In this document: piece by piece, positions 1-37,962 of the stretch | Layout: every line of letters starts with the position of its first letter | Numbering within the stretch: the stretch's first letter is position 1 | Origin: Flavobacteriales bacterium | GTDB lineage: Bacteria > Bacteroidota > Bacteroidia > NORP154 | NCBI GenBank assembly: GCA_012966015.1 | Contig: DTRI01000096.1 | Span: 1 to 37,962 of the forward strand | Length of the DNA: 37,962 nucleotides | Direction: 5' to 3' | Made by a program: the position numbers and the translations under genes | The notes under the pieces: model-generated | Database searches by the model: none | Seen by the model: the letters and a program-made list of their open reading frames with translations, nothing else | What the model was told of the DNA's origin: nothing

Positions 1-1
1 A

Positions 2-1813
2 ACTGGATGCACAGACGCACCGGTTACGTTTTACACGGATGCAACTGGAACCATAGAATGGTTTTTTGGAGCGGGCTCTGTGCCCTCAAACATTATTGGA
101 AGCCCATCCATTGCAAGCTACACTACTACCGGAAGAAAAACTTTTACAATGGTGGTCAATGGCATTCCTTACACTTACTCCGATTTTATAGACATTTTTA
201 GTACGGGTGCAGGCTTAAATCCAACGATTGTTCCCATAACGCCAGATACGCTATGTGCCGGTGATATTGGTTCGTTTACCAGCTCTGTTACGGCTGCTGA
301 TTACACATGGTATATCACGCGAGATACAGTGGTGGATACTTTTGCTGGGGCTGGCTTCCTGTCTCTTTCTTACTTATTCGACTCAGTCGGTACTTATACC
401 GTAATCCTGGAAACCAGAAATACATGCTGCGGCGTCTCATTTCCAGACACCTTTACGGTAACTGTTAATCCTATTGTTCAGCCCAGCATTGCCATACAGT
501 CCAGTGACACCAGCAACACGGTATGCGATGGCACAACGCTCACATTCAGCGCATCCGCCGATGATGTGACAGACCCATTGTACGCTTGGTTTGTAAATGG
601 TGTGCCGGTCGGAACCAATAGCCCCACATTCTCCACGTCCACACTTGTGGATGGCGATGTGATAACTGCTACTGTTCTAACAACCTCAGGCTGCTCAATA
701 GGCTTGTCTGATACCTCCAACTCAATTTCTGTGACGGTAGTTGGAATTCCTGCCGTAATCTGTACCGCGGATACTTTCATAACGGGTTTACCCACTTATT
801 TTACATCTACGGTTATCTCAGGTGGAATAGCACCATTCACGTATATCTGGGATTTTGGTGACCAAACGATGGGTGCTGGCGATTCTGTTGCACATATATA
901 TCTTTCACCGGGAGTTTATGACGTACAGGTGGATGTGGTTGATGCCAATGGATGCCCCGGAACATGCAACAGCGTTGTAACGATTTACAGCCTCTTGTCC
1001 GCTGCCTACACAGCATCTCTGTACAACGGATGCGCCCCACTAACGGTTGACTTTAACAATCAAAGCACCAATGCGGTTACCTATCTATGGGAGTTTGGCA
1101 ATGGCAGCACCATGGCGGCCACCAACACTTCTACCATCAGCTACACTTATACCAACCCCGGTACCTACGATGTGGTGCTTTATGCTTACGGAGCCTCTGG
1201 AAATGATAGCGCTTCGGTTATGAATCAAGTAATGGTGCTTCCCAGCCCGGTTGCGAATTTCCAGGGATATCCCCAGGTAATCTCAACATTGGGTGACACG
1301 GTATTTTTTGGTGACAATTCACTGGACGCCTGGATGTGGCAATGGACTTTTGGTGATCCCGCGTCTGGTGGAAATAACACCTCTATAATCCAAAATCCAG
1401 CACATTTTTATGCACTTGATGGAAGCTATACAGTTTCATTGGTAGTGACCAACGCATTCGGGTGTAAGGACAGTGTTACCAAGCCCGGCTTTATCGTGGT
1501 TAAAATTGATACGGGAGGAGGCGTTGACATAGCTGCACAGGTACCTGGGCTGAACACGATTACTATCTTCCCTAATCCTGTTGTGTCAAAATTGAATGTT
1601 GTTGTTGATGTTGAAAAACCCGGAATGCTGGAAATCACCATGATAAATATGAGTGGGCAGCGGGTACAGAAATTCTCAAATGAACGAATTCCCAAAGGCA
1701 ATACCCGCTTAACTTACTATCTAGACGATGGGCGGCTCAATAAGGGCTTATACTTTCTGGACGTGAACTACAACGGAAAGCACTACTACAAAAAAATCAT
1801 TCTAACGCCATGA
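2..1813 (+). CDS. PKD-repeat T9SS-secreted protein, 5' partial
   Basis: The reading frame is open from the first bases of the window, so the true start lies upstream; a GTG at 80 is internal. About 603 codons are visible. From about residue 240 there are three PKD-type domains, recognised by WDFGD, WEFGN and WTFGD signatures followed by GxYxVxL strands. The last 80 residues form a T9SS type A sorting domain: TIFPNPV, then MINMSGQRVQ, then GLYFLDV and a basic KKIILTP end. The protein should be exported across the outer membrane by the Por secretion system and processed at its C-terminus. The visible N-terminal 300 residues are colinear with residues from about 480 of the next gene (shared TGCT..V.FYT, GIPYTYSDF/GVPYIFTDF, CCG, WxVNGVP, DGD), so the two are paralogues. 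Its stop overlaps the next start as ATGA. The ligand is unknown; an adhesin or surface-matrix role is inference. Confidence 0.88.
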   Translation, partial: TGCTDAPVTFYTDATGTIEWFFGAGSVPSNIIGSPSIASYTTTGRKTFTMVVNGIPYTYSDFIDIFSTGAGLNPTIVPITPDTLCAGDIGSFTSSVTAADYTWYITRDTVVDTFAGAGFLSLSYLFDSVGTYTVILETRNTCCGVSFPDTFTVTVNPIVQPSIAIQSSDTSNTVCDGTTLTFSASADDVTDPLYAWFVNGVPVGTNSPTFSTSTLVDGDVITATVLTTSGCSIGLSDTSNSISVTVVGIPAVICTADTFITGLPTYFTSTVISGGIAPFTYIWDFGDQTMGAGDSVAHIYLSPGVYDVQVDVVDANGCPGTCNSVVTIYSLLSAAYTASLYNGCAPLTVDFNNQSTNAVTYLWEFGNGSTMAATNTSTISYTYTNPGTYDVVLYAYGASGNDSASVMNQVMVLPSPVANFQGYPQVISTLGDTVFFGDNSLDAWMWQWTFGDPASGGNNTSIIQNPAHFYALDGSYTVSLVVTNAFGCKDSVTKPGFIVVKIDTGGGVDIAAQVPGLNTITIFPNPVVSKLNVVVDVEKPGMLEITMINMSGQRVQKFSNERIPKGNTRLTYYLDDGRLNKGLYFLDVNYNGKHYYKKIILTP

Positions 1814-4800
1814 GGATTCTAAGCCTGAGAATATCTTTCATGGTAATTATCGCCACGGCGTTACTCATTGATAACACCCTGGCGCAAGAATGCGGCATCA
1901 TCTACGTGACACCCAGTGGAGCTGGTAGCGGTGCAGCGGGGACCAGGGCAAATCCTGCCAGCTTAACCTATGGGTTATCCCTGGCAACACCTACAGATAA
2001 TCAGGTTTGGCTGGCCTCTGGGAGCTATTCTTTATCCACAACGCTGTTTATGATCAGTGATGTTACCATAGAAGGTGGCTTTGACCCCGTTACCTGGATA
2101 AAGACCAACCTGGTGCCCAGTATAATTTATCGTGACAACGCCAACATGCAAACGGTTCCCAGCCGGCTTGTGGCCGTAGAATGCACGGGGATTAGCAACT
2201 TTCGGTTACAGGACCTGACCATTAATGTTTCCAATGGGCTTGGAGATGGGGTTTCAGTATATGGGGTACATCTCGATGGCTGTTCAAATTACTCCATTAC
2301 CCGATGCATCATCACGGTGGGAAATGCAACGGATGGGTTGCAAGGAGGACCAGGAATAGGTGGTGTATCTGGTGCTAATGGAACAGCAGGGCTGGGTGGT
2401 GACGGAAATGGCGGATGCTGTACAGCAGGTGGGGCTGGAGGATCAGGATCATTTCCTGGAAGTTTTGCTGGTGGTGACGGTGGCGCCGGAGGAGCCCGGG
2501 GAACGGGGACAATCCTCTGTTTTGGGGGCGGGAATTCTGCCCCTGATGGAAGCGATGGCCTTGCCGGGGCGGGGCCTGGAGGTGGTGCATTTGGTACAGG
2601 CGGTGCGGGCTATTGTCAGCCGGTCTGCATTTCCCTTGGCTGTGATGCCGGCCCAGGAAATGCCGGAACCAACGGCGTAGCTGGGCTAGCCGGAACCAAT
2701 GGATTGGATGGAGCAGTTGGTACGCCAGCATTTGGAAATTACTTCATTAATGGCAGCGGCGTCGTTGGGCAACAGGGCGTTCATGGCTCTGGCGGTGGCG
2801 GCGGCGGCGGCGGTGGTTCGCAAGGGTGTTTGTGGTCGCTATTTGGAAATAACAATGGTGCTGGCGCCGGAGGAGGTGGTGGTGGCGAAGGCGGGCAAGG
2901 TGGATTTGGCGCTACAGGCGGCACAGGTGGCGGCGGCTCTTTTTCTATTTATCTTTTTAACAACATGGCTGGCTCGGAAGTGAAGGATTGCAACCTGTCT
3001 TCGGGCCTGCAAGGGCTAGGCGGCCTGGGGGGTGTTCCCGGGGGTTTAGGTGGAGGGTCTGGTATTGGGGCAATTAGCACTTCTTCCGATTGCGATCTCG
3101 GAGATCCGGGAGACGGAGGTGACGGCGGGTCAGGTGGCATGGGAGGCAACGGAGGCAATGGATCCCCTGGGGTGAGCTTCCCATTATATGAAGATCCATT
3201 GGGGCTGGCTGTGGCCCAATCAGATATGCGAAGCCAGGTAGAACCACAGATCTTTGTTAAAAACACAGGATGTACGTGGTCTGATGTTGAATTTTACACC
3301 AATGCGAGCGGAATAATAGTTTGGTACTTCGACGGTGGTGCATTGCCTTTAACAGCCACAGGTGACTCAGCAGTTATACAGTACGCTTCTATGGGGCGAC
3401 ATACCATCACATTGGTAATTGATGGTGTTCCATACATCTTCACAGATTTCGTCGGAATATTCAGCGATGGGCTTATCCCAAATATTGTATCTGCTGATTC
3501 CGTTACCTGTCCGGGTACCAATGCTACTTTCACCAGCTCTATTACCAATGCAACCAATTACGATTGGGTGGTTTATGATAATCCACCTGTTACATTTTCG
3601 GGAGCAGGTATTACTTCTATCAACCATACATTCGCCGACACGGGAACATACCAAATTACGCTTCAAACGACATCAATCTGCTGCGGAAAGTCGAAGATTG
3701 ACACGTTTGAAGTCATTGTAGCACCAGTACTTACGCCGATAGTTTATGTATCGGTAACTTCTGCAGCTATTTGCGAGGGCGACCAAACCACCTTTGGAGC
3801 AGTGCCGATCAATGGGGGAACCAATCCGATTTACCAGTGGCTGGTCAATGGAGTACCCGCCGGACCCAGCACCAATACTTTTACCTCGTCATCTCTTTCG
3901 GATGGAGATATTGTCACGTGCTTTATGTTGAGCAGTTATCCCTGTGCCGTACCCATAGACGCTACGTCTCTGCCAATAACAATTGAAGTAAATCCTCTGC
4001 CAGTTGTAACCTGCAATGTGGGCAACGTATATTTAGGCGCATTCACGAACTTCGATGCAACGCTTTCAACGGGCACTGCACCGTTTACCTATGATTGGGA
4101 CTTTGGAGATGGGGGCATTGATACAGGCGCAACAACCTCCCATTATTACGGAAGCACCGGGTCCTATTCGTACACGGTAACAGTCACCGACTCTAATGGA
4201 TGCGTAGGGGTGTGTTCTGACGTCCTCACAATAATAGTGGCGCCATTTGTTGATGCCGGCTATTCTAGCAATACCATTCCCGCATGTGATAACTCAACAG
4301 TAACATTTACGGATACCAGTATTGGCAACCCCAATACCTGGTTTTGGGACTTTGGAGACGGTGTTACCATTGGGCCGGGCAGCGGGGCCGTTCCCGTTAT
4401 GCCGAATACCAGCGGAACATACGATAATCCTACTCACGTCTTTACAACTCCGGGAACCTATAACGTAACGCTGGTGTCCAGCAATGGCGTTTATGCGGAT
4501 ACCGCCTTGTATCCAAATATTGTTGTTGTTAGGCCTTCTCCCATTGCCGGCCTCACCTCATTTGACACATCCGGCTGCACATCCATAAACACGCAATTCC
4601 TGGATGCCTCTCTTGGGGCCTACTGGTTCCTTTGGGATTTTGATGATGCCAGCAGCTCCACCCAACAAAATCCGAGTCACAGTTACGCCGCGGTTGGCAC
4701 TTATAACATTTCCGTTGAGGTATGGACAATTGACAGCTTTTGCTCTGATATTTCAACCATGACCATCAATGTTTATGAGACTCCCTTTGCTGCTTTTACG

Positions 4801-5568
4801 AGAGATACGGCATGCTCATCAATTCCTATACAGTTTACAAACCTGTCGTTTGTAACGGGAAGCTCCACCATAACAGGATATGAATGGGATTTTGGTGACG
4901 GGACAGACAGCATTACGGATGTTGACCCAATTCACACATTTGATCCAGGTGGCACCTATTACACCAGCATGATTGTAACGAGCAATTATGGCTGTAAAGA
5001 CACTGCTTTTGATACAATATTGATATATCCAAAGCCTGCGGTAATGTTCGATGCGGAACCGGACAGTGTTACCATACTTAATCCCGAGATAACATTTACT
5101 GACCAAACCATATCCGACAGTATTGCAACGTGGAATTGGCAATTTGGAGATGGAGATTCGTCAGGTGTTAAAAATCCTGTCCACATGTATCCGGATACCG
5201 GAACCTATAATGTTCTGCTAACCATAACAGACACTAACGGATGCTTCGATACCATTTCCCATAGGATAGAAATTGAGCCAGATTATATATTCTTTCTACC
5301 CAACACGTTTACTCCGAATGAGGACGGTATCAATGAGCTGTTCATCCCTCTATCCACGGGCCTCAATGAGGCGAGTTACCACTTCTATATTTTCACCCGA
5401 TGGGGAGATGCTATCTTCCACACTGAAGATATTACCGTAGGATGGAACGGTTTGGCAAATAACGGAAAAAAGCTGGCCCAGACGGGCGTTTATGTGTGGC
5501 TGGTACTGTCGAAGGATCTGACAGGCGTGAACCATAAATACACAGGGCACGTTACCTTAATGAGATAA
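1810..5568 (+). CDS. Large secreted protein: beta-helix, Gly-rich insert, PKD repeats, T9SS type B sorting domain
   Basis: 1252 aa. A signal peptide covers residues 1-25 (ends LAQ). Residues 30-175 resemble a right-handed parallel beta-helix start (YVTPSG...GTRANPASL, VTIEGGFD, SITRCIITV). Residues about 177-455 are extremely glycine-rich (repeated GG-x-GG and GAGG). From about 480 the protein is colinear with the upstream paralogue. Five PKD domains follow, with WDFGD, WDFGD, WDFDD, WDFGD and WQFGD signatures. The end, about 1155-1252, is a gliding-motility-associated CHU_C/T9SS type B domain: FLPNTFTPNEDGINE, then FTRWGD, WNG and GVYVWLV. The start overlaps the previous stop by 4 nt (ATGA), so translation is probably coupled. 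The paralogue upstream ends in a type A domain instead. The role is probably a cell-surface or extracellular structural or adhesive protein; the substrate is not evident. Confidence 0.9.
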   Translation: MRILSLRISFMVIIATALLIDNTLAQECGIIYVTPSGAGSGAAGTRANPASLTYGLSLATPTDNQVWLASGSYSLSTTLFMISDVTIEGGFDPVTWIKTNLVPSIIYRDNANMQTVPSRLVAVECTGISNFRLQDLTINVSNGLGDGVSVYGVHLDGCSNYSITRCIITVGNATDGLQGGPGIGGVSGANGTAGLGGDGNGGCCTAGGAGGSGSFPGSFAGGDGGAGGARGTGTILCFGGGNSAPDGSDGLAGAGPGGGAFGTGGAGYCQPVCISLGCDAGPGNAGTNGVAGLAGTNGLDGAVGTPAFGNYFINGSGVVGQQGVHGSGGGGGGGGGSQGCLWSLFGNNNGAGAGGGGGGEGGQGGFGATGGTGGGGSFSIYLFNNMAGSEVKDCNLSSGLQGLGGLGGVPGGLGGGSGIGAISTSSDCDLGDPGDGGDGGSGGMGGNGGNGSPGVSFPLYEDPLGLAVAQSDMRSQVEPQIFVKNTGCTWSDVEFYTNASGIIVWYFDGGALPLTATGDSAVIQYASMGRHTITLVIDGVPYIFTDFVGIFSDGLIPNIVSADSVTCPGTNATFTSSITNATNYDWVVYDNPPVTFSGAGITSINHTFADTGTYQITLQTTSICCGKSKIDTFEVIVAPVLTPIVYVSVTSAAICEGDQTTFGAVPINGGTNPIYQWLVNGVPAGPSTNTFTSSSLSDGDIVTCFMLSSYPCAVPIDATSLPITIEVNPLPVVTCNVGNVYLGAFTNFDATLSTGTAPFTYDWDFGDGGIDTGATTSHYYGSTGSYSYTVTVTDSNGCVGVCSDVLTIIVAPFVDAGYSSNTIPACDNSTVTFTDTSIGNPNTWFWDFGDGVTIGPGSGAVPVMPNTSGTYDNPTHVFTTPGTYNVTLVSSNGVYADTALYPNIVVVRPSPIAGLTSFDTSGCTSINTQFLDASLGAYWFLWDFDDASSSTQQNPSHSYAAVGTYNISVEVWTIDSFCSDISTMTINVYETPFAAFTRDTACSSIPIQFTNLSFVTGSSTITGYEWDFGDGTDSITDVDPIHTFDPGGTYYTSMIVTSNYGCKDTAFDTILIYPKPAVMFDAEPDSVTILNPEITFTDQTISDSIATWNWQFGDGDSSGVKNPVHMYPDTGTYNVLLTITDTNGCFDTISHRIEIEPDYIFFLPNTFTPNEDGINELFIPLSTGLNEASYHFYIFTRWGDAIFHTEDITVGWNGLANNGKKLAQTGVYVWLVLSKDLTGVNHKYTGHVTLMR

Positions 5569-5586
5569 GCATGCATTAGTTTTAAA

Positions 5587-5916
5587 ATGGAAGAGAGGAA
5601 GACATATAAGAATTTTGAAGAGTTTTACCCGTACTACCTAACGGAGCATAAAAAGCCTGGAACACGGGTAGCTCATTTTATAGGTACATCGCTATTCTTC
5701 GTTTTTCTGGTATTGGCTATTGTTAGGCTCGAGCCCATGTATCTGCTGCCTACTGTTATTGTGCCCTATGCATTTGCATGGGTAGGTCACTTTTTTATCG
5801 AGAAGAACAAACCCGCAACTTTCCAATATCCCGGAATGTCTTTGAGGGGGGATTTCAAGCTATACTTTCAGATTCTTTTAGGCAAAGAGGGGTTTACAGG
5901 GTCGACTGAAGATTAA
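5587..5916 (+). CDS. Mpo1-like (DUF962) small membrane protein
   Basis: 109 aa. It carries the two signature blocks of the Mpo1/YGL010w (DUF962) family: EHKKPGTRVAH (His21, His30) and GHFFIEKNKPATF (His68, Glu72, Asn74, Pro76). Two hydrophobic segments lie between them at about residues 33-46 and 52-66. In yeast, Mpo1 is an Fe(II)-dependent dioxygenase acting on 2-hydroxy fatty acids during alpha-oxidation. The conserved His residues suggest a metal site here too, but the bacterial substrate is unknown. The gene begins 18 nt after the preceding stop and may be read from the same transcript, though nothing links it functionally to the T9SS proteins upstream. Its stop overlaps the convergent protease gene's stop inside one TTAA. 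Confidence 0.8.
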   Translation: MEERKTYKNFEEFYPYYLTEHKKPGTRVAHFIGTSLFFVFLVLAIVRLEPMYLLPTVIVPYAFAWVGHFFIEKNKPATFQYPGMSLRGDFKLYFQILLGKEGFTGSTED

Positions 5917-7574
5917 TAGCGCACAACTCTGGAAGAGAATATATTTGCTGTATTCTGTATGCGAATTATATAAAATCCCGGGGTGATGGCTTCCAGGTTT
6001 AGCTCTACCTTATCCTTTGAAGAGAGTTTTAGCACACCAGGCACCTCTTGCCCCAATGCATTATAGAGCCCAACATTCACAATGTCTCCTTCAATCCCTT
6101 CAATTGTCAATAATGACCTGGTGGGATTGGGATAAAGCCGTATGTCGTTTGGTTGCACACTCCATTCCATGCCCACATACTTGGTGTAATCACAATTGGC
6201 TAACAACATCAAGCTATTGTAAATGTTAAGCCTGCCATCCGTAACTGTAATCTCTGTGAGGTCGGCGATCGAATCTGTTCCATTGAAAATGTAATCTCTG
6301 ATTTGAAGTGCGTAAAATCCGGGATTACCCTTATAGTCAGCAATAAATTCTGAGCAAACTGCAGCATATAACAAGGCTACAGCACCCGCTACATGAGGCG
6401 TCGCCATAGACGTGCCCGTTTTTTGACCATAAGTATCATTCGGCTCAGTTGACCAAATATCCGTGCCGGGAGCACCCAGGTCTATTGTAGTCAGCCCATA
6501 GGCTGCCCCGGAGTTTCTCAGATCATCTTCTGTTGTATTGGTCACTGAAATCATCCATTCACTGGGACAGGCGGTAGGAATATCATTCTCCGAGTCAACA
6601 TCCTCATCTAAATTCATAGTTGCTCCTGCGCTTAGCACACCCGCCACTCCCAAAGAATCATAAAAGGCACACCAAATTGGAAAATCCACCGGATCGCCAA
6701 AATTGCTGCCAAATGATGAATTGGTAGAAACCACAAAGGCGCCAGAATCACCATTCGTCTCGTTGTAAGTTGCCCTTAGCTCCAAGACATAACCGTAGGA
6801 TTCTATCACCGTGGATTCGGTGCCCGATGAGCCTTGAACGGGCATGATTTTCACATTCCAATTTACACCTGCCAGGCCTACACCATTATTTCCAATTGCA
6901 CCTACGGTTCCCGCTACATGTGTGCCATGGCCGCATGAGCTTACATCTCCATCGCTGTTATAGGCGTTCCAACCATCATAATCATCGATGTATCCATTGT
7001 TGTCGTCATCAACATTGTTATTGGGAATTTCCTTTCTGTTTTTCCAATAAGCCAGATCCTCATGATTCAAATCAAATCCACAATCAATTACTGCCACCAC
7101 TATGGTGTCGCCCAATGCAGTGAGCCCTCCCGTAGCGGAGTCCCATGCCTGAGGGGCGTCTATGTCTGCATCGAGCATGCCACCACTTTGCCCCGTATTG
7201 TCCATGTCCCACTGATCTCCGAACCGAGGATCATTCGGAATTGTACCCCGCTGTTCAACAAAATGATTGAGCTGTGCGGCAAATACCTCTTCATTGTTCC
7301 GAAAAGCCCACAGCGCCTCTTTTTCCTCCAGCATTACCGGGTCAAATCCGATCAAATGAATGTTGAGTCTTTGCGAGAGCTGTTTGATGTGGCTCAGCTT
7401 TGAGGAGGTGCTTACACCACCATTAATAGTGGCAAGGACCTCGTTGACCTCTCCTTTGTAATGCAGCTGAATAATTAGCTGGCCGGGCACGTGATCAGGT
7501 CGCTGTGCAAAACATGGTGAGCCAGGAAAAAGGAACACTAGGGCCACGGTACACACGGCGATATGATTCTTCAT
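5913..7574 (-). CDS. Subtilisin-like serine protease (S8) with T9SS type A sorting domain
   Basis: I chose the ATG at 7574 (553 aa). It begins directly with a signal peptide (MKNHIAV...CFAQ) and lies 4 nt after the upstream lipoprotein stop, whereas the in-frame ATG at 7604 would overlap that gene and add ten polar residues. Numbering from 7574: prodomain about 25-110, ending QLNHFVEQR at 101-109; catalytic Asp164 in VAVIDCG; His216 in GHGTHVAG; oxyanion Asn about 285 in STNSSFG; Ser389 in GTSMATPHVAG. All catalytic residues are present. An Asp-rich, probably Ca-binding, loop (NNNVDDDNNGYIDDYDG) lies between Asp and His. The last 75 residues are a T9SS type A sorting domain (RLYPNP, LYNALGQEV, GFYIIRI). 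It is likely an extracellular or surface protease, translated together with the lipoprotein encoded just upstream. Confidence 0.93.
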   Translation of the reverse strand: MKNHIAVCTVALVFLFPGSPCFAQRPDHVPGQLIIQLHYKGEVNEVLATINGGVSTSSKLSHIKQLSQRLNIHLIGFDPVMLEEKEALWAFRNNEEVFAAQLNHFVEQRGTIPNDPRFGDQWDMDNTGQSGGMLDADIDAPQAWDSATGGLTALGDTIVVAVIDCGFDLNHEDLAYWKNRKEIPNNNVDDDNNGYIDDYDGWNAYNSDGDVSSCGHGTHVAGTVGAIGNNGVGLAGVNWNVKIMPVQGSSGTESTVIESYGYVLELRATYNETNGDSGAFVVSTNSSFGSNFGDPVDFPIWCAFYDSLGVAGVLSAGATMNLDEDVDSENDIPTACPSEWMISVTNTTEDDLRNSGAAYGLTTIDLGAPGTDIWSTEPNDTYGQKTGTSMATPHVAGAVALLYAAVCSEFIADYKGNPGFYALQIRDYIFNGTDSIADLTEITVTDGRLNIYNSLMLLANCDYTKYVGMEWSVQPNDIRLYPNPTRSLLTIEGIEGDIVNVGLYNALGQEVPGVLKLSSKDKVELNLEAITPGFYIIRIQNTANIFSSRVVRY

Positions 7575-7578
7575 ACTC

Positions 7579-7920
7579 TCAATTATTTCGTTGTTCAGTT
7601 TCATGATTCAATTGCACATGGGTAATGTTATCATCCTGTTTAAGCAGATTCAAGGCGTTTCCTATGTCTTCACGCTTGTAGTTAATGGTCATCTCCCAGG
7701 TGTTCATGCGCGCCGAAAGAACCTTTACAACTGCCAAATTCAGGTCCTTATGCCGTGCGGCCAAAGACTCAATGTCGGCATTTTTCGCAACCTGTACAAT
7801 GATACTGATAAGCTCTCCGGCGCTCCGGTCCTTTTCAATCTTTGAAAACAAGCCGCAACCCACTATGAGAACACAGAGCGATAGCGTTAGAACAAGATGT
7901 GAATTGAAAATCGCTCTCAT
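7579..7920 (-). CDS. Small lipoprotein resembling the prodomain of the adjacent S8 protease
   Basis: I place the start at 7920 (113 aa): it gives a clean lipoprotein signal (MRAIFNSHLVL...LIVGC, lipobox Cys22), and a TAnnTTTG -7 box at 7946-7953 would start the mRNA downstream of the alternative ATG at 7944. The mature part is about 90 residues. Its end, from about residue 85, aligns with the end of the neighbouring protease's prodomain: NALNLLKQDDNITHVQLNH next to EALWAFRNNEEVFAAQLNH, then ETEQR next to FVEQR. The lipoprotein stops just where the protease continues into its catalytic domain. Propeptide-like proteins (I9 and related) can fold or inhibit subtilisins in trans, so a membrane-tethered inhibitor or chaperone for the S8 enzyme is a reasonable inference. 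The family is not one I recognise by name. Confidence 0.75.
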   Translation of the reverse strand: MRAIFNSHLVLTLSLCVLIVGCGLFSKIEKDRSAGELISIIVQVAKNADIESLAARHKDLNLAVVKVLSARMNTWEMTINYKREDIGNALNLLKQDDNITHVQLNHETEQRNN

Positions 7921-7945
7921 ATGATCCCATTGAGCACTGCTCATG

Positions 7946-7953
7946 CAAATCTA
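7946..7953 (-). promoter_or_regulatory. -7 promoter box for the lipoprotein/S8 protease pair
   Basis: On the minus strand this reads TAGATTTG, a perfect match to the Bacteroidota -7 consensus TAnnTTTG. It is 25 nt from the chosen ATG at 7920. No clear TTG is seen at the usual -33 distance. Confidence 0.55.
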
Positions 7954-7965
7954 CTAATAACTGCC

Positions 7966-7973
7966 TATTTTTG
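7966..7973 (+). promoter_or_regulatory. -7 promoter box for uvrC
   Basis: The sequence TATTTTTG matches TAnnTTTG perfectly and ends only 5 nt before the ATG at 7979, so transcription from it would give a leaderless or nearly leaderless uvrC mRNA. It lies 12 bp from the divergent -7 box at 7946-7953, so the two promoters overlap. No -33 TTG at the usual distance. Confidence 0.5.
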
Positions 7974-7978
7974 TGTTG

Positions 7979-9808
7979 ATGAGTTCTGCTCTACCCATAC
8001 ACGATCTAATCCGGAAAAAGCTTCGCTCCCTTCCGGAAAACCCCGGCATTTACCAGTTCATGGATGCTGAGGGAGGTATCATTTATGTTGGGAAAGCCAA
8101 GAATCTAAAAAAGCGGGTGTCTTCCTACTTTAACAAAACACGTGCTAATAGCGGTAAAACCGCCATGCTTGTGAGAAAGATTCGGGATATGAAATATCTG
8201 ATTGCGGATACTGAATTAGAAGCGCTTCTTTTAGAGAACTCCCTGATTAAAAAACTAAAGCCCAAGTATAACGTTCAGCTCAAGGATGACAAGAGCTTCC
8301 CCTGGATATGCATTAAGAGTGAACGATTCCCCAGGGTATTTCCCACCCGACAGCTGAGGGATGATGGTTCGGAATATTATGGGCCCTACGCTTCCGTAAA
8401 GATGATGAACACCATCCTGGAATTGATTAAACGGCTGTACAAGCTTCGAAACTGTAATTACAACCTCTCTGAAGAAAACATAGGCAACAAGAAGTTTAGC
8501 GTTTGCCTGGAATACCACATTGGCAACTGCCTGGGGCCCTGTGAGGATCTGCAATCGGAAAAAGATTATGATCAAACCGTATCCCAAATTAGAAATATCA
8601 TCAAAGGCAATCTGCATTCAGTGACAAAGCACTTCAAGCAGCTCATGAAAGAACACGCCGAGAATTTTGAGTATGAAAAGGCGCAGCTCATCAAAGAAAA
8701 GCTGGAATGGATGGAAAAGTACCGTGGAAAGTCAGTCGTTGTAAACCCGAAGATTCATGATGTGGAAGTATTTTCAATTGTCACCAACGACAAGTATGGT
8801 TATGTAAATTACATGCGAGTTGCTGAAGGGGCTATTGTACAGGGTCACACGGTAGAATTGAAAAAGAGATTGGATGAATCAGAAGAAGAGCTGCTCTCCA
8901 TCGCAATCTTAGACCTGAGATCCAGGTTCAACAGTGACTGCAGGGAAATCATTGTCCCCTTTCAGATTGATTTGAAAATGCCTTATAGAGAAGAGCCCGC
9001 TTCTTTTCTGATACCCAAAAAGGGCGACAAAAAACTCCTGCTTGGATTATCTGAACGCAACGCTAAATTCTACATGCTAGATAAACAAAAATCGCGGTTG
9101 ACGGTCTCCACGAAAAAGAACCGTACTAACGAGCTGCTGGAGAAAATGAAAGCTGAGCTAAAGCTCAGCACATTGCCGGTACATATTGAGTGCATTGACA
9201 ACTCTAATATTCAGGGGACCAACGCGGTAGCGGCTTTGGTTGTATTCAAAAATACAAAGCCTTCAAAGAAAGATTATCGTCACTTCAATATTAAGACCGT
9301 AGCTGGCGCGGATGATTTCGCTTCCATGGAAGAGGTGGTACTTCGCCGATATGGACGGTTAAAAAAGGAGAAAAAACCCCTGCCTCAGCTCCTGATCATC
9401 GATGGGGGCAAGGGCCAGATTTCATCTGCCATGAAAAGCCTGGAAAAGCTAAAATTAGCTGGCAAAATCAGTGTGATTGGTATCGCGAAAAGGCTGGAAG
9501 AGCTTTACTATCCATACGATCCGCTTCCGCTCTACCTGGACAAGCGCTCCGAAACACTTAGGGTAATTCAGCAATTGCGAAACGAGGCCCACCGCTTCGG
9601 AATTACGCATCACAGAAAGAGGCGCATTAAAGCTTCGATAAACACGGAGCTACAGAAAATTGATGGAGTAGGGGAGGCCACTTCGAAAATTCTATTGAAA
9701 AAATACCGTTCCGTGAAAAACATTAAGAGAGCGACGGAAGATGAGCTGATAAAAGTAGTGGGGAGGTCAAAGGCCAGGTTGATTCACGCTTACCTGGCAA
9801 AAAACTAA
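7979..9808 (+). CDS. uvrC: Excinuclease ABC subunit C
   Basis: 609 aa from the ATG at 7979; in-frame GTG and TTG codons 3 and 6 nt upstream are less likely starts. UvrC makes the two incisions flanking a DNA lesion in UvrABC nucleotide excision repair. Domains in order: GIY-YIG nuclease at about 20-95 (PGIYQF at 22-27, YVGKAKNLKKR); a Cys-rich segment with CLEYHIGNCLGPC; UVR motif near 225-245 (FEYEKAQLIKEKLEWM), which binds UvrB; the C-terminal RNase H-like nuclease from about 400 (ECIDNSNIQG, then LIIDGGKGQ); and a helix-hairpin-helix DNA-binding tail at about 555-605 (IDGVGEATSKILL, VVGRSKA). Length and domain order are normal for the family. It is divergent from the lipoprotein gene and convergent with gpsA 13 nt away. 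Confidence 0.97.
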   Translation: MSSALPIHDLIRKKLRSLPENPGIYQFMDAEGGIIYVGKAKNLKKRVSSYFNKTRANSGKTAMLVRKIRDMKYLIADTELEALLLENSLIKKLKPKYNVQLKDDKSFPWICIKSERFPRVFPTRQLRDDGSEYYGPYASVKMMNTILELIKRLYKLRNCNYNLSEENIGNKKFSVCLEYHIGNCLGPCEDLQSEKDYDQTVSQIRNIIKGNLHSVTKHFKQLMKEHAENFEYEKAQLIKEKLEWMEKYRGKSVVVNPKIHDVEVFSIVTNDKYGYVNYMRVAEGAIVQGHTVELKKRLDESEEELLSIAILDLRSRFNSDCREIIVPFQIDLKMPYREEPASFLIPKKGDKKLLLGLSERNAKFYMLDKQKSRLTVSTKKNRTNELLEKMKAELKLSTLPVHIECIDNSNIQGTNAVAALVVFKNTKPSKKDYRHFNIKTVAGADDFASMEEVVLRRYGRLKKEKKPLPQLLIIDGGKGQISSAMKSLEKLKLAGKISVIGIAKRLEELYYPYDPLPLYLDKRSETLRVIQQLRNEAHRFGITHHRKRRIKASINTELQKIDGVGEATSKILLKKYRSVKNIKRATEDELIKVVGRSKARLIHAYLAKN

Positions 9809-9821
9809 GGGCAATGTAGCC

Positions 9822-10820
9822 TCAGCTCATAAGATCCGCCAGGGCCTTCATTTCCACGCGGGCAGATGCATTGCCATAGATGATATTATAAACCGCATCG
9901 GTGATGGGCATTTCAACTTTGTGCTCTTTATTCAGCTCTACAATACATTTTGCTGCGTAATAACCTTCTGCAATCATGTTCATCTCTGATTGTGCAGATC
10001 TTACCGAATGCCCCTTTCCTATCATGTTGCCAAAAGTGCGATTTCTGCTAAACTGCGAATAGGCGGTAACCATCAAATCTCCTAAATATGCTGAGTTTTT
10101 TATATCCCGGTCAATTGGGTGAACGGCGTTGACAAATCTCTCTATCTCCTTAATCCCATTAGACACCAATACCGCCTGAAAATTGTCTCCATATCCCAGC
10201 CCGTGGCAAATGCCGTTCGCAATAGCAAAAATGTTTTTGAGCACCGCTGAGTATTCCGTGCCGTATATATCATCTGATACCTTGGTTTTGATATACCTGC
10301 ATTCCAAAACAGACGCCATTGCAACCGCCCTTTCTGTATTAGAACAGGCAATTGTCAGATAGGATAATTTTTCTTGTGCAACTTCCTCGGCATGGCAGGG
10401 CCCGGTAATTACTCCTATGTCATCATAGGAAAGGCCGTATTGATTGTGAAAGAATTCACCCACAATGACGTTGTTCTCGGGAACTATTCCCTTAATCGCC
10501 GAAAATATTACCTTGCCTGCGAGGCAGTCCTTTGGGCAGGGAGACAAGCTCTCTTTCAAAAAGGCCGAAGGAACAGCAAATACAACTATGCCTGCATCAT
10601 CAATACAAGCTCGAATGTCACTCGTGATGTTTAGCTTATGGGTGTCCAGCACCACAGAAGGCAGGTAATTTCTGTTGTGCCCATACTTTTTGATGTGCTC
10701 TATGTTATCCTCATCTCTCAGCCACCAATTGAGCCCATCCACATTATTCAACAGCATCTTGATAATGGCCGTGGCCCAGCTGCCACCTCCAATTACTGCG
10801 ATTGTAGGATTGTTCGCCAT
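9822..10820 (-). CDS. gpsA: NAD(P)H-dependent glycerol-3-phosphate dehydrogenase
   Basis: 332 aa, the usual length. The enzyme reduces dihydroxyacetone phosphate to sn-glycerol-3-phosphate for phospholipid synthesis. The N-terminal Rossmann motif is IAVIGGGSWATA (Gly11-Gly13, Ser14, Trp15). Other conserved blocks are SAIKGI (Lys110), GPCHAEEVA near 140, and EYSAVLKNIFAIANG, where Lys195 fits the catalytic lysine. The following GICHGLGYGDN block is also typical. It is a soluble cytoplasmic enzyme. The gene stands alone, convergent with uvrC, with a TAGATTTG box 70 nt upstream. Confidence 0.96.
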   Translation of the reverse strand: MANNPTIAVIGGGSWATAIIKMLLNNVDGLNWWLRDEDNIEHIKKYGHNRNYLPSVVLDTHKLNITSDIRACIDDAGIVVFAVPSAFLKESLSPCPKDCLAGKVIFSAIKGIVPENNVIVGEFFHNQYGLSYDDIGVITGPCHAEEVAQEKLSYLTIACSNTERAVAMASVLECRYIKTKVSDDIYGTEYSAVLKNIFAIANGICHGLGYGDNFQAVLVSNGIKEIERFVNAVHPIDRDIKNSAYLGDLMVTAYSQFSRNRTFGNMIGKGHSVRSAQSEMNMIAEGYYAAKCIVELNKEHKVEMPITDAVYNIIYGNASARVEMKALADLMS

Positions 10821-10889
10821 TCTCTTACAAATAAATGGATTATACTATCCTTTTAGAAAACAGGGTTGTCCCTAAATAGTAGTAACGTG

Positions 10890-10897
10890 CAAATCTA
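10890..10897 (-). promoter_or_regulatory. -7 promoter box upstream of gpsA
   Basis: The minus strand reads TAGATTTG, a perfect TAnnTTTG match, in the 92-bp gap between the NHL gene's stop and the gpsA start. It implies a leader of about 60 nt. The nearest TTG upstream is 26 bp away, longer than usual, so the -33 part is not supported. Confidence 0.4.
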
Positions 10898-10912
10898 GTG
10901 AACTGAATGGTT

Positions 10913-13219
10913 TCAGTGGCTTACAATTATCTTTCGTGTAGTTTTACCCCATTGGTTTTGAAGGCTTACAAAATACACGCCATCTTCAGCGCTCGATAAA
11001 TCCACCGTAGTATAAGATCCCTTTACAGAAGCTTTGTAAACTAGTTTTCCAAGAATGTTAGTCACTACAATTTCGGATTTGCCAATTTGGTTACCAGCTC
11101 CGCTAATCTGTACAATGAACGTTCCCTTACTTGGATTTGGATATATACTAATCAGATTGCCAGCATCCATATCATAGATGCTCAATGGATCCTCACCTAT
11201 TACAACATTAGCAGTTATGCTCGTCCCATTGGCGTCAATTACTGTTATAATGTAATTCCCAGCACACAAACCAGTGGCCGTCACTCCGTTTTGAACTGGA
11301 AACGAATTCCAGGAATAGGTATAAGGCGTAATCCCGCCGCTTACATTAGCCGTTGCGGTACCATCACAACTTCCAACTGTTGCATTTGTTAACGTTGTTG
11401 TAACAGCCAGGGCCTGGGGCAAAATGCTATCGGGATCAATCCTATTAACCGTATTGTTTGGGGTGTTTACATACCATATCTTACCGTTTGGGCCTATTTC
11501 CAATCCCATCACGCCCGCTGAACCCGTTTGCAGCCTGGTCATTTCCGTAGCAGGAATGGCAGATATATCGTAAATAATGATCTCGCCATTGCTATTATCT
11601 GATACAAGCATTCTGTCTTCTATAACTGCAATCCCAGACGGCTTGACAAGCCCCGAGCTAACAACCACCTCCTGCGTTGCACCAGACACTTTTTGATAAG
11701 TGGCCAGCCCATCATAATTGGTAAAGCTGGGAGTACCGCCAACAGTTCCAGTGGTAATGTCCAATCGAATTACCCTCAGGCTGCCTGCGTCTACGATATA
11801 CAACCATTTTTTATCATCATCAAAGGCCAGATGGCATGCAGTTGTCAGGTCAATTCTATCTACAACAATATCCTCATACCTGTACACTTTCCCATCCCCG
11901 TGCTCTGTATTCCCTGGTCCATGGTCGTCAACAAAGTCGTATTTGACAATATCATTACTCTCTGAATCAAATACCCAGAAGATGTTGTCCTTCTCATTGG
12001 CAATCCCCATGGCATAAGGACTCATATGAAGCATATCCAAATGGCTGCCATTGCCACCTGAAGGTTGCGCATAAATCGACGAATCGCTAGACCATAAGGC
12101 CGGACCGGTAAAGGGTGAGCCTCCATTGTCATTTGCGTCGTAAACACTTGGTGATGTGGCAAAGTTTCCATTTAAACTAAAGGCGAGCCCCGTTGGCAAG
12201 GCCATGAAATGCTTAGAATTCGAGTCCTTCCTATACAGTGATTGCTGGCCCACTTCACCTGGTTTATAAAAAGTGATCGTTGTTCCACCTGATGAGCCTG
12301 TTCCATTCCAAAGGCCCAGGTTCACCACCCACAGCTCACCGTTGGGATGAAAATCGAGATCCATAGGAATGCTAATTGCATCAGTAGAGTTTCCAATTTC
12401 AGTGTAAGCAAAAGTATTCCCTGTGTAAGTATAACTAGAGATAATGTTTGGTGTTTGGCCGACGATGGTAATTTGCTTCGTGATCATATCGTTGGCAGGT
12501 ACAGAATCTACAGCGGATCCATTAACGTTGCTAACCCATACTTTTAATGTATAATCACCTCCGACAGTGGGTACCCATGGCGTAGCATGTGTAAAGTTGT
12601 ACTCAGTGAATGGCGCGATGTTTAGACCCGTTAAGGCATCTGTAACTGTTGGTCCGCTGTCAATTGAATAGTTGATATCGAGCGAAGTAATTGCAGTAGC
12701 TCCCAGGTTTTCAGCATCTCCAATAACATCTATACTCCCAATCTCCATAAAAGCTGAAGTCTCGAGGGTAAGCATCGAAGCGTCGAGTTCGGGAGGCAAT
12801 GAATTGATGAAGCTGAAATTATCAATAGTCCCTACCGCTGTGAATGAATAAATAGGAAAGGATTCGATTTTAACTGTGTATTTGGTTCCCCCATCATTAT
12901 AATCATCTATTGACTTTATATCGTAGGTGGCATTTTCTGTTAAACACCAGGGGCCCTCTGATATGGTAGTGCTATTTGCATAACCATTACCGATAGTAGC
13001 CGTTCCTCCGCTACACCCCAGCTGAGTAGTGTTGCCTCCTGCGAAAATTGTACCTGACCCACAAGGGTTTCCGCCAGGTACCAGCTCCCAATATCCTTCA
13101 AATCCCCAACCATCCGTGGTTACATCAATTTGTACTTCCAATTGCCCTGCGGGACATTGTGCATTTGCACCTAAGCAGGTTAGTCCTAATAGTGTTAAGA
13201 TTAAAGTAATGATTCTCAT
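10913..13219 (-). CDS. Secreted NHL-type beta-propeller protein with SprB repeat and T9SS type A sorting domain
   Basis: 768 aa. Signal peptide about 1-20 (ends GANAQ). Residues 21-255 form beta-rich domains, the second resembling CARDB-like Ig folds (GDYTLKVWVSNVNG). Residues about 270-600 show repeated propeller-like strands: HPNGELWVVNLG, YAMGIANEKDNIFWVFDSES, CHLAFDDDKKWLYIVDAGSLRVIRLD, VKPSGIAVIEDRMLVSDNSNGEIIIYD, GLEIGPNGKIWYVNTPNNTVNRID. This pattern is that of NHL/SMP-30-like propellers. Residues about 606-678 hold one SprB-type repeat (SCDGTATANVSGGITPYTYSW...CAGNYIITVIDANG). The end is a T9SS type A domain (SIYPNPSKGTF, VTNILGKLVY, GVYFVSLQN). The ligand or enzymatic activity cannot be read from sequence. 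Confidence 0.88.
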   Translation of the reverse strand: MRIITLILTLLGLTCLGANAQCPAGQLEVQIDVTTDGWGFEGYWELVPGGNPCGSGTIFAGGNTTQLGCSGGTATIGNGYANSTTISEGPWCLTENATYDIKSIDDYNDGGTKYTVKIESFPIYSFTAVGTIDNFSFINSLPPELDASMLTLETSAFMEIGSIDVIGDAENLGATAITSLDINYSIDSGPTVTDALTGLNIAPFTEYNFTHATPWVPTVGGDYTLKVWVSNVNGSAVDSVPANDMITKQITIVGQTPNIISSYTYTGNTFAYTEIGNSTDAISIPMDLDFHPNGELWVVNLGLWNGTGSSGGTTITFYKPGEVGQQSLYRKDSNSKHFMALPTGLAFSLNGNFATSPSVYDANDNGGSPFTGPALWSSDSSIYAQPSGGNGSHLDMLHMSPYAMGIANEKDNIFWVFDSESNDIVKYDFVDDHGPGNTEHGDGKVYRYEDIVVDRIDLTTACHLAFDDDKKWLYIVDAGSLRVIRLDITTGTVGGTPSFTNYDGLATYQKVSGATQEVVVSSGLVKPSGIAVIEDRMLVSDNSNGEIIIYDISAIPATEMTRLQTGSAGVMGLEIGPNGKIWYVNTPNNTVNRIDPDSILPQALAVTTTLTNATVGSCDGTATANVSGGITPYTYSWNSFPVQNGVTATGLCAGNYIITVIDANGTSITANVVIGEDPLSIYDMDAGNLISIYPNPSKGTFIVQISGAGNQIGKSEIVVTNILGKLVYKASVKGSYTTVDLSSAEDGVYFVSLQNQWGKTTRKIIVSH

Positions 13220-13292
13220 AGTAATTAATTTGGGAATACGCCTGTATTCCAGGTTATTAACTTGTTATTTCCAATGGCTTAGACACAAAGTG

Positions 13293-13323
13293 CAAATTTA
13301 CCGCTATTCACGACCAACTGCAA
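13293..13323 (-). promoter_or_regulatory. Promoter of the NHL protein gene
   Basis: On the minus strand a TTG (13321-13323) is separated by 20 bp from TAAATTTG (13293-13300), matching the Bacteroidota promoter layout of TTG about 17-23 bp before TAnnTTTG. The predicted start gives a leader of roughly 65 nt before the ATG at 13219. Confidence 0.6.
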
Positions 13324-13390
13324 CCTCAATTCGTAGAATCCACCCTTTATTAAAGAGAATTACGACGTCTGAGTTGCCAGCTACGCTTAT

Positions 13391-13540
13391 TTAGCACGCA
13401 AGACAGTGGCCCAGCTTTATCTCCTGCTCCCTTTGCCAGGAAGTGAACAAGGCCTTCCATTCCGCTTTGGTCTTTTTAGAGACCCGCTCAGCCACTGTTT
13501 TGGACTTGATCTCCTTAAATGGTGGTATATATGATTCCAT
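13391..13540 (-). CDS. Small hypothetical protein at the end of the mer-like operon
   Basis: 49 aa from the ATG at 13540; an in-frame ATG at 13576 would add 12 residues rich in Thr, Ile and Asn and is less convincing. The protein is Lys-rich and probably helical in the middle (SKTVAERVSKKTKAEWKALFTSWQREQEIKL) and ends in GHCLAC, where His-Cys-x2-Cys could bind a soft metal. It follows the GDCCVxC gene by 60 nt on the same strand and is probably co-transcribed with it. I do not recognise the family. That it is a real gene rests on its position, the absence of competing frames and the metal-ligand-like tail. Confidence 0.5.
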   Translation of the reverse strand: MESYIPPFKEIKSKTVAERVSKKTKAEWKALFTSWQREQEIKLGHCLAC

Positions 13541-13600
13541 AGTTATTGTTTTATTGATGTTATGAGTGATTGTCAAAGCTTATTTGAACTTTTTTCATTT

Positions 13601-13816
13601 TTAGCAACAATTGTCTCCGCCCTCCTGAATACTTGGGCAATCCACTGTGCCATATGAACAATACACACAGCAGCATCCATCCGTTGGTTTAATAACTTCA
13701 TGACAACTCACGCATTCGTAGAAATACACACATGCGTCTGTTGGCATTGTTTCTTCCTTTTGATGTCCGCATTTTGGACATGTAAATACAGATTGTAAAA
13801 TGATCGTCTTTTCCAT
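13601..13816 (-). CDS. GDCCVxC-domain cysteine-rich protein
   Basis: 71 aa with 12 cysteines. It starts with a CPKC pair (13, 16), continues with C29, C35 and C38 (CVSC), then has the signature block DGCCCVYCSYGTVDCP at 46-61 and a terminal CC. The block matches the GDCCVxC domain found in small proteins of mercury and heavy-metal operons; here the usual GDCC is DGCCC. The probable role is soft-metal binding or handover in the cytoplasm. It begins 4 nt after the MerT-MerP fusion gene's stop, so the two form one translation-coupled unit under the upstream ArsR gene. Confidence 0.85.
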   Translation of the reverse strand: MEKTIILQSVFTCPKCGHQKEETMPTDACVYFYECVSCHEVIKPTDGCCCVYCSYGTVDCPSIQEGGDNCC

Positions 13817-13820
13817 TCCT

Positions 13821-14453
13821 TTAATTGACTATCTCCTGATTTATTACTTTATAGCCGGTTTCCTCCTCCACTATATTGGATAGCTCTGCCAATGTGGTTC
13901 GTGATTTATCAAATTTTACAATGGCCAATCCTTCCTTGTATGATGAGCTCGCTTCTATAACCGCCTTTTGATCCGCCAGGCTCTTTGTTACATGATGTTC
14001 ACATCCAGTACAGGTCATTCCCTTTATTTCCAGCCTACCCTCCGCAATATTCTCTTCACTCACCACAATTGTGATGTTTTCCGATTCCGGGAAGAAAACT
14101 CCTGAATAATAAGGGAATGCAAGCATGATCGCAGAGAAAACAGTAACAATACCCAGAAATTTGGCAGACTGAAAAAAAGAAGGCCTATCCTCCCCGCCTC
14201 CCGGGCTGGTGGTCTCACAATCACATTCGACTGCGGCTCTTTTGTTCTTTACATGCTGATACCAGGCAAAGCCCAAAACAACAACCGTGAACCAAATGAG
14301 ATACGGCCGTGCCGGTTCCAACCAGGATGCTGAAGCTGCTATTCCTGAAACACTGGCCACTGCAGCAATTACCGGTACAATGCAACACAAAGAGGATGCA
14401 ATGGCCGCAAGAACTCCAGCTCCGATTAATTTGTTATTTGATTTCGTGCTCAT
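13821..14453 (-). CDS. MerT-MerP fusion mercuric transport protein (MerTP)
   Basis: 210 aa. Residues 1-115 match MerT: three hydrophobic segments, the vicinal Cys pair in the first (SLCCIVPV, Cys23-Cys24) and a cytoplasmic CDC pair at 77-79. Residues about 125-210 are a MerP-like HMA domain with the metal motif GMTCTGC (Cys148, Cys151). MerP captures Hg(II) in the periplasm and passes it to MerT, which moves it inward; the fusion joins both steps in one chain. The start overlaps the arsR stop by 4 nt (ATGA), so the regulator and transporter are coupled. No mercuric reductase follows, which is odd because inward transport is normally paired with reduction. A different soft metal as substrate is possible. 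Confidence 0.88.
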   Translation of the reverse strand: MSTKSNNKLIGAGVLAAIASSLCCIVPVIAAVASVSGIAASASWLEPARPYLIWFTVVVLGFAWYQHVKNKRAAVECDCETTSPGGGEDRPSFFQSAKFLGIVTVFSAIMLAFPYYSGVFFPESENITIVVSEENIAEGRLEIKGMTCTGCEHHVTKSLADQKAVIEASSSYKEGLAIVKFDKSRTTLAELSNIVEEETGYKVINQEIVN

Positions 14454-14830
14454 GCGGCTTTGGTTTCCAACAATGATTCATTCGTAATAAGACGAAAGAA
14501 TCCGCTTAATAGTTTTGCCGTTTCCGGCCCAAGAGAGTAATAAACCATTGCACCAACCCTGTTTTTCTCAATTACATTGCCATCCTTCATCTTGCGCAAG
14601 TGTTGCGCGATGGCTGGAATTTGCATTTCCAGTATGTCACTTATGTCACACACGCACAGCCTCTCTTCCTGATGGAGTAAGTATAATATGCTCAATCGGA
14701 CATCATTACCCGCCAGATTAAATACGCCGGCCAGCTTTCCAATAAACTTCCTGGCGCTCTTCATGTTTTTCTTGCAGTCCCTGATTTGTTCTTTGTCTGC
14801 AAAGACTCTAATGCATTCGTTTTTGCTCAT
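14450..14830 (-). CDS. ArsR/SmtB-family metal-sensing repressor
   Basis: 126 aa with a winged helix-turn-helix at about 35-110. The metal-binding helix is ERLCVCDISDIL (Cys59, Cys61), the ELCVCDL site of ArsR/CadC sensors, and the N-terminal Cys6 and Cys19 could complete a CadC-like four-thiolate site. The recognition helix region is IPAIAQHLRKMKDG. Such repressors leave DNA when they bind metal. In this operon it takes the place of MerR. Upstream is a strong TAnnTTTG promoter whose -33 box sits in the centre of an inverted repeat (14872-14896), the likely autoregulatory operator. A second copy of that operator lies before the HMA-thioredoxin gene. Confidence 0.9.
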   Translation of the reverse strand: MSKNECIRVFADKEQIRDCKKNMKSARKFIGKLAGVFNLAGNDVRLSILYLLHQEERLCVCDISDILEMQIPAIAQHLRKMKDGNVIEKNRVGAMVYYSLGPETAKLLSGFFRLITNESLLETKAA

Positions 14831-14852
14831 CTCGCTGTGGCTTTAGTTTTAA

Positions 14853-14896
14853 CAAAGATAGCCCTTTTTAATTGTTTAAGCAAACTCTTAAACATC
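14853..14896 (-). promoter_or_regulatory. arsR promoter with overlapping ArsR operator
   Basis: On the minus strand, TTTG (14881-14884) is followed after 20 bp by TATCTTTG (14853-14860), a full Bacteroidota promoter. A perfect 7-bp inverted repeat, GTTTAAG-N6-CTTAAAC at 14874-14893, has the -33 box in its 6-bp centre, so a bound dimer would block the promoter. The extended element is TTGTTTAAG-N6-CTTAAACATC. It recurs with the same spacing at 15438-15462. Assignment to ArsR is inference from position and symmetry. Confidence 0.72.
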
Positions 14897-15389
14897 TCGC
14901 ATTGGGGTATTAGCTTTTGTTAAATGCGCAGGAAGCATCCGATCGACTTTTGGAGAAAACACCCTGCATGGCCCACACCAGTCTGCATAAAAATCGAAGA
15001 CCGTAATATTGCCAGCAGACAGGTGCTCTATAAATTTCATTTTGCGGCCGCCTTTAATCGTCTTGATATCATATGAAGATCTTTCCTCATCGGTAAGCGG
15101 TTTTGCCAGTGACTCTCCCTTAAAGAGCACCTCAAAATTGGTGTTCGTAGACATGGCTGCTTTGATATCCGCTTCAGATACTTTTCCAATCACGGTGGAG
15201 GTCTTGGTTTCAAAATCCACTTTTGCACTTTCTACCCCTTCAAGTGCCTGCAACACCTTTGCGGCAGTATTTGCACAGCTGCTACAGGTCATTCCCTCAA
15301 TGGTAAATGTGAACGTTTGGGGGGGGTTGCCCGAAAACAAACGATGATACCAAGATCATTGCTGCTATCGCAAATTTGGCTTTTCTCAT
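14888..15389 (-). pseudogene. HMA-thioredoxin protein gene, frameshifted and 3'-truncated
   Basis: A convincing start at 15389 encodes a signal peptide, MRKAKFAIAAMILVSSFVFG, but the frame runs into a run of eight C (eight G on the plus strand, 15319-15326) and stops nine codons later. Reading seven C instead joins the signal peptide in frame to an HMA domain (IEGMTCSSCANTAAKVL), a linker, and the front half of a thioredoxin domain with an intact CGPC (VFDFYADWCGPCRVFSPKV). The protein then ends at PMRDV, losing the second half of the thioredoxin fold including the cis-Pro region. A truncation of about 60 residues is my estimate from the family's usual size. Intact relatives are periplasmic metal-binding thioredoxin-like proteins. 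The C-run could also be a sequencing error or phase-variable, but the 3' loss would remain. The end abuts the arsR operator. Confidence 0.72.
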
Positions 15390-15418
15390 AGTATGGTAGT
15401 AATCGATATGCAGTCACC

Positions 15419-15462
15419 CAAATATACTCGCTAATGCTTGTTTAAGAAAATACTTCAACATC
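15419..15462 (-). promoter_or_regulatory. Promoter of the HMA-thioredoxin gene with a second ArsR-type operator
   Basis: The minus strand has TATATTTG (15419-15426), a perfect -7 box. Eleven bp upstream begins TTGTTTAAG-N6-CTTCAACATC (plus-strand reading, 15438-15462), which matches the arsR-promoter element at 21 of 25 positions and lies at exactly the same distance from the -7 box. The -33 position holds TTTT instead of TTTG. The -7 box lies about 30 nt before the ATG at 15389. Confidence 0.68.
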
Positions 15463-15466
15463 GAAA

Positions 15467-16312
15467 TTAGTGGATGATTATTATTCTTTTATGCAATTCA
15501 TTACTTACTTTAATCAGATATGACCCGGAGGGAACAGCGCTAACATCAATTCCTTGCTCTTGTATTTGCTCTCCAGAATACCGAAACGAGATTTGGCCGG
15601 TAATGCTGTACAGCATTACTTGATCTACCACCCATTGATTGTCATTAAATATGAAACGAATATATTGGTCGGCGGGATTGGGAAATACAGTGAGCTTGTG
15701 TTCTTTGGGAGGATACTTTGAAAATCCTACAGTAGTAGCCTGAAATACTGACAATGATGTTGTGTGAACATTCCCGGCAGGTGCCGATATTGGACTGTCA
15801 GCGGATACGCCAGCCGCATAAAGCCTGATCGGGCCAACATTAACTGATGGTGCGATCCATTGGAATTGCCAGGTAAAAAACCCCGCTCCAACATTATTCG
15901 GATTTGAGGCGCCGTAATGAGAAACATATTCCCTGGCTCCGGCCAATTGAATATATGTGTTTAAACTATCCAGTATCACGAAATCCCCCATCCTCAAATT
16001 GTTGCTGTCCAATGCAGTCATTTGAAAACCGAATATCTTCATGCTGCTATCGGTAACGGTTAACGATACATCATAAACCGTGTCGGGTTTATAACTATTC
16101 GCTCCATTATTAAACACGATATCTATACTTGCATTCGGAGGATTTAGTTCGTCCAACAAATGGCACCCGGCGGTATAGCATGTCTCCTCACCCGGAGCTC
16201 CTGTCTTGCCCGTTGGTGGAACGAGAGAAAATGTGGTCCCAATTTTATGCAATGCCAAGACCAACAATAACACAAAAACGCTGACGGCCCATTTTTTAAT
16301 CTTCCAATTCAT
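15467..16312 (-). CDS. Choice-of-anchor V domain protein with T9SS type A sorting domain
   Basis: 281 aa. N-terminal signal/anchor segment about 8-27. Just after it comes TGKTGAPGEETCYTAGCH, the conserved opening of Bacteroidota choice-of-anchor V (Reelin-like) secreted proteins, where a CxxCH-type element is common; here the cysteines are four residues apart (C-x4-CH). A beta-sandwich region follows at about 55-190, and the end is a T9SS type A domain (KLTVFPNPADQY, LYSITGQISF, GSYLIKVSN). The start lies 17 nt inside the RND pump gene, so translation is probably coupled to the efflux operon, which suggests an export or surface step in metal handling. That link, and any heme or metal binding by the Cys-His motif, is inference. 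Confidence 0.82.
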   Translation of the reverse strand: MNWKIKKWAVSVFVLLLVLALHKIGTTFSLVPPTGKTGAPGEETCYTAGCHLLDELNPPNASIDIVFNNGANSYKPDTVYDVSLTVTDSSMKIFGFQMTALDSNNLRMGDFVILDSLNTYIQLAGAREYVSHYGASNPNNVGAGFFTWQFQWIAPSVNVGPIRLYAAGVSADSPISAPAGNVHTTSLSVFQATTVGFSKYPPKEHKLTVFPNPADQYIRFIFNDNQWVVDQVMLYSITGQISFRYSGEQIQEQGIDVSAVPSGSYLIKVSNELHKRIIIIH

Positions 16313-19300
16313 CTTGGTTCTTGTTCTTTAAGTGCTTTTTTAAGGCTTTTTCACCAAAGAGATAAAATACGACCGGTGTTACAATTATATCCAATAAGGT
16401 TGAGCTGACCAGCCCTCCGATAATTACAGTAGCTACAGGGTAGAGAATTTCCTTTCCGGGAGCATCTTTGGCCAGAGTAAGGGGAATAAGTGCCAGGGCA
16501 GCAGTTAATGCTGTCATCAACACGGGTACCAGCCTTTCCAAAGATCCCCTGATTATCATTTTTCTGTCGAACCGCTCACCTTCATTTTCGACTAAATGCA
16601 CGTAGTGAGAAATCATCATAATACCGTTTCTTGAAGCTATACCGGTGAGGGTAATAAATCCAACCAATGAAGCTACAGAAAATACGCCTCCGGTGAGCTT
16701 TACAGCAACAACACTGCCTATCAATGCAAGGGGGATGTTGAGCATTACCTGTAGCACAATACGAGGAGATTTGAAGTAGGAATACAGTGCTAAGAAAATA
16801 CCCGCAAGGGAGAATAGGCTCAATATCAAAATAAGGCGAGAAGCTGACTTTTGACTTTCAAATTGACCACCATAGGTAATGAAGTATCCCTGCGGCAAAT
16901 CAATCTCTTGTTTGATCTTATCCTCCAATTCAGCGACTGTACTGCCTAAATCTCTATCCGATACATTGCATGATACTATCATCCTGCGCTGCGTATTCTC
17001 GTGATTGATGGTGTTGGGGCCATTTTCAAAATATACATCTGCAATTTCTTTTATGGGAATCAACTCCCCGGTTGGTGTTTCCATCAATGCCCTGCTGATC
17101 TCTTCAATATTGTTTCGTTCATTCTCAGGCAGCCTAAGTACCAGCTCAAAGCGTTTTTCTTTATCCAGAATTTGAGATACCACTTTCCCCTGATACATTA
17201 TCTCCAGATCCTCAACAATCTCTCCTCTTTCCAAGCCATAATATTTGATAGCGTCATCTTTGGGTCGAATTAGCAACTGTGGAATTTGAACCTGTTTCTC
17301 AATCTGTATATCAACCACGCCATCAACAGTAGAGATCGTGTTTTTTACGTTGCTGGCGTATTTTCTCAGCTCCATCAGGTCGTTTCCAAATATTTTTATG
17401 GCCACCTGTGCCCTTACGCCAGAAAGCAAGTGGTCGAGCCTGTGTGAAATCGGTTGGCCGATATTAAAGGTGATTCCCTTCAACACAGACAGCTTTTCTC
17501 TGATATCCTGAATAATCTCATCCCTGCTGCGATTATTGGCACTCTTCTTAAAAGCAACCTCAATCTCAGAATTGGCAACCGGCTCAACATGCTCGTCCAA
17601 TTCTGCCCGGCCTGTTCTTCTGGCGGTAAATGCCACTTCAGGTACTTTCAGAATTTGTTTCTCGGCAATGCTGCCCAGCTTATTGCTTTCCTCCAAAGAA
17701 GTTCCGGTCGGCGCAACTGTATTGATGGTTAGAGACCCCTCGTTGAATGGAGGTAAGAATTCAGTTCCAAAAAAAGGAACAAATGAAAGGGCGATCAGAA
17801 ACAGAGCTGCTGCACCTATCAAAACTTTCCTTGGATTGCTCAGTCCGAAGTTGAGTAGTTTGGCATCTTGCTTCTTGAGCCATCTCACCAGGCGCCCATC
17901 CTCTTCCGTCTCCATTCGCTTAATATTCGGAAGCAGATAGTAGCACATGGCCGGCGTAACTGTTAAGGCAACAAGCAATGAAGCTATTATAGATGTGATA
18001 TAGGCAATGCCAAGTGGTGCAAATATTCTTCCTTCCATGCCACTTAGAGCGAATAGGGGAATAAATACCAATACCACGATGATTGTCGCATAAACAATGG
18101 AATTACGCACTTCTGTGGAGGCATTATATATGACTTTGATTGCTGGTTGTGGATTTGCCGCATTTCGGTTTTCCCTCAGGCGCCTAAAGACATTTTCCAC
18201 ATCTACAATGGCATCATCTACCAATTCGCCAATGGCAATGGCTATTCCGCCCAGCGTCATCGTATTTATACTGATGTCGAATACTTTGAATACCAACGCG
18301 GTAATAATAAGCGACAGCGGTATCGCGGTAAGGGTTATCAGCGTAGTTCTGAAATTCAATAAAAACAGAAACAAGACGATAATAACCAGAATTGCTCCAT
18401 CCCTCAACGCCTCTATCACATTAGATAGGGCTGCATCAATAAAATCCGCTTGCCTGAAGACATCCGTATTTATCCTGACATCCGGAGGTAAGGAAGGTTG
18501 TAATTCATCCAATGCCTTTATGACTTCGGCAGTGAGATCAATAGTGCTGGCGTTGGGTTGTTTTTCTACGGTAAGTATGACTGCGGGAATACCATTCAGG
18601 CTACCGTCACCCCTTTTGAATTTCGCCCCAAATTTTACTTCCGCTACCTGAGAAATCAATATGGGCGTATTGTCAGTATATCCTATCACAATATCCTCTA
18701 TTTCCGTCAGTGACGCTATCCTGCCCAGGTTTCGTATCAATACTTCAGATCCGCTTTTATTGAAAAAATTTCCGGTAGTGTTGAGGTTTGATTTTTTCAA
18801 TGCATCCAACACTTGGTTGATGGACAGGCCTGTAGCATTGAGCTTCGGCATAGAAACCAACACCTGATACTGTAGTATATCACCACCTGTAGGAATGACC
18901 TGAGATATTCCCGGGATAGACAATAGCCTTCTGCGAATGTCGTAATCGGCTATGGTCCGTAAAATAGCCATCGACGTGGTATCCGCCGACAGCCCAATTA
19001 ACATTATCTGTCCCATAACAGATGTTATTGGACCTAATACGGGTGTAACCCCATCCGGCAAGAGCTCCTGAATGGTTTGCAATTTTTCATTGACAATTTG
19101 CCTTGCCTTGTAGATATCAGTTCCGTAATCAAACTCCACAAATACCAACCCCAAGCCGATCGAAGAATTGGAGCGGACCTGTTCAACATTGGCAGCACCA
19201 TTTAAGGCGGTTTCCACGGGCAAGGTAACCAGGGCCTCGACTTCCTCTGGCGCCATGCCCTCAGCCTCCAAAAAGACAGTTACCCTGGGGCGATTCAGGT

Positions 19301-19421
19301 CTGGTAATACATCGACTGGCAACTCCAATGCGGTATAGGTTCCGCCGATCATCAAAATGATCGCGAAAGCAATCACGATCATTCGGTTTACTAGAGAGAA
19401 CTTTATTATTTGGTTTAGCAT
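16296..19421 (-). CDS. Heavy-metal efflux RND pump (CusA/CzcA family)
   Basis: 1041 aa, the normal length for HME-RND inner-membrane pumps that export metal cations using the proton gradient. The first transmembrane helix (MIVIAFAIILMIGG) is followed by LPVDVLPDLNRPRV, typical of the family. The fourth-helix proton-relay block GELVDDAIVDVENVFRRL holds Asp402, Asp403, Asp407 and Glu409, the acidic pattern of heavy-metal rather than drug exporters. Two six-helix halves are evident (second half from about 530, then helices at 875-1025). The gene follows the adaptor gene by 29 nt and the TolC gene precedes that, giving a complete tripartite set. I cannot tell Cu/Ag from Zn/Cd/Co/Ni specificity by eye; the His-rich partners and the copper-like cluster favour Cu or Ag weakly. 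Confidence 0.93.
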   Translation of the reverse strand: MLNQIIKFSLVNRMIVIAFAIILMIGGTYTALELPVDVLPDLNRPRVTVFLEAEGMAPEEVEALVTLPVETALNGAANVEQVRSNSSIGLGLVFVEFDYGTDIYKARQIVNEKLQTIQELLPDGVTPVLGPITSVMGQIMLIGLSADTTSMAILRTIADYDIRRRLLSIPGISQVIPTGGDILQYQVLVSMPKLNATGLSINQVLDALKKSNLNTTGNFFNKSGSEVLIRNLGRIASLTEIEDIVIGYTDNTPILISQVAEVKFGAKFKRGDGSLNGIPAVILTVEKQPNASTIDLTAEVIKALDELQPSLPPDVRINTDVFRQADFIDAALSNVIEALRDGAILVIIVLFLFLLNFRTTLITLTAIPLSLIITALVFKVFDISINTMTLGGIAIAIGELVDDAIVDVENVFRRLRENRNAANPQPAIKVIYNASTEVRNSIVYATIIVVLVFIPLFALSGMEGRIFAPLGIAYITSIIASLLVALTVTPAMCYYLLPNIKRMETEEDGRLVRWLKKQDAKLLNFGLSNPRKVLIGAAALFLIALSFVPFFGTEFLPPFNEGSLTINTVAPTGTSLEESNKLGSIAEKQILKVPEVAFTARRTGRAELDEHVEPVANSEIEVAFKKSANNRSRDEIIQDIREKLSVLKGITFNIGQPISHRLDHLLSGVRAQVAIKIFGNDLMELRKYASNVKNTISTVDGVVDIQIEKQVQIPQLLIRPKDDAIKYYGLERGEIVEDLEIMYQGKVVSQILDKEKRFELVLRLPENERNNIEEISRALMETPTGELIPIKEIADVYFENGPNTINHENTQRRMIVSCNVSDRDLGSTVAELEDKIKQEIDLPQGYFITYGGQFESQKSASRLILILSLFSLAGIFLALYSYFKSPRIVLQVMLNIPLALIGSVVAVKLTGGVFSVASLVGFITLTGIASRNGIMMISHYVHLVENEGERFDRKMIIRGSLERLVPVLMTALTAALALIPLTLAKDAPGKEILYPVATVIIGGLVSSTLLDIIVTPVVFYLFGEKALKKHLKNKNQDELED

Positions 19422-19450
19422 CTTATTTCAACTTGCAATAGGCAATTTCC

Positions 19451-21184
19451 CTATTGATTTAAGTAAATAGATTTCACCTGGTAGGTGCCGTTGACAACTA
19501 TTCTTTCTTTTTCTTTTAGTCCTTTTAAAATAATTGTTTCATTGGTGTTGCCCTGGCCCAATTGCACAAAGTTCACTTTAAACAATTCCGGAGCATTATG
19601 GGTAAACACCACCGGTTTCCCGTTGAGGTCGCTTATTGCAGAAGTGGGCACTACCAGAAGATTCTCATCAGATTTCGCCGTTACGTACACGTTCGCAAAT
19701 TGTCCGGGTTTGAATAACCCCTGTGAATTATCGAGTTCCAGTATCACCTGTGAAGACTGGTTAACGGGATTCACCACGTTTCCAAAGGCTATGAGGTGTG
19801 CACTTTCAGAATAGTGCTTCTCCTCTTGTATACATTCCACAAAAAATTTGACATCCTTGCTAATCTCTATTAAATCTGGGTGGTGCAGCTGATGCATGTC
19901 TTTATCAAATATCTGTGCTTCAACCTTTAGTGTTTTGGTATTATAAACACTGAAAAGCTTTTCTCCCTGTGCAATCTGTTGTCCAATTGCCAGGTTGAAA
20001 TTGTCAACTACACCGGAGATGGGCGACTTTACACTAAGCACTTTACCCCGCGCATAATTTCCGGAGAGATTATCGTATATCTTCTTGTTTTTTAAGGCGG
20101 TTTTGTATTGTATTTCAGCTTCTATTAAATCTTTTTTAGCAACAATATCATCAATGGATTTCAGCCGCTGCAGCTCTTTTTGGGCAGCTTCATAGGCCGC
20201 CACCGCTTCGCTGCTCGCCGTTGCCAGCTGAATCTGTTCAGCTGCATCGAAATTCTGTGCTATTACCGCTAGTATTTGCCCTTTACTCACTTTTTCTCCA
20301 ATGCCAATATTGATTGACACGATCGATGCATTTTGAGGTGCAATGATCTTTGCCTCTCCGTTGGTAACGGGCATTATTTTCCCATAAAGTTTAAGCGCAT
20401 TTTGAAAATCACTAAACCCCGTTAAGGCTGTACGAATATCGAACAGAAACTGTGTTTCCTTCAGTATCTCTGCCTCATCCACGGCCATATTTCCTCTGGT
20501 GGGTTTCTCTTTCTGCTCATCGTGATCCTCTCCGCCATGGGCGAATACCGTTTCGTAGCTACCGACAGGGATTGAAATAGTCAGCAGAACGATCATCACA
20601 CTAAAGGTTTTTTGAGACATCACCTTATTTCTACCAATTAAGCGTGTAATTACAGCGCCTGCAACCAATCCAACAAACAACAGGAGCATGGCTTTCCAAT
20701 TGAACCATGAGCTTTGATCATGGCTGTGCTCATCATCCAGCATTATCTTTTTCCCAACGTCAACGCTTTCCAGGATCATTAAATCTGCTTTTCCAAAGCC
20801 TGAAATATTGGCGACCAGGCTATACTCTTTGTTCTCCGGGAAAGTGGCTTCAACGTGGTATATTCCAGGTTCATGTTGAGTCACCTTAAATTTCAGGTCC
20901 CCATCTTCTATACATGTGATTTCAATCCTGGCATTGTCAATTGCTCTATTGGTTTCATAATCAGAGACAAACAATTTCATCTCGGCATGCTCACCAGCTT
21001 CAAACGGTTCGTAGCGCAGAACTACTTCAAAGTTGTCTGAAACACTATTAACCGTAAACCAGGACTTACCTGTTGGTTTTGATTCTTCCTTTTTTTCTCC
21101 GTGATCCTCGCCGCCATGAGCCACAGCTACGAATCCTATCAAGGTCAAACTCGTTGTAATGAGAATTGTTTTTATAGATGTCAT
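19451..21184 (-). CDS. Efflux RND periplasmic adaptor with extra N-terminal module
   Basis: 577 aa, clearly longer than most adaptors. Residues 1-21 are a signal peptide followed by AHGGEDH (22-28). Residues about 40-145 form a beta-sandwich of FixH/YtkA type (EPFEAGEHAEMKLFVSD, HEPGIYHVEATFP). Then come a His-rich linker, a hydrophobic segment at 164-180, a basic stretch RLIGRNK, a second hydrophobic segment at about 194-213 and a second AHGGEDH (215-221). From about 235 it is a standard HlyD/CusB adaptor: barrel, barrel-sandwich half-motif NGEAKIIAPQNASIVSINIGIGE, coiled coil at 320-375, second half-motif VKSPISGVVDNF. It looks like two secreted proteins fused, with the second signal peptide kept as a membrane hairpin; a second start at Met189 (about 20620) is possible. 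It sits between tolC-like and RND genes. Confidence 0.9.
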   Translation of the reverse strand: MTSIKTILITTSLTLIGFVAVAHGGEDHGEKKEESKPTGKSWFTVNSVSDNFEVVLRYEPFEAGEHAEMKLFVSDYETNRAIDNARIEITCIEDGDLKFKVTQHEPGIYHVEATFPENKEYSLVANISGFGKADLMILESVDVGKKIMLDDEHSHDQSSWFNWKAMLLLFVGLVAGAVITRLIGRNKVMSQKTFSVMIVLLTISIPVGSYETVFAHGGEDHDEQKEKPTRGNMAVDEAEILKETQFLFDIRTALTGFSDFQNALKLYGKIMPVTNGEAKIIAPQNASIVSINIGIGEKVSKGQILAVIAQNFDAAEQIQLATASSEAVAAYEAAQKELQRLKSIDDIVAKKDLIEAEIQYKTALKNKKIYDNLSGNYARGKVLSVKSPISGVVDNFNLAIGQQIAQGEKLFSVYNTKTLKVEAQIFDKDMHQLHHPDLIEISKDVKFFVECIQEEKHYSESAHLIAFGNVVNPVNQSSQVILELDNSQGLFKPGQFANVYVTAKSDENLLVVPTSAISDLNGKPVVFTHNAPELFKVNFVQLGQGNTNETIILKGLKEKERIVVNGTYQVKSIYLNQ

Positions 21185-21185
21185 A

Positions 21186-22361
21186 TTATTTTCCTTTTAA
21201 ATAATTCAGTTCGATAACGGAGGCGTTATACTTTTTTAACGCTTCATAATAGTTGGTTTTTATTTCGAATGCCTGGCTAACTGAAAACAGATATTCAATA
21301 TAGCTTATCTCACCGGCGGTATAGGAACGCGATGCAGCATCCAAAATAACATCTGATTGCTTCAGGCCCACAGAATCAAAGTACTCTAATGATGCCTGGT
21401 TCGCCTGATATGCCTGAATCGCATCGAACCATTTGAAGTTAAAATTCTGCGCCGCCATTGCGCCTTCAAATGATCTCTTCTCAGCATTCGCTTTTGCAGC
21501 CTTAATGCGTGCAGTATGGGTCCAAAACCATAGGGGTAGCGATAATCCAAATTGAAATCGATACGTTGTCGATGAGGTGAGCTCAGCCTGATTCATGTAA
21601 CCAAATGAAAAATCTGGAGCCAATCCAAATTTTGCCAATTTCAGCTCTTTCCTGGCCACGACCGTGTTTTGGTTGGCATAATCAATAAATAGTCCCGAAG
21701 AAGGTGCTTCAATGATACTTTCATTGTAATCAAGCTTTTCATATGCACTAGCAGTAAGCATGCCCTTTATATCAATTCCTGTGAGCAAGCTGAGGCCTAA
21801 TTGAGCACTTTTCAATTGGGCCCGTGTCTGAGCGAGTTCAACAGAAGCTTCGCCTGCCCTGGCCTCTGCACTCGTGAGCTCAAGGAGTCCAACATCCCCA
21901 GCCTTATGGCGCTTGTCGGTTGCCAGATAATGGGCTGTGAAAATACTATCCTGTGTGACCGCCTGCCTGGCTCTTGCTTCTGAATACTGAAGCTGATTGT
22001 AAGCCCGGCTAGCCTGTCGGATAACGGCAGCCCTGCTAATCCGTATGCCTGCTTCTGCCAGTTTTACTTTCTCCTTTCCTACTTTGGATTGCTGAATGTA
22101 AACCAAAGGGTTATCAATGCTCTGTTGAATTCCAGGCGTGAAGAATTCGCCCGTTGGCGCCTCCAGCATCAATTGAGGGTCCGGCAGGCTAAAGCTTCCC
22201 TTCTTCAAGGCTCTCTGTTCTTCCAGCTCCAATTGCGCTGCTTTTAAATACGGGTGCTTTTTCAAAGTCTCGGCAATAGCGCTGTCCAGGCTGATTGTGG
22301 ACTGAGCAAACAACCCCAACCAAACGCATACGAGTAAAGCAGATAGCGTAACTCCTTTCAT
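21186..22361 (-). CDS. TolC-family outer membrane efflux protein (CusC/CzcC-like)
   Basis: 391 aa with a signal peptide (ends LFAQ at about 20). The long helical regions rich in Ala, Glu and Gln (LDSAIAETLKKHPYLKAAQLELEEQRALKKG; AEARAGEASVELAQTRAQLKSAQLGL) and the internal repeat of the outer-membrane-efflux fold are visible, as are the family's YTAGEISYIEYLFSVSQAFE block and the conserved LPDPQLML after the first helix pair. It forms the outer-membrane duct of the tripartite pump. Its stop is 1 nt from the adaptor gene's start, so translation is coupled. It is somewhat shorter than typical 420-aa TolC-like proteins, but both halves appear present. Confidence 0.9.
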   Translation of the reverse strand: MKGVTLSALLVCVWLGLFAQSTISLDSAIAETLKKHPYLKAAQLELEEQRALKKGSFSLPDPQLMLEAPTGEFFTPGIQQSIDNPLVYIQQSKVGKEKVKLAEAGIRISRAAVIRQASRAYNQLQYSEARARQAVTQDSIFTAHYLATDKRHKAGDVGLLELTSAEARAGEASVELAQTRAQLKSAQLGLSLLTGIDIKGMLTASAYEKLDYNESIIEAPSSGLFIDYANQNTVVARKELKLAKFGLAPDFSFGYMNQAELTSSTTYRFQFGLSLPLWFWTHTARIKAAKANAEKRSFEGAMAAQNFNFKWFDAIQAYQANQASLEYFDSVGLKQSDVILDAASRSYTAGEISYIEYLFSVSQAFEIKTNYYEALKKYNASVIELNYLKGK

Positions 22362-22408
22362 TTTCTATTTTTCAATTTGTCCATCTCCATCCGGTAGTTT
22401 CATTAATG

Positions 22409-23008
22409 TCAATGTTGATGCCCATGACCACCGTGGTTTTCATGCTGGTGTCCGTGATCATCATGGCTTTCCTTGGGAAACTTCGCTATAACCGTTTTTT
22501 CGTTCACCACAAAGCTGACTATACTCGTGAAGGAAGAGGCTCCCTCCTTTAGCTCAAGTGTAAAATGATCATCTCCTTCCGGAGATAATTTATCACTGAT
22601 GGTTTCATCGCTAAACTGTAGAATAACCGTTCCCGTAACATCTTTGTTGGTGATTGATTTTTCCGCTCCGTCCAGGAGGTAGTAGCTGACTTTACCTGCG
22701 CCCACAACCTGTTCAATATGGTAATCACCTGCCGTCTTTACAACTCCTCCATGAGGCGAGCCGTGGGCGTGGTCCTCGCCGCCATGTTTATGGGCTATCT
22801 TAGCTGCTGTGTGTTCATGCGTTTCTTCTGTTGCATGCTCATGAAAATGTTCTTCCCCTTTGCTGTGTTGCTGTGTGTGTGCTTCATCGTGTTTGTCCTC
22901 ATGCGCTTCTTCGCCGTGGTTTTCTTTCGAATTTCCACAACCCATTATGGCAATAGAGCCCATCGCAAACAGCGTTGCTATTCCTATAGTTGAAATTGAT
23001 TTGTACAT
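22409..23008 (-). CDS. Histidine-rich metal-binding lipoprotein
   Basis: 199 aa with 25 histidines. The signal peptide ends in a lipobox (IAIMGC, Cys24). Residues 27-90 are dominated by His, Glu and Lys (EEHFHEHATEETHEH, KHGGEDHAHGSPHGG), the middle 90-175 is a small beta-rich domain (GDYHIEQVVGAGKVSYYLLDG, TVILQFSD) and the tail is again His-rich (HDDHGHQHENHGGHGHQH). It shares the HGGEDH motif with the adaptor protein encoded downstream. The likely role is a periplasmic metal buffer or metal-delivery protein for the pump. It lies 47 nt upstream of the TolC-like gene in the same operon. The fold of the central domain I do not recognise. Confidence 0.82.
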   Translation of the reverse strand: MYKSISTIGIATLFAMGSIAIMGCGNSKENHGEEAHEDKHDEAHTQQHSKGEEHFHEHATEETHEHTAAKIAHKHGGEDHAHGSPHGGVVKTAGDYHIEQVVGAGKVSYYLLDGAEKSITNKDVTGTVILQFSDETISDKLSPEGDDHFTLELKEGASSFTSIVSFVVNEKTVIAKFPKESHDDHGHQHENHGGHGHQH

Positions 23009-23196
23009 TGTTTTTTCTTTTTGTGTTTCGTGAAATGAGTCTAATTACTTGCCTATTTAGCTGTCATCCAGAGCGGATGAGTCCACCAAAAACAGTGCAA
23101 CAAGAAAGGCTTGCTTGTATCTAAAAAGCATTATAGAAAAAGGCATGGTCCTCCCTGCTTACTCACCATTAGCTTCTGGCAAACAAGAGAGGAAAA

Positions 23197-23652
23197 TCAG
23201 ACGAGGAAAGAGTGAAAAAGGACACGTAGATCTGACACTATCAAGGGAGGTGCCTTGTTTAAATAGTCCTTTCTCTGAATCATCAGGCCCAAATTAGCCG
23301 GGGATTTATTCAACTGTGTAAATAAATCAGTTGAAGGGAGAATTATTTTTATTCCACCAACGGGAATGGTTGTATTGGACAAAGCGGCGAAGAATACCGG
23401 TACGGATTCATTGCAGCAATCTTTTTCGGAATTATTATCATGGTCATGCCCCTTGTCTTTGTGATCATGTTCTACAACCGCAGAGCCGCTTCCGTGGTGA
23501 TGGTCATGACCATAAGGGTGGCTGTGTTCCACTCCCATTTTATCTATGACGTGGGCAACGTTGCAAAGGATGTTTGCAGTAAAGACACCAGCGAGTATCC
23601 CTAGCATTACCACGCTACCCATCCTGATTCCTATGTGTTTTCTTACATGCAT
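23197..23652 (-). CDS. HYC_CC_PP-like His-rich membrane protein
   Basis: 151 aa. A hydrophobic N-terminal segment (about 11-30) is followed by a His/Asp-rich stretch (SHPYGHDHHHG, EHDHKDKGHDHD), a CC pair at about 79-80 and the end KAPPLIVSDLRVLFHSFLV. The CC pair and the PP...LF..FL ending are the features that name the HYC_CC_PP family, small Bacteroidota proteins next to Cus-type pumps; the HYC motif itself is not present, a possible equivalent being ILCNVAH. An in-frame Met at residue 11 is an alternative start. It probably binds metal in the periplasm and is the first gene of the efflux operon, 188 nt before the lipoprotein gene. No TAnnTTTG promoter was found in front of it. Confidence 0.7.
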   Translation of the reverse strand: MHVRKHIGIRMGSVVMLGILAGVFTANILCNVAHVIDKMGVEHSHPYGHDHHHGSGSAVVEHDHKDKGHDHDNNSEKDCCNESVPVFFAALSNTTIPVGGIKIILPSTDLFTQLNKSPANLGLMIQRKDYLNKAPPLIVSDLRVLFHSFLV

Positions 23653-23706
23653 TGAACCGCTTTAACGTAGCATTTGCTGTTTTGGTTGCATTAATCCGGT
23701 ATTTCT

Positions 23707-25008
23707 TTACTGGATAATTATTTTTTTTGTGAATACAAGCTCTGAAGTGTTCAACATTAGAAAGTAAATGCCCTTTGTGTAGCTGCTTACATCCAATTGC
23801 TGCTGGTAGGTATCCTGTATCATGGGAATAGGCTGGTTATACACCTCTTCTCCTAAGAGATTAATAATTTTCAACTTCGTTGGCTCTTGCAGCCGGGAAT
23901 TAATCTCAATTGTGATTTGGTCCGTAGAAGGGTTTGGATAAATGTTGAATGAATAATCTTTTTCAACCTCATTCATGCTTGTTGGGTTTTGCAATTTATA
24001 AAACTGGTTTAGGTTGCCCGTAAGATATCCGGTGTTACTTGTAAGATGTATTTCGAAAAGGTAAGATGTATCTATCACTTGAAACAAAGACCAGCTAACC
24101 CCGCCGTTTGTAGTTTTATACAGGTAGCTTTTATCCATTGACTCTTCCACAATAAATCCGTGTTCATCATCCGTGAAATCAAAGCACCTGAATATTGAAT
24201 TGCTCAAAGTATCGGGAATAGAAACCCCACTCCATGTCACACCATTGTTTGTCGTTTTGAATAACAAGGATAAATTAGATCCCCACCCAGCTGTACCAGC
24301 GTAAGCAACCATAGCAGAGGTTTGTTTTACTGAGCTCACGGAAGAAGAAGTGATACTAAATGCCGTATCGCTCCATGTTATGCCCCCATCTGTAGTTGAA
24401 AGCACTCCACCTAAATATGCAAAAGTGCCATTCCAGGTTCCAATTACACCATTATTTTCGTCATTAAAATGTATAGAATTAATAGAAAGAGCATTGTGCC
24501 CCAAAGGCAGTGTGGAGCTTGTCCAATTAGCGCCACCATCTATAGTCTTGTACAGTTTTTCTGATATCACCCAGTAACCAACAAGCTCATCCACAAAATG
24601 TACTGCGGCAAATCCTTGTCCTGTATTTGTTGTATCTGGAGTGAGTTCCGTCCAGGTAAGGCCATTATCAATGGTTTTATAAATCTTTGACGTATTTGGC
24701 GCAGCAGTGTTCAGGTCCCTGCAGGCCACATAAATAATTGAGTCGGCAGGAGCAGCCATGTCCATATAATCATATGTGTTCATTGGAGCATTAAGGATTG
24801 CCCAGCTGTTTCCCCCATCTACTGTTTTGGCAAGTTCAATTCTATTAGTAGATATATTAAACAAAGAGGCATATCCAATATTGTCATCTATAAAGTCATA
24901 GGAATTAGCCGCGTGGTTGGGTGTAACATTGATTTCTGTCCATTGCGCAATCGTATTTATGCTTATTAACAAAGCAGATAAGCAGATAATAATTGATTTA
25001 GCTTTCAT
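23707..25008 (-). CDS. Secreted Asp-box (BNR/YCF48-like) repeat protein with T9SS type A sorting domain
   Basis: 433 aa. Signal peptide about 1-21 (ends TIAQ). Six Asp-box repeats follow the pattern T-x-D/N-G/N-G-x-T/S-W: TVDGGNSW, TIDNGLTW, TIDGGANW, TTDGGITW, TTNNGVTW and TTNGGVSW, spaced 40-60 residues, as in sialidase-like and YCF48-like beta-propellers. The end is a T9SS type A domain (NIYPNPSTDQI, IINLLGEEVY, GIYFLMLNT). No catalytic residues of a sialidase can be recognised, so a binding or structural propeller is more likely. The gene stands between the efflux operon and a decayed T9SS remnant. Confidence 0.87.
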   Translation of the reverse strand: MKAKSIIICLSALLISINTIAQWTEINVTPNHAANSYDFIDDNIGYASLFNISTNRIELAKTVDGGNSWAILNAPMNTYDYMDMAAPADSIIYVACRDLNTAAPNTSKIYKTIDNGLTWTELTPDTTNTGQGFAAVHFVDELVGYWVISEKLYKTIDGGANWTSSTLPLGHNALSINSIHFNDENNGVIGTWNGTFAYLGGVLSTTDGGITWSDTAFSITSSSVSSVKQTSAMVAYAGTAGWGSNLSLLFKTTNNGVTWSGVSIPDTLSNSIFRCFDFTDDEHGFIVEESMDKSYLYKTTNGGVSWSLFQVIDTSYLFEIHLTSNTGYLTGNLNQFYKLQNPTSMNEVEKDYSFNIYPNPSTDQITIEINSRLQEPTKLKIINLLGEEVYNQPIPMIQDTYQQQLDVSSYTKGIYFLMLNTSELVFTKKIIIQ

Positions 25009-25073
25009 AATAAAAAATTTATTTGTTCAACCATTATTTGATAGGAGTACAGCCCACGGTTTAAGTTTTCTCT

Positions 25074-25330
25074 TTAAACCATTATCTGATCCGAAGTGAT
25101 ATTATCAATCTTGCGCACCCCTTGTCCGTTGGCGTCATAAATAAGCAGCGAGAGCCTTTCATTTCTATAATGGGCAAGATCGATGGTAGCATATTAGAGC
25201 CTGTGGTGTCAATTTGGAGATCGTAACTTAAAGGAAGCTGCAGTCGGTAACCTGGGAATCGGAATCAACATACGTAACGGCAGCAGAAATGGTAAAAATT
25301 GAACTGGGGCTCCTATGTCGTAGAGCGCTC
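25074..25330 (-). pseudogene. Decayed T9SS sorting-domain remnant
   Basis: In this stretch of over 300 bp without an intact gene, the minus strand holds protein-like pieces in different frames. The clearest, 25193 down to a stop at 25074-25076, reads YATIDLAHYRNERLS, LLIYDANGQGVRKIDNI, TSDQIMV. This matches the CTD of the neighbouring beta-helix protein (LLIYNSMGQMVRAVDNIKDGQI). Further upstream, two other frames give FTISAAVTYVDSDSQVTD and LQLPLSYDLQIDTTGSN. I read it as the broken 3' end of a tandem T9SS gene, possibly a former duplicate of the beta-helix gene's end. The frame boundaries are approximate. Confidence 0.55.
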
Positions 25331-25337
25331 ATCATCA

Positions 25338-26888
25338 TTATTCAACTATCACCGTTCCAATTCCAGCTATCTCTGATTTATTCATCAAGTGTAAAAAATA
25401 AATCCCCTTGGTTAAGCTCTCTCTATTAATTGTTATTTGTCCATCCTTAATATTATCAACCGCTCTCACCATTTGCCCCATGGAATTGTAAATCAATAGC
25501 GTGTGCTTTTCGCCATTATTATTTTCAAATTCCAGCGATGTGTAGGCGCTGAATGGATTTGGAAATATTTTAATGTTATTCTTCCCGTTCGTCACATCGT
25601 CATTATTTATCCCAACATTTTGCTCGAAAAATAATGCTCCCATATCCGACCTGGTACCATCTGGGTCGAATGGGCTGCCTGGATCGGCAACATCAATACA
25701 CGGAGAGATCGATTGCAAGCTGAAATCATTGTTCAACGAATCAGTAAAAACGGGACTTAAATCAATATTACCAGTTCCTATGTAGCCCCCCTCCACATCA
25801 CTGAATGTGACAATCACATTGCTTACAATAGGATCTAATATATTTATACTTTGAAAATTATTACCCCAAATTATCGTATTAGATACAGAAACATCCGAAG
25901 TGTCTCGTATGAATATTCCACTTCCTTCATTGAAAACAATCGTATTGTTGATAACAGTTGCGGACGAATTGAATAGATCAATCCCGTTCGGAGAATCTCC
26001 CCAGGATCCAGTTATCGTATTGTATGCTATATATGGCGCTCCTCCATTACATGCAATACCACTACCAATAATAACATAGCCCCCTCCATTAAAAACGATA
26101 TTATTATTTGTAATGATCGACGATGAATTCTCACAATAAATCCCTCCGCCATCTGCAAAGGATACCATATTTGAATCAATTAAATTATGATCAATGGTGG
26201 GGGAGGCGTTAATGCAGCAAATTCCTCCTCCATTACCATCCAGCCAGCTCGCACCATATCCGTTTCTTATGGTAAATCCGCTTATTAATGCTGCAGCGCC
26301 TTCACCATTGGTAAAGGTGACAACACTGCTGCTATCTCTACCATTAATTATGGTTTGGTCTATATAAGATTTATCCCCCGTTGTGAGGTAGAGAGACGCA
26401 ACAACTATGTTCTTCCCTGTGAAATTGATGTTCTCAAAATAGGTTCCCGGTGAAACAAGAACCGTGTCGCCGACATTTGAGGCGTTAATACCTTGTTGAA
26501 TAGTCGGGAAATCGTTGGGAATATTAATAACAGCAACAGGAGCAGGGTCGCTTACCACAATGCTAGCATCCATATGGCCTCCTCCCGAAGGGTGACATGT
26601 ATAATTGTATGTTCCGGGGACAGCTACTACATAGGTGAAGCCCGAACCTCCGATAGTTGGTGAGTTCCATGAGGCAGCCCCAGGCGGTATGCTTGTAGAG
26701 GCAGTAGTATGCTGGCCATTTCCATTTACCCACTTTATTGTATCTCCGGTGACGGCGGTTGCCAATGAAGGAACAAACCCTTCTACAGGAGTGCTGTTGG
26801 CAGTAATAATGACAACGCTTGCACTGGTTATATTAAATGTAAATATGAATACGAACAATAGACCGATAACGAAATTCCTTCTCTCCAT
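25338..26888 (-). CDS. Plastocyanin-like plus parallel beta-helix protein with T9SS type A sorting domain
   Basis: 516 aa. Signal peptide about 1-23. Residues 24-113 resemble a cupredoxin: TGDTIKWVNGNGQHTT (His60) and GTYNYTCHPSGGGHMDASI (Cys98, His99, His105, Met106). In plastocyanin the second His lies three residues after the Cys; here that place is Ser101, so copper binding is uncertain. Residues about 120-420 are a right-handed beta-helix of the NosD/pectate-lyase type (DFPTIQQGINASNVGDTVLVSPGTY, then repeats such as GGGIYCENSSSIITNNNIVFN) ending in SPCIDVADP and GTRSDMGALFFEQ, a common ending for this group. The last 75 residues are a T9SS type A domain (KIFPNPF, IYNSMGQMV, GIYFLHLMN). 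Its promoter lies in the duplicated segment 26952-27098. Confidence 0.88.
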   Translation of the reverse strand: MERRNFVIGLLFVFIFTFNITSASVVIITANSTPVEGFVPSLATAVTGDTIKWVNGNGQHTTASTSIPPGAASWNSPTIGGSGFTYVVAVPGTYNYTCHPSGGGHMDASIVVSDPAPVAVINIPNDFPTIQQGINASNVGDTVLVSPGTYFENINFTGKNIVVASLYLTTGDKSYIDQTIINGRDSSSVVTFTNGEGAAALISGFTIRNGYGASWLDGNGGGICCINASPTIDHNLIDSNMVSFADGGGIYCENSSSIITNNNIVFNGGGYVIIGSGIACNGGAPYIAYNTITGSWGDSPNGIDLFNSSATVINNTIVFNEGSGIFIRDTSDVSVSNTIIWGNNFQSINILDPIVSNVIVTFSDVEGGYIGTGNIDLSPVFTDSLNNDFSLQSISPCIDVADPGSPFDPDGTRSDMGALFFEQNVGINNDDVTNGKNNIKIFPNPFSAYTSLEFENNNGEKHTLLIYNSMGQMVRAVDNIKDGQITINRESLTKGIYFLHLMNKSEIAGIGTVIVE

Positions 26889-26951
26889 GACTTATAATTT
26901 AAGTTAAGTAATTGATGTTAAATTAAAACAGAGTACGTTGGCCCTGTCTTA

Positions 26952-27098
26952 CTTAGACAAAGGTAGATAGAACTATTACCATAGTAAATGGACAATTCCC
27001 GCTAAAGCAGGTACTTTTTCTGGATGTTCTCTCTGAACTCGCTGGGTGAAACGCCGATTTTATTCTTAAAAAAACGACTGAAATAGGAGGGATCTTCG
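26952..27098. repeat. Duplicated segment, copy 1 (parent): AraC gene 3' end plus downstream promoter
   Basis: 147 bp matching 36706-36851 with one substitution (near 26971) and one missing T in the second copy. It holds the last 97 nt of the AraC-type gene and the intergenic region after it. The matching ends sharply on both sides. This copy is the parent, since the regulator gene is complete here. Confidence 0.95.
26958..26965 (-). promoter_or_regulatory. -7 box in front of the beta-helix protein gene
   Basis: The minus strand reads TACCTTTG, a perfect TAnnTTTG, 70 nt before the ATG at 26888 and inside the duplicated segment. The nearest TTG upstream is 27 bp away, longer than the usual spacing. 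Confidence 0.5.
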
Positions 27099-27883
27099 TA
27101 ATTCAGGAAATAGGCAATCTCTTTGTTGCTGAATTCCGAATACATCAGCAGTCGTTTTGCTTCCAGGATGATCCTGTCGCTTACCAGGTCGCTGGCCGTT
27201 TTGCCACGAATTTTTCTGGCTTTTTCATTTAGCTGTTCTGGCGTTGTTGAGAGCAAATCCGCGTATTCTTTTACCAGGTGCAGCTTTCTGTAGTTCTTTT
27301 CCACCAACATCTTGAAATTATATATCAGATCAGATGACAGATTGTCTTCAGGGCTGGTATCACTTTTTAATTGATCAAAAAAGCCCTTGCTTTTAAGTAA
27401 TATGATATTCAGATAGGATCTGATAACAGGTTCTTTCAGCTCATGGTCGCTCCGGTATTCGTTCTTTATGCTTTCTACCAGGCTTTTAAAAATCTGGAAA
27501 TCGCTATCACTCAAGTTCAAAATTGGTTTTGTGGTGTTATTATTCAGAAATGGCAGCTCGTACAATATGTTTTTGTTCGGGAGGTTGAGGTAATAAAAAT
27601 CCCTTGAGAAAAAGAGAACATATCCAAACGAGTCCAGTTCTCTTTTTACCTTGTGCACCTGGCCCGGTGAGACAAAGTGCACACTATTCGACTCAATTGG
27701 GAAAACTTCGAAGTCAATTTCATGGGTGCCGCCTCCCTCTATAAAGAGAAATATTTCATAATAGTTGTGCCGGTGAGGAATAGAGGTGTCATAACTTTCT
27801 CTGTGCTCCAATAGCTCCAATTCAAAATCGACACTGGATTCATCGTCACTTGTGAAGTCGTGGATGGGGATTTGTTCTTGCAT
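27002..27883 (-). CDS. AraC-family transcriptional regulator
   Basis: 293 aa from the ATG at 27883, which starts MQEQIPIHDF; an in-frame ATG at 27925 adds 14 unlikely residues. The N-terminal half is a cupin sensor domain (IPHRHNYYEIFLFIEGGGTHEIDFE, then HFVSPGQVHKV). The C-terminal 100 residues are two helix-turn-helix motifs (LHLVKEYADLLSTTPEQLNEKARKIRGKTASDLV and FSNKEIAYFLNYEDPSYFSRFFKNKIGVSPSEFR), with the family signature YFSRFFKNKIGVSPSEFR at the end. The inducer is unknown. The final 97 nt of the gene are duplicated at 36755-36851, where the frame is broken. It may control the T9SS gene just downstream, but no site is identified. Confidence 0.93.
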   Translation of the reverse strand: MQEQIPIHDFTSDDESSVDFELELLEHRESYDTSIPHRHNYYEIFLFIEGGGTHEIDFEVFPIESNSVHFVSPGQVHKVKRELDSFGYVLFFSRDFYYLNLPNKNILYELPFLNNNTTKPILNLSDSDFQIFKSLVESIKNEYRSDHELKEPVIRSYLNIILLKSKGFFDQLKSDTSPEDNLSSDLIYNFKMLVEKNYRKLHLVKEYADLLSTTPEQLNEKARKIRGKTASDLVSDRIILEAKRLLMYSEFSNKEIAYFLNYEDPSYFSRFFKNKIGVSPSEFRENIQKKYLL

Positions 27884-27991
27884 GTTTTCTAGATTACACG
27901 TGGGCCGGCAATTCTGCCATGCCATAACGCAGTACTGATGAAGTTAATTGATCACTTCATTGCCTTAGTCCTCATGTGCTCACCATTTCAT

Positions 27992-29524
27992 TTATTTTTT
28001 TAGCGTTGGCGAATGCTCTCCTTTGGGTCGCATTTGAGGAAAAAAGATGACATCCTGAATTGAATGTGAGTTGGTCATAATCATCACCAACCTATCAATT
28101 CCAATTCCCAAACCGGCAGTTGGCGGCATGCCGTACTCAATCGCCCGCAGGAATTCTTCATCCAGCACCATAGCTTCTTCATCTCCCTTCTCCCCCAGCT
28201 CCAGCTGATGTTCAAATCTCTCTCTTTGATCTTCAGGGTCGTTTAGCTCAGAGAAAGCATTGCACAGCTCTTTGCCGTTACAGATAGCTTCAAAGCGCTC
28301 CACCAACCCTTCATGCTCCCGGTGTTTTTTTGCCAAAGGAGACATTTCTATCGGATAATCGGTAATAAACGTTGGCTGAATGAGGTTTGGCTCTGCCTTT
28401 TCGCCGAATATTTCATCGATGACTTTACCCTTACCCATTTTCTCGTCTACGTGCACACCCAGAGATTTGGCCGTTTCAAAAAGCTCTTTTTCATCCATTT
28501 TTGAGATGTCCACTCCAGCATACGTTTTAATTGCTTCGAACATAGTCATTCGCTTCCAGGGGCGCTTGAAATTTATCTCGTTCTCTCCAACCTGAATCGC
28601 GGTCGTTTCGTGTAGGTCCAGCGCAACTTTCTCAACCATCTCCTCAACAAGATCCATCATCCAGTTGTAGTCCTTGTAAGCCACGTAGAGCTCCATTTGT
28701 GTGAACTCCGGGTTGTGAAATCTGTCCATTCCCTCGTTTCTAAAATCCTTGGCAAACTCATATACACCTTTAAATCCGCCTACAATCAACCTCTTTAGGT
28801 ACAGTTCATTGGCGATTCGTAAATACAGCGGCATGTCGAGAGCGTTGTGATGCGTTTTAAATGGCCTTGCGGCAGCTCCTCCATAGAGCGGCTGAAGAAC
28901 CGGGGTCTCCACTTCCAAATTGTCCTTTTCATTCAAAAACTCACGAATAGAATTGACTATTCTGCTTCTTTTAATGAACACCTCCATGGCCCCTGGGTTT
29001 ACAATTAAATCCAGCGAACGCTGTCTGTAACGCTGTTCTGCATCCGTAAATGCATCGAATGTCTCTCCTTCCTTTTCCTTTACGATAGGGAGTGGCCGCA
29101 GTGATTTGCAAAGCACCTTCAGCTCAGATACATGAATTGATATCTCGCCGACTTTCGTGGTGAATACATAGCCCTTCACTCCAATAATATCTCCGATATC
29201 CAGATATTTCTTAAAAACCTGGTTGTAAAGCGTCTTGTCCTCACCCGGGCAAATTTCGTCTCTCTTAACGTAAAGCTGTATCCGGCCAGTTACGTCTTGC
29301 AACTCCACAAAAGAGGCATTCCCCATGACACGTCGGCTCATTATTCGGCCCGCAATGCTGACATTTTGGTAGTCCAGCTTCCTCTTTTCGTAATTGTCCA
29401 GAATTCCCTTTGCGGAAACATTTATTTCATAGGTGTCGGCAGGATAGGGGTCGATGCCCAATTTTCGTATTTCCTCTAATGAGTGTCTTCTGACAATTTC
29501 CTGCTCTGAAAGATTTTCAGCCAT
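27992..29524 (-). CDS. lysS: Lysyl-tRNA synthetase, class II
   Basis: 510 aa, normal length. It charges tRNA-Lys with lysine. The N-terminal OB-fold anticodon-binding domain (about 55-160) has [23 protein letters not shown]. The catalytic domain has motif 2 near 260-280 ([20 protein letters not shown]) and motif 3 near 483 ([12 protein letters not shown]), with the family's [17 protein letters not shown] block at about 205 and [15 protein letters not shown] at about 425. It is a cytoplasmic essential enzyme. The gene stands alone, divergent from the sugar-isomerase operon across a 205-bp gap that shows no clear promoter match better than TATCTTTA at 29540-29547. Confidence 0.97.
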
Positions 29525-29729
29525 CTCTATAAATTTTGGTAAAGATAATAAAACAATAGAGGGTTGATTAAGGCGTTATGCGTGTGTACTATCAAAGATT
29601 CTATCTGAAAATTGGTAATTTCGCGACAAATAAATAATAGGATGAAACGAGCCATGACGATAATTCTGTCACACATGAAGATGATTGTTGGCGAGCACCA
29701 CGTGACCTTAAGAAACCAATTATAAACAC

Positions 29730-30713
29730 ATGAAAACATTAATTGAAAATTTTTCGGGGCAATTATCTGAAGCTGTAAAAATTGGTGAGGCCGCCGAATT
29801 AGCGTCTTGCGATAAAACATTAACCAATGTGCTTGTAAGTGGATTGGGGGGATCTGGAATTGGCGGTACTATTGTTTCGCAACTGACTGCCGGTGATGCC
29901 AACGTTCCTATAAATGTGAACAAGGAATATGGGATTCCGAAATACATCAGTGAAAATAGTTTGGTTATCATCTCTTCTTATTCTGGAAACACGGAAGAGA
30001 CACTGCAGTCAATGGAATACGCGATAAGTTCAGGCGCTGAGGTTGCCTGCATTACCTCAGGTGGTGAAGTGTTAAAAATTGCCCAGGAAAACAACCTAAA
30101 CCATATTGTAGTTCCCGGTGGCATGCCCCCGCGGGCGTGTTTGGGATATTCCCTCACTCAATTACTTTATTTATTGGATCATTACGGTATAACCTCCTAT
30201 GACTTTAGGAACGATTTAAGAGCATCAATTGATCTTCTAATACAGGAAGAAGACAACATTACAGAAGAGGCTAAAAAAGTAGCCGAATCACTTAGCAACA
30301 AGATTCCCATCATTTATTCAACCGCTGGTTTTGAAGGTGTCTCCATACGATTCAGGCAGCAGCTGAATGAAAATTCTAAGATGCTGTGCTGGCATCATGT
30401 TTTTCCTGAGATGAATCACAATGAACTGGTAGGTTGGAGAAATAAGTCTGAGGATATTGCCGTAGTTCTTCTGCGCAACGACAGTGATCCGGAAAGAGTT
30501 AAGACCAGGGTTGAGATATGCAAGGATATATTTTCAAAATACTGCTCTACTATTATAGAAGTCAACTCAAAGGGAAGCTCGGCACTGGAAAATACACTTT
30601 ACCACATCCATCTCGGGGATTGGATCTCCTGGTATCTTTCAGAAATAAATCAGGTTGACGCCACGGAAATAGATGTGATCAATTTTCTCAAGAATGAATT
30701 GTCCAAACAATAG
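29730..30713 (+). CDS. Bifunctional phosphoglucose/phosphomannose isomerase
   Basis: 327 aa. It has the SIS fold of the short dual-function isomerases: VSGLGGSGIGG near 34-44, IISSYSGNTEETL near 85-97, GMPPRACLGY near 131-140, and the C-terminal block HHVFPEMNHNELVGW, which holds the conserved PEMNHN of these enzymes. It interconverts glucose-6-P or mannose-6-P with fructose-6-P in the cytoplasm. The next gene, lipB, follows after 8 nt and the serine hydrolase after a further 6 nt, so the three are probably one operon. Length and motifs are usual. The 205-bp upstream gap contains only a 27-codon reading frame (29642-29725) that I do not accept as a gene. Confidence 0.9.
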   Translation: MKTLIENFSGQLSEAVKIGEAAELASCDKTLTNVLVSGLGGSGIGGTIVSQLTAGDANVPINVNKEYGIPKYISENSLVIISSYSGNTEETLQSMEYAISSGAEVACITSGGEVLKIAQENNLNHIVVPGGMPPRACLGYSLTQLLYLLDHYGITSYDFRNDLRASIDLLIQEEDNITEEAKKVAESLSNKIPIIYSTAGFEGVSIRFRQQLNENSKMLCWHHVFPEMNHNELVGWRNKSEDIAVVLLRNDSDPERVKTRVEICKDIFSKYCSTIIEVNSKGSSALENTLYHIHLGDWISWYLSEINQVDATEIDVINFLKNELSKQ

Positions 30714-30721
30714 TTTTAGCG

Positions 30722-31453
30722 ATGCAAAAGGTATCCTATATTGATTTAGGGCTTATCAATTACCAGGAGGGCTGGGACTTTCAGGAGAAGGTATTCTCTG
30801 AGCTCGTTCAATGCAAAATAGACAACAGAAATCTTCCCAAGTCTGAACAACGCAATACCGAAAGCAGTTTGATCTTTTGTGAGCATCCCCATGTCTACAC
30901 ACTGGGCAAAACGGGTTCGGAAAGCAACCTGCTGTTGGACAAGAAGCAGCTTGAGGACAGGGGAGCCAATTTTTACAAGATCAATAGGGGAGGAGACATC
31001 ACCTATCACGGCCCTGGTCAAATTGTGGGATACCCCATCTTTGATTTGGATAATTTCTTTACAGATATTGGTAAATACCTCCGATTTCTGGAAGAGGTTG
31101 TTATACGAACACTCCGTGATTTTGACATTGCCGCCGGCCGACTGGAGGGTTGCACGGGTGTTTGGATTGATCCCTCAGACACTAAAAAAGCCAGAAAAAT
31201 CTCGGCTATCGGAGTGAGGAGCAGCAGGTGGGTAACCATGCATGGATTTGCTTTTAATGTAAATACTGATTTAGACTATTTCAACAACATTATTCCCTGT
31301 GGCATAGATGATAAGCAAGTAACATCCATGAAAAAAGAGCTGGGACATGACATCAATATGGAAAGTGTGAAGGGAAGCCTCAAGGGCCATTTTGAAAATC
31401 TATTTGAAATGGAGCTGACAACAACACTGGATCAATTTGAGAAAGCCAAATAA
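30722..31453 (+). CDS. lipB: Lipoyl(octanoyl) transferase
   Basis: 243 aa. LipB moves octanoyl from acyl carrier protein to the lipoyl domains of the 2-oxoacid dehydrogenases, the first step of lipoate synthesis. Motifs are EHPHVYTLGKTGSESNLL (about 58-75), the strongly conserved GGDITYHGPGQIVGYPI (about 88-104), GVWID, the catalytic-site Lys159 in KISAIGVR, HGFAFNVNTDL, and the acyl-accepting Cys193 in NIIPCGI. All required residues are present. It sits 8 nt after the isomerase gene, in a likely operon. Confidence 0.96.
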   Translation: MQKVSYIDLGLINYQEGWDFQEKVFSELVQCKIDNRNLPKSEQRNTESSLIFCEHPHVYTLGKTGSESNLLLDKKQLEDRGANFYKINRGGDITYHGPGQIVGYPIFDLDNFFTDIGKYLRFLEEVVIRTLRDFDIAAGRLEGCTGVWIDPSDTKKARKISAIGVRSSRWVTMHGFAFNVNTDLDYFNNIIPCGIDDKQVTSMKKELGHDINMESVKGSLKGHFENLFEMELTTTLDQFEKAK

Positions 31454-31459
31454 TTATCG

Positions 31460-32617
31460 ATGAGACTTCTTTTAAAAATCGGGAAAGGCTTTTTGATATT
31501 TCTGGTTCTGCTCAATATATTGATCTTGATAAGCGGAAACACACACGTTTACAAAGGCATTGTCAATACCTACATGAAGGGCAAAATGAGCGCCGACATA
31601 GATGAATATCAAATTTTCGAGAACAGAGAAGTTAAAGCCGGTACGCACCGGCCCTGGCCCACCGGATTGGATTACAACAAGACGCCCATCCCAGCAGAGT
31701 ATTTGAGCGCCATTGAAAGCAGTAACAGCATCGCTTATCTCCTCATCAAAAATGACTCTATAAGAGTAGAGAAATACTGGAGCGGTTATGGGGATACTTC
31801 GGTTACCAACGCATTCTCCATAGCCAAAACCTTAATAGGCATGCTTGTAGGCATCGCAATTGAAGAAGGAAAGATCGAATCTGTGGAACAAAAGGTGGGT
31901 GACTTTTTACCGGCATATAAAGAAGGGAGGGCCAGTGACCTTACAGTTAAGCACTTGCTTACCATGAGTTCGGGAATAAACTTTGATGAGAGCTATGTCA
32001 GCCCCTTCGCCTATCCTGCCAAGGCCTACTTTGGCAGCGATCTAAAAGCCACCGTTGCGGAATACGAGGTTACGGAAAAGCCCGGTGAACAGTTCGAATA
32101 TCTCAGTGGGAATACGCAGCTGTTGTCATTTGTGCTGGAGGCCGCAACCGGAAAAAAAGTTGCCAATTATTTCTCTGAAAAACTATGGATACCGCTGGGG
32201 GCAAAGAGGCCCGCCTATTGGAGCCTCGATGATGAAGATGGGTTTGAGAAGGCTTATTGCTGCTTCAATTCCAATGCGCGTGATTTGGCGCGATTGGGGC
32301 AATTGTACCTTAAAAAGGGAAATTGGTTTGGAGAGCAGCTGGTACCGTCCGAATACATAGAAGAATCTATTGTTCCCGCCAGGCTGACAGAGAAGGATGA
32401 TGGGAGCGTATTAACAAGATATGGATACTCCTGGTGGATGCTGGACTACAAGAATCAGCACATCTATCTTGCGCAGGGAATGCTGGGACAATACATTGTT
32501 GTTATTCCTGAGAGCAATATTGTATCGGTAAGATTGGCCAGTAAGCGTTCGAAGGAAAAGAGAGGGCGCTTTCCCATCATTTTGTTCACGCTTCTGGATT
32601 ACGCTTTGCAATACTGA
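31460..32617 (+). CDS. Serine hydrolase of the beta-lactamase (class C/PBP4-like) family
   Basis: 385 aa. An N-terminal hydrophobic segment (about 8-26) anchors or exports the protein. The active-site motif S-x-x-K is Ser120-Ile-Ala-Lys123 within NAFSIAKTLIGMLVGIA. A Tyr-x-Asn-like element follows at about 211 (EYLSGNTQLLSFV), and the usual C-terminal GYSWWML and GMLGQYIVVIPE blocks are present. Members act as D-Ala-D-Ala peptidases, esterases or amidases; the substrate cannot be predicted. The gene follows lipB by 6 nt, last of the presumed operon, and a small hairpin plus T-run lies downstream at 32681. Confidence 0.85.
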   Translation: MRLLLKIGKGFLIFLVLLNILILISGNTHVYKGIVNTYMKGKMSADIDEYQIFENREVKAGTHRPWPTGLDYNKTPIPAEYLSAIESSNSIAYLLIKNDSIRVEKYWSGYGDTSVTNAFSIAKTLIGMLVGIAIEEGKIESVEQKVGDFLPAYKEGRASDLTVKHLLTMSSGINFDESYVSPFAYPAKAYFGSDLKATVAEYEVTEKPGEQFEYLSGNTQLLSFVLEAATGKKVANYFSEKLWIPLGAKRPAYWSLDDEDGFEKAYCCFNSNARDLARLGQLYLKKGNWFGEQLVPSEYIEESIVPARLTEKDDGSVLTRYGYSWWMLDYKNQHIYLAQGMLGQYIVVIPESNIVSVRLASKRSKEKRGRFPIILFTLLDYALQY

Positions 32618-32680
32618 TAATACAGCTCTTGTTGGAGAGGGTATTTAGTTATCACACGTTTTTGTGTAACCTTGTCCTTG

Positions 32681-32700
32681 TCACCCAAATAGGTGATTTT
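32681..32700 (+). terminator. Small rho-independent-like terminator after the serine hydrolase
   Basis: TCACC-CAAATA-GGTGA forms a 5-bp stem with a 6-nt loop, followed by TTTT. It lies 63 nt after the stop at 32617. The short stem makes it a weak candidate. Confidence 0.4.
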
Positions 32701-32746
32701 TACAAAACCCGAATAAACGAAGGGATTACAGAGGTAATTTTGGAGA

Positions 32747-32851
32747 AAAACCCAATGCAGTCATAGCTAAGGGCCATAAGCTTTTGTAGGGCTAATAAGG
32801 AAGAGGCCTGCTGTAAATAGCAGGCCTTTTCTTTTGCCTACATTGGGTTTT
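32747..32851. terminator. Nested inverted repeats between convergent genes (likely bidirectional terminator)
   Basis: An inner hairpin AGGCCTGCT-GTAAAT-AGCAGGCCT (32804-32827) with a perfect 9-bp stem is followed on the plus strand by TTTCTTTT. It is enclosed by a perfect 11-bp outer inverted repeat, AAAACCCAATG (32747-32757) and CATTGGGTTTT (32841-32851), whose T-runs face both ways. The element begins 130 nt after the plus-strand gene's stop and ends 3 nt before the minus-strand gene's stop. Termination of both convergent transcripts is the plain reading; a small RNA or MITE-like element is an alternative. Confidence 0.68.
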
Positions 32852-32854
32852 ATT

Positions 32855-35800
32855 TTATCGTATTAGGCTAACTTTTTTGGTATGGACTGTTCTTCCATCG
32901 TGAACTCTTATGTAGTAAATTCCTCTGGAGAACTCAGATAAATTAACACTGTAGTTCTCTCTTGCTGATCTCGTAACATCATCAATAACTAATACCTTCC
33001 CTGAGATGTCGAATATCGTAACATTGATATCGCGGTTGCTTTCCTCACTAAAATCGAAGTGTACAACTCCGCTAGTTGGGTTTGGATAGATGTTGAATTC
33101 AAATTCTTTCTTGATAATAATGATTCCCATCACAACAGAATCCAAATAGATACTTCCGCCTCCCGTACATCCGTTGGCATCGGTAACCACCACACTTTGG
33201 CTGCCCAGGCAAAGCCCGATAGCAGTTGCCGTGGTTTGATTAGCGGGATCGTTCCATGCGTAGGTATATGGCGGTGTGCCCCCTGATACACTTGCTGTTG
33301 CAGTGCCATCACAAGCAGTCTCTGCCGATACCTTTATATACGACATAGAGGTACTCATCAAGGTAGGTTCGGTAATCGTAACAACTGATGTGGCTATACA
33401 TCCCATGGAATCCGTTACAATAACATTGTACACTCCAGCGGGAAGGCCGGTTGCAGTACTCGAACTTTGCGAAACCGCATCACTCCACAGATAGCTATAA
33501 GGCAAACTCCCACCTGATGCAGCTACCGTTACACTTCCATCACTACTCCCGAAACACGATGTGCTTTGCGAGGTGGTAAAGACAGTGGGCGCACCAATAT
33601 TATTCACTGACACTGAAGTTTCAGTTGTGCAACCATTGGCATCTGTTATGGTAACATCATAAAGGGCAGCGGATAAATTACTGGCTGTTGATGTAGATTG
33701 CCCATCGCTCCATAAGAAGGAATACGGGCTCGATCCATTGCTCGCACTAACATAGGCAGTTCCATCAGAAACACCGCATGTCGCATCTGTACTTGTTGTA
33801 ATGGCAACAATTGCCACCGGCTCGTTTATGGTCACCTGATCAACTGTGTTGCAGCCATTGGCATCATTAATGGCTACCGAATAGGTTCCGGCACAGAGTC
33901 CCGTAGCAATGGAAGCAATTTGAGCAGGGGATGAATTCCAATAGTAATAATAGGGGGCTGTTCCACCGGTAATTGTAACAGATGCGTTACCGTCGCATAG
34001 GCCCGCACAATTCGCATCAGTTGAAGTTGCCACCGCAACTATAGAAGGGCCACTGCTTATTGAAACCGTGGTTGTTGCCACGCAACCATTTGCGTCTGTT
34101 ATTGTTGCAACATGACTACCCGGACAAAGCCCCGTTGCCGTGCTTGAGTTTTGTGTAGGTGTGGTATCCCAGCTATAGGTGTAGGGAGTTGCTCCGTTAA
34201 TAGCAATTGCTGTTGCAGACCCATCACACGCTCCCACACAGCTTGTACCGTTACCCGTTGAGGTTGCGGTCATCATGCTTCCACCCGACGCCACAATTAC
34301 AGCTCCTGTGCCAGTACATCCATTTCCATCTGTAACCGTAACAGAATGTGAGCCCGCGCATAAGTTGGTGGCGGTAGCTCCACTTTGTGGAGGAGAGGTG
34401 CCCCAGTTATATGTGTAAGGTGTTGCCCCATTTGCTCCGCTTGCCGTAGCGGTTCCATCACATGAACCACAGGCTGCATCTGTAGATGTCCCTGTAACCG
34501 TAGGTGCATTCACAATTATCATGGAAGTTGTTGTTTTTGTATTGCCGCCATCTCCGTTAATGGCTGTTAATGATACCGTATAAGTACCAGCCGAATTATA
34601 GACAACAGTTGGGTTTTGATTGGCCGAACTATTGGGTGTGCCTCCAGTGAAGGTCCATGCCCACTGTGTGGGCGTATTGGTACTCAGATCAGTAAAAGTA
34701 ACCGTTCCTCCTTCACAAATACTCGTGGAGCTGGCAGAAAAGTTGGCCACGGGTGGGGTGCCACCCGCAGTTGCATGTATATTAATATCATCTATATACA
34801 GGTTGTTGCCATAATCGCCTGTACCCTTAAATGCAATCATAACGCTTGATAGTCCATCAAAGGCCGCTAAGCTAATATTTGCTGAATCCCATTCTGCAAT
34901 AGCTGGATAATAATGTCCTCCGCTGTACGGAGCCGCGGTAGACAGGGCTGATCCTGCCTTGTCAAATACGTTGGTCCAGGTTGCTCCACAATCATCCGAA
35001 ACATTGACTTCCAATCTATCATTTTCATTAATGTACTGAGCGTAAGCATAGGAGAACCTAAGACCGTTTCCCCAGTTGGTGCTCAGGTCGATGTTCTCAA
35101 AAACTATGGTCGCCTCGCTTCCAGCCGCCCACGTATAAAATCGCATTCTCCATGACAGGTCACTATTTCCATATCCACCTAAGGGCCAGGTTACTGACGG
35201 GCCGCCTACAGCATTACTAACTACATAAGTGTTTTCCGCATTGTCGTTAATAACAATTGCATTATCAATGGCTTTCGTACCCGAGCTATAACTTTCAAAG
35301 CCCTCCGAATGAGAGGTTGCAAATGCAACTGCAGATATCGTGTTAATAGTCCCAGAGCTGGCCGCATTGTTACCAGACACGTTGTCAATAAGCTTAATAG
35401 CAGCGCCCAAATTCACGCTGTAGTCAATCGTATGTGACCCGCTTGTTAGCACAATAGCTGGAAATGTTATTGTAGCCGATCCTGAAGGGGCCAGGCTACT
35501 GGTTCCAGCGAGAACAACAGGAGCACCACCATCCAAGACATAGTTCACCTCAAAGGTATCAACTGTCATTGAGCTGTTATTCGTCACGGTAATCTCAGGA
35601 GTAACATTGGCATCACAGTAATTGGCAGGCATGGTCATATTGGTAGATGCGCTGAGATCCACCAGGCTGACTCCTGGAGGCATAATTAAATTCATAGACG
35701 CTTTGTTGCCCGAGATAATTTCTTGCTGGCCTTCTGCAATATAAACAACGACCTCCAGATCGAAGAGATTATAATCAACTCCATTTAAGTCCGCTGGAAT

Positions 35801-36553
35801 TGTGTAGGTATACTGATTCGTAAAAGTTGTTCCAGATGTAGTAGCCGTTGTCACCGTACCCCATTGGCCAGACAGAAGATGTCTTAGCATGTGCTGGTGA
35901 TTGTAATTACCATTGGGTAGAATGTTTCCCGGGTTGAATGATGTAGCTCCCGTTTGAGGACCTTCTACGTTATTCTGCAATAGAGCGACATTAATGTTAT
36001 TAACCCCTGTACCGTTCGCAGTATAATAGGCTTCAACATCTACTGTTAATACCCTTGTAGTATAGTCAAGGGTTGCTTCTGCAGCAATATTTACATACGA
36101 TGATTCGCCCAGAGAGATTCCCGCTGAATTCGTCCAATAGCTTCTACTCATTGCGGTGCAAGTGCTACAGTCGCCCATGCCAGTACCAGAAGGATTGGCG
36201 CTTGGTCCAGTGTTGGGAAATGGGTGTCTGTTTATTGTTCCGGCAGGATAGCCCGTTAATTGAGACTGGGAACTAATTGCAGTTCCAAAAGAAGTGCGAA
36301 AATCCGGGTCCCCACTAGTTCCTGGGTCTGCATACCCTCCAACATGGATGTTGACCAATACTACATCGTTGGGATTGTCATCGGCTAGCTGTTGAGCCCT
36401 TTTGTGTCCATCCGGACAAAACGTGCAATAAATACCGGTAAATTCTTCCAGCACTACATTTTTGTTTTCGGGAGTTTGGCTTACAAAAGTTTGTGCGTTT
36501 GTAAAAGCACAGACACCTGTAATTAATGCAATTGAGAGTAATGATCTTTTCAT
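32855..36553 (-). CDS. Omp28-like thioredoxin-fold protein with PKD, six SprB repeats and T9SS type A sorting domain
   Basis: 1232 aa. Signal peptide about 1-20 (ends TNAQ). Residues 30-290 form an Omp28-type domain beginning VVLEEFTGIYCTFCPDGH with a thioredoxin-like C43-x-x-C46. Then come CARDB-like Ig regions (300-400), a jelly-roll domain at about 405-595 (EGFESYSSGTKAIDN, FYTWAAGSEATIVFENID, LYIDDINI), one PKD (about 598-675, WAWTFTGG) and six SprB repeats of about 72 residues at 682-1138. The last 80 residues are a T9SS type A domain (NIYPNPTSG, IFDISGKVLV, GIYYIRVHDG). It is likely a large surface or extracellular protein. The neighbour upstream is a smaller Omp28-type paralogue. The promoter region contains a duplicated piece of the AraC gene. 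Confidence 0.9.
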   Translation of the reverse strand: MKRSLLSIALITGVCAFTNAQTFVSQTPENKNVVLEEFTGIYCTFCPDGHKRAQQLADDNPNDVVLVNIHVGGYADPGTSGDPDFRTSFGTAISSQSQLTGYPAGTINRHPFPNTGPSANPSGTGMGDCSTCTAMSRSYWTNSAGISLGESSYVNIAAEATLDYTTRVLTVDVEAYYTANGTGVNNINVALLQNNVEGPQTGATSFNPGNILPNGNYNHQHMLRHLLSGQWGTVTTATTSGTTFTNQYTYTIPADLNGVDYNLFDLEVVVYIAEGQQEIISGNKASMNLIMPPGVSLVDLSASTNMTMPANYCDANVTPEITVTNNSSMTVDTFEVNYVLDGGAPVVLAGTSSLAPSGSATITFPAIVLTSGSHTIDYSVNLGAAIKLIDNVSGNNAASSGTINTISAVAFATSHSEGFESYSSGTKAIDNAIVINDNAENTYVVSNAVGGPSVTWPLGGYGNSDLSWRMRFYTWAAGSEATIVFENIDLSTNWGNGLRFSYAYAQYINENDRLEVNVSDDCGATWTNVFDKAGSALSTAAPYSGGHYYPAIAEWDSANISLAAFDGLSSVMIAFKGTGDYGNNLYIDDINIHATAGGTPPVANFSASSTSICEGGTVTFTDLSTNTPTQWAWTFTGGTPNSSANQNPTVVYNSAGTYTVSLTAINGDGGNTKTTTSMIIVNAPTVTGTSTDAACGSCDGTATASGANGATPYTYNWGTSPPQSGATATNLCAGSHSVTVTDGNGCTGTGAVIVASGGSMMTATSTGNGTSCVGACDGSATAIAINGATPYTYSWDTTPTQNSSTATGLCPGSHVATITDANGCVATTTVSISSGPSIVAVATSTDANCAGLCDGNASVTITGGTAPYYYYWNSSPAQIASIATGLCAGTYSVAINDANGCNTVDQVTINEPVAIVAITTSTDATCGVSDGTAYVSASNGSSPYSFLWSDGQSTSTASNLSAALYDVTITDANGCTTETSVSVNNIGAPTVFTTSQSTSCFGSSDGSVTVAASGGSLPYSYLWSDAVSQSSSTATGLPAGVYNVIVTDSMGCIATSVVTITEPTLMSTSMSYIKVSAETACDGTATASVSGGTPPYTYAWNDPANQTTATAIGLCLGSQSVVVTDANGCTGGGSIYLDSVVMGIIIIKKEFEFNIYPNPTSGVVHFDFSEESNRDINVTIFDISGKVLVIDDVTRSARENYSVNLSEFSRGIYYIRVHDGRTVHTKKVSLIR
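33137..34507 (-). repeat. Six SprB-type protein repeats inside the Omp28-like gene
   Basis: Six tandem units of about 72 codons share the pattern C-x-G-x-C/S-DG-T/S-A, GG-x-x-PY-x-Y/F-x-W, L-C-A/P-G-x-Y/H, V-T-D-A-N-G-C. The consensus is that of SprB repeats, named after the gliding-motility adhesin SprB of Flavobacterium johnsoniae. Identity between units is moderate, so the duplication is not recent. One further unit of the same family is in the NHL protein. Confidence 0.85.
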
Positions 36554-36705
36554 GAGTGAGTTTTTTTGATTACTAAATCTTGTAAAAATTAATTAGTTTT
36601 CAGGATTAAAAAGATTGTGAGCCACCCCAGTAATAACAGAGCGCTTGCCAAAAGGCAGGCGTAAAGGTACAAAACTTTCTATATATAATATATATGCGTG
36701 ACTCT

Positions 36706-36851
36706 CTTAGACAAAGGTAGATAGAGCTATTACCATAGTAAATGGACAATTCCCGCTAAAGCAGGTACTTTTCTGGATGTTCTCTCTGAACTCGCTGGGT
36801 GAAACGCCGATTTTATTCTTAAAAAAACGACTGAAATAGGAGGGATCTTCG
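36706..36851. repeat. Duplicated segment, copy 2: broken AraC 3' end plus promoter, in a 346-bp gap
   Basis: This 146-bp stretch matches 26952-27098 with one base changed and one T lost from a T-run, which breaks the AraC frame in the last codons. Only about 32 codons of the regulator are present, with no start, so it is a dead fragment. The rest of the 346-bp gap (36554-36705 and 36852-36899) shows no gene; an A-loop hairpin, CGCTTGCC-AAAA-GGCAGGCG (about 36640-36660), is the only other structure. Confidence 0.93.
36712..36719 (-). promoter_or_regulatory. -7 box in front of the Omp28-SprB gene, inside the duplicated segment
   Basis: The minus strand reads TACCTTTG, the same box as at 26958-26965, carried here by the duplication. 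It is about 160 nt before the ATG at 36553. Whether it is used is unknown. Confidence 0.42.
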
Positions 36852-36899
36852 CAATGTTGTTGTATAGATAGGGGGCGGAGCTCGTTGTGGTCAATGTAT

Positions 36900-37962
36900 C
36901 TATTTGGCTACCACGAACTTTTTGGTGGCTCGGTCCTTTCCGGAATAAATATTCAGATAATATACTCCTGTTCTCAGCGCGGTGGCATCAATTGCTATCT
37001 GATAACTTCCCTTCGACAGCTCCCGGTCAACTACCGTTCTTATTTGTTGCCCCATGATGTTGTACAGCACCACTCTGGTATCTGCTCTTTCTTTCACGTT
37101 TAATCTCAAAAATCCAATTGCATTCATTGGGTTGGGGAAGATCTCGCTAATACCGATCTGCGTGTCTGGGCTTTCGTCCATGCCCACAGCTATAGGCCCC
37201 GAGACGTTCAGGATTTCGTTGGTCTTCAGCTCTGTGGCATCATAATAGGAAACAAAGCCGATAAGCGTAATGTTTGCCTCGTTGTATGCTTCAGGAAGCG
37301 TGTAAGAATAGTTTTGTGAGTAGCTGGAGCTGGGCAGCACCAATGATGGAATTACAGAGCTTGTTCCCAGTGCGCCCGAAGGAACGGCCCGGAGCACATA
37401 TCTGTGGTCATATGCCAAAATTGGATTAGAAAAACCATACAGCGGGTGTGCAGCTCCCCCTGCGCCCTCGCTCTGGCTGCTGTAGTAGTTCACCTGGTCA
37501 TATCCAGCTCCCGTATCGGCCGCTATGTGGTCTTCAACGACATACAAGTTAAACCTCATGTCGCCCGTGGCGTAGTCAACAAAGTTGGCCGTCACCGTTG
37601 CATCAATAACACGCGTACTATAATTATATGATTTGGTAACAATAACATTTAATACCGCACCCACATTGACCCTGCTGGCGCAATTATTCATCCAGGCATT
37701 GTCAGCTCTGCTAATGGGTAGCTTTTCTTCACCTTCATACAGGACCCTGTCTATCATTGCCCTTGGATAAATTGTAACGCCATATTCCGATGCAAGATCG
37801 AGCCCCTCCTGAATTTTCATGCTGTCTGCTTCCGACCCGGCGTGGATAATTACGGGTACTACATTCGCATTTGTCGAGACTATGTCATCCAGCTCCAAAT
37901 ATCCATCCGGGCAATATCCGCACCATGCACCAGTAAACTCTTCCATTAATACATTTCGCGTG
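36900..37962 (-). CDS. Omp28-like T9SS type A protein, 5' partial
   Basis: About 354 codons are visible; the frame stays open to the window edge (NVL before the Met at 37946), so the start and signal peptide lie beyond it. The N-terminus has the same block as the next gene, MEEFTGAWCGYCPDG, a thioredoxin-like C-x-x-C of the Omp28 family. A beta-rich middle region follows, with VTKSYNYSTRVIDATVTANF and YVLRAVPSG matching the paralogue's LDYTTRVLTVDVEAYY and MLRHLLSG. The end is a T9SS type A domain (EIFPNPMNAIG, LYNIMGQQIRT, GVYYLNIYSG). It lacks the PKD and SprB parts of its larger neighbour. The function of Omp28 proteins is not established. Confidence 0.88.
   Translation of the reverse strand, partial: TRNVLMEEFTGAWCGYCPDGYLELDDIVSTNANVVPVIIHAGSEADSMKIQEGLDLASEYGVTIYPRAMIDRVLYEGEEKLPISRADNAWMNNCASRVNVGAVLNVIVTKSYNYSTRVIDATVTANFVDYATGDMRFNLYVVEDHIAADTGAGYDQVNYYSSQSEGAGGAAHPLYGFSNPILAYDHRYVLRAVPSGALGTSSVIPSLVLPSSSYSQNYSYTLPEAYNEANITLIGFVSYYDATELKTNEILNVSGPIAVGMDESPDTQIGISEIFPNPMNAIGFLRLNVKERADTRVVLYNIMGQQIRTVVDRELSKGSYQIAIDATALRTGVYYLNIYSGKDRATKKFVVAK

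Follow-up and report, generated by a model that had tools for sequence, protein, structure and literature searches.

Proteases exported by the type IX secretion system (T9SS) pass the periplasm in folded form. How cells are protected from their premature activation is, to our knowledge, understood in detail for only a few oral bacteria. Potempins, as presented by Ksiazek et al. in 2023, are reportedly beta-barrels (OB or up-and-down). The potempins of Tannerella forsythia (PotA-PotE) are small lipoproteins that specifically inhibit T9SS-exported proteases, each ORF lying immediately before that of its target, and one of these targets, mirolase, is subtilisin-like (PMC4404884, PMC7296668). Propeptides acting in trans inhibit subtilases tightly, and their C-terminal tail matters for potency (PMC10580911). 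Stand-alone propeptide-like inhibitors include POIA1, yeast PBI2/IB2, SPI-1, TgMIC5 and SUB1-ProM, the last of which is encoded beside its target gene; those named in PMC6993865 come from eukaryotes and have no lipid anchor. In Aeromonas sobria, the S8 protease ASP is propeptide-deficient and requires an essential chaperone from the adjacent gene, ORF2, the C-terminus of which lies in the active site (PMC5638518).

Here, a lipoprotein-protease locus of a Flavobacteriales bacterium (assembly GCA_012966015.1, contig DTRI01000096.1) was analysed within a window that comprises the whole stretch of 37,962 nucleotides. An earlier note on this DNA had read the lipoprotein as a membrane-tethered free prodomain, similar at its C-terminal end to the prodomain of the S8 protease encoded next to it.

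Gene layout

The lipoprotein and protease genes form an isolated two-gene operon (Table 1), delimited upstream by a divergent gene which, from its sequence and general knowledge, we take to be uvrC-like. The spacing of 4 nt claimed for the pair was found as GAGT. The protease was matched in Pfam by Peptidase_S8 (3.1e-29) and by the T9SS tail (3.7e-9), and its sorting domain scored above the curated cut-offs of both Pfam (37.2 bits vs 27) and NCBIfam (42.9 vs 23).

Table 1. Coordinates of the two-gene operon, its domains and its boundaries in the window
Feature	Position	Strand	Basis
Small convergent gene, downstream operon boundary	5587..5916	+	open reading frame
Subtilisin-like (S8) protease of 553 aa (ATG 7574); carries a prodomain and a T9SS sorting tail	5913..7574	-	Pfam
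Type IX secretion C-terminal sorting domain	5928..6137	-	Pfam and NCBIfam
S8 catalytic domain; triad D164, H216, S389 by motif	6360..7112	-	Pfam and alignment A8
Protease prodomain, residues 24-109, end ...NHFVEQR	7248..7505	-	domain profile
Intergenic gap GAGT, 4 nt	7575..7578	-	sequence
Gene of the 113-aa lipoprotein; free S8-type prodomain with lipid anchor, proposed to inhibit in trans	7579..7920	-	ATG 7920, stop 7579-7581
Prodomain-like domain of lipoprotein, end at Arg111	7588..7812	-	profile, independent profile, predicted fold
Signal peptide and lipobox, residues 1-22 (IVGC22)	7855..7920	-	sequence
uvrC-like gene, divergent, upstream operon boundary	7973..9808	+	sequence

As in bacterial lipoproteins generally, a hydrophobic stretch precedes LIVGC22, and the lipobox is kept in relatives; lipidation is predicted. 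The lipoprotein (P0001) matched no Pfam family up to E=10 and no NCBIfam model. The Inhibitor_I9 model (PF05922, MEROPS I9) did not match either, and since no Pfam family was matched the protein was not filed as I9.

About 26 nt 5' of the lipoprotein ATG, TAGATTTG at 7946-7953 (-) fits the Bacteroidota -7 promoter element (consensus TAnnTTTG) and is given as a lead only. The source genome (G000) is very rich in T9SS cargo, with 137 sorting-tail matches, several of them within the window. Positions 1810-5568 of the window encode, as judged by eye, a glycine-rich protein of 1252 aa that contains PKD-like repeats and ends in a gliding-type tail.

Homology to the S8 prodomain

The similarity of lipoprotein and prodomain was recovered with three methods. 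BLASTP against the neighbouring protease paired about 105 residues (E=4e-5), and hhalign, with signal peptides removed, aligned six lipoproteins with five prodomains over 73 columns (prob 97.4, E=1.1e-11). An independent profile, built from 32 S8-fused prodomains solely from other families, matched the window lipoprotein over the whole domain with 45.7 bits (E=2.6e-13 for 1000 sequences); among 2150 shuffles, the highest score was 7.8 bits. Profile A5, which contains the window lipoprotein itself, matched the prodomain-like domain with E=1.9e-26. The likeness seen earlier at the matching C-terminal ends was borne out and extended beyond the last 19 residues to the whole mature domain, for which homology to the S8 prodomain, beyond chance, is judged from these alignments to be close to certain. 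PDB sequence searches with the lipoprotein and prodomain profiles gave no convincing match, profile A9 reaching the Tk-subtilisin propeptide only at E=1.7, and no relative of the lipoprotein was found in viral contigs.

Predicted fold

For the lipoproteins alone, AlphaFold2 predicted a strand-helix-strand-strand-helix-strand topology (E-H-E-E-H-E) with a core pLDDT of 83-89 and a low-confidence C-terminal tail. The same element order was predicted from a separate alignment for the protease's own prodomain; in the full-length protease model, based on an alignment of only four sequences, the catalytic domain failed (mean pLDDT 36.6). Subtilisin propeptides (Tk-subtilisin, BPN', EpiP) were among the best PDB structural matches at Z 7.5-8.4, with scores of 8.4 for 2z58_B, 8.1 for 2z56_B, 7.8 for 3cnq_P and 7.9 for EpiP. 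The predicted lipoprotein topology is that of S8 propeptides, the fold that had been set in advance as a test. Because the ferredoxin-like fold is common, ACT domains, ribosomal S6 and others being intermixed at similar Z, and because Foldseek alone gave nothing below 0.018, this agreement was not used as proof and the predicted fold alone would not be diagnostic.

End point of the free domain

In alignment with the protease, the solved chain of mature deseasin MCP-01 begins at residue 113, so the protease prodomain would end near Arg109; the Pfam S8 model begins only at residue 155. The matched end had been placed 14 residues or more before the catalytic domain, which the MCP-01 alignment corrects, EQR109 standing right at the maturation point. 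The corresponding Arg of the lipoprotein is residue 111 of 113, with two residues (NN) left before the stop. Among 41 free domains, the protein stops 0-6 residues (median 1) past the matched domain end, where an Arg is near-invariant, and in fused S8 proteins the PNDPxF mature start lies a few residues past the same Arg. Between its last strand and this terminal Arg, the free domain has the same spacing as the BPN' propeptide has between its last strand and its P1 Tyr77 (sequence checked against 1spb_P). By homology, the lipoprotein would end at the active-site tail, that is, at the cleavage point of a prodomain, and such an end point would suit a product-like inhibitor. The protease might cut the lipoprotein tail, because it extends two residues beyond Arg111.

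Location in the envelope

Surface lipoproteins of Bacteroidota carry acidic residues directly after the Cys (C-X-K-(D/E)2, SDDDD, SDDFE; PMC5080379). In the window lipoprotein, residues +2 to +6 after the lipid Cys are GLFSK and this acidic signal is absent; two acidic residues at these positions were seen in only one of the 32 assigned lipoboxes of free-prodomain lipoproteins. Given this absence, the window lipoprotein and the other free-prodomain lipoproteins most likely face the periplasm, an orientation favoured solely by the missing export motif, which is known from other species.

The same observation bears on a possible role as surface anchor or subunit, in which the lipoprotein would tether the exported protease to the outer membrane through its prodomain fold. 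A parallel is offered by Treponema dentilisin, in which an S8 protease is joined by lipoproteins of the same operon and PrcB is required for PrtP (PMC8167434). However, most free-prodomain lipoboxes would not direct their proteins to the surface, and a domain that ends exactly at the active-site tail would block the enzyme that it held, which makes a surface anchor improbable.

Conservation and origin of the pair

The lipoprotein was present in five of the 60 relatives searched, these five belonging to the source family, with an identity of 54-61% within the genus and 33-38% beyond; in these five it adjoins the S8 gene, in the same order and beside uvrC. In each of six source-family genomes the domain profile matched one fused copy, one free copy and no other; a seventh (G003) had neither. 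The pair is intact in 6/6 genomes of the family having either gene. In a second family, genome G041 encodes a diverged upstream lipoprotein, the stop of which overlaps the protease start. A third family, f63, has three loci at which a single-domain lipoprotein gene comes immediately downstream of an S8 protease gene (G494, G471, G498). Recurrence of the pair elsewhere, the other test set beforehand, was thus seen as adjacent pairs in three families and, together with the predicted fold, supports the earlier reading of a free prodomain paired with an S8 protease. Of the two related S8 proteases encoded in G041 (loci L009 and L029), only one is accompanied by the lipoprotein, which overlaps its start.

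The domain was detected in 134 of 395 genomes of the class, nearly always only within a long S8 frame, and free copies in the phylum-wide sample were confined to the source family and f63. A search of the DNA upstream of S8 genes from other families yielded almost no lipoproteins. A neighbouring lipoprotein is missing for most S8 proteases that carry this prodomain, so it is not generally needed.

These patterns weigh on the idea of an external chaperone, by which the lipoprotein would aid folding of the protease in trans and inhibition would be a by-product. In mesophiles S8 propeptides act as foldases, the lipoprotein is the first product of the window operon, and ASP-ORF2 is a bacterial precedent with a C-terminus in the active site (PMC5638518). 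ASP, however, lacks a propeptide, whereas residues 24-109 of the window protease are a complete prodomain and the paired S8 proteases of other families keep theirs. Related S8 proteases also manage without the lipoprotein, and in three loci its gene lies downstream. A chaperone role is accordingly considered unlikely, if marginally less so than a surface anchor.

Purifying selection was detected on the lipoprotein (pN/pS 0.37-0.46, three species), and prodomain and lipoprotein evolve at similar rates, both under purifying selection (pN/pS 0.28-0.46). In a weak tree of 85 columns, the source-family lipoproteins form a clade (97/93) on a long stem. A single clade of all free domains even fitted slightly better (p-AU 0.535), and a local duplication in the source family gave p-AU 0.37; one origin of all free domains would be compatible with the tree, as would local duplication, neither being rejected. 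Adjacency, homology and the possible local duplication could also describe a remnant of a partial tandem duplication with no present function. Against this, the lipoproteins constitute an old clade of their own, they are under purifying selection, their lipobox and end point are kept, and comparable pairs occur in other families; a remnant is highly improbable, and the pseudogene idea was rejected on conservation (clade and purifying selection).

DUF6438 fusions and other peptidases

In f63, the domain was found, among the matches listed, in frames of about 100-350 aa in about 70/120 genomes. Most of the frames inspected over their full length encode lipoproteins in which DUF6438 (PF20033) is N-terminal and the free prodomain forms the very C-terminus. 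Loci L066, L067, L068 and L074-L103 (e.g. L077:967-1734, +) encode such DUF6438 lipoproteins of ~240-290 aa with an S8-prodomain-like C-terminus. This C-terminal part, common in f63, stops at the conserved Arg and is unannotated in Pfam and NCBIfam; no paper on DUF6438 was found in the literature searched. No S8 gene was located within 1.5 kb of the f63 DUF6438-prodomain lipoproteins, so these forms would need to target proteases encoded elsewhere, or would serve another purpose.

Two loci place the domain beside other peptidases. At L112, a T9SS-tailed M14 zinc carboxypeptidase (1057-3483, +) is followed after 4 nt by a prodomain-like lipoprotein (3487-3816, +), which is single-domain and without the terminal Arg; an S8-type prodomain is here paired with a metallopeptidase. 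At L066, the DUF6438-prodomain protein (2114-2830, -) lies 9 nt downstream of a T9SS-tailed, pappalysin-type M43 peptidase (2840-3964, -) on the same strand.

Proposed function

The lipoprotein is probably a lipid-anchored free S8 prodomain that inhibits the operon's protease in trans, tightly and by mimicking a cleavage product, its target being the sole protease with the same prodomain type, encoded by the next gene. It should work like an I9 inhibitor. Lipoprotein and protease would both cross the inner membrane by Sec; the lipoprotein would then be lipidated and remain in the envelope, most likely on the periplasmic side of the membrane, while the protease would fold with its own prodomain and await T9SS export. 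On any protease molecule that lost its own prodomain early, the anchored copy would dock through its four-stranded sheet, and its C-terminal tail (...NHETEQR) would occupy the substrate cleft of the catalytic domain, Arg111 taking the P1 position, as in a cleaved propeptide. The envelope would thereby be protected, and the exported enzyme, outside and beyond the reach of the anchor, would be active.

On a broader scale, the single-domain forms and the DUF6438 fusions may together constitute, in some Bacteroidota, an old, unannotated family of lipid-anchored propeptide inhibitors, an intramolecular safety catch freed and membrane-tethered, that guards the periplasm against the cell's own T9SS-bound proteases; we put this forward tentatively, with slightly less than even confidence. 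The C-terminal half of many DUF6438 lipoproteins would gain a likely meaning. The recurring lipoprotein-prodomain pair would offer a simple, testable answer for environmental Bacteroidota and supplies a ready set of candidate cognate enzyme-inhibitor pairs.

Comparison with known systems

Several described systems share part of this arrangement. The fervidolysin N-terminal prodomain (PF22148) gave weak, sub-threshold matches to protease residues 24-103 (E=0.07) and to the related lipoprotein at L009 (E=0.0036); unlike members of that family, these remain under the curated cut-off, and neither Pfam nor NCBIfam matched the window lipoprotein. As with ASP and ORF2, an S8 protease has a partner from the adjacent gene, but the window protease keeps its prodomain, and ORF2 is not described as a lipoprotein in PMC5638518. 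With the stand-alone propeptide inhibitors of subtilases, the window protein shares a free propeptide fold; unlike them it is bacterial, a predicted lipoprotein, encoded in an operon with a T9SS substrate and clearly homologous in sequence to a prodomain. In a search covering few subscription papers, no earlier description of a bacterial lipid-anchored free prodomain was found.

Closest are the potempins, in which, as here and in the relatives, the lipoprotein gene directly precedes the T9SS protease gene. The pairing had been called unusual, which does not hold for a lipoprotein inhibitor preceding a T9SS protease and stands for the prodomain. Unlike a potempin, the window lipoprotein has a predicted alpha/beta prodomain fold rather than a beta-barrel and is a sequence homologue of its presumed target's own prodomain. 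If the proposed function is true, it would be the same solution as that of the unrelated potempins. The arrangement is known from them, and what differs is the prodomain in place of the beta-barrel.
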